This document shows, piece by piece, positions 1-64,000 of a stretch of 64,000 bases of DNA (positions within the stretch are counted from its first letter, which is position 1; each line of letters opens with the position of its first letter). The notes under the pieces are model-generated. The model saw only the letters and a program-made list of their open reading frames with translations, did no database searches and had not been told where the DNA came from. This stretch comes from Comamonadaceae bacterium ALPHA2B (GTDB taxonomy: Bacteria > Pseudomonadota > Gammaproteobacteria > Burkholderiales > Burkholderiaceae_C). The DNA is taken from contig SCOE01000007.1 in NCBI GenBank assembly GCA_005503065.1, positions 124,001 through 188,000 on the forward strand. The letters run 5' to 3'. Made by a program: the position numbers and the translations under genes.

Positions 1-1
1 G

Positions 2-559
2 CCCACGGCTGAGGACATCGAGCGGCATGGGATCACCATGTCGACGTGGTTTGAAGATCGAGCCGATCTTGAAAAGGTGATGGCGCGCGCGAACATTTAT
101 TTCGCCCCCCGATTGGAGGAAGGTATCGGCCAGTCGTTTCTCGAGTCCATGGCACGCGGCCAGTGCGTGGTAGCCCCGGGCCATGGGACCATGAATGAAT
201 ACGTCATCTCGGGCGAGAACGGCCTCCTCTACGACCCAGCGGACCCAGCACCCCTCGATTTCAGCAATGCATCGCAGATGGGCGCTAACGGTCGCCGGTC
301 CGTCATGAACGGACGGGCAGCCTGGGAGCGAGCCGAGCGGCGCCTCGTCGAATTCATTCTTGCGCCGAGCGCGGGTTGCTACGAAGGCATGTATCAGCAT
401 CCCGCGCTTCACGATCTGCCGACAGCTGCCGCTCCTGAACTGCCGAGCGTCAGGCTTGCGCTGCAGGCGCTGGCCGCGCGAGTGGGGTTCCTGCGCGCGA
501 CGCGCTTCCTCTGGCGCCCGCTGTTGCGGTTGGCGCGCGGCGCACGCGCGATCCGTTGA
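2..559 (+). CDS. Glycosyltransferase family 4 (GT-B), C-terminal part, cut by the window edge
   Basis: The reading frame is open from base 2, so the true start lies upstream; about 185 residues are visible. The segment EGIGQSFLE matches the E-x7-E motif that binds the nucleotide-sugar donor in GT4 enzymes. It is followed by a typical 'G..EYV..GENGLLYDP' Rossmann element. The enzyme would add a sugar to a lipid-linked glycan on the cytoplasmic face of the inner membrane. Thirty bases separate it from GDP-L-fucose synthase on the same strand, so both probably belong to one polysaccharide operon. Donor and acceptor cannot be read from this fragment. Confidence 0.85.
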   Translation, partial: PTAEDIERHGITMSTWFEDRADLEKVMARANIYFAPRLEEGIGQSFLESMARGQCVVAPGHGTMNEYVISGENGLLYDPADPAPLDFSNASQMGANGRRSVMNGRAAWERAERRLVEFILAPSAGCYEGMYQHPALHDLPTAAAPELPSVRLALQALAARVGFLRATRFLWRPLLRLARGARAIR

Positions 560-589
560 ATTGAACAGGTACAAAGGCGAAGGATTCAC

Positions 590-1546
590 ATGCAAACCAA
601 GAAGGTCTATGTAGCAGGTCATCGTGGCCTGGTTGGCACCGCGACGGTTCGGGCCCTGGAAGCGCACGGCGGCTTCAACATCGTCACCCGCACGCATGCC
701 GAACTCGACCTGGAGAATCGTGAGGCCACCCGCGACTTCTTCATGAGCGAGAGGCCCGACCATGTGGTGATGTGCGCTGCCAAGGTTGGCGGCATCCTCG
801 CGAACAACAACTTCCCCGTCGACTTCCTGCACAACAATTTGCGGATCCAGATCAACGTGTTCGACGCGGCATATGAGTCTGGCATCGATCGCATGATCTT
901 TCTCGGTTCCTCATGCATCTATCCGCGCGACTGCCCGCAGCCCATCAATGAAGACTACTTGCTGACCGGTCCGCTCGAGGCAACCAACCGACCCTACGCG
1001 CTTGCCAAGATTGCGGGCGTGGAGTCGTGCTGGTCGTTCAACCGCCAGTACAAGACCAACTACCTCGCGATGATGCCGACCAACATGTATGGGCCCGGCG
1101 ACAACTATCATCCCGAGAACTCGCATGTGCTGCCTGCGTTGATCAGGCGATTTCACCAAGCCAAGCTGCGGGGCGACGACTCGGTGGTGGTCTGGGGGTC
1201 GGGCAAGCCGCGCCGGGAGTTCATGTATTCGTCTGATCTGGGCGATGCCATCCTGTTCTTACTTCAGCTGGAAAAAGAGGCATTCGCCTCGCTCACCCGG
1301 CCCGAGGTGACGCCCTTGATCAACGTGGGCGTTGGGGAGGATGTCACTATCCAGGACGTAGCCGACCTAGTCAGGCGCACGGTTGGCTTCAAGGGCGAGC
1401 TGCGCCTCGATGCGACAAAGCCGGACGGCACGCCCCGCAAACTGCTCGACGTAGGCAGGCTCCATGCGCTCGGCTGGAAGGCCCGTACGCCATTGACGGA
1501 GGGGCTCAAGCTCGCTTACGAAGATTTTCTGAGGCACCATGGCTGA
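590..1546 (+). CDS. fcl: GDP-L-fucose synthase (GDP-4-keto-6-deoxymannose epimerase/reductase)
   Basis: Converts GDP-4-keto-6-deoxy-D-mannose to GDP-L-fucose with NADPH, supplying fucose for surface glycan. The 318 residues match the family length. The N-terminal GHRGLVG (residues 10-16) is the dinucleotide-binding loop. The catalytic Ser-Tyr-Lys set falls at S107, Y136 and K140, the same numbering as the E. coli enzyme, with C109 in SSCIYP. A GAAGGA ribosome binding site precedes the ATG. It overlaps the following glycosyltransferase by 8 bases, which suggests translational coupling. The partner gmd (GDP-mannose 4,6-dehydratase) is not in this window. Identification is firm. Confidence 0.95.
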   Translation: MQTKKVYVAGHRGLVGTATVRALEAHGGFNIVTRTHAELDLENREATRDFFMSERPDHVVMCAAKVGGILANNNFPVDFLHNNLRIQINVFDAAYESGIDRMIFLGSSCIYPRDCPQPINEDYLLTGPLEATNRPYALAKIAGVESCWSFNRQYKTNYLAMMPTNMYGPGDNYHPENSHVLPALIRRFHQAKLRGDDSVVVWGSGKPRREFMYSSDLGDAILFLLQLEKEAFASLTRPEVTPLINVGVGEDVTIQDVADLVRRTVGFKGELRLDATKPDGTPRKLLDVGRLHALGWKARTPLTEGLKLAYEDFLRHHG

Positions 1547-3680
1547 GCGGCGGCTCCGCCGAGCGCTTCGCCGGATGGCCAAGGGTGCTTATTGGGCATT
1601 GACACCTTGGCGGATGCCCAAACGGCTCGAGTTCATCCGGCAACGCGATGCTGAACTGGCGCGCGCGGCCGCGCTCGAAGCGTTCGTCGCGCGTGAGCGC
1701 GCCCTCCAAGAGGCCCGCGACCAAGGTCACGTGTCGGCACCGGCTGAAGCGCTCGATTTGTTTGACGACCTGAGCGTAGCCAGCGCGGCAGGATTGCCCG
1801 TTGATGTCGTCATCGACGCAGCGCCGGACGGGGCCGAAGTCGTCGACTCGCTGTCTGCCGTCCGGTTCTGCATTGGACTGCTGCGTGGTCGTCAGGATGT
1901 GCGTCGTCGCTTCCCTCGCGCGCTTACCGGCGGCATCGCCGGTGAGTTCGCCCAATGGATTGAGGTCGAGGGCCGTCGCGAATTCGGACTGTCCGCCGAG
2001 GCGGCGAAGCTCGTCGCTGCTGTGTTGGGTTCCGATGTGGCTGCACGGGCGCGACAGGTTTTTCTGTCGGCGGATCTGCCGCGCTCGATTCTTCCGCATG
2101 GGCTGACACCTGCCGGAATGAGGAGCCTCTTCTGGTGGTTCATGCAGTACGGCGCACGGAATTCGTCACTTCAGCTGCACGAGGTCTGGTGGCTTTTTCT
2201 GGAGGCGGCCGAGCGCCCTCATGAAGAACTTCAGCAAGCCTTCTATTTCACCCCGGACTGGCAACGGCGCCATCCCGACGGAGGCACAGTCTTCGGTTGC
2301 GAGGCGTTCGCCGCGTGGTTCGCGCGTGCGTACGGTGCGAGCGGTGATTGGCTCGACCCGACCGAATGGCCCGAAAAGCAAGATGCCGCAGCGCAATTGC
2401 GCACCGCATTGCTGGCGCGCGCGTCGTGGCGCCGACTTCATCCTCGTGCTCTCGCCGATGCCTCCGCGGCGCAAGCGTTGCTAGATTGGTTGCGTACGCC
2501 GGACAGCGGTGTGCGTGGCGCCGCCTTGCGTTGGTGCAATGCGTTGGGCGCCGGCGTGGCAGCGGAGATGGTACGCACCGGCGCGAATGTGATGGCCCAT
2601 TTCTGCTATCCCTCGGGCCTTCGTGTGTCGGCGGAATCCCTGGTGGCAGGCATGACCGCGAATGGGGTCCCGGTATCGCTGCGTGACATCCACACCGATG
2701 TCGAGGATGATCCATTTCATGTGCGCTTCGACGGCATGGAGCACCACGATGTGACCATCGTCCATACCCAGCCCGAGCCGTTTTTTCGGGAGGCGTATCG
2801 GCGGGCGGGTATTTTTCAACGTGTGCCGCGCACCTACCGCATTGCTTATTGGTACTGGGAATTCGATTCGGCACCCGAGTCGTGGACCAATTTCGCTCGG
2901 GATGTCGACGAAGTATGGGTCGCCACGGAGTTCGTGGCACGGGGGGTGAGGAAGCGTGTGGACGTCCCGGTGCGCACCCTCTTTCCGGGCGTCAAGCTTG
3001 GCCACTTCACGCCTCGGGACAAGACCTACTTCGGGTTGGACAAGTCGGCCTACGTATTCCTTTTCACTTTTCATATGATGAGCGTGATGGAGCGTAAAAA
3101 TCCGCTCGGGCTCGTCCGTGCATTCAAGCAAGCCTTCGCATCCACCGAAAATGCGGCGCTCGTGCTGAAAGTGTCCTTCGGCGAGCGCCATCCTCAGCAA
3201 TTGCAGGCGTTGCGCAAGGCTTGCGAAGGCGCCCGGATCACGGTCATCGACGAAGTGTTCAGCGCTGATAAAGTTCTGTCGCTGATGCATGCGTGCGATG
3301 CCTACGTGTCTTTGCACCGCAGCGAGGGCTTGGGGCTGACCATGGCAGAGGCGATGTTGATGGGCAAGCCGGTGATAGCCACCGGTTTTTCCAGCAACGT
3401 CGATTTCATGGACGACAGCAATAGCCTGCTGGTGCCCTATGAACTCGTGAAGCTCGCCGAACCTATTCCACCCTATGACGCAGGCATGGAGTGGGCCGAG
3501 CCGTCGACCCATCAGGCGGCAGCTCACATGCGCAAGCTATATGAAAACCGTGAATGGGCCCGCGAGCTGGGCGCCAAGGCGCGAGCGAGCGCACTAGCCA
3601 ATTTATCTGTCGAGGCAGCGGGTCGCAGGATCTCGCAGCGGTTGGAGGAGATCAGGGCGCTGCGCTCGGGCGGGGGCTGA
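1539..3680 (+). CDS. Large glycosyltransferase: GT4 domain behind an uncharacterised N-terminal module
   Basis: A 713-residue protein. The C-terminal half (about residues 335-713) is a GT-B glycosyltransferase with an E-x7-E motif in EGLGLTMAE and a 'GKPVIATGFSSN' loop. The first ~330 residues match no domain I recognise. They are Trp/Phe/Ala-rich and probably helical, with recurring 'F.AWF' or 'LLDWL' segments, and may be an acceptor-recognition or scaffold module. The ATG lies inside the end of fcl, preceded by GAGG. It converges with the leftward wzt gene, 47 bases away. The role in glycan assembly is inferred from domain and context; the linkage made is unknown. Confidence 0.85.
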   Translation: MAERRLRRALRRMAKGAYWALTPWRMPKRLEFIRQRDAELARAAALEAFVARERALQEARDQGHVSAPAEALDLFDDLSVASAAGLPVDVVIDAAPDGAEVVDSLSAVRFCIGLLRGRQDVRRRFPRALTGGIAGEFAQWIEVEGRREFGLSAEAAKLVAAVLGSDVAARARQVFLSADLPRSILPHGLTPAGMRSLFWWFMQYGARNSSLQLHEVWWLFLEAAERPHEELQQAFYFTPDWQRRHPDGGTVFGCEAFAAWFARAYGASGDWLDPTEWPEKQDAAAQLRTALLARASWRRLHPRALADASAAQALLDWLRTPDSGVRGAALRWCNALGAGVAAEMVRTGANVMAHFCYPSGLRVSAESLVAGMTANGVPVSLRDIHTDVEDDPFHVRFDGMEHHDVTIVHTQPEPFFREAYRRAGIFQRVPRTYRIAYWYWEFDSAPESWTNFARDVDEVWVATEFVARGVRKRVDVPVRTLFPGVKLGHFTPRDKTYFGLDKSAYVFLFTFHMMSVMERKNPLGLVRAFKQAFASTENAALVLKVSFGERHPQQLQALRKACEGARITVIDEVFSADKVLSLMHACDAYVSLHRSEGLGLTMAEAMLMGKPVIATGFSSNVDFMDDSNSLLVPYELVKLAEPIPPYDAGMEWAEPSTHQAAAHMRKLYENREWARELGAKARASALANLSVEAAGRRISQRLEEIRALRSGGG

Positions 3681-3727
3681 CTCGGGTATACCAAGGCGCC
3701 CGCCGGGCGCTGGGTGCGATCGAAAGG

Positions 3728-4429
3728 CTATTGAGAGACGATTCGCCCGTGCTCAAGGTGGATCACCCGGTTGCACTCTCGCTGGATCAACTCAGGATTG
3801 TGCGAAGCGAGCACCAGGATGCCAGATTTGGCCACCACATCTTTCATCCGTTGCTCGGCCTTCTCGGTAAATTCGGCGTCGCCGACCGAAAGCCATTCGT
3901 CCATCAGCAGGATGTCGGCCTCCACACTCGTCGATATCGAGAACGCGAGGCGCATCAACATGCCGGTGGAGTAGGTGCGCACGGGCATGTTGACGTATTC
4001 GCCGAGGCCGCTGAACTCGCAGATGCTGGGCGTGAGTTCATCGATCTGCCGCTTGCTCATGCCCATCACAAGGCCGCGTAGCATGATGTTCTCGACGCCC
4101 GTCGCATCTACCTCAATGCCCAAGGACGGATCGATGAGGCTCGCCACCGACCCTTGACGCGAAAACTCGCCCGCAGATGGCTCGTAGACGCCGGCTAACG
4201 TACGAAGAAGCGTCGACTTGCCAGCGCCGTTATGCCCGATCAATCCCAAGCGATCGCCACTCTTGAGTTCGAGATCGATATTGCTGAGTGCCTGTACGAC
4301 ATTGACACCTGTCTCTTTGCCGAATCGGCCCCCAGTGACTGAGCTGGCCAGTGTTTTTTTTAGCGAGGCGGCGCCGGCACCATAGATCGGGAAATTGACA
4401 GAGACGTTGCGTAGTGAAATCGAAGCCAT
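3728..4429 (-). CDS. wzt: Polysaccharide ABC exporter, ATP-binding subunit (Wzt/KpsT type)
   Basis: ATPase that powers export of undecaprenol-linked polysaccharide across the inner membrane together with Wzm. Walker A is GHNGAGKST (residues 65-73). The degenerate signature YSTGMLMRLAF (from residue 153) is typical of Wzt/KpsT proteins, and Walker B is ILLMDE (173-178). At 233 residues it lacks the roughly 200-residue C-terminal carbohydrate-binding domain of E. coli O9a Wzt, so it resembles KpsT and short Wzt forms. It is read leftward, three bases after the wzm stop, in an operon manC-wzm-wzt. Family assignment is secure; whether the product is O-antigen or capsule is open. Confidence 0.92.
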   Translation of the reverse strand: MASISLRNVSVNFPIYGAGAASLKKTLASSVTGGRFGKETGVNVVQALSNIDLELKSGDRLGLIGHNGAGKSTLLRTLAGVYEPSAGEFSRQGSVASLIDPSLGIEVDATGVENIMLRGLVMGMSKRQIDELTPSICEFSGLGEYVNMPVRTYSTGMLMRLAFSISTSVEADILLMDEWLSVGDAEFTEKAEQRMKDVVAKSGILVLASHNPELIQRECNRVIHLEHGRIVSQ

Positions 4430-4432
4430 GGT

Positions 4433-5236
4433 CTACAGCCAGTAGACCACGCGGCGGCGGTACTTGGCGAAAAGCGTGCAAGAGACAAGCAAGGAGACCC
4501 CCGTCCAAGCCAGGATGCCCCACCAGCTATGTGGCATTGCGTCACCTCCCATGAGTGGCGTACGCAGAAGGTCAAGCATTTGGGCGAATGGGTTGTAAAG
4601 GATGTATTGCGCTCGGCCGGGCAAGCTTTCCGGAAGCCAGAAAACGGGCGTCAGGAACATGAGCATCTGCATCACGCTTGTGACGATCTGCGTTACATCC
4701 CGGAAGCGCGTGCAGATCAGGGCCAGCGCCATGCCGATCGCCTGTGCATTGATTATCACCAAGAGGAAAGCAGGGACTAGCAGCCAAGCATCCCATGAGA
4801 GCGATATGCCCGCCCACAAGGCAACCGGGATGTAGAGAACGATGTGGTGGGCGAACTGGATGACGTTACGCGCGAGGCTGCGCCAGACGAAAAGGCTGAT
4901 AGGGAAATAGCCCTGCTTCAGGTAATTGGCCGAACTGATGAAGGCGTTGCACGAATCGGTGACAACTCCCGAGAAGAATCCCCAGAAGATGATGCCCAAC
5001 GCCAAGTGCGGAAAGAATTTCGAGAGCTCGGTTCCGAAGAGTGAGCTGTACAGGGGGCCCATGCCGCCGATCATTGCGCCCATGCTCAACGTGAGCCACA
5101 GCGGGCCCAGCATCGAGCGGCGGTAGCGCAAGACGATATCGAACCAGGCCAACGTCCACCAGATGTCGGTGCGGCGCGTACCCTCCCACCAGTCGGCCCA
5201 GGCACTGCGGTGAAGGTTGGAATGGGCTTGGCTCAT
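4433..5236 (-). CDS. wzm: Polysaccharide ABC exporter, membrane subunit (Wzm/KpsM, ABC-2 type)
   Basis: Forms the transmembrane channel for glycan export with Wzt. The 267 residues contain several long hydrophobic stretches of the ABC-2 permease type, with an amphipathic N-terminus containing 'WWTLAWFDIVLRYRRSMLG', the usual entry to the first membrane helix in O-antigen exporters. I chose the ATG at 5236 because its ATGA overlaps the manC stop codon exactly. An upstream extension to 5296 would run into manC and adds only basic, low-complexity residues. The three-gene leftward operon manC-wzm-wzt couples GDP-mannose supply to export. Confidence 0.9.
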   Translation of the reverse strand: MSQAHSNLHRSAWADWWEGTRRTDIWWTLAWFDIVLRYRRSMLGPLWLTLSMGAMIGGMGPLYSSLFGTELSKFFPHLALGIIFWGFFSGVVTDSCNAFISSANYLKQGYFPISLFVWRSLARNVIQFAHHIVLYIPVALWAGISLSWDAWLLVPAFLLVIINAQAIGMALALICTRFRDVTQIVTSVMQMLMFLTPVFWLPESLPGRAQYILYNPFAQMLDLLRTPLMGGDAMPHSWWGILAWTGVSLLVSCTLFAKYRRRVVYWL

Positions 5237-6651
5237 GCGCGACCGTAGGTGTCTGCAAGACGCACGATGTCGTCCTCGCCCAGATAGTTGCCGCACTGGA
5301 CTTCGATGAGGACGAGCTCGTCCGAGCCGATGTTGGTGAGTCGGTGCTTTTCTTTCAAGGGGATGTACCGATACTGGCCGGGCAGCGTTTCGTATTCCGT
5401 CTCGCCGACTTGTACGAGTGCCTTGCCTCGCACGACGACCCAGTGCTCAGCCCGCTGGTGGTGGAATTGAAGTGACAGCGCTTCGCCGGGCTTGACCGTG
5501 ATGCGTTTGACCTTGTATCCGTCCTCTTCCTTCAAGGACGCATAGGTGCCCCACGGACGGTGGACTGTTGCGGGAAGGTGCACGGAATCGTGCTTGCGGT
5601 GCCTTAGGGTCTCGACCACCTTCTTCACATCCTGGGCGCTGTCCTTGTGAGCGACGAGCAGCGCGTCGGGCGTGTCGACGATCACCATGTCGCGCACGCC
5701 CAGGGTCGCTACCATCTTCGGGCCGTGGCTCTGGACCTGAACATGCGTATTGGTGGTGTTGATGGCCACCACATCCTCGTCGAGCGTGTTGCCGCTGGCA
5801 TCGGCAGTCTGCGTCTTCGCCACTGCGGGCCATGAGCCGACGTCGGTCCAGCCGAACTTGGCGGGCACGACGTGCACATTGTCGGCCCGCTCCATCACCG
5901 CATAGTCGATGCTGATATCCGGCTGCAGTCCAAACGCGTGCGGTTCGAAACTCACTCCGTCGGCCACCATGTCCGACGTCTTGAGTGCGTGCCGCGAAGC
6001 GGCAATGACCTCAGGTGCGTGCGCTTCCAGCGCGGCGATCATCGATTCGGCAGTGAAGGCGAACATGCCGCTGTTCCAGTAATAGCGGCCGGTCGCAAGG
6101 TATTGCATTGCGTCTTCCAGTTCGGGCTTTTCCACGAAGCGCTTCACCTTCTGCGGATCTCGCGCAACACGGTCCACCTCGACGTATCCAAATCCGGTTT
6201 CAGGGCCGGTCGGGTGGATGCCGAAGACCACCAGCGCCCCTTGGCGGGCCAATCGGAAGGCATCGCTGGCGCTGGCAACGAAGGCAGGAACATCGGGCAC
6301 CAGATGGTCGGCCGACAGCACCAGCATCAGGCACTCATTTCCAAACTGTGCGGCGCACTGCAATGCCGCCAGCGCAATGGCGGGGGCAGTGTTGCGGCCC
6401 TTGGGTTCCAGCAGGAACGTGGTGGCCGGCGGGTCGGTCATGCCCTTGAGCACGTCCTTGGTGAGGAACAGGTGGTCCTTGTTTGTGACGATCATCAGCT
6501 CGCCGGTGCCGCATGCCTGCCCCCTCTCGATGGCCTGCTGCAGCAACGTGGAATCGCCAAGCTTCATGAAGGGTTTGGGAAGTGCTTGTCGTGACACGGG
6601 CCAGAGGCGAGAACCACTTCCGCCGGAAAGCACCACCGATACCAATTTCAT
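5233..6651 (-). CDS. manC: Mannose-1-phosphate guanylyltransferase / mannose-6-phosphate isomerase (type II, bifunctional)
   Basis: Makes GDP-mannose, the precursor of both mannose and, through GMD and Fcl, L-fucose in the glycan. The N-terminal nucleotidyltransferase domain has the pyrophosphorylase signature GGSGSRLWPVSRQ (from residue 10) and FVEKPE further on. The C-terminal cupin carries the zinc-site motif QFHHQRAEHW (residues 395-404) of type II phosphomannose isomerases. I place the start at the ATG in MKLVSVVLSGG, giving 472 residues, the family norm. The 89-codon upstream extension has no family sequence. It is the first gene of the leftward manC-wzm-wzt operon. Confidence 0.95.
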   Translation of the reverse strand: MKLVSVVLSGGSGSRLWPVSRQALPKPFMKLGDSTLLQQAIERGQACGTGELMIVTNKDHLFLTKDVLKGMTDPPATTFLLEPKGRNTAPAIALAALQCAAQFGNECLMLVLSADHLVPDVPAFVASASDAFRLARQGALVVFGIHPTGPETGFGYVEVDRVARDPQKVKRFVEKPELEDAMQYLATGRYYWNSGMFAFTAESMIAALEAHAPEVIAASRHALKTSDMVADGVSFEPHAFGLQPDISIDYAVMERADNVHVVPAKFGWTDVGSWPAVAKTQTADASGNTLDEDVVAINTTNTHVQVQSHGPKMVATLGVRDMVIVDTPDALLVAHKDSAQDVKKVVETLRHRKHDSVHLPATVHRPWGTYASLKEEDGYKVKRITVKPGEALSLQFHHQRAEHWVVVRGKALVQVGETEYETLPGQYRYIPLKEKHRLTNIGSDELVLIEVQCGNYLGEDDIVRLADTYGRA

Positions 6652-6832
6652 GTCGTCGTCTTCGAACACTTGAAAGGAGCAGATTTTACCCGGCTCGAAC
6701 TGGGTCGCCGGGTTGCGAGGGCATGGTCGCATCGACCGCCTCATCTCGCGTGGATAGGCCGGCTTCCGAAGCCACCGATAATTTTGTCGATCGCATGCGT
6801 GGGGCCTGACTTCGCGCAGCGCCCCCACGCAC

Positions 6833-8713
6833 ATGAAACCTCTCAAGCCAGACTTGCCTCCGGTCCGGGCAGTTCGCTCCAGCGTCGCGACGGCCAACCG
6901 CCTGCCTGGGGCGAGCACAGCTGCGCAATGGGCTGGCCGTGTCCGCGAGCTTGAAGCGCAGATCGAAGCGCTTCGCCATTCGAGCAGTTGGCGACTGACC
7001 GCCCCATTGCGGCGTGCGATGGCGTGGGTTTCGAAGCCCGGCCGCCAGGACCCAGCCTATGAAAGGTGGCTCGCGACGCATTTGGCGGAGGCGCCACCCT
7101 CGTCGTCAGGCAGTGCCATCAAGATTTCCGTTGTCATGCCGGTCTTCAATCCCGATCCGCAATGGTTGCGTGCCGCGGTGGGTTCGGTGCGCGCCCAGAG
7201 TCATGCCGATTGGGAGTTGTGCATGGCCGACGATGCTTCCACAGAACCCGGCGTCCTCGAACTGCTCCAGGCCGTGGCAGCCGAGGACCCACGCATCAAG
7301 TGGATGCGCCGGACGCACAACGGGCACATCTCGGCGGCGTCGAACTCTGCACTGGAGCTGGCGACCGGTGCTTGGGTGGCGCTGCTTGACCAGGATGACC
7401 TCCTCGCTCCCCACGCGCTGGCGTGGATGGCCCACGAGATCGGCGCGCATCCCGAAGCCAGGGTCGTCTACTCCGACGAGGACAAGGTGGACGCCCACGG
7501 CCGGCATTTCGCCCCGCACCTCAAAGCCGACTGGAATCCGGAACTGCTCCGGTCGCAGAACTTCGTGTCGCACCTGGGTGTGTACGAGACGGCGCGGCTT
7601 CGGGCTCAGGGCGGCTTCCGGGTTGGTTTCGAGGGCGCGCAGGACCACGACCTTGTGCTGCGCATGAGCGAGGGCCTGTCCGACGGGCAGGTTCGGCACG
7701 TGGCTCGCGTCCTCTACCACTGGCGAGCGCATGCAGGCAGCACCGCCGGTATCGAGGCGGGGGGGGCCAAGGCCTACGCGGAGGACGCCGGGCGGCGGGC
7801 GGTGCAGGATCACCTGGACCGGCTGGGCCGGTCCGACCTGGTGCTCGCGACCCCGGACGGCCTTCGGTGCGTTCCGCGCTTCTTCGCGGAGCCTCCTTTC
7901 GTGTCGATCATCGTCACGGGATGGCGCGACGCGGCTGCACTGCAGGCTACGGCACGCGCTGTCGTGCAGGGCACTGCGTACCCACGCTTCGAAATGCTGT
8001 TGCTGGATCTGTCGGATGGCGGCGCGGCCCAAGCCTGCCTGGATGGCTGGATTTCGCATCCGGGCTTGCGTGCCGTGCCGCGATTACCCGGCGACACACC
8101 GGTGGCCGCTGCCCGCCGCGCTACTGCCTTGGCCGAGGGCACCATGCTGGCCTGGGTGGGCGACGGTGTTGTGCCGGTCCGGCCGGATTGGCTGGACGAA
8201 TTGGTAGGGCGCCTCCTGCCAATGGAGGTCGGCGCGGCGGGCGGTCAGGTAGTCGACGGCCAGGGCGTCGTCGTGGACGGAGCCCTGCTGCTGGACCCGA
8301 TGCGCGTGGCCCTACCGGCCTTCGCCGGCAGCTCGGACGGCGGTTACTTCAATCGGGCCTGCCTGGCGCAGAACCTCTCGGCCGTCTCGGCCGCGTTTGC
8401 CGTGGTCAAACGGTCTGCCTACGAGGAGGCCGGCGGCTTCGGAGACAATCCTGCGTCCCTCTCCCTGGCGTTCGTGGACCTGTGTTTGCGCCTGGGCAAG
8501 GTCGGCCGGCGCATCGTCTGGTCGCCATATGCCGAGGGCTTTCAAACCCGCGCCGCGCCATCCCCGGCTGGCGAATCCGCCGAAGACCTCGACCTCATGA
8601 CCCATCGCTGGCACGCGGCTTTGCGCCGTGATCCTGTCCACAACCCTCACCTGGTGCGGGGCGCATGGGCGCTTGACGTTCGCCGGGCCAAGGCCGGGGA
8701 GGGCGCCGCATGA
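6833..8713 (+). CDS. Tandem-domain family 2 glycosyltransferase
   Basis: 626 residues with a short N-terminal coiled segment ending in 'SWRLTAPLR', a hallmark of rhamnosyltransferase-like GT2 proteins. A complete GT2 domain follows (KISVVMPVFNPDP near residue 99, catalytic LLDQDD). A second GT2-like domain starts near residue 355 ('FVSIIVTGW') but its metal site is eroded to 'WVGDG'. The stop overlaps the next gene (ATGA), so the two are probably made together and may act as a pair. It is divergent from manC across 181 bases. A strong hairpin lies just before its ATG. Sugar specificity is unknown. Confidence 0.88.
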   Translation: MKPLKPDLPPVRAVRSSVATANRLPGASTAAQWAGRVRELEAQIEALRHSSSWRLTAPLRRAMAWVSKPGRQDPAYERWLATHLAEAPPSSSGSAIKISVVMPVFNPDPQWLRAAVGSVRAQSHADWELCMADDASTEPGVLELLQAVAAEDPRIKWMRRTHNGHISAASNSALELATGAWVALLDQDDLLAPHALAWMAHEIGAHPEARVVYSDEDKVDAHGRHFAPHLKADWNPELLRSQNFVSHLGVYETARLRAQGGFRVGFEGAQDHDLVLRMSEGLSDGQVRHVARVLYHWRAHAGSTAGIEAGGAKAYAEDAGRRAVQDHLDRLGRSDLVLATPDGLRCVPRFFAEPPFVSIIVTGWRDAAALQATARAVVQGTAYPRFEMLLLDLSDGGAAQACLDGWISHPGLRAVPRLPGDTPVAAARRATALAEGTMLAWVGDGVVPVRPDWLDELVGRLLPMEVGAAGGQVVDGQGVVVDGALLLDPMRVALPAFAGSSDGGYFNRACLAQNLSAVSAAFAVVKRSAYEEAGGFGDNPASLSLAFVDLCLRLGKVGRRIVWSPYAEGFQTRAAPSPAGESAEDLDLMTHRWHAALRRDPVHNPHLVRGAWALDVRRAKAGEGAA

Positions 8714-10617
8714 GCGGCTCCGGCGGCATCCTTTCGCGTGCCATGCGACTGGTTGCGCTGGTGCCTGCCGCCGTACGCAAGGGCGGCGGGGTGGGCAACA
8801 TGGCGCGGCGCGTATTCGAGATCTATCGCGACAAGGGCGTCAGCGGCGTGCTGCGCTCCTTTGACGTTCTTCAGCGTGGCGACGGCCCGCCGTTGATGGC
8901 CGATGCGAACCGGCCCGACCGACTCCAGTATCGCGAGTGGATCAAGCGCTACGACCAGCCCCTGGATGCGGAGGCGCGCCGGGTCGCACTCGAAGGGTTC
9001 CATGGCTGGACGGCCAACCCCAGCTTCGTCGTCGTCGTCGATGCGCGCCAGGCCAGCGAGGCACAGCTCGCTCGGGCCATGCAGTCGCTCGCCGGCCAAT
9101 CCTTCGCGCAATGGCGTGGCATGGCCTTCTGCACGGAGGGCGACGCGATGCGCCAGGCTTGGCTGGCGGCTGCGACCAGAGCGCATCCGCGCATCGCCTT
9201 GGCCGCTTCGGGCGCTGCGGTCGAACTGCAGGCCGGCGAATGGCTTGCCGTGCTCGACGGGCGTGATGCCCTGGCCGCAGACGCGCTGCTGCGCCTGGCG
9301 CAAAGCCTGCAGGCGCATCCTGCCGCGCAGATGCTCTATTCGGACGAGGATCGCATCGCGGCCAATGGCGAGCGTTCCGCCGGTTACTTCAAGCCCGCCT
9401 GGAATCCGGATCTCGCGCGTTCGCAGGACTACCTGAGCCGTCTTGGCGCATTCGATGCCACGTTGGTTCGGCGCGCGGGCGGCTTTCGCCTGGGCGGCGA
9501 TGAATCGGCGGGATACGACCTCGCCTTGCGCTGTGCAGACGCTGCTACACCCGAGGCGATCGTCCATGTGCCTTCGATCCTCTACCACCGCCATGTGGCC
9601 GATGCGACCCGGCCCGACGCGATGGACCCTGCGGAATACGCACCTGCTGGCGGAGAGTTTGCCGTGGCGGCCCATCTAGGCCGCCACGGCCTGCGTGCCG
9701 ATGTGGAGCGTGACGCGGCGGGCTTCCGCGTGCGCTATCGCCTGCCCGAGCCCGCGCCGCTGGTCACCCTCATCATCCCCACGCGCAACGGCCTTTCGCT
9801 GGTGCGGCAGTGCATCGACAGCATCCTGAACAGGACGGACTACCCCGACTACGAAATCGTTCTGGTCGACAACGGCTCGGACGATGCGGCGGCGCTCGCC
9901 TATTTCGAGGAGCTCAAGCAGCATCCGAAGATCCGGGTCCTGCGTGACGACAGTCCTTTCAACTATTCGGCACTGAACAACCAGGCCGCCGCCATTGCGC
10001 GCGGCGAGGTGTTGGGCTTGATCAACAACGACATCGAAGTCATCTCTCCGGGCTGGCTGACGGAGATGGTGTCCATCGCCGTGCAGGAGGGGGTCGGCGC
10101 CGTGGGCGCGCGCCTCTGGTATCCCGACGGAAAGCTCCAGCATGGCGGCGTGGTTCTTGGCTACCGGCGCGGCGTGGCCGACCATGCACACCGGCACCTG
10201 GAACGGGGCGAAGCGGGCTATTTCGGCCGTGCCGCGCTGATGCAAACCTTCAGCGCCGTCACAGCCGCCTGCCTTGTGGTTCGCAAGGACCGCTTCGATG
10301 CGGTTGGCCGACTGGACGAGGAAAACCTGAAAGTCGCCTTCAACGACGTGGACTTGTGCCTGCGCTTGCGCGAGGCCGGGTACCGCAATGTATGGACGCC
10401 ATACGCCGACCTGTACCACCACGAGTCAGCGACGCGCCCTTCCGATCTGAGGCCCGAGCAGGTCGAGCGCTTCATGCGCGAGGAGCGCTTCATGTTCGAC
10501 CGCTGGGGCGACCTGCTGTTCAACGATCCGGCCTACAGCCCCAATCTGACGATCGCGCAGGAAGACTTCAGCCTGGCCTGGCCGCCGCGCGTGCCAGTGG
10601 TGGGGTTCGGCCGGTGA
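8710..10617 (+). CDS. Tandem-domain family 2 glycosyltransferase, companion of the preceding gene
   Basis: 635 residues with two GT2-like regions. The N-terminal one (about residues 95-300) keeps the fold (YSDED, 'KPAWNPDL') but its DxD-like element has become 'LDGRD', so it may be inactive. The C-terminal one (about 350-620) is intact: LVTLIIPTRNG, DNGSDD, the metal motif LINNDIE, and 'NDVDLCLRL' as acceptor base region. The start overlaps the previous stop by four bases, and the stop overlaps the next start (GTGA). Probably a rhamnosyl- or mannosyl-type transferase of a glycan backbone; specificity is not visible. Confidence 0.88.
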   Translation: MSGSGGILSRAMRLVALVPAAVRKGGGVGNMARRVFEIYRDKGVSGVLRSFDVLQRGDGPPLMADANRPDRLQYREWIKRYDQPLDAEARRVALEGFHGWTANPSFVVVVDARQASEAQLARAMQSLAGQSFAQWRGMAFCTEGDAMRQAWLAAATRAHPRIALAASGAAVELQAGEWLAVLDGRDALAADALLRLAQSLQAHPAAQMLYSDEDRIAANGERSAGYFKPAWNPDLARSQDYLSRLGAFDATLVRRAGGFRLGGDESAGYDLALRCADAATPEAIVHVPSILYHRHVADATRPDAMDPAEYAPAGGEFAVAAHLGRHGLRADVERDAAGFRVRYRLPEPAPLVTLIIPTRNGLSLVRQCIDSILNRTDYPDYEIVLVDNGSDDAAALAYFEELKQHPKIRVLRDDSPFNYSALNNQAAAIARGEVLGLINNDIEVISPGWLTEMVSIAVQEGVGAVGARLWYPDGKLQHGGVVLGYRRGVADHAHRHLERGEAGYFGRAALMQTFSAVTAACLVVRKDRFDAVGRLDEENLKVAFNDVDLCLRLREAGYRNVWTPYADLYHHESATRPSDLRPEQVERFMREERFMFDRWGDLLFNDPAYSPNLTIAQEDFSLAWPPRVPVVGFGR

Positions 10618-11609
10618 CGGCGCTCGACGTGTCGGTGGCCCTGTGCACCTGGAATGGCGCGCGCTTCCTGGCCGAGCAGGTGCGCAGCATCTGCCTGCAG
10701 ACACGACCGCCCCGCGAGATCGTGCTGTCCGACGACGGGTCGTCCGACGCCAGTGTCGAAGTGGTCCGCCATACCGTTGCACGGTGCGTGCAGGAGCGGC
10801 CCGGCCTGGCCATCGACCTGCGCGTCATGGTCAACCAGCCTGCGCTGCGCGTCACCCGCAACTTCGAGCAGGCCGCGTCGGCATGCCGGGGTGCGCTGAT
10901 CGCGCTGAGCGACCAGGACGATGTCTGGGTGCCCGACAAGCTCGAGCGAATCGTTGCGTTGTTCGAGGCGCGGCCCGCGCTGCTGCTCGTCCATTCGGAC
11001 GCGCGGCTCGTCGACGGAGCCGGAGTGCCCCTGGGGGGCACGCTTTTCCATGCGCTGGAGACCAGGGAGAGTGAGCTGGCGCGCATCCACGGCGGGCGGG
11101 CCTTCGATGTCTACCTGCGCCGCAACCTCGTGACCGGTGCCACGGCCGTCTTCCGGCGGGAACTGCTGGACGACGCGCGGCCTTTCCCGGTGGAGTGGGT
11201 GCACGACGAATGGATCGCGATCATCGCGTCCTCGCTGGGAGAGGTGGATGTGATCGAGGCACCGCTGATCGACTACCGCCAGCACGGCGGCAACCAGATC
11301 GGCGCGCGCCGGGACACGTTCAGGGAGAAACTGCAGAAGGCGCTGGGTTCCCGCGGCAGCACCCATGTGAAGCGGGCAGCCAAGGCAGAACAGGTCCTGC
11401 AGCGCCTGCTCGGCTTCGGCGAGCGCATCAGCCCGCAGCGCATCGAGCAGGTGCGCGGCAAGGTGACACACCAGAACTTTCGCGCGCATCTGCCCAAGTC
11501 GCGGCTGGCCCGCATCGGCCCGGTGCTGCGCGAGGCGGCGACCGGCCGCTACGATCTCTACGGCCGCGGTTTCCGCGGCATCGTGCGCGATCTCTTCGAG
11601 GCCGTCTGA
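10614..11609 (+). CDS. Family 2 glycosyltransferase
   Basis: About 331 residues from a GTG start that overlaps the preceding stop codon (GTGA). This start immediately precedes the conserved first strand 'VSVALCTWNGARFL'. GT2 landmarks follow in order: LSDDGSSD, then SDQDDVW as the metal-binding site, then 'HDEWIA' and a closing region with 'YRQHGGNQIG', a pattern common in rhamnosyl/glucosyl side-branch transferases of O-antigen loci. It acts in the cytoplasm on a lipid-linked glycan. Part of a run of four rightward glycosyltransferase genes. Donor sugar not determined. Confidence 0.87.
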   Translation: MTALDVSVALCTWNGARFLAEQVRSICLQTRPPREIVLSDDGSSDASVEVVRHTVARCVQERPGLAIDLRVMVNQPALRVTRNFEQAASACRGALIALSDQDDVWVPDKLERIVALFEARPALLLVHSDARLVDGAGVPLGGTLFHALETRESELARIHGGRAFDVYLRRNLVTGATAVFRRELLDDARPFPVEWVHDEWIAIIASSLGEVDVIEAPLIDYRQHGGNQIGARRDTFREKLQKALGSRGSTHVKRAAKAEQVLQRLLGFGERISPQRIEQVRGKVTHQNFRAHLPKSRLARIGPVLREAATGRYDLYGRGFRGIVRDLFEAV

Positions 11610-11616
11610 TGCCTTG

Positions 11617-12705
11617 ATGCCGCGCTCGAGATCAGATAACAGCAACGACCACGACCAGCCATCCATGGAAAGCCCTTCCGCAGCGCACGCCACCAGTCCT
11701 TCGGGCGTGGTGGTGGTGATTCCCTACTACAACGGCGCCACGTTCATCGAGCGCTCCCTGGCCAGCGTGTTCGCCCAGACGCTGCCTGCAGACGAGGTGG
11801 TGGTCGTCAACGACGGTTCCCGGCCGGAAGAGCGAGCCTTCCTCGACGAGATGGCGGCACGGCATCCGATCCGCATCGTCGACCAGCCCAATGGCGGCCA
11901 GGGATCGGCACGCAACACCGGGGTGCGCGTATCTGCTGCGCCGTACATCAGTTTCCTGGACCAGGACGACTTCTACCTGCCCAACCACATCCGGGACCTG
12001 CGCGAGGCCGTGCCCCAGGACGACCCCTCGTTCGGCTTCGTCTATGCCGACCTTGCCGAGGCCGAGGGCGACGGTCTGATCGTGCGCTGGGGCATGGTGA
12101 AGGAGCATGCCGAACATCCCAAGCGCAACCTGCACCGCATGCTGCGCGACGACCTGTTCATCCTGCCCTCGGCCTCGCTGATCGGGCGGCGGGCGTTCGA
12201 GGCCGTGGGCGGCTTCGACACGCAGTTCATGGGCTACGAGGACGACGACCTGTTTCTGCGCCTTTTCCGGGCCGGCTTCACCAATCACTTCCTGGACAAG
12301 GTCGTCACCGTCTGGTGCATCCACACCGCCAGCACATCGTTCGACATCCGGATGGTGCGCAGCCGCTTCAAGTACTTCAAGAAGCTCGTCGCGGAGTACC
12401 CGGACCAGCCGCGCTTTAGGCGTTTCTTCCTGCGCGAATGCTTCATACCGCGCTTCGGTCGCTATTTCATCGATCATGTGATCGAAGCGGTGAAGGCCGA
12501 CGATGCCAACCGCGCCGAGATGAGCGCCATCCTGGCGGAGTACGCCGCTATCGTGCTGGCCAATCCCGCGGTGGGTCGCAAGTACAAGCTCAAGCTGCGC
12601 GCGATCGTGTTCATGGTGGAGCACAGTCCGCCGTGGCTCATCCGCGGTATCGGCTCCTTCACGCGCCTGCCGGGCGTGCGCTGGATGCGTTCACTGCTGG
12701 GTTGA
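11617..12705 (+). CDS. Family 2 glycosyltransferase
   Basis: About 362 residues. The GT2 core starts after ~27 disordered residues: VVVVIPYYNGATF, VVNDGS, then 'NGGQGSARNTG' and the metal site FLDQDDF. 'GYEDDDLFLRLF' supplies the acceptor-side acidic residues. Possible starts are TTG 11614, ATG 11617 and ATG 11665. None has a strong ribosome binding site, so the N-terminus is uncertain, but the fold begins well after all of them. It follows the previous gene by a few bases and overlaps the converging gene on the other strand by 15 bases. Acts in glycan assembly. Confidence 0.85.
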   Translation: MPRSRSDNSNDHDQPSMESPSAAHATSPSGVVVVIPYYNGATFIERSLASVFAQTLPADEVVVVNDGSRPEERAFLDEMAARHPIRIVDQPNGGQGSARNTGVRVSAAPYISFLDQDDFYLPNHIRDLREAVPQDDPSFGFVYADLAEAEGDGLIVRWGMVKEHAEHPKRNLHRMLRDDLFILPSASLIGRRAFEAVGGFDTQFMGYEDDDLFLRLFRAGFTNHFLDKVVTVWCIHTASTSFDIRMVRSRFKYFKKLVAEYPDQPRFRRFFLRECFIPRFGRYFIDHVIEAVKADDANRAEMSAILAEYAAIVLANPAVGRKYKLKLRAIVFMVEHSPPWLIRGIGSFTRLPGVRWMRSLLG

Positions 12706-13458
12706 GTCGGCTCGGCCGCGTCGCAGCCAGTAGCGCCAGAAGGCTGCCGAGCTCCATACCTTGAGCAGGCTGGTGACGTGCCAGTACAGATGCCGGCGGC
12801 TCGTGCGGCTGGCGCGCTGGGCCTCGTGGCGCGCCAGCAGGTCCTCGCCCACCTGCAGCCGCCAGCCCGCGAGCGAGAGGCGGGCGCAGATGTCGAAGTC
12901 CTCGCCATACATGAAGAAGCGTTCGTCGAAGCCCTGCACGCTCGCATAGGCCTCGGCGCGGAACAGCATGAACAGGCCCGGCACCCAGGCGGGGGCCGCC
13001 GGGACCGTGTAGCCCTGCTGGCGGCGGCGCAGGATCTCCAGCGGCGTCAGCACGCGGCGGTGCTGCTCGGGCTCGGCCTTGCCCGGCTCCAGGATGCGCG
13101 GCGTGAGCAGGCCCGCATCGGGCCGCGCCTGCGCCAGCAGCGGCGCCAGGACGTCGCGGTCGAAGCGGATGTCGGGGTTGAGCACCAGGAACCAGGGCGT
13201 GGCACAGCGGCGGAAAGCCTGGTTGTTGTTGGCGCCGAAGCCCATGGGCTGCGGGTTGTCGATGCGCTCGACGGGAAAGGACCACCGGCGACCGGCGAGC
13301 AGGTCTGCCTCCGGGATGTTGACCGTGAGCACCACCTTGTCGATGAGGCCCGCGCTGAAGGCGTCGAGCTGGCCGAGCAGCGGCAGGATCAGCGGCAGCT
13401 GGCCATGGCTCACGATCGACACGGTGATGGGCGGGCGATCGGTCGTCGTCACAGGCAT
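12691..13458 (-). CDS. Family 2 glycosyltransferase (WbbL/rhamnosyltransferase-like)
   Basis: 255 residues, a compact GT2 enzyme. It shows 'TVSIVSHGQ' at the start, 'DNPQPMGFGANNNQAF' (the substrate loop of dTDP-rhamnosyl and related transferases), the NPDIRF metal-site variant, and 'MYGEDFDICARL' near the C-terminus. Read leftward, alone between two rightward genes: it converges with the GT2 gene on its left (15-base overlap) and diverges from the WecA-like gene on its right. It probably has its own promoter in the 55 bases at 13459-13513. Rhamnose specificity is suggested by family resemblance only. Confidence 0.86.
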   Translation of the reverse strand: MPVTTTDRPPITVSIVSHGQLPLILPLLGQLDAFSAGLIDKVVLTVNIPEADLLAGRRWSFPVERIDNPQPMGFGANNNQAFRRCATPWFLVLNPDIRFDRDVLAPLLAQARPDAGLLTPRILEPGKAEPEQHRRVLTPLEILRRRQQGYTVPAAPAWVPGLFMLFRAEAYASVQGFDERFFMYGEDFDICARLSLAGWRLQVGEDLLARHEAQRASRTSRRHLYWHVTSLLKVWSSAAFWRYWLRRGRADSTQQ

Positions 13459-13513
13459 GGTCTAATTTCGAACGGGAATTCTAGGAGCCTGCCGGGCCGC
13501 CCATCCCATCCCC

Positions 13514-15581
<2,068 letters not shown>

Positions 15582-15607
15582 CGCCCCGTCAGGAGCGCGA
15601 GCGCGTT

Positions 15608-16624
15608 CTAGGCATAGCCGTTCGGATTGCCCTGCTGCCAGCGCCAGCTGTCGGCGCACATGGCGTCCAGTCCGCGGCGCGCCTTCCACCCCAGCACGCG
15701 CTCGGCCAGCGAAGGATCGGCCCAGTAGGCAGGCACGTCTCCCGGGCGCCGCGGCCCCACCTCGTAGGCAATCGCACGGCCGCTGGCGCGCTCGAAGGCC
15801 TGCACGACCTGCAGCACCGACAGGCCGCTGCCCGCACCGAGATTCAGCGTGAGCAGCCCGGGTGCCTTTTGCAGTTGGCGCAGGGCGGCCACATGCCCTT
15901 CGGCGAGGTCCATCACGTGAACATAGTCGCGCACGCCCGTGCCGTCCGGCGTCGGGTAGTCGTTGCCGTGCACCATCAACCGGTCGTGCATGCCGACAGC
16001 GACCTGGCAGACGAAGGGCATCAGGTTGTTCGGCCGGCCCTGCGGGTGTTCGCCGATGAGCCCGCTCTCGTGCGCACCCACCGGATTGAAGTAGCGCAGC
16101 AGCGCGACGCGCCAACCCGGTCGCGCCGCCTGCCAGTCGCCCAGCGTCTCCTCGACGATGCGCTTGGAGCGGCCGTAGGGATTGGCCGGCCGGCAGGGAG
16201 CGTGCTCGGGGATCGGCGAGCGGTCCGGATCGCCGTAGACGGTGGCGGAAGAGGAGAACACGAGCGTCTGCACGCCGGCGGCTTCCATGGCCTGTGCCAG
16301 CACCCAGGTGCCATTCACGTTGTTGTCGTAGTAGCCCAGGGGGTCGGCCACCGAATCGCCCACGGCCTTGAGGCCGGCGAAGTGGATGACGCCGGCCATC
16401 CGATGCTCGGCAAACACGCGGTCGAGCAATGCCCTGTCGCGCACGTCGCCCTCGATCCAGCCGGGGCGCTGGCCCGTGATGCGCTCCAACCGGTCCAGCA
16501 CCCGCAGGTCGCTGTTGCACAGGTTGTCGAGGACCAATGGGTTGTAACCGGCGGCCGCCAGGGCCACGCAGGTGTGGCTGCCGATGAAGCCGGCGCCCCC
16601 GGTGACCAGGATGGTATCGCTCAT
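15608..16624 (-). CDS. galE: UDP-glucose 4-epimerase
   Basis: Interconverts UDP-glucose and UDP-galactose (or the N-acetyl forms) with bound NAD, giving donors for surface glycan. The 338 residues are the usual length. The N-terminal VTGGAGFIGSH is the NAD loop, 'SSSATVYG' (about 124-131) holds the catalytic serine, and Y150/K154 form the YxxxK pair. It is transcribed leftward, converging with argB (26 bases between stops) and diverging from slmA. Position beside the glycosyltransferase cluster suggests it serves that pathway. Confidence 0.94.
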   Translation of the reverse strand: MSDTILVTGGAGFIGSHTCVALAAAGYNPLVLDNLCNSDLRVLDRLERITGQRPGWIEGDVRDRALLDRVFAEHRMAGVIHFAGLKAVGDSVADPLGYYDNNVNGTWVLAQAMEAAGVQTLVFSSSATVYGDPDRSPIPEHAPCRPANPYGRSKRIVEETLGDWQAARPGWRVALLRYFNPVGAHESGLIGEHPQGRPNNLMPFVCQVAVGMHDRLMVHGNDYPTPDGTGVRDYVHVMDLAEGHVAALRQLQKAPGLLTLNLGAGSGLSVLQVVQAFERASGRAIAYEVGPRRPGDVPAYWADPSLAERVLGWKARRGLDAMCADSWRWQQGNPNGYA

Positions 16625-16730
16625 GGAGTGGGTCTCACTTTCGGGTCAGGTTGTTGCGAACGGCCCTATATTGTCTGTTTGCCGAGTTGCGGTGGAGCGT
16701 TGTAGGCACCGTGGGTGCGCACTCACCTAT

Positions 16731-16760
16731 TTGTATATGGCAGAATCATTTTTTTACAAA
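16731..16760 (+). promoter_or_regulatory. Candidate promoter of slmA
   Basis: A markedly AT-rich patch in the 149-base galE-slmA gap. TTGTAT (16731-16736) and TACAAA (16755-16760), 18 bases apart, are the best -35/-10 pair, 4 of 6 matches at the -10. The ATG of slmA is at 16774, so the leader would be very short. Moderate guess from sequence alone. Confidence 0.35.
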
Positions 16761-16773
16761 ATTGGTTGCGTCC

Positions 16774-17436
16774 ATGCAAAACGACGACACACACGCTCCT
16801 GCGATCGACGATGACGACAGCAAGGCCGCCTCGGTCGAGCCGGCGGCGCCGCCCGTGCGCAAGCGGCCCAAGCCGGGCGAGCGGCGCGTGCAGATCCTGC
16901 AGGCGCTGGCCGCGATGCTGGAGCAGCCGGGCGCCGAGCGTGTGACGACTGCGGCGCTGGCGGCACGGCTCGACGTGAGCGAGGCAGCGCTGTACCGCCA
17001 CTTTGCCAGCAAGGCCCAGATGTTCGAGGGCCTGATCGATTTCATCGAGCAGAGCGTCTTCAGCCTCATCCACCAGATCACCGAGCGCGACGAACCCGGG
17101 CGCGAGCAGGCGCCGCGGATCGTCGCCATGCTGGTGCAATTCGCCGAAAAGAACCCGGGCATGACCCGCGTGATGGTGGGCGATGCACTGGTGTTCGAGA
17201 ACGAGCGCCTGCAGCAGCGCATGAACCTGTTCTTCGACAAGTTCGAGGCGGCGCTGCGCCAGGCCCTGCGCGGTGTGGCCTCCCAGGAGGGCTCGGCGAC
17301 GCCGACCGTCGACGCCCAGGTGCGTGCCGCCACGCTCACCGCCTTCGTCGTGGGCCACCTCCAGCGCTTTGCGCGCTCGGGGTTCAAGCGCCTGCCTTCG
17401 GAGCACCTCGAGGCCGGCATCGCGCTCATGCTCTGA
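16774..17436 (+). CDS. slmA: Nucleoid occlusion factor SlmA (TetR-fold)
   Basis: DNA-binding FtsZ antagonist that blocks septum formation over the nucleoid. The 220-residue protein has an acidic disordered N-terminus (~30 residues), then a TetR-type helix-turn-helix (about 59-78: 'TAALAARLDVSEAALYRHF') that in this family recognises dispersed SBS sites instead of a local operator. The C-terminal half is the all-helical dimer/FtsZ-binding part. I use the ATG of MQNDD (16774); an upstream in-frame extension to 16651 runs through the promoter-like AT-rich patch. Placement beside argB supports the assignment over an ordinary TetR regulator. Confidence 0.88.
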   Translation: MQNDDTHAPAIDDDDSKAASVEPAAPPVRKRPKPGERRVQILQALAAMLEQPGAERVTTAALAARLDVSEAALYRHFASKAQMFEGLIDFIEQSVFSLIHQITERDEPGREQAPRIVAMLVQFAEKNPGMTRVMVGDALVFENERLQQRMNLFFDKFEAALRQALRGVASQEGSATPTVDAQVRAATLTAFVVGHLQRFARSGFKRLPSEHLEAGIALML

Positions 17437-17462
17437 GCCGCCGCCCGACGCGTTCTGCTCCC

Positions 17463-17520
17463 ATTTTCATAGCTGCTTGCGCAGGCGCGGCGGGCGCCGG
17501 GGGCCGATTCGGCCTTGAAA
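17463..17520 (+). repeat. Dispersed 'catagctgc' repeat, intergenic copy
   Basis: Reads 'ttttcatagctgcttgcgc', then a short GC hairpin, then 'ggccgattcggccttgaa'. It shares this layout with copies at 36520, 58947 and, inside genes, 18607 and 25207. It ends exactly at the stop codon of the leftward Ldh2 gene, so it forms that transcript's 3' end. Confidence 0.75.
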
Positions 17521-18666
17521 TCAGCGGCCGACCGCCACGCCCACCTTAGCGCCCGCGGCCACGATCTCGGCCCAGGTCGCGTCGTCCAGCCAGATGCCCT
17601 CGCGCTCGCGCGCCGCACGCGCCCGGCGCTCGGGCTCGCCGGCGATCTGCACGCGCTCGGCGCCCGCGCGCGGCGGACTCTGCTTCAACCAGTCGACAAA
17701 GGCGGTGGCCTCCGCCTCGAAACTGGCTTGCGTGCCGAGCTTCGCCGGATCGATCAGTACGGTGAGCATGCCGTTGAAGACACTGCGCTGGAACATGGCC
17801 CCCACGCTCGCCGCTTCGCGTGTGTCGCTGCCCCCCGAGGGGGCTGCGGCCGCTTGGGGCGGCCCGGCGCGGCCGCTGTCCGCCGGCCGGTGCCAGGTGC
17901 CGCCGCCGGTCAGTGCGCCGCCGAGGAGTTCGCAGGCCACGGCCATGCCGTAGCCCTTGTGCTCGCCGAACGTCATCAGCGCGCCGAAGAGGCCGTTGGA
18001 CTGCGGCACCACGACCACGCCGGGGTCGGTGGTCGGGCGGCCATGCTCGTCGATCAGCGTCCCTTCGGGCACCTGCTCGCCCTTGTTGTAGGCGACGCGC
18101 ATCTTGCCCTGCGCGACGCGGCTGGTGGCGAAATCGAGGACGAAGGGTTCGGCGCCGGCGAGCGGCACGCCGATGCAGCAGGGGTTCGTGCCGAAGCGCC
18201 CGTCGCCGCCGTCCCAGGCCGCCACCACGGGGCGCGACAGCACGTTGACGAAGTGAAGCGACACCAGCCCCTGCGCCACCGCGAGCTCCGCGAAATGGCC
18301 GATGCGGCCCAGGTGGTGCGCGTGGGCCAGCGTGAAGATGCAGCTGCCGACCTCTCTGGCGCGGGCAATGCCCAGCGCCATCGCCTGCACGCCGACGATC
18401 TGGCCATAGCCGCGCTGTCCGTCCATGGCCATCAGCGAGCCGGCGTCGAGGTTCACCTTCACGGCGGCATTGGGCACCAGCCCGCCTTCGGCCACCGCGT
18501 CGACATAGCGCGGCACCATGCCCACGCCGTGCGAGTCGTGGCCGCTCAGGTTGGCCAGCACGAGGTTGTCGGCCACCTGTGCGGCTTCGGCGGGCGCGCT
18601 GCCGGCTGCTATCAAAATGCGAGCTACTTGCGCCCGGAGGACGGGCGCTGCGAGGGTTTTTGGCAT
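17521..18666 (-). CDS. Malate/L-lactate (Ldh2-family) NAD(P)-dependent dehydrogenase with repeat-derived insertions
   Basis: Oxidises a 2-hydroxy acid (malate, lactate, ureidoglycolate or a sugar-acid relative). Family marks are 'SGHDSHGVGM' with the catalytic-site histidine near residue 46, 'AHAHHLGRIGHF', 'GTNPCCIGVPL', 'DFATS' and 'GEHKGYGM'. At 381 residues it is longer than the usual ~330-360. Two stretches are repeat DNA read in frame: residues about 4-22 (18607-18660) and about 262-288 (17806-17878), the latter a Pro/Ala/Gly-rich insert just after 'GGGTWHRPADS'. Reading continues on both sides, so it is not an obvious pseudogene, but activity could be affected. Last gene of the GntR-headed catabolic run. 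Confidence 0.82.
   Translation of the reverse strand: MPKTLAAPVLRAQVARILIAAGSAPAEAAQVADNLVLANLSGHDSHGVGMVPRYVDAVAEGGLVPNAAVKVNLDAGSLMAMDGQRGYGQIVGVQAMALGIARAREVGSCIFTLAHAHHLGRIGHFAELAVAQGLVSLHFVNVLSRPVVAAWDGGDGRFGTNPCCIGVPLAGAEPFVLDFATSRVAQGKMRVAYNKGEQVPEGTLIDEHGRPTTDPGVVVVPQSNGLFGALMTFGEHKGYGMAVACELLGGALTGGGTWHRPADSGRAGPPQAAAAPSGGSDTREAASVGAMFQRSVFNGMLTVLIDPAKLGTQASFEAEATAFVDWLKQSPPRAGAERVQIAGEPERRARAAREREGIWLDDATWAEIVAAGAKVGVAVGR
17806..17878 (-). repeat. GC-rich 'ccccccgaggggg' repeat inserted in frame in the Ldh2 gene
   Basis: The plus strand reads 'cgcttcgcgtgtgtcgctg' then 'ccccccgaggggg' then 'ctgcggccgcttggggcgg'. This resembles a dispersed intergenic element common in Comamonadaceae genomes (from general knowledge; no search was run). 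Here it encodes about 24 extra residues (AGPPQAAAAPSGG and onward) near the C-terminal third of the dehydrogenase. Confidence 0.65.
18607..18660 (+). repeat. Dispersed 'tgctatcaaaa' repeat overlapping the Ldh2 N-terminus
   Basis: The plus strand reads 'tgctatcaaaatgcgagct' then 'acttgcgcccg' and a 'gacgggcgctg' arm, the same layout as the other copies. Read from the other strand it encodes codons about 4-22 of the Ldh2 protein ('LAAPVLRAQVARILIAAG'). Confidence 0.7.
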
Positions 18667-18689
18667 GGGGGCTCCAGGAAATCGGGATC

Positions 18690-18803
18690 GGGCATCCGAA
18701 CGCAGAGGGCGCAGAAGTCACGCGGAAAGCGCAGAGAAATCCTTTTTGAATTTCATTTCTGCGACCTCTGCGAAGCCCTTGCGCCCTCTGCGTTCGGCTG
18801 CCC
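18690..18803. repeat. Inverted-repeat element with 'cgaacgcagagggcgca' arms, copy 1
   Basis: The left arm begins gggcatccgaacgcagag and the right arm ends ctctgcgttcggctgccc. The 19 bases cgaacgcagagggcgcaag/complement pair almost perfectly around a loop with further 'gcgcagag' and 'ctgcgacctctgcg' pairs. It fills most of the gap between the UxaA-family gene and the Ldh2 gene. A second copy lies at 54934-55056. Confidence 0.8.
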
Positions 18804-18821
18804 GTATTCGGAGGTCCGCTG

Positions 18822-20348
18822 TCACATCACCGCACCCACCTGCCACGGCACGAACTCGTTCTGCCCGTAGCCGTGCTGCTCGCTTTTGCTGCGCTGCCCC
18901 GACGCCGTCGCCAGGATCAGCTCGAAGATGCGCTGGCCCATGTCCTGGATCGACGCGGTGCCATCGACGATCTCGCCGCAGTTGATGTCCATGTCCTCTT
19001 CCTGCCGCTTCCACAACGCGGAGTTGGTCGCCAGCTTGAGCGAGGGCGAAGGCGCGCAGCCGTAGGCCGAGCCGCGGCCGGTGGTGAAGCAGATCATGTT
19101 GGCGCCGCCCGCCACCTGGCCGGTGGCGCTTACCGGGTCGTAGCCCGGCGTGTCCATGTAGACGAAGCCGTGCGCCGTCACCGGCTCGGCGTACTCGTAC
19201 ACCGCCTCCAGGTTGCTCGTGCCGCCCTTGGCGACGGCACCGAGCGACTTCTCGAGGATGGTGGTCAGGCCGCCCGCCTTGTTGCCGGGCGAGGGGTTGT
19301 TGTTCATCTCCCCCTGGTTGACGGCGGTGTAGTTCTCCCACCAGTGGATGCGCTCGACCAGCTTCTCGCCCACCTCGCGCCGCACGGCACGGCGCGTGAG
19401 CAGGTGCTCGGCGCCGTAGACCTCGGGCGTCTCGCTCAGGATGGCCGTGCCGCCGTGCGCCACCAGCAGGTCGACGGCCGCGCCCAGCGCCGGGTTGGCG
19501 CTGATGCCCGAGTAGCCGTCGGAGCCGCCGCACTGCAGGCCGATCGTGATGTGTGCCGCGCTGCAGGGCTCGCGCACCGCCGCGTTGGCGCGGGGCAGCA
19601 TCTCCTCGATCAGGGCGATGCCTTTCTCGACCGTCCTGCGCGTGCCGCCCGTGTCCTGGATGTTGAAGGTGCGGAAGTTCTCGCCCTCGGCCAGATGGCC
19701 GGTGGCGAGCCAGGCGTTGATCTGGTTCGCCTCGCAGCCCAGGCCCACCACCAGCACGCCGGCGAAGTTGGCGTGTGTGGCATAGCCGGTCAGCGTGCGT
19801 TCGAGGATCTGCATGCCCAGGCCTTGCGCGTCCATGCCGCAGCCCGTGCCGTGCGTGAGCGCGACCACGCCGTCCACGTTCGGATACGCCGCCAGCGCAG
19901 CCGGATTCGTCTGGCGCGAGAAGTGGTCGGCGATGGCCCGCGCGGCCGTGGCCGAGCAGTTCACGCTGGTCAGCACGCCGATGTAGTTGCGCGTGGCCAC
20001 ACGGCCGTCGGCGCGCCGGATGCCCATGAAGTTGGCTTCGCGCTTCATGGGTGGGGGCTTCACGTCGGCGCCGAAGGCGTAGTCGCGGGCGAAGTCGCCC
20101 TTGTCCGGTCCCATGTCGAGGTTGTGGGTGTGCACATGCTCGCCCGGCGCGATGGGCCGGCTGGCGAAGCCGATGATCTGGTTGTAGCGGCGCACCGGCT
20201 CGCCGGCCGCGATGGCGCGCACGGCGACCTTGTGGCCCGCGGGGATCAGGCCGCGCACGGGGACGTTCTCGACGGTGGTACCGCCGACGAGCTGGCTGCG
20301 GGCGATCAGCACGTCGTCGGCAGGATGGAGTCGGATGAAGGGGGTCAT
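18822..20348 (-). CDS. UxaA/GarD-family sugar-acid dehydratase (altronate/galactarate type)
   Basis: Iron-dependent dehydratase that converts an aldonate or aldarate to a 2-keto-3-deoxy acid. The 508 residues have an N-terminal SAF domain (about 1-75) and the large GarD/UxaA catalytic domain: 'RNYIGVLTSVNCSAT', 'THGTGCGMD', 'VVGLGCEANQI', 'QCGGSDGYSGISANPA' and 'GNKAGGLTTI'. I start at MTPFIRLHP because the 59 upstream codons are proline/arginine-rich and include the hairpin at 20403. The neighbours (TRAP transporter, GMC oxidoreductase, SDR, FAH hydrolase) argue for a substrate other than altronate, perhaps L-fuconate or a pentonate. Substrate is inferred. Confidence 0.9.
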   Translation of the reverse strand: MTPFIRLHPADDVLIARSQLVGGTTVENVPVRGLIPAGHKVAVRAIAAGEPVRRYNQIIGFASRPIAPGEHVHTHNLDMGPDKGDFARDYAFGADVKPPPMKREANFMGIRRADGRVATRNYIGVLTSVNCSATAARAIADHFSRQTNPAALAAYPNVDGVVALTHGTGCGMDAQGLGMQILERTLTGYATHANFAGVLVVGLGCEANQINAWLATGHLAEGENFRTFNIQDTGGTRRTVEKGIALIEEMLPRANAAVREPCSAAHITIGLQCGGSDGYSGISANPALGAAVDLLVAHGGTAILSETPEVYGAEHLLTRRAVRREVGEKLVERIHWWENYTAVNQGEMNNNPSPGNKAGGLTTILEKSLGAVAKGGTSNLEAVYEYAEPVTAHGFVYMDTPGYDPVSATGQVAGGANMICFTTGRGSAYGCAPSPSLKLATNSALWKRQEEDMDINCGEIVDGTASIQDMGQRIFELILATASGQRSKSEQHGYGQNEFVPWQVGAVM

Positions 20349-20402
20349 GGAAGCGTCGGGGATGTCGTCGTGGGGAGCGCGCCCGCCACAGGCATGGCGC
20401 GT

Positions 20403-20433
20403 GCCGACGCCGCCTTGTGAAGGTGGCGTCGGC
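20403..20433. repeat. Hairpin between the GMC and UxaA-family genes
   Basis: gccgacgccgcctt and aaggtggcgtcggc pair over 14 bases with one mismatch around a three-base loop. There is no T run, so it is more likely an mRNA-stabilising or repeat-derived hairpin than a classic terminator. It sits in the 112-base gap inside the leftward run. Confidence 0.6.
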
Positions 20434-20460
20434 GTGCGAGGCCGCTTGTCGCGGGTGGGA

Positions 20461-22134
20461 TCAGCCCAGGTCGAGCAGGGGCGAGAGTGCCGCCAGGAAG
20501 GCGGCCAGTCGCAGGCCGAGCGCAATCGCGCTCAGCGTGGGATTGGCGTAGCCGCCGGTCGGGAACACCGACGCACCGGCCACGAAGAGGTTGTCGACCC
20601 CGTGCACCTGGCAGTTCGCGTCCACCACACCCTGCGCCGGGTCGGCGTGCATGCGCGTGGTGCCCATGGGGTGGTGAGAGGAGGGGATGCCGGGCGGCTT
20701 CTCCGGGTCGAAGTGATAGCGGCCCAGGCCGGCTTCCTGCGACAGGCGGCCGAACAGCTGCCGGCTGCGCACGAAGCGGTCCTGATCCTCCGGCCGCCAG
20801 CTGAACTCGTAGCGAAGGCGGCGCTGGCCGAGGGCATCGCGGCTGTCGCCCAGCACCACGCGGTTGTCGGGGTGGGGATACTGCTCGACCTGGTTGACCA
20901 CCTCGATGTGATCCACGAAGGTGCGGCTCTTGTGGGGCACCTGCGACCACCCGCCGCGGCCGATCGACGAGAGAACGCCTGGCTGCGCATAGAAGCGGTA
21001 GAGGTGCTGGACGATGGAGAACGGGTCCCTCGCCATGGCCGCCAGCTTGCCGCCCAGCGTGGGCGGCGGAGCGAAGCGCGAGTGCCCCGTGACCAGCGAG
21101 CGGAAGCTGTTGACCGCCGGCGACAGGCTCGTCGCGTCCAGCGGGAAGAGCAGGAAGCTCATGTTCAGCACGTCGTGGTGGCGTATCGCCTCCGGCGAGA
21201 AGCCCAGCTTGGCCATGTAGCCCACGCCGCCCGTGGCGCGCAGGTCGTACAGCCCCAGGCGGTCGTACATGGCACGGCTGCTGGGCACGATGTGGCTCGA
21301 ATGGTCCTGCGGATGATCCATCAGGTAGCGCCCCAGCACGTCGTGCCGGTTGCCGACGCCGGCCGGGTTGGTGCCGTTGGACAGCAGCATCAACCGCGCG
21401 TTCTCGATGGCGCCGGTGGCCAGCACGTAGCTGCGCGCCACCACGCGAAATCGGCGGCCGTTCAGGCAGCCGACCTGCAGGGCCTTCACGTGGCTGTCGT
21501 CCTCGGAGGTCGCCAGCTCCAGCGCGGTGGTGTGCAGCAGCACCTGCACCCGCCCCGACCGCGCCAGGATGTCCTTGGACTTGAGGAAGAAGCGGCTCGA
21601 AGGTCCGAACTGGAACAGCGTGGTGCGCAACTCGCCCCCCACGCTGTCCAGGCAGGGCAGGTCGGGCGTGGCCTGAGAACTGCCGTCGTACGCGAACTCG
21701 CCCAACTCGCACACCGCCTGGGCACTTTCGTACCAGGGCCTGAGCTCGTTGAGGCCCAAGGGCCAGCCGCTGTGCGGGATCTCGGGCCGCGCTTCCAGGT
21801 CGATTGCGTCGAAGGGCACGTAGCGTACGCCGATCGTCGGCCGGTCGTAGACGATGGACCAGGCATTCGACAGGCCGCCGAACTGCCGGGTGCGGATGAC
21901 ATGGGGGTCGACCGCGCGGTCGCCACCCAGTTCGGCACGGCACAGCTCGTGTTCCGCCGCGTCGTACTCGAGTCCGCCACTTTCCACCATGCAGACCGTC
22001 AGGCCGCGCGCTGCCAGATCCTCCGCCATCGAGAGGCCCACGGGGCCGGACCCGACGATGCAGACGTCGGCGCTGAACGCCGTATCCGGCGGCACAGTGC
22101 GCCCGTCGGTAAACCCCGGTGGAAGTTGCTTCAC
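20461..22134 (-). CDS. GMC-family FAD-dependent oxidoreductase
   Basis: Oxidises an alcohol or sugar hydroxyl with FAD. The 557 residues show the N-terminal FAD loop VCIVGSGPVGLSMAEDL with the 'VESGG' acidic end (about residues 25-55), 'QFGGLSNAWS', and the C-terminal GMC signature region 'HHPMGTTRM' plus 'FVAGASVFPTGGYANPT' carrying the His/Asn active-site area. No Tat signal is visible, so it appears cytoplasmic. Its own promoter and operator-like palindrome lie just upstream (22189-22218). In this cluster it may carry out the first oxidation of the imported sugar or sugar acid; that role is an inference. Confidence 0.88.
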   Translation of the reverse strand: MKQLPPGFTDGRTVPPDTAFSADVCIVGSGPVGLSMAEDLAARGLTVCMVESGGLEYDAAEHELCRAELGGDRAVDPHVIRTRQFGGLSNAWSIVYDRPTIGVRYVPFDAIDLEARPEIPHSGWPLGLNELRPWYESAQAVCELGEFAYDGSSQATPDLPCLDSVGGELRTTLFQFGPSSRFFLKSKDILARSGRVQVLLHTTALELATSEDDSHVKALQVGCLNGRRFRVVARSYVLATGAIENARLMLLSNGTNPAGVGNRHDVLGRYLMDHPQDHSSHIVPSSRAMYDRLGLYDLRATGGVGYMAKLGFSPEAIRHHDVLNMSFLLFPLDATSLSPAVNSFRSLVTGHSRFAPPPTLGGKLAAMARDPFSIVQHLYRFYAQPGVLSSIGRGGWSQVPHKSRTFVDHIEVVNQVEQYPHPDNRVVLGDSRDALGQRRLRYEFSWRPEDQDRFVRSRQLFGRLSQEAGLGRYHFDPEKPPGIPSSHHPMGTTRMHADPAQGVVDANCQVHGVDNLFVAGASVFPTGGYANPTLSAIALGLRLAAFLAALSPLLDLG

Positions 22135-22188
22135 GATTGCGCCCCTCGATGCGCCACCCCGCCAATCCCACGACGGTGGAGTGTAAGA

Positions 22189-22218
22189 ATTTTAGGCTCA
22201 CATGTATCGGCATGTGAA
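22189..22218 (-). promoter_or_regulatory. Candidate promoter with an operator palindrome upstream of the GMC gene
   Basis: On the minus strand TTCACA (22218-22213) and TAAAAT (22194-22189) are separated by 18 bases, each 5 of 6 to the sigma-70 consensus. The perfect inverted repeat CACATG-N6-CATGTG (22199-22216) overlaps the -35 element and fills most of the spacer, the classic position for a repressor site. The GMC start codon is about 55 bases further on. Confidence 0.6.
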
Positions 22219-22266
22219 TACTACTTTTGGTGGGGCGTGCCAAGAAGGCGGAAGTCTTGCGTTGGA

Positions 22267-23661
22267 TCAGTAAAACATTCTCGGCACCCAGAGCACCATC
22301 CTGGGCAGGTAGGTGATGGCCACCAGGCTCAGCAGCAGCGGCACCAGCCAGGGGAGGATGGCCATCGTCGTGCGCTCGAAGCTCAGTCCCGCCACGCGCG
22401 CCAGCACGAAGAGCACCATGCCCATCGGTGGATGCAGCAGGCCGATCATGAGGTTCAGCACCATCACCAGCCCGAAGTGGATGGGGTCCACGCCCAACTG
22501 CGTGGCGATGGGCAGGAGGATGGGCACCAGGATCGTGATCGCGGCCGTGGGCTCCAGGAAGCAACCGACGAAGAGCATCAGCAGGTTGGCCAGCAGCAGG
22601 AAGACCCAGGCCTCCTTGGTGAAGCCCAGCACCCAGGCGGCGATGTCGGTGGTCACGCCCGTGGCGGTGAGCATCCAGCCGAAGATGGAGGCGGCTGCCA
22701 CGATGAAGAGCACGGTGCTGGTGGTCTCGATGGTGTCGAGGCAGACCTTGATGAACATCTTCCACGACAGCGTGCGGTACCACGCGAAGCCCAGGATCAT
22801 GGCCCAGACACAGGCGGCGATCGCGCCCTCGGTGGGCGTGAACAGGCCGGTCGTCATGCCGCCGATGAGCAGCACCGGCGTCATGATCGGCAGCAGGGCC
22901 TCGAAGCGGAAGATCCTGTCGAGGACGAAGAGCGACGCCAACCCGACGAAGACCGAGAGTTGCGCCGGTGCGCCGAGCTTGTCGACCACCACCCACAGCA
23001 GCAGCGGCCAGCCCACGACCACGGCCAGTTCCATCAGCGCCTTGAACAGGCGCGTGCGCGAGAACTTGACGTCCGCGCCCCACTTGTTCTTGTGGGCGTA
23101 GTAGGCCACCGTCAGCATCATCAGGATCGCCATCAGCGCGCCGGGCAGGATGCCGGCAAGGAAGAGCGCGCCCACCGAGACGTTGGCCATCATTCCGTAG
23201 ATCACGAAGGGCAGGCTCGGCGGGATGATCGGGCCCAGCGTGGCCGATGCGGCCGTGACGCCGACGGCGAACTCGGTCGAGTAGCCGTGCTCCTTCATCG
23301 CCTTGATCTCGATGGTGCCCAGGCCGGCCGCATCGGCAATGGCCGTGCCGCTCATCCCCGCGAAGATGACCGAGCCCAGCACGTTCACGTGCCCCAGCCC
23401 GCCCTTGAGCCAGCCCACCAGCGCCAGCGCGAAGTTGTAGATGCGCGTGGTGATGCCGGCGTTGTTCATCAGGTTGCCGGCCAGGATGAAGAAGGGCACG
23501 GCCAGCAGCGGAAAGCTGTCGATGCCGCTCACCATGCGGTGGATGACGACGAAGGGCGGCAGGTTGCCGCTGATCAGGATGTAGACCAGCGAGGCGCCGG
23601 CCATGGCGATGGCCACGGGCACGCCCGCGCCCATGAAAACGAGGAAGATGATCTTCAGCAT
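22267..23661 (-). CDS. dctM: TRAP transporter large membrane subunit
   Basis: The 464-residue DctM-type subunit carries out sodium-driven solute uptake together with the small subunit and the periplasmic binding protein. Its many hydrophobic helices include family stretches 'VPFFILAGNLMNNAGI', 'GMSGTAIADAAGLG' and 'GLFTPTEGAIAA'. The start ATG follows the small-subunit stop by 19 bases. It belongs to the leftward order dctP-dctQ-dctM, an arrangement typical of sugar-acid or dicarboxylate TRAP operons, and is followed by the GMC, UxaA and Ldh2 genes. Confidence 0.94.
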   Translation of the reverse strand: MLKIIFLVFMGAGVPVAIAMAGASLVYILISGNLPPFVVIHRMVSGIDSFPLLAVPFFILAGNLMNNAGITTRIYNFALALVGWLKGGLGHVNVLGSVIFAGMSGTAIADAAGLGTIEIKAMKEHGYSTEFAVGVTAASATLGPIIPPSLPFVIYGMMANVSVGALFLAGILPGALMAILMMLTVAYYAHKNKWGADVKFSRTRLFKALMELAVVVGWPLLLWVVVDKLGAPAQLSVFVGLASLFVLDRIFRFEALLPIMTPVLLIGGMTTGLFTPTEGAIAACVWAMILGFAWYRTLSWKMFIKVCLDTIETTSTVLFIVAAASIFGWMLTATGVTTDIAAWVLGFTKEAWVFLLLANLLMLFVGCFLEPTAAITILVPILLPIATQLGVDPIHFGLVMVLNLMIGLLHPPMGMVLFVLARVAGLSFERTTMAILPWLVPLLLSLVAITYLPRMVLWVPRMFY

Positions 23662-23680
23662 GGGGTGTCCGGTGGGAGGG

Positions 23681-24238
23681 TCAGCGGTCGTCGAGCGTGG
23701 ACTCGGGCCTCTCGAGCACGCTGTAGCCGCGCCGCCAGTGGATGCGCGCCACCTGGATCGAGCGCCAGCACATGGCCGCGAAGCCGAAGAGGCACACGGC
23801 GTAGACGATGTTCATCGGCGCGTCGACGATGGTCATGCGCGTCTGGTTGCCGATCTTGAGCATCATCTGCACCGTCATCACCACCGCGGCGGCGAAGAAG
23901 GCGATGCGCAGCACGTCAACGACGCGCGACATCCAGCGCCCCATCGCGGCCGGCATGTAGCGGTAGAAGAAGTCGACCTGGATCGCGAGGTTCTTCGACA
24001 CGCCGATCGCCGCGCCGACGAACACCACGCCGATCAGCATGTAGCGCGCCACCTCCTCGGTCCAGGCGGCCGAATCGTTCATCACGTAGCGCGTGACGAA
24101 CTGGTAGAACACCGTGAGGCCGAGCAGCCAGAACAGCGCCAGCGCGATCCATCCCTCGGCGATCGTGCCCGACAGGTCGACCGCCTCGTCCTGCGCATGG
24201 AAGTTGCCTTCGTCGTCGATGATCTTTTCATCGCGCAT
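23681..24238 (-). CDS. dctQ: TRAP transporter small membrane subunit
   Basis: 185-residue DctQ-type four-helix membrane protein that joins the large subunit. After ~22 polar, acidic residues come hydrophobic segments with 'FYQFVTRYVMNDSAAWTEEVARYML', the diagnostic region of the family (shown here with the tryptophan-glutamate pair before the second helix). I start at the ATG of MRDEK (24238); the 18 upstream in-frame codons are read from the GC hairpin at 24258-24284 and are not family sequence. Between dctP and dctM in the same operon. Confidence 0.91.
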   Translation of the reverse strand: MRDEKIIDDEGNFHAQDEAVDLSGTIAEGWIALALFWLLGLTVFYQFVTRYVMNDSAAWTEEVARYMLIGVVFVGAAIGVSKNLAIQVDFFYRYMPAAMGRWMSRVVDVLRIAFFAAAVVMTVQMMLKIGNQTRMTIVDAPMNIVYAVCLFGFAAMCWRSIQVARIHWRRGYSVLERPESTLDDR

Positions 24239-24257
24239 GGGTGTGCGTCTCCTTCTT

Positions 24258-24284
24258 GCCCCCTCTCCCCGGGGAGAGGGGGGC
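24258..24284. repeat. Perfect GC hairpin between dctP and dctQ
   Basis: ccccctctcccc is followed directly by ggggagaggggg, a 12-base perfect palindrome. It begins just after the dctP stop in the leftward transcript. Such a hairpin can protect dctP mRNA or attenuate read-through to the membrane subunits, giving more binding protein than permease. It resembles a widespread 'ccctctcccc' repeat. Confidence 0.75.
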
Positions 24285-24288
24285 TTGG

Positions 24289-25284
24289 TCACTTGATGGA
24301 AACGATCCGGTCGTAGTCCTGCTGCCGGTAGCCGTGGTCCGTCGGCTTGGTGTTTTTCAGCACGGCCTCGCGGAAGGCGTTCTTGTCGACCGTGATGACG
24401 TTGTTGCCCTTCTTCTTGAACTCCTCGACCAGGCGGGCCTCCGAAGCGATGATCTCGCGGCCGGTCTTCTCGGCGGCCTCCTGCATCACGTCACCAAAAA
24501 CCTTCTTCTCGTCGGCCGAGAGCTTGCCCCACAGCTGCCCCGACACCACCGTCAGCAGCGAGTCGACGATGTGGCCGGTGAGCGAAATGTTCTTCTGCAC
24601 CTCGAAGAACTTCTTCGCCTCGATGGTGGGCAGCGGGTTCTCCTGCGCATCGACGGTGCCGTTCTGCAGCGCCAGGTACACCTCGGCGAAGGCGATCGGC
24701 GTGGCATTGGCGCCCAGCGCCTTCGGGAAGGCTAGGTAGGCTGGTGCGTCGGGCACGCGGATCTTCAGGCCCTTCATGTCCTCGGGCTTGGCCACCGGTC
24801 GGGCGGCGCTGGAGGTGACGTGGCGCGCGCCGTAGTAGTTCAGCGCCGTGATGTGGTTGCCCGTCTTGTCGTCGTAGCCCTTGGCCAGTTCCTTGAAGAC
24901 GTCGCTCTTCGCGTACTTCAGCTGGTGCTCGGCGTCGCGGAAGATGAAGGGGAAGTACGACACGGCCAGCGGCGGATAGCTGCGCCCCGCGAAGCTGGCG
25001 CCGGTCAGCACGATGTCCACCGTGCCCAGCGTGAGGCCCTGGTTGATGTCGGCCTCCTTGCCCAGGCTCGACGCCGGGAAGACCTGGATGTCGTACTTGC
25101 CGTTGGTGCGCTTCTTGATCTCCTCGGCGGCCCACACCGAGTACTTGTGGAAGGGCTCGGAGGTTTCGTAAACGTGTGCCCATTTGAGCTTGGTTTGCGC
25201 ATTTGCTGTGCCGAAAGTGGCCCCAATGCCCGCCAACAGGGCGCAGGCAGCTATGGTTTTGATAGCGTTTCGCTTGTTCGTCAT
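24289..25284 (-). CDS. dctP: TRAP transporter periplasmic substrate-binding protein
   Basis: 331 residues that capture the solute in the periplasm. A signal peptide (MTNKRNAIKTIAACALLAG and on, cleaved near ANAQ-TK) precedes the DctP fold: 'LKWAHVYETSEPFHKY', 'FPASSLGKEADINQGL', 'GLKIRVPDAPAYL' with the arginine that pairs with a substrate carboxylate, and 'QNGTVDAQENPLPTI'. Most of the signal peptide is encoded by a copy of a dispersed repeat (25207-25266). I start at the ATG at 25284; longer readings cross the GntR gene. Carboxylate ligand, consistent with the sugar-acid enzymes alongside. Confidence 0.93.
   Translation of the reverse strand: MTNKRNAIKTIAACALLAGIGATFGTANAQTKLKWAHVYETSEPFHKYSVWAAEEIKKRTNGKYDIQVFPASSLGKEADINQGLTLGTVDIVLTGASFAGRSYPPLAVSYFPFIFRDAEHQLKYAKSDVFKELAKGYDDKTGNHITALNYYGARHVTSSAARPVAKPEDMKGLKIRVPDAPAYLAFPKALGANATPIAFAEVYLALQNGTVDAQENPLPTIEAKKFFEVQKNISLTGHIVDSLLTVVSGQLWGKLSADEKKVFGDVMQEAAEKTGREIIASEARLVEEFKKKGNNVITVDKNAFREAVLKNTKPTDHGYRQQDYDRIVSIK
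25207..25266 (-). repeat. Dispersed 'gctatcaaaa...catagctgc' repeat used as signal-peptide coding sequence
   Basis: On the minus strand gctatcaaaaccatagctgc is followed by ctgcgcc, a ctgttggcgggc hairpin region and ggggccactttcggc. It aligns with the intergenic copies at 36520 and 58947 along its whole length. It supplies codons 7 to about 26 of dctP. Confidence 0.72.
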
Positions 25285-25319
25285 GTCCGTCGTCTCCTCG
25301 TGGTGGTGGGTGCTGGCGT

Positions 25320-26027
25320 TCAGGAAGCCTTCGCGCGGCGCCAGCTCGCGCTGAATCGTTGGTGCGACTTGTCCATGTGTTCGTGCATCGCGGCGCGGGC
25401 GGCCGCGGCGTCGCGTGCAGCGATGGCGTCGCGGATCGCCTCGTGCTCCGCGATGGCCGATCGCCAGGACTTCACGGTCTCGAAATAGCCGCCCAGGCGC
25501 GTGAAGATCGGCCCCTTGCGCGAATCCCAGAAGCCCTGCACCGTCTCGGCGAGCACCACGTTGTCGCAAGCCTCGACGATGGCCACGTGGAAGGCGCGGT
25601 CGCCCTCCAGCGGCATGGTGTTGCGGTCGGCCAGCTCGCGCATGGTCGCGATGGCGCGTTCGATCGCATCCAGGTGGCTGCGCTTGCGCTGCAGCGCGGC
25701 AATGGCCGCCGTCTCGCCCTCGACCACGCGGCGCGCGCGGATGAGTTCCAGCGGGCCCCATTCGGTCTCGGCCACGGGGGCGCTTGCGCGGTGGCTGCGG
25801 TCCAACACATAGACGCCCGAGCCGGTGCGCACTTCCACCCAGCCCTCGACCTCGAGCGCGATCAGCGCCTCGCGCACCGAGGGCCGGCTCACGCCCAGCT
25901 GCTTCGACAGGTCGCGTTCGGCCGGGAGCCGGTCGCCCACGGCGAACTCGCCTTTCGCGATGAGGTCGCGCAACTGGTCTGCGATCTGCCGGTACAGGCG
26001 TTGGGGTTCGACGGTCTGCAGCGGCAC
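25320..26027 (-). CDS. GntR-family regulator, FadR/FCD subfamily
   Basis: Local transcription factor of the sugar-acid cluster. The winged-helix domain (about the first 75 residues) reads 'LYRQIADQLRDLI', 'GDRLPAERDLSKQLGVSRPSVREAL' in the canonical order. The C-terminal FCD domain with histidine/aspartate metal-site residues ('RAFHVAIVEA', 'SHQRF') binds an organic acid effector. Start is uncertain: TTG 26072 would lie inside the palindrome at 26055-26072, so I prefer GTG 26027, which leaves that palindrome upstream as an operator. Neither start has a clear ribosome binding site. It heads the leftward TRAP operon and is divergent from the SDR gene. Confidence 0.88.
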   Translation of the reverse strand: MPLQTVEPQRLYRQIADQLRDLIAKGEFAVGDRLPAERDLSKQLGVSRPSVREALIALEVEGWVEVRTGSGVYVLDRSHRASAPVAETEWGPLELIRARRVVEGETAAIAALQRKRSHLDAIERAIATMRELADRNTMPLEGDRAFHVAIVEACDNVVLAETVQGFWDSRKGPIFTRLGGYFETVKSWRSAIAEHEAIRDAIAARDAAAARAAMHEHMDKSHQRFSASWRRAKAS

Positions 26028-26054
26028 GGCGGGAGGAAGGGAAGGGATTGCGGG

Positions 26055-26072
26055 TTGTCCTGAATTGGACAA
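26055..26072. promoter_or_regulatory. Operator-like palindrome between the GntR gene and the SDR gene
   Basis: ttgtcc-tgaatt-ggacaa is a perfect 6-6-6 inverted repeat of the form seen for FCD-type GntR regulators (TTGTC...GACAA). An overlapping outer repeat gaattgg...ccaattc ends at 26088. A weak rightward promoter (ttggac 26065, cagaat 26088, 17 bases apart) would be covered by it. Likely site of autoregulation and divergent control. Confidence 0.6.
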
Positions 26073-26176
26073 GTGGTCAGGCCAATTCAGAATACGACGC
26101 GCTGCAGTGCCGCCCCATCGGGCCTAACCCCAAGCGCCATCCTTTTCTTTCAGCGACCTCGACGGAGACACATCCC

Positions 26177-26911
26177 ATGCGACTCAAGGGCAAGACCGCG
26201 CTGGTCACGGCAGCGGGCCAGGGCATCGGCCATGCCAGCGTGCTGGCCATGGCGGCCGAAGGGGCCGAGGTGTGGGCCACCGACGTCAACGAGGCGCTGC
26301 TCGCGCGCTACGCCGGCGTCGCCAACGTGCGCACCGCGCCGCTCGACGTGCTCGACAAGGCGGCCATCGATGCGCTGATCGGAACCCTGCCGCGGCTGGA
26401 CGTGCTCTTCAACTGCGCCGGGGTCGTGCACAACGGCACCGTGCAGCAGGCCAGCGACGCCGACCTGGACTTCGCCTTCCGCCTGAACGTGCGTGCGCAG
26501 ATGTGGACGATCCAGGCCGCGCTGCCGGGCATGCTCGCGGCGGGCCGGGGCAGCCTCATCAACATGGCCAGTGTGTGCTCCAGCATGAAGGGCCTGCCCA
26601 ACCGCTTCGTCTACGGCACCACCAAGGCGGCGGTGCTCGGGCTCACCAAGAGCGTGGCCGCCGACTACGTGGCGCAGGGCATCCGCTGCAATGCCGTGTG
26701 CCCGGGCACCGTCGACACGCCCTCGCTGGGCGAACGCATCAATGCCAACGCCGATCCGGCAGCCGCGCGCCAGGCCTTCATCGCGCGACAGCCGATGGGC
26801 CGGCTCGCGCAGGCCGAGGAAATCGCGCCTGTCGTGGTGTTCCTCGCCAGCGACGAGTCGGTGTTCGCCACCGGCCAGGCCTTCACCGTCGACGGCGGCA
26901 TCACGATCTGA
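26177..26911 (+). CDS. BDH2/DHRS6-like SDR, probable 2-keto-3-deoxy-sugar-acid 4-dehydrogenase
   Basis: 244-residue classical SDR. 'ALVTAAGQGIG' is the cofactor loop, with aspartate in 'VWATDVNE' pointing to NAD. The active site has serine in 'NMAS' 14 residues before tyrosine of VYGTTK, the spacing seen in BDH2/DHRS6. 'CPGTVDTPSLGERI' is also characteristic of that group. Bacterial relatives oxidise C4 of 2-keto-3-deoxy-L-fuconate or 2-keto-3-deoxy-pentonate. I start at MRLKGKTALVT; upstream codons lie in the control region. Followed by the FAH-family hydrolase on the same strand. Confidence 0.88.
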   Translation: MRLKGKTALVTAAGQGIGHASVLAMAAEGAEVWATDVNEALLARYAGVANVRTAPLDVLDKAAIDALIGTLPRLDVLFNCAGVVHNGTVQQASDADLDFAFRLNVRAQMWTIQAALPGMLAAGRGSLINMASVCSSMKGLPNRFVYGTTKAAVLGLTKSVAADYVAQGIRCNAVCPGTVDTPSLGERINANADPAAARQAFIARQPMGRLAQAEEIAPVVVFLASDESVFATGQAFTVDGGITI

Positions 26912-26993
26912 TCCACCTCGGCGCGGGCGCGCACCGCCATCCGAGGCGACACTCGGCGCCGTCTCCTTCACTCTCCACAGGAACCCAAGACCC

Positions 26994-27842
26994 ATGAAAC
27001 TCGTCCGCTATGGCAACCCCGGCAAGGAAAAGCCCGGCCTGATCGACGCCGAAGGCAAGCTGCGCGACCTGAGCGCGGTGGTGCCCGACATCGGTACCGC
27101 GCAGCTCGGTGAAGCGGCACTGGCCAAGCTGCGCAAGCTCAAGACCGACAAGCTGCCGCTGGTGCGTGGCAAGCCGCGCTTCGGCTGCCCGGTGGCGGGC
27201 GTGGGCAAGTTCGTCGCCATCGGCCTGAACTTCGCCGACCACGCTGCCGAGTCCGGCGCGCCGATCCCCAAGGAGCCGATCGTCTTCATGAAGGCGACCA
27301 CCTGCATCCAGGGCGCGAACGACCCGGTGATGCTGCCCAAGGGCTCGACCAAGACCGACTGGGAGGTCGAGCTGGGCGTGGTGATCGGCACGCGGGCGCG
27401 TTACGTCTCGCAGAAGGACGCGCTCAACTTCGTCGCCGGCTACGCCGTGGTCAACGACGTCAGCGAACGCGAATTCCAGATGGAGCGCGGCCCGCAGTGG
27501 GACAAGGGCAAGGGCTGCGACACCTTCGGCCCCATCGGCCCCTGGCTGGTCACGCGCGACGAGGTGCCCAACCCCCAGAAGCTGGGCATGTGGCTCGACC
27601 TCAACGGCAAGCGCATGCAGACCGGCAACACCAGGACCATGATCTTCGGCGTGGCCAAGCTCGTGAGCTACGTCAGCCAGTTCATGACGCTGGAGCCGGG
27701 CGACGTGATCACCACCGGCACGCCCCCTGGGGTGGGCCTGGGCATGAAGCCGCCGCTGTACCTGAAGAAGGGCGACGTCATGACGCTGGGCATCGACGGC
27801 CTGGGCGAGCAGCACCAGGCCGTGGTGGCGTTCAAGCTCTGA
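26994..27842 (+). CDS. Fumarylacetoacetate-hydrolase-family enzyme, probable 2,4-diketo-3-deoxy-acid hydrolase
   Basis: 282 residues of the FAH fold. A short N-terminal domain (MKLVRYGNPGKEKPGLID) precedes the metal-binding core: 'FVAIGLNFADHAAES', then 'TDWEVELGVVIG' with the metal-ligand glutamates, 'NDVSEREFQ' with the ligand aspartate, and 'VITTGTPPGVGLGMKP'. Close relatives split 2,4-diketo-3-deoxy-L-fuconate into pyruvate and L-lactate, or the pentonate analogue into pyruvate and glycolate. Many are annotated as ureidoglycolate lyase, which the neighbours here do not support. 82 bases after the SDR gene, so both are likely co-transcribed. Confidence 0.88.
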   Translation: MKLVRYGNPGKEKPGLIDAEGKLRDLSAVVPDIGTAQLGEAALAKLRKLKTDKLPLVRGKPRFGCPVAGVGKFVAIGLNFADHAAESGAPIPKEPIVFMKATTCIQGANDPVMLPKGSTKTDWEVELGVVIGTRARYVSQKDALNFVAGYAVVNDVSEREFQMERGPQWDKGKGCDTFGPIGPWLVTRDEVPNPQKLGMWLDLNGKRMQTGNTRTMIFGVAKLVSYVSQFMTLEPGDVITTGTPPGVGLGMKPPLYLKKGDVMTLGIDGLGEQHQAVVAFKL

Positions 27843-27866
27843 TCGGTTGAAGGTGCGGCTGCGGCC

Positions 27867-28754
27867 TCAGCGCAGCAACTGCACCAACGCGTCGTACACC
27901 AGCCGCACGCGCGCCGGCACCGGCGCGCGCTGCGCGCGGTAGACGTAGATCGGCCAGGGCGCGGGCGCCGCACTCTCCAGCGCCGGCACGAGCGCGCCGC
28001 TGGCGATGAGCGGCTCGGCCAGCGCGCCGATCAGCTGGCCGAACCCCAGGCCCGCGCACACCGCGGCGCACTCGGCGTCGAAATCGTCGGTGACGAAGGC
28101 CGGCCGCGCCGGCACGATCTGCCGCCCCTGGCTGAACAGCAGCGGCCAGGGCCGGTTCGACTTGCGGTCGATCAGCGCGGTGAGCGGCAGGTCGGCCAGC
28201 GCCTCCACGGTGCGCGGCAGGCCGGTGCGCGCCACCAGCGCCGGCGCCGCGACGACATGCAGCGCCATCCGGCCCACGGGCCGGGCCACGAAGCGGGCAT
28301 CGCGCAGCGCGCCCACCCGCACCCCGATGTCGATCTGCTCGTCGACCACGTCGGCATGGGTTTCCGAGACACGCAGGTCGAGCACCAGACCCGGATGTTG
28401 TGCCAGCAGCGGCGCCAGGGCCTCGGGGATGAGACGCCGGCCGAAGATGCCGGGCGCCGTGACGCGCACGGTGCCCGCGTGTTGCGAGGCCGCGCGCCGG
28501 TCCGCACGCTGGAAGAGCGCATCCACGCCCTGCACGGCGACCCTTGCGCGCTCGGCCAGGCCGCGGCCGAACTCCGTCAGCTGGACGCCGCGCGTGCTGC
28601 GATGGAACAGGGGCTCGCCCAGTTCGTCTTCCAGTTCGCGCACCGCGCGCGTCACCACCTGCGGCGACACCGACAGGCGCAAGGCGGCCTCGCGGAAGTT
28701 GACCGCGTCGGCGGCGACGCAGAACACGCGCAAGGCGTCGAGGCGGTGGGTCAT
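27867..28754 (-). CDS. LysR-family transcriptional regulator
   Basis: 295 residues with the N-terminal winged helix ('[23 protein letters not shown]', then '[19 protein letters not shown]') and a periplasmic-binding-like effector domain from about residue 90. It converges with the FAH-family gene (24 bases) and is divergent from the SDR gene at 28866 across 111 bases, the usual LysR layout for controlling the neighbour. Effector unknown. This subgroup (AaeR/DsdC-like length, '[13 protein letters not shown]') commonly controls one adjacent oxidoreductase. Confidence 0.9.
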
Positions 28755-28865
28755 GCGGGCTATTCCTCAAGGGGGAATTCTGAAGTCCAGAGAGTTTCAT
28801 TGTCGGGAACGGAAGGATTTTCCACACTGCGGGCACTCCCTCCACCCCACTCGAAAGGAACAGCC

Positions 28866-29624
28866 ATGACTTCACTTCAAGACAACATCACCGGCAAGGT
28901 CGCCATCGTCACCGGCGCAAGCAGCGGGCTCGGCGAATCGACGGCGCGCCACCTGGCGGCACGCGGCGCCAAGGTGGTGCTGGCGGCGCGCCGCACCGAC
29001 CGGCTCGACGCGGTGGTCGCCGAGATCCGCGAGGCGGGCGGCGAAGCCATCGCCGTGGCCACCGACGTCGCGAAGCGCGCCGACCTCGAGCGCCTGGTCG
29101 CCCGCACGGTCGAGGCCTTCGGCCGCGTCGACGTGCTGGTCAACAACGCGGGCGTGATGCCGCTCTCGCCCCTGGACAAGCTCAAGGTCGACGAGTGGGA
29201 CCGCACCATCGACGTCAACATCAAGGGCGTGCTCTACGGCATCGCCGCCGTGCTGCCGCGCATGCAGGCGCAGGGCAGCGGCCACATCGTCAACATCGCC
29301 TCGATCGCGGGGCTGAAGGTATTCACGCCCATCGGCACGGTGTACAGCGCCACCAAGCATGCGGTGCGCGCCATCTCCGAGGGGCTGCGCGTCGAGGTCG
29401 GCGGCAGCGGCGTGCGCGTGACGGTGGTGTCGCCGGGGGCGGTGGAATCCGAGCTGAAGTTCGGCAGCACCGACGCCGAGAGCGCCGCCGGCGTGAAAGC
29501 CTTCTACGACGCCAACCAGATCCCGGCCGACTCCGTGGCCCGCGCCGTGGTCTACGCCGTCGAGCAGCCGGCCCAGGTCGACATCAATGAGGTGGTCCTG
29601 CGACCGGTCACGCAGGAGTTCTGA
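28866..29624 (+). CDS. SDR-family oxidoreductase (YdfG/clavaldehyde-dehydrogenase-like)
   Basis: 252-residue classical SDR, probably NADP-dependent since arginines follow the second strand ('LAARRTDRL'). '[11 protein letters not shown]' is the cofactor loop, '[11 protein letters not shown]' the structural motif, and serine of 'NIASIAG' with Y/K of 'YSATKHAV' form the active site. The ATG has an AAGGA site 6 bases upstream. Homologues with this '[19 protein letters not shown]' region reduce small carbonyls or 3-hydroxy acids. Divergently transcribed from the LysR gene, which probably regulates it. Substrate unknown. Confidence 0.88.
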
Positions 29625-29696
29625 GCGCTTCCGGGCGCGCCATACCCCGTGGCGCGCAGGGGGCTTGTGCCGGTGCGCGAAAGTCCTGCAAAATAG

Positions 29697-29710
29697 AACG
29701 ACCGTTCGTT
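29697..29710. promoter_or_regulatory. TetR-type operator upstream of the beta-oxidation genes
   Basis: aacga-ccgt-tcgtt is an inverted repeat within the AT-rich stretch 'aaatagaacgaccgttcgt', just before the TetR start codon at 29733. The AACGA...TCGTT form is typical of TetR regulators that control acyl-CoA dehydrogenase genes. It most likely serves autoregulation and control of the run that follows. Confidence 0.6.
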
Positions 29711-29732
29711 TTATTTGGATTCTTTGCCTCCG

Positions 29733-30419
29733 ATGACCGCATCCCTCGCTTCCGCCAAGGCCGGGCGCCCGGCCCCCAAGGGCCAGCAGACCAAGGCCGT
29801 CATCGTCGATGCGGCCCTGGCCCTGGCGGCGCAGATCGGGCTGGAGGGCCTGTCGATCGGCGCCGTGGCCGAGATCACCAAGATGAGCAAGTCGGGCGTG
29901 TTCGCCCACTTCGGCTCGCGCGAGGAGCTGCAGATCTCGGTGGTGCGCGAATACCACGCGCGCTTCGAGCAGGAGGTGTTCTTCCCGGCGCTCAAGTCGC
30001 CGCGCGGCCTGCCGCGGCTGCGCGCGATGTTCGCCAACTGGATGAAGCGCACCTCGACCGAGATCGACTCGGGCTGCATCTACATCAGCGGCGCCTCGGA
30101 GTTCGACGACCGGCCCGGTCCGGTGCGCGACGCGCTGGTCGAGTCGGTCAGCATCTGGCAGGCCGCGGTGCTGCGCGCCATCCAGCAGTCGCAGTCCGAA
30201 GGCCACCTGCAGGCCGATGCCGATGCGCGCCAGATCGCCTTCGAGGTCCACGGCCTGATCCTCGCGCTGCACTACGAGGCGCGATTCCTGCGCGTGCCCG
30301 GCTCCATCGACCGCGCGAACACCGGCTTCGACAACATCCTCGCGCGCATCGCGACCGCCGATGCGCCGCCGGCCGCGGTAGTGCCCAAGGCCGCGCGCCG
30401 GCTCAAGCCGGTGCGCTGA
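29733..30419 (+). CDS. TetR/AcrR-family regulator of fatty-acid degradation
   Basis: 228 residues. The helix-turn-helix (about 40-60: 'LSIGAVAEITKMSKSGVFAHFGS') follows a Lys/Pro-rich N-terminal tail; the rest is a ligand-binding helical domain that in such regulators senses acyl-CoA or a fatty acid. A TTG at 29715 is also in frame, but the ATG at 29733 starts a better protein. The inverted repeat at 29697-29710 lies immediately upstream. Sixty-six bases separate it from the acyl-CoA dehydrogenase gene, so it likely controls this beta-oxidation run. Confidence 0.88.
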   Translation: MTASLASAKAGRPAPKGQQTKAVIVDAALALAAQIGLEGLSIGAVAEITKMSKSGVFAHFGSREELQISVVREYHARFEQEVFFPALKSPRGLPRLRAMFANWMKRTSTEIDSGCIYISGASEFDDRPGPVRDALVESVSIWQAAVLRAIQQSQSEGHLQADADARQIAFEVHGLILALHYEARFLRVPGSIDRANTGFDNILARIATADAPPAAVVPKAARRLKPVR

Positions 30420-30485
30420 GCGCGCCGGCCGCCTTCTTCCTTCCTTTTTCTTCATTCATTTCGCTTTCGACCAGGAGAGTCCCGG

Positions 30486-32282
30486 ATGCCCACCTACACC
30501 CCGCCGCTGCGCGACATGCAATTCGTGCTGCACGAAGTCTTCCAGGTCGCCGAAGAGCTCAAGGCCCTGCCCGCGCATGCCGAGACCGATGCCGACACGA
30601 TCAACGCGGTGCTCGAGGAGGCCGGCAAGTTCGCGGCCGAGGTGACCTTCCCGCTCAACATCAGCGGCGACACCGAGGGCTGCACGCTCAACAAGGAAAC
30701 GCACGAGGTCACGGCCCCCAAGGGCTTCAAGCAGGCCTATGCGCAGTTCGTCGAAGGCGGCTGGCCGGCGCTGTCGTGCGACCCGCAGTACGGCGGCCAG
30801 GGCCTGCCTTTCGTGGTCAACCAGTGCCTGTACGAGATGCTCAACAGCGCCAACCAGGCCTGGACCATGTACCCCGGCCTGTCGCACGGCGCCTACGAGG
30901 CCCTGGTCGCCCACGGCACCGACGAGCAGAAGAAGACCTACCTGCCCAAGCTCACCAGCGGCGAATGGACCGGCACCATGTGCCTGACCGAGCCGCATTG
31001 CGGCACCGACCTGGGCCTGCTGCGCACCAAGGCCGAACCGCAGGCCGACGGCACCTACCGCATCACCGGCAGCAAGATCTTCATCTCGGCCGGTGAGCAC
31101 GACCTGGCCGACAACATCATCCACCTGGTGCTGGCCCGCCTGCCCGACGCGCCGAAGGGCAGCAAGGGCATCAGCCTGTTCGTGGTGCCCAAGTACCACG
31201 TCAAGGCCGACGGGTCGCTGGGCGAGCGCAACCCGATCTACTGCGCCGGCCTGGAGCACAAGATGGGCATCCACGGCAACGCCACCGCGCAGATCGTGAT
31301 CGAGGGCGCCACCGGCACCCTGGTGGGCGAGCCCAACAAGGGCCTGGCCGCCATGTTCGTGATGATGAACGCCGCCCGCCTGGGCGTGGGCAACCAGTCG
31401 CTGGGCCTGACCGAGGTCGCGTTCCAGAACGCGCTGGCCTACGCGAAGGACCGCCTGCAGATGCGCTCGCTCTCGGGCGTGAAGGCCAAGGACAAGGAAG
31501 CCGACCCGATCATCGTGCACCCCGACGTGCGCAAGATGCTGCTCACGGCCAAGGCGTATGCCGAAGGTGCCCGCGCGCTGCAGATCTTCTGCACGCTGCT
31601 TCTGGACAAGGCGCACCACCACCCGGACGAGAAGGCGCGCAAGGACGCGGACGAACTGGTCGCGCTGCTCACGCCGATCGTCAAGGCCTTCATCACCGAC
31701 AACGGGCACATCAGCACCAACGCCTGCATGCAGGTCTTCGGCGGCCACGGCTTCATCAAGGAATGGGGCATGGAGCAGTTCGTGCGCGACAACCGCATCA
31801 ACATGATCTACGAAGGCACGAACACCGTGCAGTCGCTGGACCTGCTGGGCCGCAAGGTGCTGGGCAACAACGGCGCCAGCCTGAAGAAATTCGGCAAGCT
31901 GGTCGGCAAGCTGGTGGAAGAGGAGGGCGTGAACGAGAAGATGGCCGAGTTCATCAACCCGATCGCGGGCCTGGGCGACCAACTCACCAAGTTCACGACC
32001 GAGATCGGCTTCAAGGGCTTCCAGAACCCCGACGAGGTGGGCGCCGCGGCCGTCGACTACCTGCGCGTGGCCGGCCACTTCGTCTTCGGTTACCTCTTCG
32101 CCCGCATGGCGCAGGTGGCGCTGCGCGAGATTGCCGCCGGCAACACGGACCCCTTCTACGTCGCCAAGCTGCAGACCGCGCGCTTCTACTTCGCCAAGCT
32201 CTTCCCCGAGACGGCGACGCTGATGCGCACGGCGCGCGCCGGCAGCAAGGTGCTGATGGACACCGACGCCGCGCTGGCCTGA
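30486..32282 (+). CDS. Acyl-CoA dehydrogenase (DmdC/FadE-like, long form)
   Basis: First oxidation step of beta-oxidation: FAD-dependent desaturation of acyl-CoA, electrons passing to ETF. The 598 residues comprise an N-terminal helical domain, middle beta domain ('MCLTEPHCGTDLG', 'GSKIFISAGEHD'), C-terminal helical domain and an extra ~130-residue C-terminal segment as in DmdC and related enzymes. The probable catalytic base is E443 in 'MIYEGTNTVQSLDL'. The ATG follows a CAGGAGAG site. Chain-length preference is not evident; methylmercaptopropionyl-CoA is possible for this subfamily but the neighbours favour ordinary fatty acids. Confidence 0.92.
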   Translation: MPTYTPPLRDMQFVLHEVFQVAEELKALPAHAETDADTINAVLEEAGKFAAEVTFPLNISGDTEGCTLNKETHEVTAPKGFKQAYAQFVEGGWPALSCDPQYGGQGLPFVVNQCLYEMLNSANQAWTMYPGLSHGAYEALVAHGTDEQKKTYLPKLTSGEWTGTMCLTEPHCGTDLGLLRTKAEPQADGTYRITGSKIFISAGEHDLADNIIHLVLARLPDAPKGSKGISLFVVPKYHVKADGSLGERNPIYCAGLEHKMGIHGNATAQIVIEGATGTLVGEPNKGLAAMFVMMNAARLGVGNQSLGLTEVAFQNALAYAKDRLQMRSLSGVKAKDKEADPIIVHPDVRKMLLTAKAYAEGARALQIFCTLLLDKAHHHPDEKARKDADELVALLTPIVKAFITDNGHISTNACMQVFGGHGFIKEWGMEQFVRDNRINMIYEGTNTVQSLDLLGRKVLGNNGASLKKFGKLVGKLVEEEGVNEKMAEFINPIAGLGDQLTKFTTEIGFKGFQNPDEVGAAAVDYLRVAGHFVFGYLFARMAQVALREIAAGNTDPFYVAKLQTARFYFAKLFPETATLMRTARAGSKVLMDTDAALA

Positions 32283-32333
32283 TCCCCACGCGCCAGCGAT
32301 CAGGAATTCAAGCCGAAACCCATGGAGACGCCC

Positions 32334-32768
32334 ATGAAATCTGCGATAGCAGCTATCTTTTTCGTAGCAGTCGCCGGTCCGGCGCTGGCGCAGATGAGCC
32401 CCGTGGGCCTGTGGCGCAACGTCGACGACAAGACCGGAGAGGTCAAGGCCGAGATCCGCATCGCCGACAGCGGCGGCGCGCTGGCCGGCCGCATCGAGAA
32501 GACGCTCAAGAAGGACGCCAAGCCCGACGCCACCTGCGACGAGTGCGACGGCGACCGCAAGGGCAAGCCCATCAACGGCCTTGAGATCATCCGCGGCGGC
32601 GCGAAGGCCGAGGGCAAGGACGTCTGGGAAGGCGGCCGCATCCTCGACCCCGAGAACGGCAAGGAATACCGCGCCAGCTTCACGCCCATCGACGGCGGCA
32701 AGAAGCTGGAGGTGCGCGGCTACCTCGGACCCTTCTGGCGCACGCAGACCTGGACCCGGGTCCAGTAG
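32334..32768 (+). CDS. Small secreted DUF2147 protein
   Basis: 144 residues: a signal peptide (MKSAIAAIFFVAVAGPALA, cleavage after ALA) and a DUF2147 domain with 'GLWRNVDDKTGEVKAEI', 'GRIEKTLKKD', 'CDECDGDRKGKPI' and a C-terminal 'YLGPFWRTQTW'. Two close cysteines (CDEC) may bind metal or form a disulphide. The second ATG (32334) is used because GGAGA sits at the right distance before it. A periplasmic or outer-membrane-facing protein inside a beta-oxidation operon is unusual; its role is unknown. Such proteins recur beside fad genes in this family, from memory. Confidence 0.8.
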   Translation: MKSAIAAIFFVAVAGPALAQMSPVGLWRNVDDKTGEVKAEIRIADSGGALAGRIEKTLKKDAKPDATCDECDGDRKGKPINGLEIIRGGAKAEGKDVWEGGRILDPENGKEYRASFTPIDGGKKLEVRGYLGPFWRTQTWTRVQ

Positions 32769-32793
32769 TCCCCTGACATCGCCCACAACCCCG

Positions 32794-32867
32794 CCGTTCG
32801 CCCCGAGCCTGTCGAAGGGCCAGCCCGCGCACCGGCTTCGACCCTTCGACAAGCTCAGCCCGAACGG
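32794..32867. repeat. Inverted-repeat element 'ccgttcg...cgaacgg', copy 1
   Basis: The left arm ccgttcgccccgagcctg continues to tcgaaggg; the right arm cccttcgacaagctcagccc ends in gaacgg. Arms of ~26 bases pair with few mismatches around a 22-base loop. Same family as 59040-59099, and of a type widespread in GC-rich genomes. It fills the gap between the DUF2147 gene and the FadN-like gene. Confidence 0.8.
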
Positions 32868-32886
32868 CTTCAACACCCACACCACC

Positions 32887-35286
32887 ATGTCCCAGTTCAA
32901 TGTGAAGAAGGTCGCCGTGCTCGGCGCCGGCGTGATGGGCGCGCAGATTGCGGCCCACCTCGTGAACGTGCGCGTGCCGGTCGTCCTGTTCGATCTCCCC
33001 GCGAAGGAAGGGCCAAAGAACGGCATCGTCCTCAAGGCCATCGACAACCTCAAGAAGCTCAAGCCCGCGCCGCTGGGCGTGCCGGAGGATGCCGCGCTGA
33101 TCCAGGCCGCCAACTACGAGGAGCACCTCGCGCTGCTGGGTGAATGCGACCTGGTGATCGAGGCCATCGCCGAGCGCATGGACTGGAAGCTCGACCTCTA
33201 CAGGAAGATCGCGCCGCATGTGGCGCCGCATGCCATCCTGGCGTCCAACACCTCGGGCCTGTCGGTCACCAAGCTCAGCGAGGCGGTGCCGGAAAGCATC
33301 CGCCCGCGCTTTTGCGGCATCCACTTCTTCAACCCGCCGCGCTACATGACGCTGGTGGAGCTGATCCCCACGCCCGGCACGCAGCCGCAGGTGCTCGACG
33401 ACCTCGAGACTTTTGCCATCAGTGCCCTCGGCAAGGGCGTGGTGCGCGCCAAGGACACGCCCAACTTCATCGCCAACCGCATCGGCATTGCCGGCATGCT
33501 GGCGACGCTCAAGGAAGTCGACAAGTTCGGCCTCTCCTTCGACGTGGTCGACGACCTCACGGGCAAGCGCCTGGGCCGTGCGAGCTCGGGCACCTTCCGC
33601 ACCGCCGACGTGGTGGGCCTGGACACGCTGGCGCACGTGGTCAAGACGCTGCAGGACAACCTGAGCGAGGCGACCGATCCGTTCTACCCCAACTTCGCCA
33701 CGCCGCCCGTGCTGGCGAAGCTGCTGGAGCTGGGCCAACTGGGCAACAAGACCAAGGCCGGCTTCTACAGGAAGGCGGGCCGCGACATCCTGCGCTTCGA
33801 CCTGGAGAAGGGCGACTACGTGCCGGCCGGCGCAAAGGCCGACGAGGTCTACGGCCGCATGCTCAAGAAGCCGGCCGCCGAGCGCCTGAGGCTGCTGCGC
33901 AACGCCGAAGGGCCGCAGGGCCAGTTCCTGTGGGCCATCCTGCGCGACGGGTTCCACTATGCCGCGGTGCACCTGGCCGACATCGCCGAGAGCGCACGCG
34001 ACATCGATCTGGCCATGCGCTGGGGCTTCGGCATGCAGCAGGGCCCCTTCGAGCTGTGGCAGGAAGCCGGCTGGAAGCAGGTCGCGCAATGGATCCAGGA
34101 GGACATCGACGCCGGCAAGGCGCTGGCCAAGGCGCCGCTGCCGAAGTGGGTCTTTGAAGGCCCGGTGGCCGATGCCGGTGGCGTGCACACGTCCGAGGGC
34201 TCGTGGAGCGCGGCCGAGCAGCGCTTCGTGCCGCCGCGGCGCCTGCCGGTGATGGCGCGCCAGCTCTTTCCCGAGACGGTGCGCGGCAGCGGGGAGAAGC
34301 CGGCCGTGGAGGCGGGTACCACGATCAGCGACGAGGGCGACGTGCGCGTCTGGACGCTGGATGGCGAGGTGCTCGTCGCCAGCATCCATTCCAAGATGAA
34401 CGCCATCAGCCCCGACGTGGCCGAGGCGCTGGCCGAGGCGGTGGCCCTGGCCGAGCGCGAGTACCGGGGGCTGGTCATCTGGTCGCCGGACGACAAGTTC
34501 TCCGTCGGCGCCGACCTGCAGGCCATGCTGCCGGCCTTCGTGGTGGCGGGCATCGGCGCCGTCGAGGGCGCCGAGCAGGCCCTGCAGGACGTGATGCTGC
34601 GCATGCGCTACGCCAACGTGCCGGTGGTGGCCGCAGTGCGCGGCCTGGCGCTGGGCGGCGGCTGCGAACTGGCCGTCTACAGCGCGCGCCGGGTGGCCGC
34701 GATGGAAAGCTACATCGGCCTGGTGGAGGTGGGCGTGGGCCTGGTGCCCGGGGCCGGCGGCCTGACCTACATCGCACGCCGCGCCGCCGAGAACGCCGCC
34801 GCGTCGACCGGTACCGACCTGCTGCCCTTCCTCACCGAAGGTTTCACGGCCGCCGCCATGGCCAAGGTCGGCACCAGCGCACTCGAATCGCGCAAGCTGG
34901 GCTACCTGGTCGAGGGCGACGTGATCGTGCCGAACAAGGACGAACTGCTCTATGTCGCCATCCAGCAGGCGAAGGCCATGCACGAGGCCGGCTGGCGCCC
35001 GCCGATGAAGCGCAGCTTCCGCGTGGCCGGCCGCAGCGGCGCCGCGACGATCAAGGGCCAGCTGGTCAACATGCGCGACGGCGGCTTCATCAGCCAGCAC
35101 GACTTCCACATCGCCAGCCTGATCGCGAACGTGGTGACGGGCGGCGACGTCGATGCCGGCACCCTCGTCAGCGAGGAGTACCTGATGGGCCTGGAACGCG
35201 AAGCCTTCTGCGCGCTGGTGCAGCATCCCAAGACCCAGGAGCGGATCATGGGAATGCTCTCCACCGGCAAGCCGGTCCGCAACTGA
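32887..35286 (+). CDS. FadN-like 3-hydroxyacyl-CoA dehydrogenase / enoyl-CoA hydratase fusion
   Basis: 799-residue multifunctional beta-oxidation enzyme. The NAD-binding dehydrogenase comes first ('VAVLGAGVMGAQIAAHL' from residue 9, 'ASNTSGLSVT', 'GIHFFNPPRYM'), then its helical domains, then a crotonase domain in the C-terminal part ('FSVGADLQAML', 'GLALGGGCELAVYSA', 'GLVPGAGGL'). This domain order and length match Bacillus FadN and are the reverse of E. coli FadB. I start at the ATG in MSQFNVKKV; upstream codons fall in the repeat at 32794-32867. Followed 20 bases later by the thiolase. Confidence 0.93.
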   Translation: MSQFNVKKVAVLGAGVMGAQIAAHLVNVRVPVVLFDLPAKEGPKNGIVLKAIDNLKKLKPAPLGVPEDAALIQAANYEEHLALLGECDLVIEAIAERMDWKLDLYRKIAPHVAPHAILASNTSGLSVTKLSEAVPESIRPRFCGIHFFNPPRYMTLVELIPTPGTQPQVLDDLETFAISALGKGVVRAKDTPNFIANRIGIAGMLATLKEVDKFGLSFDVVDDLTGKRLGRASSGTFRTADVVGLDTLAHVVKTLQDNLSEATDPFYPNFATPPVLAKLLELGQLGNKTKAGFYRKAGRDILRFDLEKGDYVPAGAKADEVYGRMLKKPAAERLRLLRNAEGPQGQFLWAILRDGFHYAAVHLADIAESARDIDLAMRWGFGMQQGPFELWQEAGWKQVAQWIQEDIDAGKALAKAPLPKWVFEGPVADAGGVHTSEGSWSAAEQRFVPPRRLPVMARQLFPETVRGSGEKPAVEAGTTISDEGDVRVWTLDGEVLVASIHSKMNAISPDVAEALAEAVALAEREYRGLVIWSPDDKFSVGADLQAMLPAFVVAGIGAVEGAEQALQDVMLRMRYANVPVVAAVRGLALGGGCELAVYSARRVAAMESYIGLVEVGVGLVPGAGGLTYIARRAAENAAASTGTDLLPFLTEGFTAAAMAKVGTSALESRKLGYLVEGDVIVPNKDELLYVAIQQAKAMHEAGWRPPMKRSFRVAGRSGAATIKGQLVNMRDGGFISQHDFHIASLIANVVTGGDVDAGTLVSEEYLMGLEREAFCALVQHPKTQERIMGMLSTGKPVRN

Positions 35287-35306
35287 ACGACGACGAGGAC
35301 ACGACC

Positions 35307-36506
35307 ATGAGCAAGCAAGTGCAGGACGCCTACATCGTCGCCGCCACGCGCACCCCCATCGGCAAGTCGCACCGCGGCTTCTTCCGCAACACCCGGCCGG
35401 ACGACCTGCTGGCGACCACGCTGAAGGCGGCGCTGGCGCAGGTGCCGCGGCTCGATCCGCAGACCATCGAGGACATCGTCTGCGGCTGTGCCATCCCCGA
35501 GGCGCAGCAGGGCCTGAACGTGGCGCGCATCGGCGCCGTGCTCGCGGGCCTGCCCACCAGCGTGGGCGGCATCACCGTCAACCGGTTCTGCGCCTCGGGC
35601 CTGTCGGCCGTGCAGATGGCGGCCGACCGCATCCGCGTCGGCGAGGCGGAGGTGATGATCGCCGCCGGCGTGGAGAGCATGAGCATGGTGCCGATGATGG
35701 GCAACGCGCCCTCGCTGTCGCCCTCGATCTTCGAGCGCGACGGGGACGTCGGCATCGCCTACGGCATGGGCCTCACGGCCGAGAAGGTGGCGCAGCAGTG
35801 GAAGGTCAGCCGCGAGGCGCAGGACGCCTTCGCGCTGCAGTCGAACCAGCGCGCCGTCGCGGCCCAGCAGGCCGGCGAGTTCGCCGACGAGATCACGCCG
35901 ATCGAGGTGACCGACCGCGGCTTCGACCCCGCCACCGGCGAAATCACCACGAAGACCCGCACCGTCAGCCTCGACGAAGGCCCGCGTCCCGACACCAGCC
36001 TCGAGGGCCTGGCGAAGCTGCGCACCGTGTTCGCCGCGCGCGGCACGGTCACGGCGGGCAACAGTTCGCAGACCTCGGACGGCGCCGGCGCGCTCATCCT
36101 GGCGAGCGAAGCCGCCTGCCAGAAGTACGACCTCACGCCGCTGGCGCGCTTCGTCAGCTTCGCGAGCAAGGGCGTGCCGCCGGCCATCATGGGCATCGGC
36201 CCCATCGAGGCGATCCCGGCCGCGCTGCGCTACGCGGGCCTGAAGCAGGACGACCTGGACTGGATCGAGCTGAACGAGGCCTTCGCGGCCCAGTCGCTGG
36301 CGGTGCTGAACACGTTGAAGCTCGACCCGGCCAAGGTCAACCCCATGGGCGGCGCGATCGCGCTGGGCCACCCGCTGGGCGCCACGGGTGCCATCCGCGC
36401 CGCCACGGTCGTGCATGCGCTGCGCCGCAAGCAGCTCAAGTACGGCATGGTGACGATGTGCGTCGGGATGGGGCAGGGCGCAGCCGGCATCTTCGAACGG
36501 GTCTGA
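35307..36506 (+). CDS. fadA: Acetyl-CoA C-acyltransferase (thiolase, FadA type)
   Basis: Cleaves 3-ketoacyl-CoA with CoA to give acetyl-CoA and a shortened acyl-CoA, the last step of the cycle. The 399 residues are full length. The acylated nucleophile is C95 ('NRFCASGLS'), the second cysteine C385 ('VTMCVGMGQG') and the active-site histidine H355 ('GHPLGATG'). The start ATG is the one in MSKQVQDAYIV. It partners the FadN-like fusion directly upstream, as in fadN-fadA. Specificity for long chains is suggested by this partnership; a biosynthetic (PhaA) role is less likely. Confidence 0.94.
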   Translation: MSKQVQDAYIVAATRTPIGKSHRGFFRNTRPDDLLATTLKAALAQVPRLDPQTIEDIVCGCAIPEAQQGLNVARIGAVLAGLPTSVGGITVNRFCASGLSAVQMAADRIRVGEAEVMIAAGVESMSMVPMMGNAPSLSPSIFERDGDVGIAYGMGLTAEKVAQQWKVSREAQDAFALQSNQRAVAAQQAGEFADEITPIEVTDRGFDPATGEITTKTRTVSLDEGPRPDTSLEGLAKLRTVFAARGTVTAGNSSQTSDGAGALILASEAACQKYDLTPLARFVSFASKGVPPAIMGIGPIEAIPAALRYAGLKQDDLDWIELNEAFAAQSLAVLNTLKLDPAKVNPMGGAIALGHPLGATGAIRAATVVHALRRKQLKYGMVTMCVGMGQGAAGIFERV

Positions 36507-36519
36507 GTTGCGGCGCGGG

Positions 36520-36583
36520 TTGCTATTGTTTTCATAGCTGCCTGCGCCCATCCTGCGGGCGTTGGCGCCCGATTCGGCTTGAA
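36520..36583 (+). repeat. Dispersed 'tgctatt...catagctgc' repeat, intergenic copy
   Basis: tgctattgttttcatagctg then cctgcgcc, a catcctgcgggcg hairpin and gcgcccgattcggcttgaa. A good reference copy for the family also seen at 17463, 18607, 25207 and 58947. It lies between fadA and the hydrolase gene, leaving that gene's own AGGAGA ribosome binding site outside. Confidence 0.78.
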
Positions 36584-36619
36584 GGCCAGCGCGCCGGAGG
36601 CGGCGCACAGGAGACGAGC

Positions 36620-37507
36620 ATGCAAGCGACGACATTGCCGGTCGATGGCTCCCACCGGATCGCGGTGCGGCACTACCCCGCCACCGCCGCCCCGCGCGCC
36701 AGCGTCGTGATCGGCGGCGCGATGGGCGTGCGGCAGGCCTTCTACGCCCCCTTCGCGCAGTGGCTCGCCGCGCAAGGCGTCGCCGTCTGGACTTTCGACT
36801 ACCGCGGCAGCGGTGACTCGCTCGGCGATGCGCCGCTGCGCGGCTTCGACGCCGACCTGTTCGACTGGGCTCGCGACTATGAAGCGGTCATCGACGCCGC
36901 CCGTGCCGCACAGCCCGCGCTGCCGCTCTACCTCTTCGGCCACAGCCTGGGCGCTCAGCTGCCGGGGCTGCTCGCGCGGCCCGAGCAGGTCGACGGCCTG
37001 CTGAGCATCGCCGCCGGCAGCGGCTACTGGCGCGAAAACGCGCCGCGCCTGAAGCGTTCCGTTCTCTACTTCTGGTTCGTGCTGGTGCCGCTGGCCGTGC
37101 GCCTGTGGGGCTACTTTCCCGGCCGCAGGTTGCGCAAGGTGGGCGACCTGCCGCGCGGCGTGATCCTGCAGTGGCGGCGCTGGTGCCTCCACCCGCGCTA
37201 CAGCGTGGGGGCCGAGGGGCCGCTGGCCGAACGCAGCTACGCCCGGGTGCGCTTTCCGGTGCTGGCGCTGTCGATCGCCGACGACGAACTGATGACGCTG
37301 CGCGGCACCGAAAGCCTCGTCGGCTTCTACTCGGCCGCCCCCACCGCCGTGCAGCGCATCGCGCCGGCCGACGTGCAGGCGCGCCGCATCGGCCATTTCG
37401 GCTTCTTCCGCGAGCAGTTCGCGCCCAGCCTGTGGCCGCGCGCCATCGAGAGCCTGCAGCGCCTGGCGGCGCTGGGGAACACCCGCGTCCCGCAGACGAC
37501 TGCGTGA
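36620..37507 (+). CDS. Alpha/beta hydrolase (COG4757-like)
   Basis: 295 residues of the alpha/beta-hydrolase fold. The nucleophile is S109 in the elbow 'LFGHSLGAQ', an acidic residue lies in 'SIADDELMT' and the histidine in 'RIGHFGFFR', completing a plausible triad. A hydrophobic, basic cap region ('YFWFVLVPLAVRLWGY') could contact membrane or lipid. No signal peptide. The ATG has an AGGAGA site. Downstream of fadA and upstream of a thioesterase, it may hydrolyse acyl esters feeding beta-oxidation; substrate unknown. Confidence 0.85.
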   Translation: MQATTLPVDGSHRIAVRHYPATAAPRASVVIGGAMGVRQAFYAPFAQWLAAQGVAVWTFDYRGSGDSLGDAPLRGFDADLFDWARDYEAVIDAARAAQPALPLYLFGHSLGAQLPGLLARPEQVDGLLSIAAGSGYWRENAPRLKRSVLYFWFVLVPLAVRLWGYFPGRRLRKVGDLPRGVILQWRRWCLHPRYSVGAEGPLAERSYARVRFPVLALSIADDELMTLRGTESLVGFYSAAPTAVQRIAPADVQARRIGHFGFFREQFAPSLWPRAIESLQRLAALGNTRVPQTTA

Positions 37508-37535
37508 GCCCGCCGCCCCCGTGCACACTGCCGCC

Positions 37536-38366
37536 ATGACGATGCACCCCTTCGACCAGGCCCTGGCGCTCGAACACAGCGACCTCCAGGCCGGCCTCTT
37601 CACCGGCGCCACCAGCGCCGATTACTGGAACATGGTCGGTCCGTTCGGCGGCACCACGGCGGCGCTGGCGCTGCAGGCGGTGCTGCGCCACCCCGACCTG
37701 CTGGGCGAGCCCATCGCGATCACCGTCAACTACGCGGCCGCCATCGTGGAGGGGCCCTTCGAGATCCAGGCCACGCCGGTGAAGACCAACCGCTCGACCC
37801 AGCACTGGACGCTCGAGATCCGCCAGCCCGACGCCGAGGGCCGGCCGCAGCTCAACACCACCGCCACGGTGGTCACGGCGGTGCGCCGGGAGACCTGGGG
37901 CGCCACCGACCTGCCCATGCCCGCGGTGCCTGCGCCCGAAGCGGTCGAGCGCATGACCATCGGGCCCAAGGCCGTGGCCTGGGTCGGCCAGTACGAGATG
38001 CGGCCGGTGAGCGGCAGCATCCCCACGCAGTGGGACGGCCGCGGCGACCACAGCGAGACCCGCATGTGGCTGCGCGACGCCCAGCCGCGGGCGCTGGATT
38101 TCGCCTCGCTCACCGCGATGAGTGACGTCTTCTATCCGCGCGTGTGGCTGCGCCGCGCCACCGTGGTGCCCGCCGGCACGGTGTCGATCACCACATACTT
38201 CCACTGCACCGCGGCGCAGCTCGCCGAGGTCGGCACCGGCCACCTGCTCGGGCGCGCGACGGGCCAGCAGTTCGCGCAGGGCTTCTTCGACCAGAGCGCG
38301 CAGCTGTGGAGCCAGGCCGGGCGGCTGCTCGCCACCAGCAACCAGATCGTCTACTACAAGGAATAG
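37536..38366 (+). CDS. TesB-like double-hotdog acyl-CoA thioesterase
   Basis: 276 residues with two fused hotdog domains. The N-terminal 'MVGPFGGTTAALALQAVL' is the first hotdog helix. The C-terminal 'ATGQQFAQGFFDQSAQLWSQAGRLLA' region (longer than quoted segments of the first domain) contains the aspartate of the FFDQSAQLW motif that activates water in TesB enzymes. It would release CoA from acyl-CoA, guarding the free CoA pool. Candidate starts are GTG 37521, ATG 37536 and ATG 37542; I use 37536. In line with the beta-oxidation genes and 28 bases after the hydrolase. Confidence 0.87.
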   Translation: MTMHPFDQALALEHSDLQAGLFTGATSADYWNMVGPFGGTTAALALQAVLRHPDLLGEPIAITVNYAAAIVEGPFEIQATPVKTNRSTQHWTLEIRQPDAEGRPQLNTTATVVTAVRRETWGATDLPMPAVPAPEAVERMTIGPKAVAWVGQYEMRPVSGSIPTQWDGRGDHSETRMWLRDAQPRALDFASLTAMSDVFYPRVWLRRATVVPAGTVSITTYFHCTAAQLAEVGTGHLLGRATGQQFAQGFFDQSAQLWSQAGRLLATSNQIVYYKE

Positions 38367-38417
38367 CGCCCGCGGCGGCGGCGCGTGCACAGCCCGGAGA
38401 CATCAAGGAGCACCCCC

Positions 38418-39164
38418 ATGAACCAGACACCCGCAGCCCTCGTCATTGGCGCCGGCGACGCCACCGGCGGCGCCATCGCGCGTGCCTTCGCCAGGGAAGG
38501 CTACGCCGCCTGCGTGGTGCGGCGCAGCGCCGACAAGCTGCAGCCCCTGGTGGCGCAGATCGAGGCCGAGGGCGGCATCGCACATGCCTTCGGCACCGAC
38601 GCGCGCAAGGAGGAAGAGGTCGTCGCGCTCGTCGAGCAGATCGAGTCGACCATCGGCCCGATCGAGGTGATGGTGTTCAACATCGGCGCCAACGTGCCCG
38701 AGAGCATCCTCGCCGAGACCGCGCGCAAGTACTTCAAGGTCTGGGAGATGGCCTGCTTCTCGGGTTTTCTCACCGGCCGCGAGGTGGCGCGGCGCATGGT
38801 CGCGCGCGAGATGCCGGCCGGTGGCCACCGGGGCACCATCATCTTCACCGGTGCCACGGCCTCGCTGCGGGGCGGCGCGAACTTCGGCGCCTTCTCGGGC
38901 GCCAAGATGGCGCTGCGCGCCCTGGCCCAGGCCATGGCGCGTGAGCTCGGGCCGCAGGGTGTGCACGTGGCCCACACCGTCATCGACGGCGCCATCGACA
39001 CTGAATTCATCCGCAGCAACTTTCCCGAGCGCTATGCGCTGAAGGCGCAGGACGGCATCCTCAATCCCGAGCACATCGCGCAAAGCTATGTCATGCTCCA
39101 CCGCCAGCCGCGCGACGCCTGGACGCACGAGCTGGACCTGCGGCCGTGGATGGAAAAATTCTGA
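38418..39164 (+). CDS. Atypical SDR-fold protein lacking the catalytic tyrosine and serine
   Basis: 248 residues with a Rossmann start 'LVIGAGDATGGAIA' and overall SDR layout, but the catalytic tyrosine is F159 ('FGAFSGAKMALRA') and the usual serine 13 residues earlier is A146 ('IIFTGATAS'); only lysine K163 is kept. The structural 'NNAG' is 'NIGANVPES'. It therefore may be a binding or non-classical enzyme and not a normal alcohol dehydrogenase. The ATG has AAGGAG 8 bases upstream. It sits between the thioesterase and the isomerase gene in the fatty-acid run. Function unknown. Confidence 0.83.
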   Translation: MNQTPAALVIGAGDATGGAIARAFAREGYAACVVRRSADKLQPLVAQIEAEGGIAHAFGTDARKEEEVVALVEQIESTIGPIEVMVFNIGANVPESILAETARKYFKVWEMACFSGFLTGREVARRMVAREMPAGGHRGTIIFTGATASLRGGANFGAFSGAKMALRALAQAMARELGPQGVHVAHTVIDGAIDTEFIRSNFPERYALKAQDGILNPEHIAQSYVMLHRQPRDAWTHELDLRPWMEKF

Positions 39165-39193
39165 GCGCGGCGCACCCACACGGAGACATGCCC

Positions 39194-39796
<603 letters not shown>

Positions 39797-39835
39797 CGCC
39801 CTTCCTCGATTCGACCAGACCTTCAAGGCTTTCCC

Positions 39836-40600
39836 ATGAGCGACATCCTCGTCCACACCGAGGGCGGCGTGAGCACGCTGACCTTCAACCGCCTCGACAA
39901 GAAGAACTCGATCACCAGCGCGATGTACGCCGCGATGGCCGACGCACTGGAGGTCGCGCAGGCCGACGCCGCAGTGCGCGTGCTGCTGATCCAGGGCGAT
40001 GCGACCATCTTCTCGGCCGGCAACGACATCGGCGATTTCCTGAACGCCCCGCCCTCGACGCAGGATTCGCCGGTGTTCCGCTTCCTGCACGGCATCGCGC
40101 AGTTCCCCAAGCCCATCGTGGCGGCGGTGTGCGGCCCGGCCGTGGGCATCGGCACCACGCTGCTCTTCCACTGCGACCTGGTCTACGCCGGCGACAACGC
40201 CGCGTTCTCGATGCCCTTCGTCAACCTGGGCCTGTGCCCGGAGGCGGCGTCGAGCCTGCTGGTGCCGCAGATGTTCGGCTACCACCGCGCCGCCGAGGCG
40301 CTGCTGCTGGGCGAGCCCTTCATGGCCGAGGCCGCGCTCGAGGTGGGCCTGGTCAACCGCGTGGTACCGCCCACCGAGTGCAACGCCATCGCCCAGCAGC
40401 AGGCCCGCAAGCTCGCGGCCAAGCCGCTGTCGGCCCTCATCGAGACCAAGCGTCTCATGAAGAAATCGCAGGGCCCGGCCGTGCTCGAACGCATGGGCGA
40501 GGAGGGCGCGAGCTTCGGCCGCATGCTGCGCGAGCCGGCGGCGCGCGAGGCGTTCACGGCGTTCATGGAGAAGCGCAAGCCGGACTTCAGCAAGGTCTGA
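39836..40600 (+). CDS. Enoyl-CoA hydratase/isomerase (crotonase)
   Basis: 254-residue crotonase. The oxyanion-hole segments are 'FSAGNDIGDFL' and 'GPAVGIGTTLLFHCDL'. A glutamate in 'NLGLCPEAASSLL' sits where delta3-delta2-enoyl-CoA isomerases keep their single catalytic acid, while the second hydratase glutamate is not evident, so an isomerase role on unsaturated acyl-CoA is more likely than hydration. C-terminal 'ALIETKRLMKK' is typical. Last rightward gene of the fatty-acid run, converging with the yciA-type gene 16 bases away. Confidence 0.88.
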   Translation: MSDILVHTEGGVSTLTFNRLDKKNSITSAMYAAMADALEVAQADAAVRVLLIQGDATIFSAGNDIGDFLNAPPSTQDSPVFRFLHGIAQFPKPIVAAVCGPAVGIGTTLLFHCDLVYAGDNAAFSMPFVNLGLCPEAASSLLVPQMFGYHRAAEALLLGEPFMAEAALEVGLVNRVVPPTECNAIAQQQARKLAAKPLSALIETKRLMKKSQGPAVLERMGEEGASFGRMLREPAAREAFTAFMEKRKPDFSKV

Positions 40601-40616
40601 AGTCCGCCGCCACGCC

Positions 40617-41048
40617 TCAGACCGGCTGCGCGGGCCCGGCCGCGAGGGGGCGCGGCCGCCCGTTCTCGTCGATCGCCACGTAGGTCAGCGTGGCTTCCGT
40701 CACCTTCACGTACTCGCCCTGGTTGCGGATGCGTTCGGCGAACACCTCGACCCTGACCGTGACCGAGGTGCGGCCGACGCGGCTGACCGAGGCGTAGAAG
40801 GACAGGATGTCGCCGATGCGCACCGGCTGCTTGAAGATGAATTCGTTGACCGCGACCGTCGCCATGCGCCCGTTGGCGTAGCGGGCCGGGAGCACCGAGC
40901 CGGCCAGGTCGACCTGGGCCATCACCCAGCCGCCGAAGATGTCGCCGTTGGCGTTGGTGTCCGCCGGCATCGGGATCACCTTGAGCACCAGTTCCATGTC
41001 GGCCGGCAGGCTCTTGAGGACGGCGGCGGGGCTGGAAGCGGTGGACAT
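40617..41048 (-). CDS. yciA: Acyl-CoA thioesterase, YciA type (single hotdog)
   Basis: 143 residues. The hotdog signature 'TNANGDIFGGWVMAQVDLAG' with the catalytic aspartate of the second half is nearly invariant in YciA enzymes, and 'VAVNEFIFKQPVRIGDIL' follows. It hydrolyses a broad range of acyl-CoAs in the cytoplasm. I start at the ATG at 41048 (MSTAS); a long in-frame extension through the ABC gene on the other strand is not real. Divergent from the Atm1-type exporter gene and convergent with the crotonase gene. Confidence 0.92.
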   Translation of the reverse strand: MSTASSPAAVLKSLPADMELVLKVIPMPADTNANGDIFGGWVMAQVDLAGSVLPARYANGRMATVAVNEFIFKQPVRIGDILSFYASVSRVGRTSVTVRVEVFAERIRNQGEYVKVTEATLTYVAIDENGRPRPLAAGPAQPV

Positions 41049-41192
41049 CGGCACAATCTCGGAAACACGAAAACCACGATTGTCCCGTATGCGACGCTGC
41101 CGCGACGCGCTGCCTGATTCCGCCTTCCTTCCCCATCGACCGCCGCCGGCGTGCGGCGCGATGCGCCGGCGCGCAGGCCCGGGAGGGCGCAC

Positions 41193-43013
41193 GTGAGGTC
41201 GCTCGCCCATCCTCCCCCGGCCGCCGATGCCACCGCCGCGGCCGCTGCGCGTTCCGACGCCGCCACCCTGCGACGCCTCTTTCCCTACCTGTGGCAATAC
41301 AAGTGGCGCGTGTTCGCCGCGCTGGCCTTCATGGTCGGGGCCAAGGTGGCGAACGTCGGCGTGCCGGTGCTGCTCAAGACCCTGGTCGACCGCATGACGC
41401 TCAAGCCCGGCGACCCGGCCGTGCTGCTGGTGGTGCCGGTGGCGCTGCTGGTGGCCTACGGGCTGCTGCGCTTTTCCACCGCGCTCTTCACCGAACTGCG
41501 CGAACTGGTCTTCGCCAAGGCGACCGAGGGCGCGTCGCGCAGCATCTCTCTGGAGGTGTTCCGGCACCTGCATGCGCTGTCGCTGCGTTTCCACCTGGAG
41601 CGCCAGACCGGCGGCATGACGCGCGACATCGAGCGCGGCACGCAGGCCGTGCACTCGCTCATCTCGTACTCGCTCTACAGCATCGTGCCCACGCTGATCG
41701 AGCTGTCGCTGGTGCTGGGCATCCTGGCGGTGAAGTTCGACGCCTGGTTCGCCGTCATCACCGGCATCGCGCTGGTGATCTACATCGGCTTCACCGTCAC
41801 GGTGACCGAGTGGCGCACGCAGTTCCGCAAGACCATGAACGAGCTGGGCTCGAAGGCACAGAGCCGGGCCATCGACTCGCTGCTGAACTACGAGACGGTG
41901 AAGTACTTCAACAACGAGGACTTCGAGGCACGGCGCTACGACGAGAACCTGGAGCGCTACCGCCGCGCCGCCGTCAAGAGCCAGACCACGCTGTCGCTGC
42001 TCAACACCGGCCAGCAGATGCTCATCGCGCTGAGCCTGGTGGCGATGCTCTGGCGCGCCACGCAGGGCGTGGTCGACGGCCGAATGACGCTGGGCGACCT
42101 GGTGATGGTCAACGCCTTCATGATCCAGCTGTACATCCCGCTGAACTTCCTGGGCGTGATCTACCGCGAGATCAAGCAGAACCTGGTGGACCTGGAAAAG
42201 ATGTTCGCACTGCTGGAACGCGAGCGCGAGGTGGCCGACGCGCCGGGCGCGCAGCCGCTGGACACGCACGACGCGACGGTGCGCTTCGACAACGTGCGCT
42301 TCGCCTACGAGCCCGCGCGGCCGATCCTGCACGGCGTGAGCTTCGAGATCCCGGCCGGCAAGACCGTGGCGGTGGTCGGGCCCTCGGGCTCGGGCAAGTC
42401 GACGCTGGCACGCCTGCTCTACCGCTTCTACGACATCCAGGAAGGCCACGTGCGCATCGGCGGCCAGGACATCCGCAGCGTCACCCAGGCCAGCCTGCGC
42501 CAGGCCATCGGCATCGTGCCGCAGGACACGGTGCTCTTCAACGACACCATCGCCTACAACATCGCCTACGGCCGACCCGGCGCCACGCACGACGAAGTGG
42601 TCGCCGCGGCGAAGGCGGCGCGCATCGACGGCTTCATCGCCGGTCTGCCGCTGGGCTACGAGACGGTGGTGGGCGAGCGCGGGCTCAAGCTGTCGGGCGG
42701 CGAGAAGCAGCGCGTGGCCATCGCGCGCACGCTGCTCAAGGACCCGCCGATCCTGATCTTCGACGAGGCCACCTCGGCGCTGGATTCGGCCAACGAGCGC
42801 GCCATCCAGGCCGAGTTGGCGAGCGCGTCGCGCAACAAGACCACGCTGGTCATCGCGCACCGGCTGTCCACGGTGGTGGATGCGCACGAGATCCTGGTGC
42901 TCGAGGCCGGCGTGATCGTCGAGCGCGGCACGCATGCGCAGCTGCTGGCGCTCGGCGGGCGCTATGCGCAGATGTGGGCACTGCAGAAGGTCGATACGGC
43001 CCCGATGCTGTGA
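41193..43013 (+). CDS. Atm1/ABCB7-type ABC half-transporter
   Basis: 606-residue fused permease-ATPase, acting as a homodimer in the inner membrane. The first ~320 residues are the six-helix exporter domain and contain 'LNYETVKYFNNEDFEARRY', the hallmark of Atm1 proteins that export glutathione-linked metal or sulphur species. The ATPase has Walker A GPSGSGKS, signature LSGGEKQR and Walker B ILIFDEATSALD. I use GTG 41193, which has GGGAGG six bases upstream, over GTG 41151. Stands alone; divergent from yciA. Confidence 0.92.
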   Translation: MRSLAHPPPAADATAAAAARSDAATLRRLFPYLWQYKWRVFAALAFMVGAKVANVGVPVLLKTLVDRMTLKPGDPAVLLVVPVALLVAYGLLRFSTALFTELRELVFAKATEGASRSISLEVFRHLHALSLRFHLERQTGGMTRDIERGTQAVHSLISYSLYSIVPTLIELSLVLGILAVKFDAWFAVITGIALVIYIGFTVTVTEWRTQFRKTMNELGSKAQSRAIDSLLNYETVKYFNNEDFEARRYDENLERYRRAAVKSQTTLSLLNTGQQMLIALSLVAMLWRATQGVVDGRMTLGDLVMVNAFMIQLYIPLNFLGVIYREIKQNLVDLEKMFALLEREREVADAPGAQPLDTHDATVRFDNVRFAYEPARPILHGVSFEIPAGKTVAVVGPSGSGKSTLARLLYRFYDIQEGHVRIGGQDIRSVTQASLRQAIGIVPQDTVLFNDTIAYNIAYGRPGATHDEVVAAAKAARIDGFIAGLPLGYETVVGERGLKLSGGEKQRVAIARTLLKDPPILIFDEATSALDSANERAIQAELASASRNKTTLVIAHRLSTVVDAHEILVLEAGVIVERGTHAQLLALGGRYAQMWALQKVDTAPML

Positions 43014-43020
43014 CTGCAAG

Positions 43021-43081
43021 TTCTGATAAAAATGGCTTGCAGCGCCCGTCCAGCCTGCGTGAGATGCTATCGTTTCAGGAG
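43021..43081. repeat. Dispersed 'gatagcat...gggcgctgc' repeat providing a ribosome binding site
   Basis: Reads ttctgataaaaatggcttgc, agcgcccgtcc, then gatgctatcgtttcaggag. It is related to, but distinct from, the 'catagctgc' repeats. Its last bases AGGAG (43077-43081) lie 8 bases before the GTG of the hydroxyacid dehydrogenase, so the repeat supplies that gene's ribosome binding site. Confidence 0.65.
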
Positions 43082-43089
43082 CATTCCAA

Positions 43090-44028
43090 GTGACCGAGAA
43101 GATTCCGCTGCTGGTGCTCACCAGCCTGATTCCCGAACACCAGGCCCAGATCGGCGAGGTGTACGAGCTGATCTACGCCCCCACCGCGGCCGAGCGGCCC
43201 GGCGCCGTGGCCGCCCACGCCCGGCGCATCCGTGCCGTGCTGACCATCGGCGTGGTCGGCATCACGCCGGAGGAAGTCGCCGCCATGCCGGCGCTCGAGC
43301 TGGTGTGCTGCCTGGGCGCGGGCTTCGAGTGCCTGCCGATGGACGTGCTGCGGGCGCGCGGCATCGCCACGGCCAACGGCTCCGGCACCAACGACGACTG
43401 CGTGGCCGACCACGCCTTCGGCCTGCTCATCGGCATCGTGCGCGGCATGCGCATGCTCGACCGCCAGTGCCGCGAGGGCATCTGGCGCGAGGCGATCCCG
43501 CAGCCGCCGAACGTCTCGGGCAAGAAGCTGGGCATCTTCGGCCTGGGCACCATCGGGCAGAAGATCGCCAGGCGCGCCGCCGGCTTCGACCTGGAGATCG
43601 GCTATCACAACCGCAGCGCGCGGCCCGAGCTGCCGCACCGCTACTTCGGCAGCCTGCTCGAGCTGGCGCAGTGGTGCGACTTCCTCGTGTGCGCCGCGCC
43701 CGGCGGGCCGGCCACGCGCCACGCGGTCGACGCGCGGGTGCTCGACGCGCTCGGGCCGCAGGGCTTCCTGGTCAACATCGGCCGCGGCAGCGTGGTCGAC
43801 ACCGAGGCGCTGGCCGCGGCGCTGCGCGAAGGGCGCATCGCCGGCGCCGGCCTCGACGTGTACGAGAGCGAGCCGAAGCCGCCCGCACAGCTCATCGGAC
43901 TGGACAACCTCTTCATCACGCCGCACATGGCCGGCTGGTCGCCCGAGGCCACCCAGGCCAGCGTGAACCGCTTCATGGCCAACGCCGAAGGGCACTTCGC
44001 CGGGCGCGGCGTCGTCTCGCCCATCTGA
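43090..44028 (+). CDS. D-isomer-specific 2-hydroxyacid dehydrogenase
   Basis: 312 residues, an NAD(P)-dependent reductase/oxidase of 2-keto/2-hydroxy acids. The nucleotide loop is 'GIFGLGTIGQKIARRA'. The catalytic arginine lies in 'NIGRGSVVD', the glutamate in 'DVYESEP' and the histidine in 'TPHMAGWS', so the Arg-Glu-His set is complete. The GTG start has an AGGAG site drawn from the upstream repeat. The next gene (M81 protein) begins 18 bases after its stop, so both are likely co-expressed. Glyoxylate/hydroxypyruvate reductase is a common assignment for this subgroup; substrate uncertain. Confidence 0.9.
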   Translation: MTEKIPLLVLTSLIPEHQAQIGEVYELIYAPTAAERPGAVAAHARRIRAVLTIGVVGITPEEVAAMPALELVCCLGAGFECLPMDVLRARGIATANGSGTNDDCVADHAFGLLIGIVRGMRMLDRQCREGIWREAIPQPPNVSGKKLGIFGLGTIGQKIARRAAGFDLEIGYHNRSARPELPHRYFGSLLELAQWCDFLVCAAPGGPATRHAVDARVLDALGPQGFLVNIGRGSVVDTEALAAALREGRIAGAGLDVYESEPKPPAQLIGLDNLFITPHMAGWSPEATQASVNRFMANAEGHFAGRGVVSPI

Positions 44029-44046
44029 ACCCCACCGAGCTCGCCA

Positions 44047-45549
44047 ATGCACGTCTTCATCGCCGGCTTCCAGCACGAGACCAACACCTTTGCGCCGACC
44101 CCGGCCGACTGGGCCGCGTTCGAGGCCGGTGCCGGCTTTCCGCCGTACCGACGCGGTCCGGTGGTGGTCGAGGCCTACCGCGGGAAGGGCCTGCCCATCG
44201 GCGGCTTCATCGACGCCGCCGAGGCGCAGGGCTGGACGCTGACGCCCTCGGTCTGGGCCGGTGCCAACCCCTCGGCGCATGTCACGCGCGAGGCCTTCGA
44301 GCGCATCGCCAGCGAGATCCTGGAGGACCTGGCGCAGGCGCAACGCAGCGCCAGGGTGGACGCGGTCTATCTCGACCTGCATGGCGCCGCGGTGGCCGAA
44401 CACCTGGACGACCCCGAAGGCGAGCTGCTGGCCCTGCTGCGCAGTGCAGTCGGTCCGCAGGTGCCCATCGTCGCCAGCCTGGACCTGCATGCGAACGTGA
44501 GCGCCCGCATGCTCGACGTGGCCGACGCGCTGGTGGCCTACCGCACCTACCCGCACGTGGACATGGCCGACACCGGGCGGCTGGCGGCCATGCTGCTGGC
44601 GCGTCGCATCGCTCGCGGCCGCCGCGAGCCGCTGGCGGTGCGCCGGCTCGACTTTCTCCTGCCGCTGAACGTGCAGAGCACCATGACCGCGCCGGCCGGC
44701 GCGGTCTACGACGCGCTGCGCGCCCTGGACGCGGCCCATGGCACCGTGCTGAGTTTCGCGACGGGCTTCCCCGCGGCCGACATCGCCGAGTGCGGCCCGG
44801 TCGTCTGGGCCTACGGCGACGCGGCCCCGGCTGCGGTGGACGCCCTGTTCGCGCGCATCGACCAGCCGCGCGCGCAATGGCGTCTCGACCTCAAGACGCC
44901 GGCCGAGGCCGTGCAGGCCGCGCTGGACTCCGCCGCGGACGGTGCCGGCCCGGTGGTCATTGCCGACACGCAGGACAACCCCGGTGCCGGCGGCGACAGC
45001 AACACCACGGGGCTGCTGCATGCCCTGCTGGCGGCTGGCGCGGGCACGCGTTTCCCCGGCCAGGTGGCGTTGGGGCTGCTGGCCGACCCCGAGGCCGCGG
45101 CCGCGGCCCACGCCGCCGGTGAAGGCGCGCAGATCGATCTGCGCCTGGGCCGCTCGGTCCCCACCTGGGGCGGGCAGTTCAGCGACCCGCCGGTGCCGGT
45201 GCAAGCCACGGTGCGCCGCCTGTCCGACGGCGAGGTCGTGCTCCTGGGGCCGATGGGCATGGGCGGCACGGTCTCGCTCGGGCCGTGCGCCTGCCTCGAG
45301 GTGCAGGGCGTGCTCGTCGGGGTGAGTTCGCGCAAGACGCAGATGCTGGACCGCGAGCTGTTCCGCTTCCTGGGCATCGAGCCAGAGCGCATGCGGGTGC
45401 TGGTGGTGAAGAGCTCGGTCCATTTCCGCGCCGACTTCGCGCCCATCGCCAGCGCCATCGTGGTGGCCAAGGCGCCGGGGCCGATGGCGGCCGACCCGGC
45501 CGACCTGCCGTGGACGCGGCTGCCGTCCACGATGGCCCTGCGTCCCTGA
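44047..45549 (+). CDS. M81-family metalloprotein (MlrC-like)
   Basis: 500 residues of the MlrC/DUF1485 family: 'VFIAGFQHETNTFAPTP' at the start, metal-ligand segments 'YLDLHGAAVAEH' and 'ASLDLHANVSARM', then 'AYRTYPHVDMADTG', 'DTQDNPGAGGDSNT' and a C-terminal 'VVKSSVHFRADF'. MlrC completes microcystin breakdown by opening small peptides, but most homologues lie in clusters for other amide compounds, as here beside a hydroxyacid dehydrogenase and an amidase. No signal peptide, so cytoplasmic. Converges with the amidase, 9 bases apart. Confidence 0.88.
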   Translation: MHVFIAGFQHETNTFAPTPADWAAFEAGAGFPPYRRGPVVVEAYRGKGLPIGGFIDAAEAQGWTLTPSVWAGANPSAHVTREAFERIASEILEDLAQAQRSARVDAVYLDLHGAAVAEHLDDPEGELLALLRSAVGPQVPIVASLDLHANVSARMLDVADALVAYRTYPHVDMADTGRLAAMLLARRIARGRREPLAVRRLDFLLPLNVQSTMTAPAGAVYDALRALDAAHGTVLSFATGFPAADIAECGPVVWAYGDAAPAAVDALFARIDQPRAQWRLDLKTPAEAVQAALDSAADGAGPVVIADTQDNPGAGGDSNTTGLLHALLAAGAGTRFPGQVALGLLADPEAAAAAHAAGEGAQIDLRLGRSVPTWGGQFSDPPVPVQATVRRLSDGEVVLLGPMGMGGTVSLGPCACLEVQGVLVGVSSRKTQMLDRELFRFLGIEPERMRVLVVKSSVHFRADFAPIASAIVVAKAPGPMAADPADLPWTRLPSTMALRP

Positions 45550-45558
45550 GCCGGGAGC

Positions 45559-47016
45559 TCAGTCCTTGGTGGGCGAGGCCACCACCGGCGGCCGCAGCGC
45601 CGACCAAGCGCAGGCTTCGTCGTAGGCCTGGCCCGCGCCGAGCACCGCGAGGTCCGCGTTCACCGGTCCCGCAAGCTGCAGGCCCATCGGCAGGCCCTGC
45701 GGGCCGAAGCCGGCGCGCAGGTTCAGCGTGGGCAGGCCGGCCAGCGTGAAGGGCGTGACGATCTCCATCCACTGGTGGTAGGTGTCGCTCGGCACGTCCG
45801 CCACGCGGTCGGGCCAGTGCAGTTCGGCGTCGAAGGGAAAGAGTTGCGCCGTCGGTGCGGCGACGAGGTCGAAGCGCTCGAACAGGCGCAGGAAGGCGCG
45901 GTAGACGTTCGAGCGGTAGAGCGAGGCCTGGTACAGCGAGGCAGCGTCCAGGTGGCGGCTCTGGTCGATCTCCCACAGCGCCTCGGGCTTGACCTGGGCG
46001 CGGTGCCTCGGGTCGGCCACCAGTGCGCCGAGCTTGCCGCCGACGAGCAGTTGCCGCAGGCGCAGCCACGCCGTCCAGTTCTGCTCGCGTGGGACATCGA
46101 GCATGCAGGCTTCGACGTGGGCACCCAGGTCGGCGAAGGTCTTCAGCGCCGACTCGCACAGCGGGAGGATGCCGGCCTCGGTCGGGAGCCCGGGCCACAG
46201 GCTGCCCAGCCAGCCGATGCGCAGGCCCCTCACTTCCGTGGGCAGGCGCAGGTCGTCGGGCGCCGGCAGTGGTTGGGGCAGGGAGAGCGGCAGGCGCGGG
46301 TCGAAGCCGGCCTGCACGCACAGCAGTCGGGCCGTGTCCTCGACCGTGCGGCCCATCGGGCCGTCGGTGCCGAGCTGCTGGAAGAAGAGGTCGTCGTCGG
46401 GGCCGCCGGGCACGCGCCCGCGCGAAGGTCGGAAGCCGATGACGTTGTTGAAGGCCGCGGGGTTGCGCAGCGAACCCATCATGTCGCTGCCGTCGGCCAC
46501 GGGGAGCATCCCGAGGGCCAGTGCCACGGCGGCACCGCCGCTGCTGCCGCCGGCGCTCCTGGACGGGTCCCAAGCGTTGCGGGTGATGCCGAAGACGGTG
46601 TTGTAGGTGTGCGAGCCCAGACCGAATTCGGGCGTGTTGCTCTTCCCGATCATGATCGCGCCGGCGGCCCGGGCGCGCGCCACGTGTGGGCTGTCCTGGC
46701 GCGCCGGGCTCCTCGGGGTGAGCGGCGAGCCCATCGAAGTGGGCAGGCCGGCGCAATGGCTCAGGTCCTTCGGCGCGAAGGGGAAGCCGTGCATCCAGCC
46801 GGCGCGTTCGCCGCGGGCCAGGCGGGCGTCGCAGGCGTCGGCTTCGTCGCGCAGTTCTTCGGGGGGCCGCAGCGCGACGAGTGCGTTGAAGCGCGGGTTC
46901 AGCGCCTCGACGCGTGCCAGCGTGGCGTCCATGAGCTCGCGGGCACTGCAGTCGCGGCGGGCGATGCGGCGCGACAGTTCGGTGGCGCTGAGGTCGAGCA
47001 GTTCGGTGGCGGGCAT
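45559..47016 (-). CDS. Amidase (amidase-signature family)
   Basis: 485 residues hydrolysing an amide. The Ser-cisSer-Lys triad is K83 ('FAPKDLSHC'), S158 in 'SAGGSSGGAA' and the nucleophile S182, 24 residues on. The nucleophile motif reads 'GSDMMGSLRNPAA' in place of the usual D-x-GGS-I/V-R, with MM replacing the small residues, which may alter the active site. I start at the ATG in MPATELLDL; upstream codons cross the LysR gene on the other strand. Divergent from that LysR gene, its probable regulator. Confidence 0.9.
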   Translation of the reverse strand: MPATELLDLSATELSRRIARRDCSARELMDATLARVEALNPRFNALVALRPPEELRDEADACDARLARGERAGWMHGFPFAPKDLSHCAGLPTSMGSPLTPRSPARQDSPHVARARAAGAIMIGKSNTPEFGLGSHTYNTVFGITRNAWDPSRSAGGSSGGAAVALALGMLPVADGSDMMGSLRNPAAFNNVIGFRPSRGRVPGGPDDDLFFQQLGTDGPMGRTVEDTARLLCVQAGFDPRLPLSLPQPLPAPDDLRLPTEVRGLRIGWLGSLWPGLPTEAGILPLCESALKTFADLGAHVEACMLDVPREQNWTAWLRLRQLLVGGKLGALVADPRHRAQVKPEALWEIDQSRHLDAASLYQASLYRSNVYRAFLRLFERFDLVAAPTAQLFPFDAELHWPDRVADVPSDTYHQWMEIVTPFTLAGLPTLNLRAGFGPQGLPMGLQLAGPVNADLAVLGAGQAYDEACAWSALRPPVVASPTKD

Positions 47017-47088
47017 GGCGTCGGCAGCGGGCGGGGAAGGTGATGCAGCGCAGTATGAACGCTGCCGCCGCAGCCATAATCCCGCCCC

Positions 47089-48072
47089 ATGGAAACCAAG
47101 TGGCTCGAGGACTTCGTGAGCCTCGCCGAGACCCGCAGCTTCAGCCGCTCGGCGCAGTTGCGGCACGTCACCCAGCCCGCGTTTTCGCGGCGCATCCAGG
47201 CGCTGGAGGGATGGGCCGGCACCGATCTCGTCGACCGCAGCTCCTACCCCACCCGGCTCACGCCTGCGGGCCAGACCCTTTATGGCCAGGCACTCGAGAT
47301 GCTGCAGGCCCTGCAGAGCACGCGCGCCATGCTGCGCGGCCATTCGGCCGTGGCACAGGACGTGATCGAGTTCGCCGTCCCCCATACGCTCGCGTTCACC
47401 TTCTTCCCGGCCTGGGTCACCAGCCTGCGCGAGCAGTTCGGCCCGCTCAAAAGCCGGCTCATCGCGCTGAACGTCCACGACGCGGTGATGCGCCTGGTCG
47501 AGGGCAACTGTGACCTGCTCATCGCCTACAACCACCCGTCGCAGCCCCTGCAGCTGGATGCCAACCGGTACGAGATGGTCTACCTGGGCGAGGAGGTGGT
47601 CGCGCCCTGGGTGCGTCCCGACGCCGATGGCGGCCCGCGCTACCGGCTTCCGGGCCAGGCCGGCCGGCCGCTGCCCTACCTGGGCTATGCGCCGGGCGCC
47701 TACCTGGGCCGGCTGGTGGACCAGTTGCTGAAATCGTCCGGCACGCCGATCCACCTCGACCGGGTGTACGAGACCGACATGGCCGAAGGCCTGAAGGTCA
47801 TGGCACTCGAGGGCCATGGCATTGCCTTCCTGCCGGAGAGCGCCGTGCGCAAGGAAGTGCGCGCCCGCAAGCTGGTGAGCGCGCTGCCACCCGACATGGG
47901 ACCGCTCGAAGCCACCATGGAGGTGCGGGCCTACCGGGAGCGTCCGGGCGCCGCGGCCGCCGCCAAGCCCGCCACCCGGACGGCCCGTGGCGACGGCAGC
48001 CCGCAGCCCAGGCGCGCGGCGGACGCGCTCTGGGCCTATCTCGTCAGCACGCAGGTGGCGGCCAAGGCCTAG
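47089..48072 (+). CDS. LysR-family transcriptional regulator
   Basis: 327 residues. The winged-helix domain reads 'WLEDFVSLAETRSFSRSAQLRHVTQPAFSRRIQALEG' in parts, standard for the family, with the effector domain from about residue 90 and a Pro/Ala-rich basic tail near residue 285. The 72-base divergent gap to the amidase gene, typical for LysR control, would hold the shared operator; no clear T-N11-A site stands out. It is also just upstream of aspartase, so control of that gene cannot be excluded. Confidence 0.9.
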   Translation: METKWLEDFVSLAETRSFSRSAQLRHVTQPAFSRRIQALEGWAGTDLVDRSSYPTRLTPAGQTLYGQALEMLQALQSTRAMLRGHSAVAQDVIEFAVPHTLAFTFFPAWVTSLREQFGPLKSRLIALNVHDAVMRLVEGNCDLLIAYNHPSQPLQLDANRYEMVYLGEEVVAPWVRPDADGGPRYRLPGQAGRPLPYLGYAPGAYLGRLVDQLLKSSGTPIHLDRVYETDMAEGLKVMALEGHGIAFLPESAVRKEVRARKLVSALPPDMGPLEATMEVRAYRERPGAAAAAKPATRTARGDGSPQPRRAADALWAYLVSTQVAAKA

Positions 48073-48276
48073 GGTTTACCAGCGGGGGTCCGGGGCGGTG
48101 GCGGTGCCGGTGTCGACCGGCGAAGCATCCCTATGATTTTCGTGCATCGTCGCGTCCGCATACGGCATTGGTGTTGCCGGAATGTGACCCCTACAGTCGC
48201 GCGCTGTCTGCTGTCGCACCCCATGTCCACGCCCGCCGGGCGTGCGTGAATCGAGAAACCCCAGGAACGCGCTGCC

Positions 48277-49746
48277 ATGGAATCGAACTTCAGGATCGAA
48301 CACGACTTTCTCGGCGAGAAGCGCATTCCCGCCCCGGCCTACTGGGGCGTGCACACCGCACGCGCGGTCGAGAACTTCCCCATCTCCGGCACCCGCGTCT
48401 CGGCCATGCCCGACCTGGTGCGCGCACTGGCCCATGTGAAGAAGGCGGCGGCGCGCGCCAATGCCGACCTGGGGGCGCTGGGCCGTGAACGGGCGGGCGC
48501 CATCATCCTGGCCTGCGAGGACCTGATCGAGGGCAAGCTGCTCGACGAGTTCGTGGTCGACGTCATCCAGGGCGGCGCCGGCACCTCCACCAACATGAAC
48601 GCCAACGAGGTGATCTGCAACCTCGCGCTGGAGAAGCTCGGCCACGAGAAGGCGCGCTACGACGTGCTGCATCCCAACGACCACGTCAACGCCTCGCAGA
48701 GCACCAACGACGTCTACCCCACGGCCGTGCGCCTTGCGCTGTGGTTCGCGCTGGGCCGCCTGCTGGAGGCGATGGCCGACCTGCGCGCGGGCTTCGAGGC
48801 CAAGGCGCTGGAGTTCCGCGACATCCTGAAGATCGGCCGCACCCAGCTGCAGGACGCGGTGCCGATGACGCTGGGTCAGGAGTTCCTCACCTATGCAGTG
48901 ATGATCGAGGAGGACGAGGCCCGCCTGCGCGAAGCGCGTGCGCTCATCGAGGAGATCAACCTCGGCGCCACGGCCATCGGCACCGGCATCAACGCCCCGC
49001 ACGGCTACGCCAACCTTGCCTGCCAGTACCTGGCCGAGCAGACCGGCGTGCCGCTCAAGCAGGCGGCCAACCTGATCGAGGCGACGCAGGACACCGGGGC
49101 TTTCGTCCAGCTGTCGGGCGTGCTCAAGCGCGTGGCCACCAAGCTGTCGAAGACCTGCAACGACCTGCGGCTGCTGTCCAGCGGGCCGCAGGCCGGGTTC
49201 GGCGAGATCCGCCTGCCCGCGCGCCAGGCCGGCTCGTCGATCATGCCGGGCAAGGTCAACCCGGTGATCCCGGAGGTGATGAACCAGGTCGCCTTCGAAG
49301 TCATCGGCAACGACATCACGGTGACGCTGGCCTCCGAGGCGGGGCAGCTGCAGCTCAACGCCTTCGAGCCGATCATGGGCTGGAGCCTGTTCAAGAGCAT
49401 CCGGCACCTGGCCAACGCCTGCGGCACGCTGCGCAGGAATTGCGTGGACGGCATCGAGCCCAACCGGGAGTTCCTGGCCCGCCGGGTGCGCGAGTCCGTC
49501 ACCCTCGTCACTGCCCTGAATCCCATCATCGGCTACGAGAAGGCCGCGCTCATCGCCAAGACCGCGCTGGCCACCGGCGGGCCGATCGATGTCGTGGCCG
49601 AGTCGCTGGGCATCCTCACCCGCGAACAGATGGACGCGCTGCTCGTGCCCGAACATCTGACGCAACCTGTGAGATTGTCCACACCCGTTCCTGCGGCAGC
49701 CGTACCAACGGGCACGGAGGCTGCTAATCCAACGCCTTCGACGTGA
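48277..49746 (+). CDS. aspA: Aspartate ammonia-lyase
   Basis: Converts L-aspartate to fumarate and ammonia, linking amino-acid uptake to the TCA cycle. The 489 residues show the superfamily signature 'GSSIMPGKVNP' with the catalytic loop serine, plus 'GGAGTSTNMNANEV' and 'NDHVNASQSTND', which separate aspartase/fumarase-C types. The extra C-terminal tail (Pro/Thr-rich) is unstructured. The ATG has a CAGGA site. The next genes encode a glutamate/aspartate importer, which supports aspartase over fumarase. The 204 bases upstream (48073-48276) contain a possible -10 (tatgat at 48132) but no clear -35. Confidence 0.92.
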   Translation: MESNFRIEHDFLGEKRIPAPAYWGVHTARAVENFPISGTRVSAMPDLVRALAHVKKAAARANADLGALGRERAGAIILACEDLIEGKLLDEFVVDVIQGGAGTSTNMNANEVICNLALEKLGHEKARYDVLHPNDHVNASQSTNDVYPTAVRLALWFALGRLLEAMADLRAGFEAKALEFRDILKIGRTQLQDAVPMTLGQEFLTYAVMIEEDEARLREARALIEEINLGATAIGTGINAPHGYANLACQYLAEQTGVPLKQAANLIEATQDTGAFVQLSGVLKRVATKLSKTCNDLRLLSSGPQAGFGEIRLPARQAGSSIMPGKVNPVIPEVMNQVAFEVIGNDITVTLASEAGQLQLNAFEPIMGWSLFKSIRHLANACGTLRRNCVDGIEPNREFLARRVRESVTLVTALNPIIGYEKAALIAKTALATGGPIDVVAESLGILTREQMDALLVPEHLTQPVRLSTPVPAAAVPTGTEAANPTPST

Positions 49747-49799
49747 TGACGGAACCCATGCACCAGACGGGCGCTTGATCCCGCGCGTGCCCACCTTAT

Positions 49800-49818
49800 C
49801 CGGTGCACCATGCACCGG
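49800..49818. promoter_or_regulatory. Palindrome between aspA and gltI
   Basis: ccggtgca-cca-tgcaccgg is a perfect 8-base inverted repeat. Without a T run it is a poor terminator. It stands about 35 bases before a possible -10 (tagaat, 49854-49859) of gltI, so it could be an operator or an mRNA 3' hairpin of aspA. Confidence 0.4.
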
Positions 49819-49901
49819 GGTGGTTACCGATGCGCCCAACAAAAGTGTGTGTCTAGAATTTCGCCTTGTTTCTTCCTGTCCATTTCCCTAGGAGTCTCTT
49901 C

Positions 49902-50798
49902 ATGAAAAAGCAAATGCTCGCGATCGCGGTGACCGCGTTCCTGGCGACCGGCGCGTTCGCGCAGGCGACCGACACGCTGGCCAAGATCAAGGAGCGCGGC
50001 GCGGTGAACCTCGGCGTACGCGATTCGTCGGGCCTGGCGTACACGCTGGGCGGCGGCAAGTACGTCGGCTTCCACACCGAAATGGCCGAGAACATCATCA
50101 AGGACCTGGGCAAGGATCTCGGCAAGCCGCTGACCATCAACTACCAGGTGATCACCTCGCAGAACCGCGTGCCCCTGGTGCAGAACGGCACCATCGATTT
50201 CGAGTGCGGCTCCACCACCAACAACACGGCCCGCCAGAAGGATGTCGATTTCGCCTACACCACCTACGTGGAAGAAGTGCGCATCCTCACCAAGGCCAAC
50301 TCCGGCATCAACGGCATCGCCGACCTGAAGGGCAAGACGGTCGCCACCACCACCGGCACCACCTCGGTCCAGACGCTGCGCAAGAACAAGCGCGCCGAAG
50401 GCGTCGACTTCAAGGAAGTCATGGGCAAGGACCACGCCGACAGCTTCCTGCTGCTCGAGTCGGGCCGTGCCGACGCCTTCGTGATGGACGGTTCGATCCT
50501 GGCTGCCAACGCCGCCAAGTCGAAGAGCCCGAAGGACTTCAAGATCGTCGGCGAAGTGCTGTCGGTCGAGCCGATCGCCTGCATGCTGCCCAAGGGCGAC
50601 GCCAAGCTGAAGAAGGCCATCGACGACAGCATCGTGCGCCAGATCAAGGATGGCTCGCTGGCCAAGCTGTACGACAAGTGGTTCATGCAGCCGATCCCGC
50701 CGAACAACGTCAACCTGAACATGCCGGCTTCGGAAAACACCAAGGCCGCCTGGGCCAGCCCGAACGACAAGCCCATGGAAGCCTACGCCCCCAAGTAA
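49902..50798 (+). CDS. gltI: Glutamate/aspartate ABC importer, periplasmic binding protein
   Basis: 298 residues. A signal peptide (MKKQMLAIAVTAFLATGAFA) is followed by the type-2 amino-acid-binding fold: 'LAKIKERGAVNLGVRDSS', 'GFHTEMAENI', 'FECGSTTNNTARQKDVDFA' and 'GKTVATTTGTTSVQTL' match GltI closely. It binds glutamate/aspartate in the periplasm and delivers to GltJK. The ATG follows TAGGAG. A strong hairpin downstream (50823-50858) would limit read-through to the permease genes, keeping binding protein in excess. Confidence 0.94.
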   Translation: MKKQMLAIAVTAFLATGAFAQATDTLAKIKERGAVNLGVRDSSGLAYTLGGGKYVGFHTEMAENIIKDLGKDLGKPLTINYQVITSQNRVPLVQNGTIDFECGSTTNNTARQKDVDFAYTTYVEEVRILTKANSGINGIADLKGKTVATTTGTTSVQTLRKNKRAEGVDFKEVMGKDHADSFLLLESGRADAFVMDGSILAANAAKSKSPKDFKIVGEVLSVEPIACMLPKGDAKLKKAIDDSIVRQIKDGSLAKLYDKWFMQPIPPNNVNLNMPASENTKAAWASPNDKPMEAYAPK

Positions 50799-50822
50799 GG
50801 CGACTTCAGACGTCAAAAAGCC

Positions 50823-50858
50823 AAGCCCGCGCGGCGCTCCTGCCGACGCGGGCTTTTC
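50823..50858 (+). terminator. Attenuating terminator hairpin between gltI and gltJ
   Basis: aagcccgcg and cgcgggctt pair over 9 bases and are followed by TT. It resembles a rho-independent terminator with a short U tract. Because gltJ begins only 40 bases later in the same direction, it likely causes partial termination. Confidence 0.75.
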
Positions 50859-50897
50859 GATGAACGGGCGCGGGCCCCGACCCGCGAAGGAGGATGG

Positions 50898-51656
50898 ATG
50901 CTGAACCTGGACATGTCGGTCTTCTGCCAGGACACGCTCACCAACGAAGTGGTCGCGAGCTGCTTCGCGCGCGGTTCCGACCAGACCTATCTGCAATGGA
51001 TGCTGCACGCCTGGGGCTGGACCGTGGGCGTGGCGCTCACGGCGCTGTTCGTGGCGCTGGTCGTGGGTTCGATCATCGGCACGCTGCGCACGCTGCCGGA
51101 CAGTCCATGGCTGGTGCGCTTCGGCAACGCGTGGGTGGAGCTCTTCCGCAACGTTCCCCTGCTGGTCCAGGTGTTCATCTGGTACTTCGTGCTGCCCAAG
51201 ATGATCCCCCCGATGCGCGACCTGCCGCCCTTCGTGCTGGTGGTCTGCGCACTGGGCTTCTTCACCTCGGCCCGGATCGCCGAGCAGCTGCGCTCGGGCA
51301 TCCAGGCGCTGCCGCGCGGCCAGCGCTATGCGGGCATGGCGGTCGGCTTCACCACGCCGCAGTACTACCGCTTCGTGCTGCTGCCCATGGCATACCGGAT
51401 CATCCTGCCGCCGCTGACCAGCGAGTCGATGAACATCTTCAAGAACTCCTCGGTGGCCTTCGCGGTGTCGATCCCCGAGCTCACCCAGTTCTACCTGCAG
51501 GCCGGCGAGGAGACCTCGGCCCAGATCCCGATCTACCTCGGCGTCGTCATCCTGTATGTCATCAGCGCCATGCTGGTCAACCGCATCATGACCTTCATCG
51601 AGCGCAAGGTCCGCGTGCCGGGCTTCGTCGCTTCCGGCGGGACGGGAGGCCACTGA
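50898..51656 (+). CDS. gltJ: Glutamate/aspartate ABC importer, permease subunit
   Basis: 252-residue HisM/GltJ-type membrane protein. After a hydrophilic start come hydrophobic helices with 'ELFRNVPLLVQVFIWYF', 'FTSARIAEQLRSGIQALPRGQ' (the EAA coupling loop that touches the ATPase) and 'NSSVAFAVSIPELT'. The ATG at 50898 follows an AAGGAGG site. Partner of gltK, which starts one base after its stop codon. Glutamate/aspartate specificity rests on GltI resemblance and the aspartase nearby. Confidence 0.93.
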   Translation: MLNLDMSVFCQDTLTNEVVASCFARGSDQTYLQWMLHAWGWTVGVALTALFVALVVGSIIGTLRTLPDSPWLVRFGNAWVELFRNVPLLVQVFIWYFVLPKMIPPMRDLPPFVLVVCALGFFTSARIAEQLRSGIQALPRGQRYAGMAVGFTTPQYYRFVLLPMAYRIILPPLTSESMNIFKNSSVAFAVSIPELTQFYLQAGEETSAQIPIYLGVVILYVISAMLVNRIMTFIERKVRVPGFVASGGTGGH

Positions 51657-51657
51657 G

Positions 51658-52326
51658 ATGATGAACCTCGACTTTTCCTTCTACAGCTGGAGCCTGATCA
51701 GCACCTATGTGCTCAAGGGCTTCTACTTCAGCGTCGTCCTGACGATCGTGGCCACCCTGGGCGGCATCTTCTTCGGCACCCTGTTGGCGCTGATGCGCCT
51801 GTCGGGCAAGAAGTGGCTGGACTTCCCCGCCGCTGCGTACGTCAACGGCATGCGCTCCGTGCCGCTGGTGATGGTGATCCTGGGCTTCTTCCTTCTGGTG
51901 CCCTTCGTGATCGGCCGGCCCATCGGCGCCGAGACCTCGGCCGTGATCACCTTCATCTGCTTCGAGGCGGCCTACTTCTCCGAGATCATGCGTGCCGGCA
52001 TCCAGTCGATCCCGCGCGGCCAGGTCTTCGCCGGCATGGCGGTGGGCATGACCTACAAGCAGAACATGACGCTGGTGATCCTGCCGCAGGCCTTCCGCAA
52101 CATGCTGCCTGTGCTGCTCACGCAGACCATCATCCTGTTCCAGGACACCTCGCTGGTCTACGCCATCGGCGCGTACGACCTGCTCAAGGGTTTCGAGACG
52201 GCGGGCAAGAACTTCGGGCGGCCCGAAGAGGCGTATCTGCTGGCCGCCGTCGTGTACTTCATCCTGTGCTATTCGCTGTCCTACCTGGTCAAGCGCCTGC
52301 ACAAGAAGATCGCCATCATCCGTTGA
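51658..52326 (+). CDS. gltK: Glutamate/aspartate ABC importer, second permease subunit
   Basis: 222 residues, the second half of the permease pair. The coupling loop reads '[28 protein letters not shown]' in segments, with '[17 protein letters not shown]' and '[12 protein letters not shown]' characteristic of GltK. The ATG at 51658 is preceded by GGGAGG at good spacing; a second ATG is next to it. Thirteen bases separate its stop from the gltL start. Functions with gltJ and the ATPase. Confidence 0.93.
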
Positions 52327-52339
52327 AGGGGAACAAGCC

Positions 52340-53089
<750 letters not shown>

Positions 53090-53110
53090 CAGGGGCCGCC
53101 GGGCTACTGC

Positions 53111-53184
53111 GCGGCCCGATCTCGCACCTGCGGTCCTCGCCGTACGTGAGTACGGCTCCGGTCCTCGATGCGACCTCGGGCCGC
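53111..53184. repeat. Long imperfect inverted repeat downstream of gltL
   Basis: The arm gcggcccgatctcgcacctg continues to cggtcctcgccgtac; its partner gtacggctccggtcctcgat continues to gcgacctcgggccgc. About 35 bases pair with several mismatches around 'gtga'. It looks like a dispersed element common in this bacterial family; only this copy is in the window. Confidence 0.7.
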
Positions 53185-53256
53185 TCGCTACGCCCGCCGA
53201 CCCCTGCCAGCCCGGCCGGTGCAGCCGCGCGGCCGCACGCTGGGGCGTCTCAACGC

Positions 53257-53285
53257 AACGCCGGGCCCTGTGCCCGGCGTTTTTC
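53257..53285 (+). terminator. Rho-independent terminator of the gltIJKL operon
   Basis: aacgccggg and cccggcgtt form a 9-base stem with a short loop (ccctgtg), followed by TTTT. It is about 170 bases past the gltL stop, beyond the repeat at 53111. Confidence 0.8.
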
Positions 53286-53318
53286 ATGGTGCGCGCCGCA
53301 CGCAGGTCGGGCCTGTTG

Positions 53319-53351
53319 TTTAAGCGATGTCTAAGCGCGCATTCCTACGAT
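53319..53351 (+). promoter_or_regulatory. Candidate response-regulator box and promoter of the hdeA-like gene
   Basis: TTTAAG-cgatg-TCTAAG (53319-53335) is a pair of hexamers one helical turn apart (11-base period), the form bound by OmpR/PmrA-class response regulators. A -10-like TACGAT follows at 53346-53351, ten bases on, and no good -35 is present, as expected for an activated promoter. The coding start is at 53470. Confidence 0.5.
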
Positions 53352-53469
53352 GGCCTCGCCATGCAGGGAAGTGACCGGCGCACCGGTCCTTCGATGGCAC
53401 GGAGCCGCGGCTGGCGCGAATCGCACGTCGGCGACGGCAGTCCCAACGACGACCTCAGGAATGACGACC

Positions 53470-53814
53470 ATGAACAGACTCCTCGCCCTTGTCCCCGCCC
53501 TGTCCCTCTCCGCCCTCGCGGCCACCGCGATGGCGCAGACGCCGCCGGCCGCGCCTGCACCGGCCAAGCCGGTCGTGAAGACGAGTTGCTCCGACTATCT
53601 CGCGCTGGACGAGACCATCAAGCCCAAGTTCGTGTACTTCGTCGTCGGCCACGGCAAGCACGGCAAGAAGGACGCGGTGTTCGACGAGGTGGCCGTCGAG
53701 AAGATCAAGCCCCAGCTCGATGAGTACTGCAAGGTCAACCTCACCAAGTCGGCCTACGACAAGGTGATGGCCAGCAGCATGGCCTCGGAGCCGCACGGCC
53801 TCAAGGCCAAGTGA
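53470..53814 (+). CDS. HdeA-like periplasmic protein
   Basis: 114 residues: a signal peptide (MNRLLALVPALSLSALAATA, cleavage after AMA), a Pro/Ala linker, then a ~70-residue domain resembling the acid-activated chaperone HdeA. The pair C40 ('TSCSDYLALDETIKPK') and C87 ('LDEYCKVNL') is spaced as the disulphide of HdeA. In enterics HdeA protects periplasmic proteins in acid; the function here may be a more general envelope-stress role. The second ATG (53470) is used since AGGA lies 9 bases before it. A two-component-type box lies upstream. Confidence 0.8.
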   Translation: MNRLLALVPALSLSALAATAMAQTPPAAPAPAKPVVKTSCSDYLALDETIKPKFVYFVVGHGKHGKKDAVFDEVAVEKIKPQLDEYCKVNLTKSAYDKVMASSMASEPHGLKAK

Positions 53815-53854
53815 GTCGCGGCCGGGCGGTGGCCCGGTGGCGCGATCACGTCGC

Positions 53855-54889
53855 CTACTTCGGTCGCGCGGCGATGGCCTTCTCGGCCTTGGTCACCAGG
53901 TCGTTGCCCACGGTGCCCTTCCACTTGGCGTAGACCGGGCGCGTGACCTTCACGAAGGCCTCGCGCTCCGCGGGGGTGAGCTGGGTGACCGTCACGCCCA
54001 TGCCGGCAATCTCCTTGAGCAGCGGCTTGTCGGACTCGGTCAGGCCCTTGCGCGCGAGGGCGATCTCCTGCTTGCCGGCGTCGATCGCGGCCTGGCGCAC
54101 GATGGCCTGGTCGGCCGGCGTCCAGCTCGCCCAGATCTCCTTGTTGACCACGAAGATCAATGGGTCGGCCACGTAGCCCCAGGTGGTCACGAACTTCTGG
54201 CCCACGGTGTGCATCTTCAGCACCGTGAAGAGGAACAGCGGGTTCTCCTGCCCGTCGACCGCGCCGCTGGCGAGCGCGGGCTGTGCGTCGGCCCAGCTCA
54301 TCTGCGTCGGGTTGGCGCCCATGGCGCTGAACATGTCGGAGAAGATGGGCGAGCCCACCACGCGCAGCTTCATGCCCTTCAGGTCGTCTGGCGACTTGAT
54401 GGGGCGCTTGGAGTTGGTCACCTCGCGATAACCGTTCTCGCCCCAGGCCAGCGGCACCACGCCGGCCTTGTCCAGCCGCGCGAAGATGTCCTTGCCGACC
54501 TCGCCCTGCGTCAGCGCATCGATGGCCGCGTAGTCGGGCATCAGGAAGGGCATCGAGAACAGGTTCAGTTCCCTGACCTGCGGCGACCAGTTGATGGTCG
54601 AGCCCACGGCCATGTCGATCACGCCCTGGCGCAGCGCCGAGAACTCGCGCGTCTGGTCGCCCTGGATCAGCGACACGCCCGGGTACAGCTTGATGTTGAT
54701 GCGGCCCTGGGTACGCTCCTTCACCAGGTCGGCCCAGATCTTCCCGGCCATGCCCCAGGGCGTGGGCGGACCCAGCACCAGCGACATCTTGTATTCGGGC
54801 TTGTAGGCGGCCTGCGCCATGGCCCCCGTGGTGAAGCCCAGGGCCGTGGCGGCGAGCGCGAGGCCGAGCAGGGTGCGGCGGAATTTCAT
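53855..54889 (-). CDS. dctP: TRAP transporter periplasmic substrate-binding protein (second system)
   Basis: 344 residues. A signal peptide (MKFRRTLLGLALAATALGF, cleavage near AMA-QA) precedes the DctP fold: 'SLVLGPPTPWGMAGKIWADL', 'YPGVSLIQGDQTREFSALRQG', 'LKGMKLRVVGSPIFSDMF' with the carboxylate-binding arginine and 'SGAVDGQENPLFLF'. I start at the ATG of MKFRR; the GTG at 55027 further upstream lies inside the repeat at 54934-55056. Third gene of the leftward order dctQ-dctM-dctP. Ligand not evident; an organic acid or N-containing compound given the neighbours. Confidence 0.92.
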   Translation of the reverse strand: MKFRRTLLGLALAATALGFTTGAMAQAAYKPEYKMSLVLGPPTPWGMAGKIWADLVKERTQGRINIKLYPGVSLIQGDQTREFSALRQGVIDMAVGSTINWSPQVRELNLFSMPFLMPDYAAIDALTQGEVGKDIFARLDKAGVVPLAWGENGYREVTNSKRPIKSPDDLKGMKLRVVGSPIFSDMFSAMGANPTQMSWADAQPALASGAVDGQENPLFLFTVLKMHTVGQKFVTTWGYVADPLIFVVNKEIWASWTPADQAIVRQAAIDAGKQEIALARKGLTESDKPLLKEIAGMGVTVTQLTPAEREAFVKVTRPVYAKWKGTVGNDLVTKAEKAIAARPK

Positions 54890-54933
54890 CGTTTGACTCC
54901 TCGTGTTGAACAACCCAATTGGAATGCGGGTGC

Positions 54934-55056
54934 GGGCAGCCGAACGCAGAGGTCGCAAAGGTTGCGCAGAGGTCGCAGAAGAGAAACCCGAAGGAATGAA
55001 TGGATTGCTCTGCGCCCTCTGCGTCACTTATGTCTTCCTTCTGCGTTCGGCTGCCC
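54934..55056. repeat. Inverted-repeat element with 'cgaacgcagag' arms, copy 2
   Basis: gggcagccgaacgcagagg pairs with cttctgcgttcggctgccc, enclosing further 'gcgcagag' and 'ctctgcgccctctgcg' pairs. Same family and size as 18690-18803. It lies between dctM and dctP of the second TRAP operon, where it may shape their relative expression. Confidence 0.8.
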
Positions 55057-55068
55057 GTATTTCTTCTT

Positions 55069-56367
55069 TCAGTACCCCAGCCTGGCCGGCAGCCACAGCG
55101 CCAGTTGCGGCCAGACGATCACGGCGACCATCACCAGGAACATGGCGAACAGCATCCAGCCGACCCAGCGCACGGTCTCTTCCATGCGCACGTTGGCGAT
55201 GCGGCACGACACCATGAGGTTGACGGCCAGCGGCGGCGTGAACTGGCCCAGCGCCACCTTGAGCGTGAGGATCACGCCGAACCACACCGGGTCCCACTTG
55301 TAGTGCTGCACGATGGGCCACAGCAAGGGCACGAAGATCAGGAAGATCGACACGCCGTCGAGGAACATGCCCACGGTGATGAGCAGCACGATCAGCAGCG
55401 CCAGCACGCCGTATTCGCCCAGGCCCGAATTCACGATGGCCTTGGCCACCGGGTCGATCACGCCCAGTGTCGAGAGCGAGTAGGCAAAGATGCCCGCCAG
55501 CGACACCACCAGCAGGATCACCGCCGACAGTTCGCCCGACTCGCGCAGGATGACGAACAGGTCCTTCACCTTGATCGTGCGGTAGACCACCATGCCCACG
55601 AAGAGGCCGTAGAACACCGCCACCACCGCGGCCTCGGTGGGCGTGAACCAGCCGGCGCGCATGCCGCCGAGGATCAGCACCGGCGCCGCCAGGCCCCAGG
55701 TGGCTTCGCGAAAGCTCTTCCAGAAGGCGGGCCGCGGCAGCGTGGCCTCGAGCGCGCCCATCCTGTGCGAGCGCGCCATCCACACTGCCGGAATGATCAG
55801 CGCCAGTCCGGCCAGGATGCCCGGCACCATGCCGGCCGCAAAGAGCGCCGGCACCGAGGCACCCGGCACCAGCACCGAGTACACGATGAAGGCGACCGAA
55901 GGCGGAATGAGGATGTCGGTGGCCGCCGCCGCGCCCACCACGCTGGCCGAGTACGCGGCCGGGTAGCCGGCGCGCGACATGGCCGCGATCATCACCGCGC
56001 CCACCGCGGCGGCATTGGCCGGACCCGAGCCCGAGATGCCGCCGAGGAACATCGCCACCACGATCGCCACCAGCGGCAGCATGCCGGGGCCGCGGCCGAC
56101 GATGGAGATGGCGAAGTTCACCAGCCGCAGCGCCACGCCCGAGCGGTCGAAGATCGAGCCCACCAGCACGAACATCGGGATCGCCAGCAGCGGGTACTTG
56201 CCCAATCCGGCGTAGAAGTTCTGCGGCACGGCCAGCAGGCCGAACCACTGCGCATCGCTGTTGGCCAGCGCGATGCAGGCGGCGCCCGCCAGGCCCAGCG
56301 CGGCGCCGATCGGCACGCCGATCAGCATCATCGCCACGAAGGCGACGAACAGCAGCGTGGCGATCAT
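55069..56367 (-). CDS. dctM: TRAP transporter large membrane subunit (second system)
   Basis: 432-residue DctM-type subunit, mostly hydrophobic helices. Characteristic stretches are 'LAIPMFVLVGSIFDRSGVA', 'GGISGSGPANAAAVG', 'ILIPPSVAFIVYSV' and 'GWFTPTEAAVVAVF'. I place the start at the ATG at 56367, which overlaps the dctQ stop (ATGA). Much longer in-frame readings run through the M20 hydrolase and are not real. Works with the DctQ and DctP proteins on either side. Confidence 0.93.
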   Translation of the reverse strand: MIATLLFVAFVAMMLIGVPIGAALGLAGAACIALANSDAQWFGLLAVPQNFYAGLGKYPLLAIPMFVLVGSIFDRSGVALRLVNFAISIVGRGPGMLPLVAIVVAMFLGGISGSGPANAAAVGAVMIAAMSRAGYPAAYSASVVGAAAATDILIPPSVAFIVYSVLVPGASVPALFAAGMVPGILAGLALIIPAVWMARSHRMGALEATLPRPAFWKSFREATWGLAAPVLILGGMRAGWFTPTEAAVVAVFYGLFVGMVVYRTIKVKDLFVILRESGELSAVILLVVSLAGIFAYSLSTLGVIDPVAKAIVNSGLGEYGVLALLIVLLITVGMFLDGVSIFLIFVPLLWPIVQHYKWDPVWFGVILTLKVALGQFTPPLAVNLMVSCRIANVRMEETVRWVGWMLFAMFLVMVAVIVWPQLALWLPARLGY

Positions 56368-56921
56368 GCGGACTCCTCGTCCGCCGCCTTGCGCCCGCGC
56401 CGGATGAAGAGCCCCACCGCCCGCAGTCCGATCGCCGTCGACACGATCGGCAGCCAGATCGAGTACCACCACTGCGGCACGCCGATGCCGGGCGAGGTCT
56501 CCTCGAAGCGGTAGTCGTCCCACACCACGCGGATGCTCAGGCCCGCGATGAGGAAGAAGAGGATGGCCACCATCGCCGCGCCGAACTGCGCCAGGCGCCG
56601 GCGCCGCGCCATCGAGCCGGCTTCGGAGAAGTACTCGATGCGGATGTTGCGGTCGCGTGCAACGGCCGCGGAGCCCGCGACCATGGCCAGCAGGATCATG
56701 AGGAAGACCGAGAACTCCTCCGTCCACGCGAAGGACGAGTCGGTGAAGTAGCGCACCAGCACGTTGGCGAAGGTGATGCAGGCCAGCAGGGCCATGATGA
56801 CCACCGTGGCCCAGTCCTCGATCGCCAGCGGTACCTTCGCGGGCTCGTCGGCGGCGTCGATGTCGGGGGGCAGGGGGCTGGCGGCGTCCAGTTGTGCGCC
56901 GGGCTCGGGGGTGGAGGACAT
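56364..56921 (-). CDS. dctQ: TRAP transporter small membrane subunit (second system)
   Basis: 185 residues. An unusually long acidic, proline-rich N-terminal tail (~30 residues) precedes the four hydrophobic helices with 'FANVLVRYFTDSSFAWTEEF', the region diagnostic of DctQ. ATG 56921 is used; a TTG at 56942 is in frame but unlikely. Its stop overlaps the dctM start. First gene of the leftward TRAP operon and divergent from the M20 hydrolase, so a shared regulatory region lies at 56922-57081, where I see no clear operator. Confidence 0.9.
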   Translation of the reverse strand: MSSTPEPGAQLDAASPLPPDIDAADEPAKVPLAIEDWATVVIMALLACITFANVLVRYFTDSSFAWTEEFSVFLMILLAMVAGSAAVARDRNIRIEYFSEAGSMARRRRLAQFGAAMVAILFFLIAGLSIRVVWDDYRFEETSPGIGVPQWWYSIWLPIVSTAIGLRAVGLFIRRGRKAADEESA

Positions 56922-57081
56922 GGGAGGCGAGGGCGGCAGCAAGCAGGTTCAGCCACCCGGTGGGGAAAATCGACGCGCGATCGTAAGGGCGCGCGCCCCT
57001 GCATCGCATGGGGGCTTTCCTTAGCCGGTGCGCCTGCGCGACAGCCTCGGTCCGCGGCATGCTTCCTGCTGAACCGACTGC

Positions 57082-58365
57082 ATGGACCTCACTTCCGCTT
57101 CTTCCTCGGCCGCCGAGACTGCGGCCCTCGCGATCGACCGCGACCGCCTCTGGGATTCGCTCATGGCACTGGCCCGCATCGGCGCGACCGACAAGGGCGG
57201 CGTGTGCCGCCTCGCGCTCACCGACCTGGACCGGCAGGGGCGCGAGCTCTTCGTCCGATGGGCCGAGGCTGCCGGCTGCACGGTGCGCGTCGATGCCGTC
57301 GGTAACCTCTTCGCGCGCCGCCCCGGCACCGACCCGTCGCGGCCTGCCGTGGCCACAGGCAGCCACATCGACACGCAGCCCACGGGCGGCAAGTTCGACG
57401 GCAATTACGGCGTGCTCGCCGGCCTGGAGGTGCTGCGCACGCTCAACGACGCCGGCGTGCGCACCGTGGCGCCGCTGGAGGTCTGCGTCTGGACCAACGA
57501 GGAAGGCTCGCGCTTCGTGCCCGTGATGATGGGTTCGGGCGTCTATGCCAGCGCCTTCCCGCTCGCGCATGCGCTCGACGCACGGGATCGCGACGGCGTG
57601 AGCGTGGCCGAGGCGCTGCGCGCGATCGGCTTCGAAGGCAGCGCGCCAGCGTCCGTTGCAAGCGGTGCGCCGCGCATGGCGGCCTACTTCGAGGCCCACA
57701 TCGAGCAGGGCCCGGTGCTGGAAGACGCCGACGTCCCGATCGGCGTCGTCACCGGTGCGCTCGGCCAGCGCTGGTACGACGTGGTCGTCACCGGCCAGGA
57801 GGCGCATGCCGGCCCGACGCCGATGCGCCTGCGCCGCGACGCGCTGCAGGGGGCCACCGGCCTCATGCAGCTCGTGCGCGAGGTCGCGATGGACGAACAG
57901 CCCGACGGCCGCGGCACCGTGGGCTACGTGCAGGTCCATCCCAATTCGCGCAACGTCATCCCCGGCCGCGTGCTGTTCACGGTCGACTTCCGCCATGCCG
58001 ACGACGCCGGCCTGGCCCGCATGGACGCCCGCCTGCGCCGGGCCTGTGATGCGTTGGCGGCCGAGAGCGGCCTGGGCGTCGAGGTCCGGGAGACGGTCTA
58101 CTTCCCGCCGGCCCCCTTCGCCGAGCCGCTGGTGCGTGCCGTGCGCGAGGGCGCACAGCGCCTCGGCCTGCCGCACCTGGACATCGTGAGCGGCGCCGGG
58201 CATGACGCGGTGTATGTCGCGCGCACGGCGCCAACGGCGATGATCTTCGTGCCCTGCAAGGACGGCATCTCGCACAACGAGATCGAGGACGCGCGGCCCG
58301 AACACCTGGCCGCCGGCTGCAACGTGCTGCTGCACGCGATGCTCGACCAGGCGGGCGTGGCGTGA
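57082..58365 (+). CDS. M20-family amidohydrolase (N-carbamoyl-amino acid / allantoate hydrolase type)
   Basis: 427 residues of the di-metal AmaB/HydC group. Metal ligands lie in 'ATGSHIDTQPTGGKFDG' (H95, D106; D97 nearby), at the glutamate pair E140/E141 ('TNEEGSRF'), in 'AHIEQGPVLE' and in the C-terminal 'CKDGISHNEIE'. The lid domain has 'GQEAHAGPTPM'. It cleaves ureido or carbamoyl groups from amino-acid-like substrates in the cytoplasm. Divergent from a TRAP operon and close to an amidase and a peptide transporter, so a nitrogen-compound salvage role is likely. Confidence 0.9.
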   Translation: MDLTSASSSAAETAALAIDRDRLWDSLMALARIGATDKGGVCRLALTDLDRQGRELFVRWAEAAGCTVRVDAVGNLFARRPGTDPSRPAVATGSHIDTQPTGGKFDGNYGVLAGLEVLRTLNDAGVRTVAPLEVCVWTNEEGSRFVPVMMGSGVYASAFPLAHALDARDRDGVSVAEALRAIGFEGSAPASVASGAPRMAAYFEAHIEQGPVLEDADVPIGVVTGALGQRWYDVVVTGQEAHAGPTPMRLRRDALQGATGLMQLVREVAMDEQPDGRGTVGYVQVHPNSRNVIPGRVLFTVDFRHADDAGLARMDARLRRACDALAAESGLGVEVRETVYFPPAPFAEPLVRAVREGAQRLGLPHLDIVSGAGHDAVYVARTAPTAMIFVPCKDGISHNEIEDARPEHLAAGCNVLLHAMLDQAGVA

Positions 58366-58459
58366 ACCTGTGCGTCGTGCGGCCGGTTCCGCTGCAGGCC
58401 CTCGCGCCCTGACCCACGGCGTTGCCGCCCGACGCAGGGCGCGCTAAGGTGCGCTGCCC

Positions 58460-58921
58460 ATGACCCGCATCGGCCTCATCTCCGACACCCACAACCTGCT
58501 GCGTTCCGAAGCGGCGGCGTGGCTGGAGGGCTGTGCGCACATCCTGCACGCCGGCGACATCTGCCGCCCCGAGGTGCTGGAGGAACTGGGCCGCATCGCT
58601 CCCGTGAGCGCCGTGCGCGGCAACAACGACCAGGGCGCCTGGGCCCAGGGCCTGCCCGTGCAGTGCACGGTCGACCTGGCGGGCGTGCGCGTCCACCTGC
58701 TGCACGACTTGGCGGAACTCGCGATCGACACTGCGCGTGAAGGGGTCCGGGTCGTGCTCTCGGGCCACTCGCACCGGCCGCTGGTGCAAGAGCGCAACGG
58801 CGTGCTCTTCGTCAACCCGGGCAGCGCCGGGCCCCGACGCTTCACGCTGCCGATCTCGCTGGGCGAGCTGTGGATCGAGGACAGGCAGGTGCGCGCCGGG
58901 CTGTACACGCTGTCGGTTTGA
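58460..58921 (+). CDS. YfcE/MJ0936-type metallophosphoesterase
   Basis: 153 residues, the minimal calcineurin-like fold. All metal motifs are visible in order: 'GLISDTHNLL' (D-x-H), 'LHAGDICRP' (GD), 'VRGNND' (GN-N/D), 'SGHSHRP' (GH-x-H) and the closing 'FVNPGSAG'. Members hydrolyse phosphodiesters in vitro; the natural substrate is generally unknown. No signal peptide. It lies 94 bases after the M20 gene on the same strand; its ATG has no strong ribosome binding site. Confidence 0.92.
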   Translation: MTRIGLISDTHNLLRSEAAAWLEGCAHILHAGDICRPEVLEELGRIAPVSAVRGNNDQGAWAQGLPVQCTVDLAGVRVHLLHDLAELAIDTAREGVRVVLSGHSHRPLVQERNGVLFVNPGSAGPRRFTLPISLGELWIEDRQVRAGLYTLSV

Positions 58922-58946
58922 TGGGCCGTCGTCGGGGCAGCTCGAA

Positions 58947-59010
58947 TGCTATCGAATTCATAGCTGCCGGCGCCCGTGCCACGGGCGCTGGAGGCCGATT
59001 TGGCCTGAAT
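58947..59010 (+). repeat. Dispersed 'tgctatc...catagctgc' repeat, intergenic copy
   Basis: tgctatcgaattcatagctg, ccggcgcccgtgcc, then acgggcgctggaggccgatt and tggcctgaat. The gcgcccgt...acgggcgc arms form a clear hairpin. Follows the metallophosphoesterase stop. Confidence 0.78.
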
Positions 59011-59039
59011 CTGTCTTTGCCTCAGACAACAACCATGAA

Positions 59040-59099
59040 CCGTTCGCGTTGAGCTTGTCGAAACGTCGCACAAGGCTTCGACAAGCTCAGCCCGAACGG
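59040..59099. repeat. Inverted-repeat element 'ccgttcg...cgaacgg', copy 2
   Basis: ccgttcgcgttgagcttgtc(gaa) pairs with (ttc)gacaagctcagcccgaacgg, arms of 23 bases. Same family as 32794-32867. With the preceding repeat it accounts for most of the 238-base gap 58922-59159 before the amidase stop. Confidence 0.8.
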
Positions 59100-59159
59100 T
59101 CGGGGAGAGGTCTGAGACAGGTCCATGGTGAGGCCATCTGGCTTGAAAATTCGGCCTGA

Positions 59160-60344
59160 TCAGGCGGCGTCCGCGATGCGGGCCGCCAAGGCAATGAGCG
59201 AGCGGTCCGTGCCCGCCGGACCCAGCAGCGAGAGCCCCAGCGGCGCGCCCCCGCGTGTGGCCAGGGGCATCGACAGCTGCGGAAAGCCGCTGAGCCCGGC
59301 CAGGCACAGCAGGCGGATCGCGCGGTTGCGGTAGTCCTCCAGCTCCGGTTCGGATTCGCTGCGCAGCGGTGCGATGTCGGGCATGGTCGGCATGACGAGC
59401 ACGCCGTCGGCGCCCAGCATGGCGCCCAGGTGGTCGCGGAAGCGGGCACGGAAGGCGCGACCGGCCGCCACCTGGACGTCCGTCACCTCGCGCGACCAGG
59501 CGAAGCGCTCGGCCACGCCCGGCCCCAGCGGCGGCGCGAAGCGCTCGATCAGCGGGCCGTCGGTCAACCAGGCCTCGCGCGCCTGCACGTGGCGGAAGTG
59601 CCAGTACATGGCCTCGAAGGACTCCAGGGCCACCGTCACCGGGGCCGCCGCGCCCAGTGCGGCCTCGGTGCGGGCCAGCGCCGGCTGCAGCGCCTCGGCC
59701 GCGGCCGGCTCCGCCAGCGCCCACAGGTCCTCCGGCCGCAGCAGCCGAACAGCGGCCGGCAGCGGCGCCGCGTCGGGGGCGAGCAGCACGTCGGCCACCT
59801 GCGTGAAGGTGAGCAGGTCGCGCGCGAACCAGCCGCAGGTGTCCAGGCTCGGCGACAGGTCCAGCGCGCCCTGCAGGCTCACGCGGCCGTGCGTGGGGCG
59901 CAGGCCGTAGAGGCCGCAGTGGTTGGCCGGTGCGCGCACCGAGCCGCCCGTGTCGGTCCCGAGCGCGAAGTCGCACAGGCCCGAGGACACGGCGGAGGCC
60001 GAGCCCGAGGACGAGCCGCCCGTGATGCGCGCCGGCGCCGCCCCGTTGATCGGCGCGCCGAAGTGCGCGTTGTTGCCGTTCATCGAGAAGGCCAGCTCGT
60101 CGGTGACGGTCTTGCCGGCCAGGCGCGCACCGGCGTCCAGCAGGCGCTGCACGGTGGGCGCCGTGCGCGTCTTGATGCCCGACATGGCGAGCACGAAGGG
60201 GCTGCCGCCGCCCGTGGGGTAGCCGGCGATGTCGAAGAGGTCCTTGACGCCGAAGCTCAGGCCGGCGAGCGGGCCGGTCGGTGCGTGTGGCACCTCGGCA
60301 TCGGGGTAGGGGACGAAGGCGTGGGCGGGGTCGTGCAGGGGCAT
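59160..60344 (-). CDS. Amidase (amidase-signature family, short form)
   Basis: 394 residues. The triad is K34 ('FGVKDLFDIAG'), S111 in 'TGGSSSGSA' and nucleophile S135 in 'GTDTGGSVRAP', here with the canonical D-T-GGS motif. It is shorter than the ~460-500 of many relatives because of a reduced C-terminal region. Cytoplasmic, no signal peptide. Read leftward, 18 bases after the DppD-type gene, so it is probably the last gene of the peptide-transport operon and may hydrolyse an imported amide. Confidence 0.9.
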   Translation of the reverse strand: MPLHDPAHAFVPYPDAEVPHAPTGPLAGLSFGVKDLFDIAGYPTGGGSPFVLAMSGIKTRTAPTVQRLLDAGARLAGKTVTDELAFSMNGNNAHFGAPINGAAPARITGGSSSGSASAVSSGLCDFALGTDTGGSVRAPANHCGLYGLRPTHGRVSLQGALDLSPSLDTCGWFARDLLTFTQVADVLLAPDAAPLPAAVRLLRPEDLWALAEPAAAEALQPALARTEAALGAAAPVTVALESFEAMYWHFRHVQAREAWLTDGPLIERFAPPLGPGVAERFAWSREVTDVQVAAGRAFRARFRDHLGAMLGADGVLVMPTMPDIAPLRSESEPELEDYRNRAIRLLCLAGLSGFPQLSMPLATRGGAPLGLSLLGPAGTDRSLIALAARIADAA

Positions 60345-60362
60345 GCTAGAGAGGCCGGGCGG

Positions 60363-61394
60363 TCAGGCCGCGAGCGGCGCCAGCGCGGCCGTCTCGTCGG
60401 TGCGCAGGCAGCGCGCCCGGTGGCCCGGCGTGAATTCGACCACCGGTGGCTGGGCCGCGCGGCAGGCGTCGGTCGCCAGCGCGCAGCGCGCCGCGAAGGC
60501 GCACCCTGGCGGCAGCGCCGACAGGTCGGGCGGGGCGCCGGCGATGGTGTCCAGCCGCGCGCCCCTGGCCATGGCGCCGTGGGCGCGGCTCCTGAGCAAC
60601 GCGATGGTGTAGGGGTGGCGCGGCGCGCGGATCAGCTCCCGGGCCGTGCCCTCCTCGACGATGCGGCCCGCGTACATCACGGCGATGCGGTCCGCCACCT
60701 CGACGGCGGCGCCGATGTCGTGCGTCACGAAGATCACCGACAGGCCGAGGTCGCGCTGCAGTTCGCGCAGCAGCAGCAGGATCTGGATCTGCACCGTCGC
60801 ATCGAGCGCCGTGGTGGGCTCGTCGGCCAGCAGCAGCTGCGGGTTGCAGGCCAGCGCGAGCGCGATCATCGCGCGCTGGCGCATGCCGCCCGACATCTCG
60901 TGCGGATAGGCGGCCAGCCGGCGCTCGGGGCTGGGGATGCGCACGCGCTCGAACAGGGCCAGCGCCCGGCCCTGCGCCTCGGCCTTCGACACCGCCTCGT
61001 GGCGGCGGATCGATTCGACGATCTGCGCGCCGACGGGGTACACCGGGTCCAGCGCCAGCAGGGGCTCCTGGAAGATCATCGACGCGACCTTGCCGCGGAA
61101 GTCGGCCAGTGCGCGCGTGCCCATGGCCAGCACGTCGCGGCCGGCGACGCGCACCGTGCCGGCGATGCGCGTGTGCCGCTCGGGGTGCAGGCGCAGCAAG
61201 GTGCGCATGGTCACGCTCTTGCCCGAGCCGGATTCGCCGATGAGCGCGACCACCTCGCCGCGCTGCACCTGCAGGCTCACGCCGCTGACGGCCTGCACGG
61301 GCCTGCGGCCGCCATGGAAGCTCACGCCCAGGTCCTGCAGCAGGACCATCGGTTCGGATGTCGCGGGAGTGGCGGATGTGACGGAGGATGTCAT
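60363..61394 (-). CDS. dppD: Dipeptide/oligopeptide ABC importer, ATP-binding subunit D
   Basis: 343 residues. Walker A GESGSGKS, signature MSGGMRQR, Walker [13 protein letters not shown], and the C-terminal oligopeptide extension with 'GCAFAARC' plus cysteine-bearing tail that in this family can bind an iron-sulphur cluster. It pairs with the F-type ATPase encoded just upstream to drive peptide (or nickel/opine/glutathione) import. 12 bases separate the two ATPase genes, both leftward. Confidence 0.92.
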
Positions 61395-61406
61395 TGGCGG
61401 TCGGCC

Positions 61407-62444
61407 TCAGGCGGCGCGGGCCGGGGCGGCCACGGCGCGCGGGTGTCCGCTGGCGGGCTCGTGCATGAGGCAGCTCACCGCATGCAGCGCTGCCGCCGGC
61501 GACAGCGTGGGCGCGTGCCGGCTGCACACGGGGGCCGCCATCGGGCAGCGCGGATGGAAACGGCAGCCGGAGGGCGGGTCGATGGGGTTGGGCGGGTCGC
61601 CGGCCAGCGGCGCCTCCTGGGTGCGGTGGTCCGGGTCCATCGACGGCATCGAGGACAGCAGGGCCTGCGTGTAGGGGTGTGCCGGCGCGTCGTAGAGCGA
61701 CTCGGCCGGGCCGATCTCCGCCACCTGGCCCAGGTACATCACCATCACGCGGTCGCTGATGTAGCGCACCACGTGCAGGTCGTGGCTGATGAAGACATAG
61801 GTCAGGCCGAACTCGGCCTTCAGGTCCAGCAGCAGGTTGATGACCTGCGCCTCGACCGACTTGTCGAGCGCGGACACCGCCTCGTCGAGGATCACCATGC
61901 GCGGCTGCAGCGCGAGGGCGCGTGCGATGTTGACGCGCTGGCGCTGCCCGCCCGACAGCTCGTGCGGGTAGCGCTCGGCGAAGCGCGCCGGTTCCAGGCC
62001 CACGCGGCCCAGCAGGTCGCGCGCACGCGCCACGGCCTCCCGGCGGCCCACGCCGTGCACCTGCGGGCCGAACGCGATCGAATCCTCGATGGTCAGGCGC
62101 GGGTTGAGCGAGGCGTAGCTGTCCTGGAACACCATCTGCACCTGGCGCCGGAATTCCTTGAGCGGCAGGTCGCGCGTGCCCACGGCACGGCCGTCGAAGA
62201 CCACTTCGCCGCCCGTGGGATCGATGAGGTGCATGAGCAGGCGCGCGGTGGTCGACTTGCCGCAGCCCGACTCGCCCACCACGCCCAGCGTCTCGCCCTT
62301 GAGCACGTCGAAGTCGACCCCGTCGACCGCGCGCACCACGCCGCCGCCCCGGCCCAGCGGGTCGCGCTTGAGCGGGAAGTGCTTCTGCAGTCCCCGAATC
62401 GTGAGCAAGGGTTGTGCGGGGCCGCCGACGTCGGGGTGGCTCAT
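61407..62444 (-). CDS. dppF: Dipeptide/oligopeptide ABC importer, ATP-binding subunit F
   Basis: 345 residues. Walker A GESGCGKS, signature LSGGQRQR, Walker [13 protein letters not shown] (DEA in place of the commoner DEP) and an oligopeptide-type C-terminus '[15 protein letters not shown]'. It partners DppD. Here the gene order read leftward is B, C, F, D, so F precedes D, the reverse of E. coli dppBCDF. The 63-base gap to the permease gene shows nothing notable. Confidence 0.92.
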
Positions 62445-62507
62445 TGGATAACCTGCGCACTGCGTGCTGCGGTATTCGCCTTGGGAGCGGCCCGGCGGCT
62501 CATGGCT

Positions 62508-63404
62508 TCATCCCTTGTTGTCCATCGCCGAACGCAGGCCGTCCGACAGCAGGTTGAAGGAGATGGAGGTGATGAAGATCATCAGGCCCGGCAGTGCCGC
62601 GACCACGGGCTGGGTGTAGATCGCGGTGCGCAGCGTGTTGAGCATCAGCCCCCATTCGGGCTCCGGCGGCTTCACGCCCAGGCCCAGGAAAGACAGGCCC
62701 GAGGCGAGGATCATCGACACCGCCACCAGGCTGGTCGCGTACACGAAGATCGGCCCCAGCACGTTGCCCAGCACGTGCACGCGCACGATGGTGAAGGCGC
62801 CCGCGCCGGAGGCGCGTGCCGCCTCCACGTAGTCGCGCCCGTGCACCTGGGTGGTCACGCTCTCGGCCACGCGCGCGATCTGCGGAATGAACACGATGGT
62901 CAGCGAGATCAGCGAATTGACGATGCCCGCGCCCAGCGTGCCCGACAGCGCGATCGCCAGCAGCACCGAGGGGAAGGCATAGAACACGTCGATGGTGCGC
63001 ATGATGGCCGTGTTGACCAGGCCGCCCGCGTAGCCCGCCACGATGCCGATGGCCGCGCCGATGGCGAAGGCGCACAGCACCGGCGTGATGCCCATGAAGA
63101 GCGACAGCCGCGTGCCGACGATGAGGCGCGAGAGCAGGTCGCGGCCCAGCTCGTCGCTGCCCAGCGGCAGGCCCGGGGTGCCGATCGGCTTGAGCCGCTT
63201 GAACATGGACGAGGCGTAGGGGTCGGCCGGCGCGATCCAGGGCCCGGCGATGGCCAGCACGATGAGCAGCAGCACGACCGCGGCCGCCGCCATGGCAACC
63301 GGGTCGCGGCGCAGGCGCAGGAGGACGGACGACCAGTAGCCGCGCGAGCGCTGCGCGGGCAGCGGCTGCACGTCGGGTACGGTGGGCGTGAGGAGGGCGG
63401 CCAT
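62508..63404 (-). CDS. dppC: Dipeptide/oligopeptide ABC importer, permease subunit C
   Basis: 298 residues with an N-terminal hydrophilic segment ('PAQRSRGYWSSVLLRLRRDP') before the first helix, the DppC/OppC hallmark, then 'GSDELGRDLLSRLIVGTRLSL' and the EAA loop 'GRDYVEAARASGAGAFTIVRVHVLGN' in segments. The start ATG at 63404 overlaps the dppB stop codon by one base. With DppB it forms the inner-membrane channel. Specific ligand cannot be inferred. Confidence 0.92.
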   Translation of the reverse strand: MAALLTPTVPDVQPLPAQRSRGYWSSVLLRLRRDPVAMAAAAVVLLLIVLAIAGPWIAPADPYASSMFKRLKPIGTPGLPLGSDELGRDLLSRLIVGTRLSLFMGITPVLCAFAIGAAIGIVAGYAGGLVNTAIMRTIDVFYAFPSVLLAIALSGTLGAGIVNSLISLTIVFIPQIARVAESVTTQVHGRDYVEAARASGAGAFTIVRVHVLGNVLGPIFVYATSLVAVSMILASGLSFLGLGVKPPEPEWGLMLNTLRTAIYTQPVVAALPGLMIFITSISFNLLSDGLRSAMDNKG

Positions 63405-64000
63405 CAGCTTCTCGCGATGCGCGGATCGAGCAGCGTCTGCAGCACGTCCACCAGCAGGTTGAGCAGCACGAAGAACAGCGCCAGCACGAGGATCGTGCCC
63501 TGCAGCAGCGGCAGGTCGCGCTGGAAGATGGCGGCGTTGAGCAGGAAGCCGGTGCCGGGCCAGGAGAACACCGTCTCGATGAGGATGGAACCGCCCAGCA
63601 GGTAGCCCAGCTGCAGGCCCATCACCGCCAGCGCGGTCGGGGCCGCGTTCTTCACGACGTGGCGGAACACGCCCAGGTGCGTCAGCCCCTTGGCCCGCAG
63701 GCCGATGATGAATTCCTGGTCCAGCAGTTCGGCCACCAGCGCCCGCACCGTGCGCGCGATGATGCCCATGGGAATGACCGACATGGCGAGGGCCGGCAGG
63801 AGCATGAACTGCAGGTGCTCCCAGTCCCAGGCCCACTGGCCCGAGCCGCCGGGGCCGGCACCCGTGGCGGGCAGCCACATGAGCTGCGACGAGAAGACGA
63901 TCACCAGCACCATGCCCAGCCAATAGTGCGGCACGCTCACGCCCAGCACCGAGAGCATGGAGGCGAGACGGTCCGGCCAGGAGTTGCGGAAGTAGCCGGC
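63404..64000 (-). CDS. dppB: Dipeptide/oligopeptide ABC importer, permease subunit B, cut by the window edge
   Basis: The last 199 residues are visible; the frame is open to base 64000 and the start lies beyond. It contains 'SVPHYWLGMVLVIVFS', 'MLLPALAMSVIPMGIIARTVRA', the EAA loop region 'AKGLTHLGVFRHVVKNA' and 'ETVFSWPGTGFLLNAA', all standard for DppB/OppB. Its stop overlaps the dppC start. A periplasmic binding protein gene would be expected further right, outside the window. Confidence 0.9.
   Translation of the reverse strand, partial: AGYFRNSWPDRLASMLSVLGVSVPHYWLGMVLVIVFSSQLMWLPATGAGPGGSGQWAWDWEHLQFMLLPALAMSVIPMGIIARTVRALVAELLDQEFIIGLRAKGLTHLGVFRHVVKNAAPTALAVMGLQLGYLLGGSILIETVFSWPGTGFLLNAAIFQRDLPLLQGTILVLALFFVLLNLLVDVLQTLLDPRIARS

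Follow-up and report, generated by a model that had tools for sequence, protein, structure and literature searches.

The 64,000-nucleotide stretch of Comamonadaceae bacterium ALPHA2B analysed here (the window, part of genome G000) raises the question of how the start of a protein-coding gene, dctP, comes to coincide with one copy of a dispersed repeat. The initial annotation had proposed that codons 7 to about 26 of this gene are such a copy, alike along its length to intergenic copies near 36520 and 58947, and that a mobile-type repeat had here been turned into, or captured as, a secretion signal. The features concerned are listed in Table 1.

Table 1. Genes and repeat copies in the window, with scores of the repeat model R1.
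Feature	Position	Strand	Evidence and remarks
dctP, TRAP-type solute-binding protein, including stop codon	24289..25284	-	ORF; ATG at 25284
GntR/FCD regulator gene directly upstream of dctP	25320..26072	-	ORF, Pfam
Inferred signal peptide MTNKRNAIKTIAACALLAGIGATFGTANA	25198..25284	-	Translation; peak 11-residue hydropathy 2.32
dctP copy	25201..25271	-	Sense, frame 0; codons 7 to about 26; R1 49.7 bits, E 6.6e-13
Intergenic copy, best in window	58943..59013	+	Behind stop codon; R1 78.0 bits
Intergenic copy	36517..36587	+	Just behind stop codon; R1 72.8 bits; present in G002, G013
Intergenic copy	17452..17522	+	Just behind stop codon; R1 51.7 bits
DUF2147 copy	32303..32373	-	Antisense to gene; R1 27.1 bits, E 4.6e-6
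DUF2147 gene, predicted exported	32334..32768	+	PF09917 5.5e-28; ORF
Ldh_2 copy	18603..18673	+	Antisense, over first codons of Ldh_2; R1 26.9 bits, E 5.3e-6
Ldh_2 gene (malate/L-lactate dehydrogenase family), non-exported	17521..18666	-	PF02615 9e-103; ORF
Weaker copy	43017..43087	-	Between stop codon and next gene start; R1 21.0 bits, E 3.4e-4

As defined from 30 exact copies, the repeat, an element of Comamonadaceae-like genomes, is about 62 bases long, starts with GCTATN6CATAGC, and has a GCGCCC...GGGCGC palindrome in its middle. The covariance model R1 was built from 42 copies (alignment A1), with the signal-peptide copies then known excluded, a few of the training copies (e.g. L008, L018, L021, L023, L029) lying within genes or at their borders; its calibration was short, so the E-values are rough. 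R1 matches at least 150 copies in the 6.0-Mb genome, and the repeat core occurs, with one mismatch allowed, at 148 places, against none for the reversed pattern. The sense frames of the repeat differ in their coding potential. In frame 0, 39 of the 42 copies lack a stop codon and the product is hydrophobic, with a mean peak 11-residue hydropathy of 1.08 and the peptide pattern A-I-x-x-I-A-A-x-A; frame 2 is open in 28 and is hydrophilic (mean peak -0.40), and frame 1 is open in none.

When R1 was scored at every position of the window, the dctP copy ranked fourth with all 71 model positions aligned, so that both its identity as a repeat copy and its likeness to the two intergenic copies, which match the same model, are borne out. 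An exact core, GCTATN6CATAGCTGC, stands at 25247-25266; however, the core alone with three mismatches allowed gives 10 matches where 3.6 are expected, and the evidence therefore lies in the full length and not in the core. The gene is a clear member of its family (PF03480 DctP, 3.6e-72, 243.5 bits against a cut-off of 23.4), and 53 bases separate the stop codon of the upstream regulator from the repeat core. Residues 1-29 of DctP are predicted from the sequence to comprise a basic n-region (KR), a hydrophobic h-region and a small-residue site, with cleavage probably before the Q that follows the A-N-A motif; the repeat encodes the hydrophobic core of this putative signal peptide, as had been proposed, and the same pattern appears in other exported proteins. 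The DUF2147 gene had likewise been thought to carry the repeat in the other orientation, which it does; the copy there spans the leader, the Shine-Dalgarno sequence, the ATG and the first codons (MKSAIAAIFFVA). Two further repeats were seen in the window. Another dispersed repeat, with TTCGACAAGCTCAGCCCGAACGG, lies at 32800-32870 behind DUF2147 and at 59040-59110 near the 58943 copy, and a near-identical inverted repeat (CTCTGCGTTCGGCTGCCCG...) is present at 18689-18804 and 54933-54986, 89 percent complementary over 54 bases.

The usual place of the repeat is immediately behind a stop codon, in either orientation. This was established with 99 copies of G000, comprising the 30 exact-core loci, the window copies and 60 stretches, 52 of them from the low end of the R1 match list and eight from the one-mismatch core list. 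The flanking genes of the 96 copies with enough flank are co-directional in 52 cases, convergent in 22, divergent in 3 and ambiguous in 19. Of the 50 copies with a sense gene upstream, 44 have its stop codon between -16 and +30 bases; for antisense genes the corresponding range, -6 to +41, holds in 47 of 58. The repeat core's own TAG forms the stop codon of the upstream gene in seven of the 50 sense cases (L002, L144, L158, L169, L180, L190, L196). The copies at 17452 and 36517 are missing at the matching sites in the sister species G008 and G010 and are present in G002, and copies thus come and go.

The description of the repeat as mobile-type is partly sustained by the absence of these two intergenic copies from sister species, but alignments with the sister species at the two sites show no clear target-site duplication, and no transposase was found for the repeat. 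The palindromic core is internal (columns 6-22), and the ends of the repeat are not complementary by eye. Rfam gave no matches above the gathering score in the window. The 5-bp core stem is invariant, without covariation (RNAalifold included), and a three-hairpin scheme pairs no better than shuffles (86.2 versus 85.9 percent), with covariation as high in 71 of 500 shuffles. A RAYT was considered as mobiliser; PF01797 is present in 27 of 29 genomes, including 11 of the 13 non-carriers as well as carriers, and because it does not track the repeat this explanation was rejected. Twenty PF01797 loci have at most weak repeat copies nearby. The RAYT-like Y1 transposase gene is usually single-copy (G000:C44:140694-141020 and 26 other genomes, loci L281-L300), and is flanked by motifs of its own, GGGGTCAGATTCCAATT / GGAATCTGACCCC and TGTCCCC.

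About 15 protein families were found to have a copy at the 5' end of the coding sequence. Among the 99 G000 copies such overlaps involve dctP, DUF2147, Ldh_2, BamB (L195), SIMPL (L198), an outer-membrane efflux protein (L023), a deaminase (L199), a sulfate permease (L149) and probably PrmC (L029, start uncertain); the gene calls rest on a home-made codon score, and, L195 having been picked for its dctP-like core, nine in 99 is not a clean rate. In four of the nine (dctP, DUF2147, BamB and SIMPL) the copy lies within the predicted export signal itself. A pattern of Shine-Dalgarno sequence, ATG and core has 16 matches in 15 of the 399 family genomes. Seven of these matches are genuine genes that read the repeat in sense frame 0, and every one is of an exported type: three DctP (L078, L083, L084), HlyD (L072), Peripla_BP_6 (L075), TctC (L080) and one unnamed (L074). 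The remaining matches, nine in number, are unconvincing as gene starts, and there was no convincing frame-2 case in these 399 genomes; an antisense control pattern gave two matches, one inside a gene and the other with a copy that is actually sense. A contig scan yielded 22 loci, adding LolA (L060) and DUF1289 (L056). Altogether, nine families have a copy that makes up the whole or a part of a segment resembling an export signal: DctP, SIMPL, LolA, Peripla_BP_6, HlyD, TctC, BamB, DUF2147 and one unnamed. In nine exported cases the captured copies have peak hydropathies of 2.15 to 3.00, above the average copy, which suggests that the peptides were refined after capture.

In BamB the antisense copy is at the same place in three genera, scoring 30.6 to 54.9 bits in G000, G002, G010, G013 and G008, 20.1 in G144 and 18.9 in G177, against at most 11.1 bits in non-carriers. 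Counting genomes with measured repeat content (G006, G007, G009 and G011 being left out), a repeat-like start is seen in seven of eight bearers and none of seven non-bearers for BamB, and in five of eight and none of seven for DUF2147.

Other captures do not concern exported proteins: Ldh_2, the deaminase L199, the sulfate permease L149, probably PrmC L029, and DUF1289. The start codon of the sulfate permease is seemingly the ATG of the antisense core GCTATG. Copies also lie apparently in frame within genes at L019, L021 and L202 (asparaginase, outer-membrane efflux protein and NAD(P)H-hydrate dehydratase); two of these three may sit at a boundary between domains. Because cytosolic and membrane proteins have taken up copies and some copies are internal and in frame, the repeat is not a dedicated secretion signal; export appears, from the predicted signals, to be a frequent outcome of 5' capture and not the sole one. 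Of the proposal that the repeat was captured as a secretion signal, the dctP case thus stands, as an old rather than a recent event (see below), but the repeat is equally found at the 5' end of non-exported proteins and within genes. Nor do sense captures all use frame 0: in L023, read in sense frame 2, the hydrophobic run comes after the copy. L018, L150 and L155 are better read as leader copies; L113 and L139, initially taken as gene starts, were dropped, as were L076 and L073, judged by eye to be out-of-frame readings.

Homologues of dctP were found in 15 of 80 relatives at E 1e-60 and in 69 of 399 family genomes at E 1e-100, and their signals were compared with the repeat content of the host. 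A comparison with dctP genes from lineages lacking the repeat had been proposed at the outset, and repeat-like signals are almost never seen there: among 58 genomes they occur in 14 of 18 repeat-bearing ones (15.4 to 56.4 bits) and in one of 40 with few or no repeats (G168, 28.4 bits), with a Fisher value of 4e-9 that ignores kinship. A repeat-like signal is one of at least 15 R1 bits, non-bearers have 10 or fewer model matches and bearers 15 or more at E 0.001, these cuts having been chosen after the data were seen; G002, G010 and G013 are bearers by a strict pattern instead, with 47, 26 and 46 copies. G136 and G237 count as non-bearers without a match although the anchor gave no mature start in them. 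Left out of the counts were G014, whose dctP segment is identical to that of G010, second dctP paralogues (e.g. L046 in G026, 10.1 bits), G001 and G012 (without a dctP passing the cut), and G158 (no dctP match listed). A concordance that had been perfect at 14/14 versus 0/13 fell to the present figures on wider sampling, the bearers without a repeat-like signal being G155 (12.3 bits), G110, G023 and G261 (no match). Every bearer row tested has the copy at the same offset and in the same frame (mature start -83). Several non-carriers have a similar peptide in GC-rich codons (AVKTLAACALMAGALG in G436, TLKTIAACALMASAIG in G179), and this retention in ordinary codons suggests that the dctP capture is old rather than recent.

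The reading that we favour, and hold to be very probable, is that a repeat normally found behind stop codons has become 5' coding sequence, once and anciently in dctP and separately in other genes. Where the next gene starts close by, a start codon upstream of or inside the copy would turn it into 5' coding sequence, as is seen for the genes listed above. The hydrophobic run of frame 0, preceded by a few basic residues and followed by a small-residue site, would then serve as a Sec signal peptide, to judge from the sequence. For dctP, capture would have occurred once, before several genera split; the peptide would have persisted while its DNA drifted from repeat-like to ordinary codons, chiefly where the repeat family was lost. 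Other genes would have taken up copies separately, in either orientation.

A different history for dctP is that gene conversion from other copies has repeatedly overwritten the signal, its repeat-likeness being renewed and not inherited. The mature proteins of 40 homologues give a tree on which the repeat-like label needs nine changes, at least five of them forced by well supported branches; G144 and G436, for example, are sisters, with 136 versus 3 repeats and signals of 40.2 versus 10.3 bits. That likeness follows repeat content over at least five changes, and in the counts above, is what such renewal predicts. However, G023, G261 and G110 are rich in repeats with a dctP signal that is not repeat-like, and the segment shows no elevated codon identity: among carriers it is 0.62 against 0.70 for the mature gene, and between carriers and non-carriers 0.41 against 0.73. 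We regard recurrent overwriting as unlikely, and single ancient capture as the better account of the dctP copy.

Codons rich in AT are frequent early in genes, and together with a common signal-peptide motif they could have produced the likeness of dctP by chance; part of the motif does persist without the repeat, as in G436 and G179. Evidence on this point comes from synonymous recoding at a fixed offset with the same peptide, which separates DNA likeness from amino-acid likeness. None of 5000 recodings of the G000 segment with genome-like codons reached the observed R1 score, and none of 5000 with uniform codons, which already permit AT-rich choices; the match of dctP to the repeat therefore exceeds amino-acid likeness. 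With genome codons, z is at least 3.1 in 13 of 14 repeat-bearing dctP rows and ranges from -0.3 to 2.7 in 11 non-bearer rows. The exception is G008 (z of 1.5), a genome with 101 repeat matches and a dctP signal of only 18.0 bits, which failed the test (354 of 5000). Third-position GC in the G000 dctP is 0.58 in the signal and 0.93 in the mature part, and 0.83 to 0.96 in the signals of 11 non-bearer rows; the difference between bearers and non-bearers persists at a mature GC3 of at least 0.92. Since the likeness also spans the whole model and tracks the repeat content of the host, not codon usage, chance convergence is very improbable, and capture of a repeat copy is again preferred. The reverse origin, in which the family arose from DNA encoding a signal peptide, as in dctP, and spread from there, would account for dctP copies in many lineages and old branches but is the least credible of all, given that copies lie mostly behind stop codons in both orientations, that frame 1 is always closed, and that the gene copies of G251 and G158 resemble the local intergenic variant, which fits a passage from repeat to gene.

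Several known elements are comparable with the repeat captured here. The RU-2 / YPAL element forms part of the signal peptide of Yersinia YPO1552 and is a MITE (Delihas 2007, PMC2759123; review PMC2229807). RU-2 is 168 bp long with MITE features, and one main signal-peptide case is discussed (PMC2759123, PMC2229807); the present element, in contrast, is about 62 bp and occurs in many conserved proteins, in both orientations and across genera. The Rickettsia palindromic elements (RPE) are similarly dispersed, palindromic and in frame in conserved proteins, but are 105-146 bp long and reported as insertions within genes, whereas the repeat here is usually at the 5' end with some copies internal (PMC2229807). 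In Polaromonas naphthalenivorans the motif pair ATAGCT(N)22CAAAAG has about 125 copies, 101 intergenic and 34 between convergent genes, with six overlapping a gene start or end, and shares the ATAGCT half-core (PMC5217627). It may be the same element, although the spacing differs, the exact spacing was not found in the sequences examined, and its description, as far as available, gives it no coding role (PMC5217627). The beta-proteobacterial repeat element BRE is also dispersed in Comamonadaceae, mostly intergenic with some copies within genes, but is described as about 90 bp and often tandem (PMC3110155). In the open-access literature searched, no account of signal peptides derived from the present repeat was found, which is weak evidence of absence.

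It is possible, if doubtful, that coding copies have a dual use, the repeat system holding the signal segments of dctP, BamB and others at repeat-like, rare codons that relax once the family is lost, for example through a factor, confined to carrier genomes, that binds or converts the copies. The codon identities among carriers, lower in the segment than in the mature gene, show no excess of synonymous conservation and, like the weak dctP signal of G008, argue against strict maintenance. The relation between the repeat content of a genome and its signal-peptide codons is a testable puzzle, and the question is opened of how far a random intergenic copy is from a usable export signal. Capture of copies from behind stop codons offers a concrete and recurrent mechanism through which repeats that do not code would become a working part of conserved proteins, including those of outer-membrane assembly (BamB, LolA).
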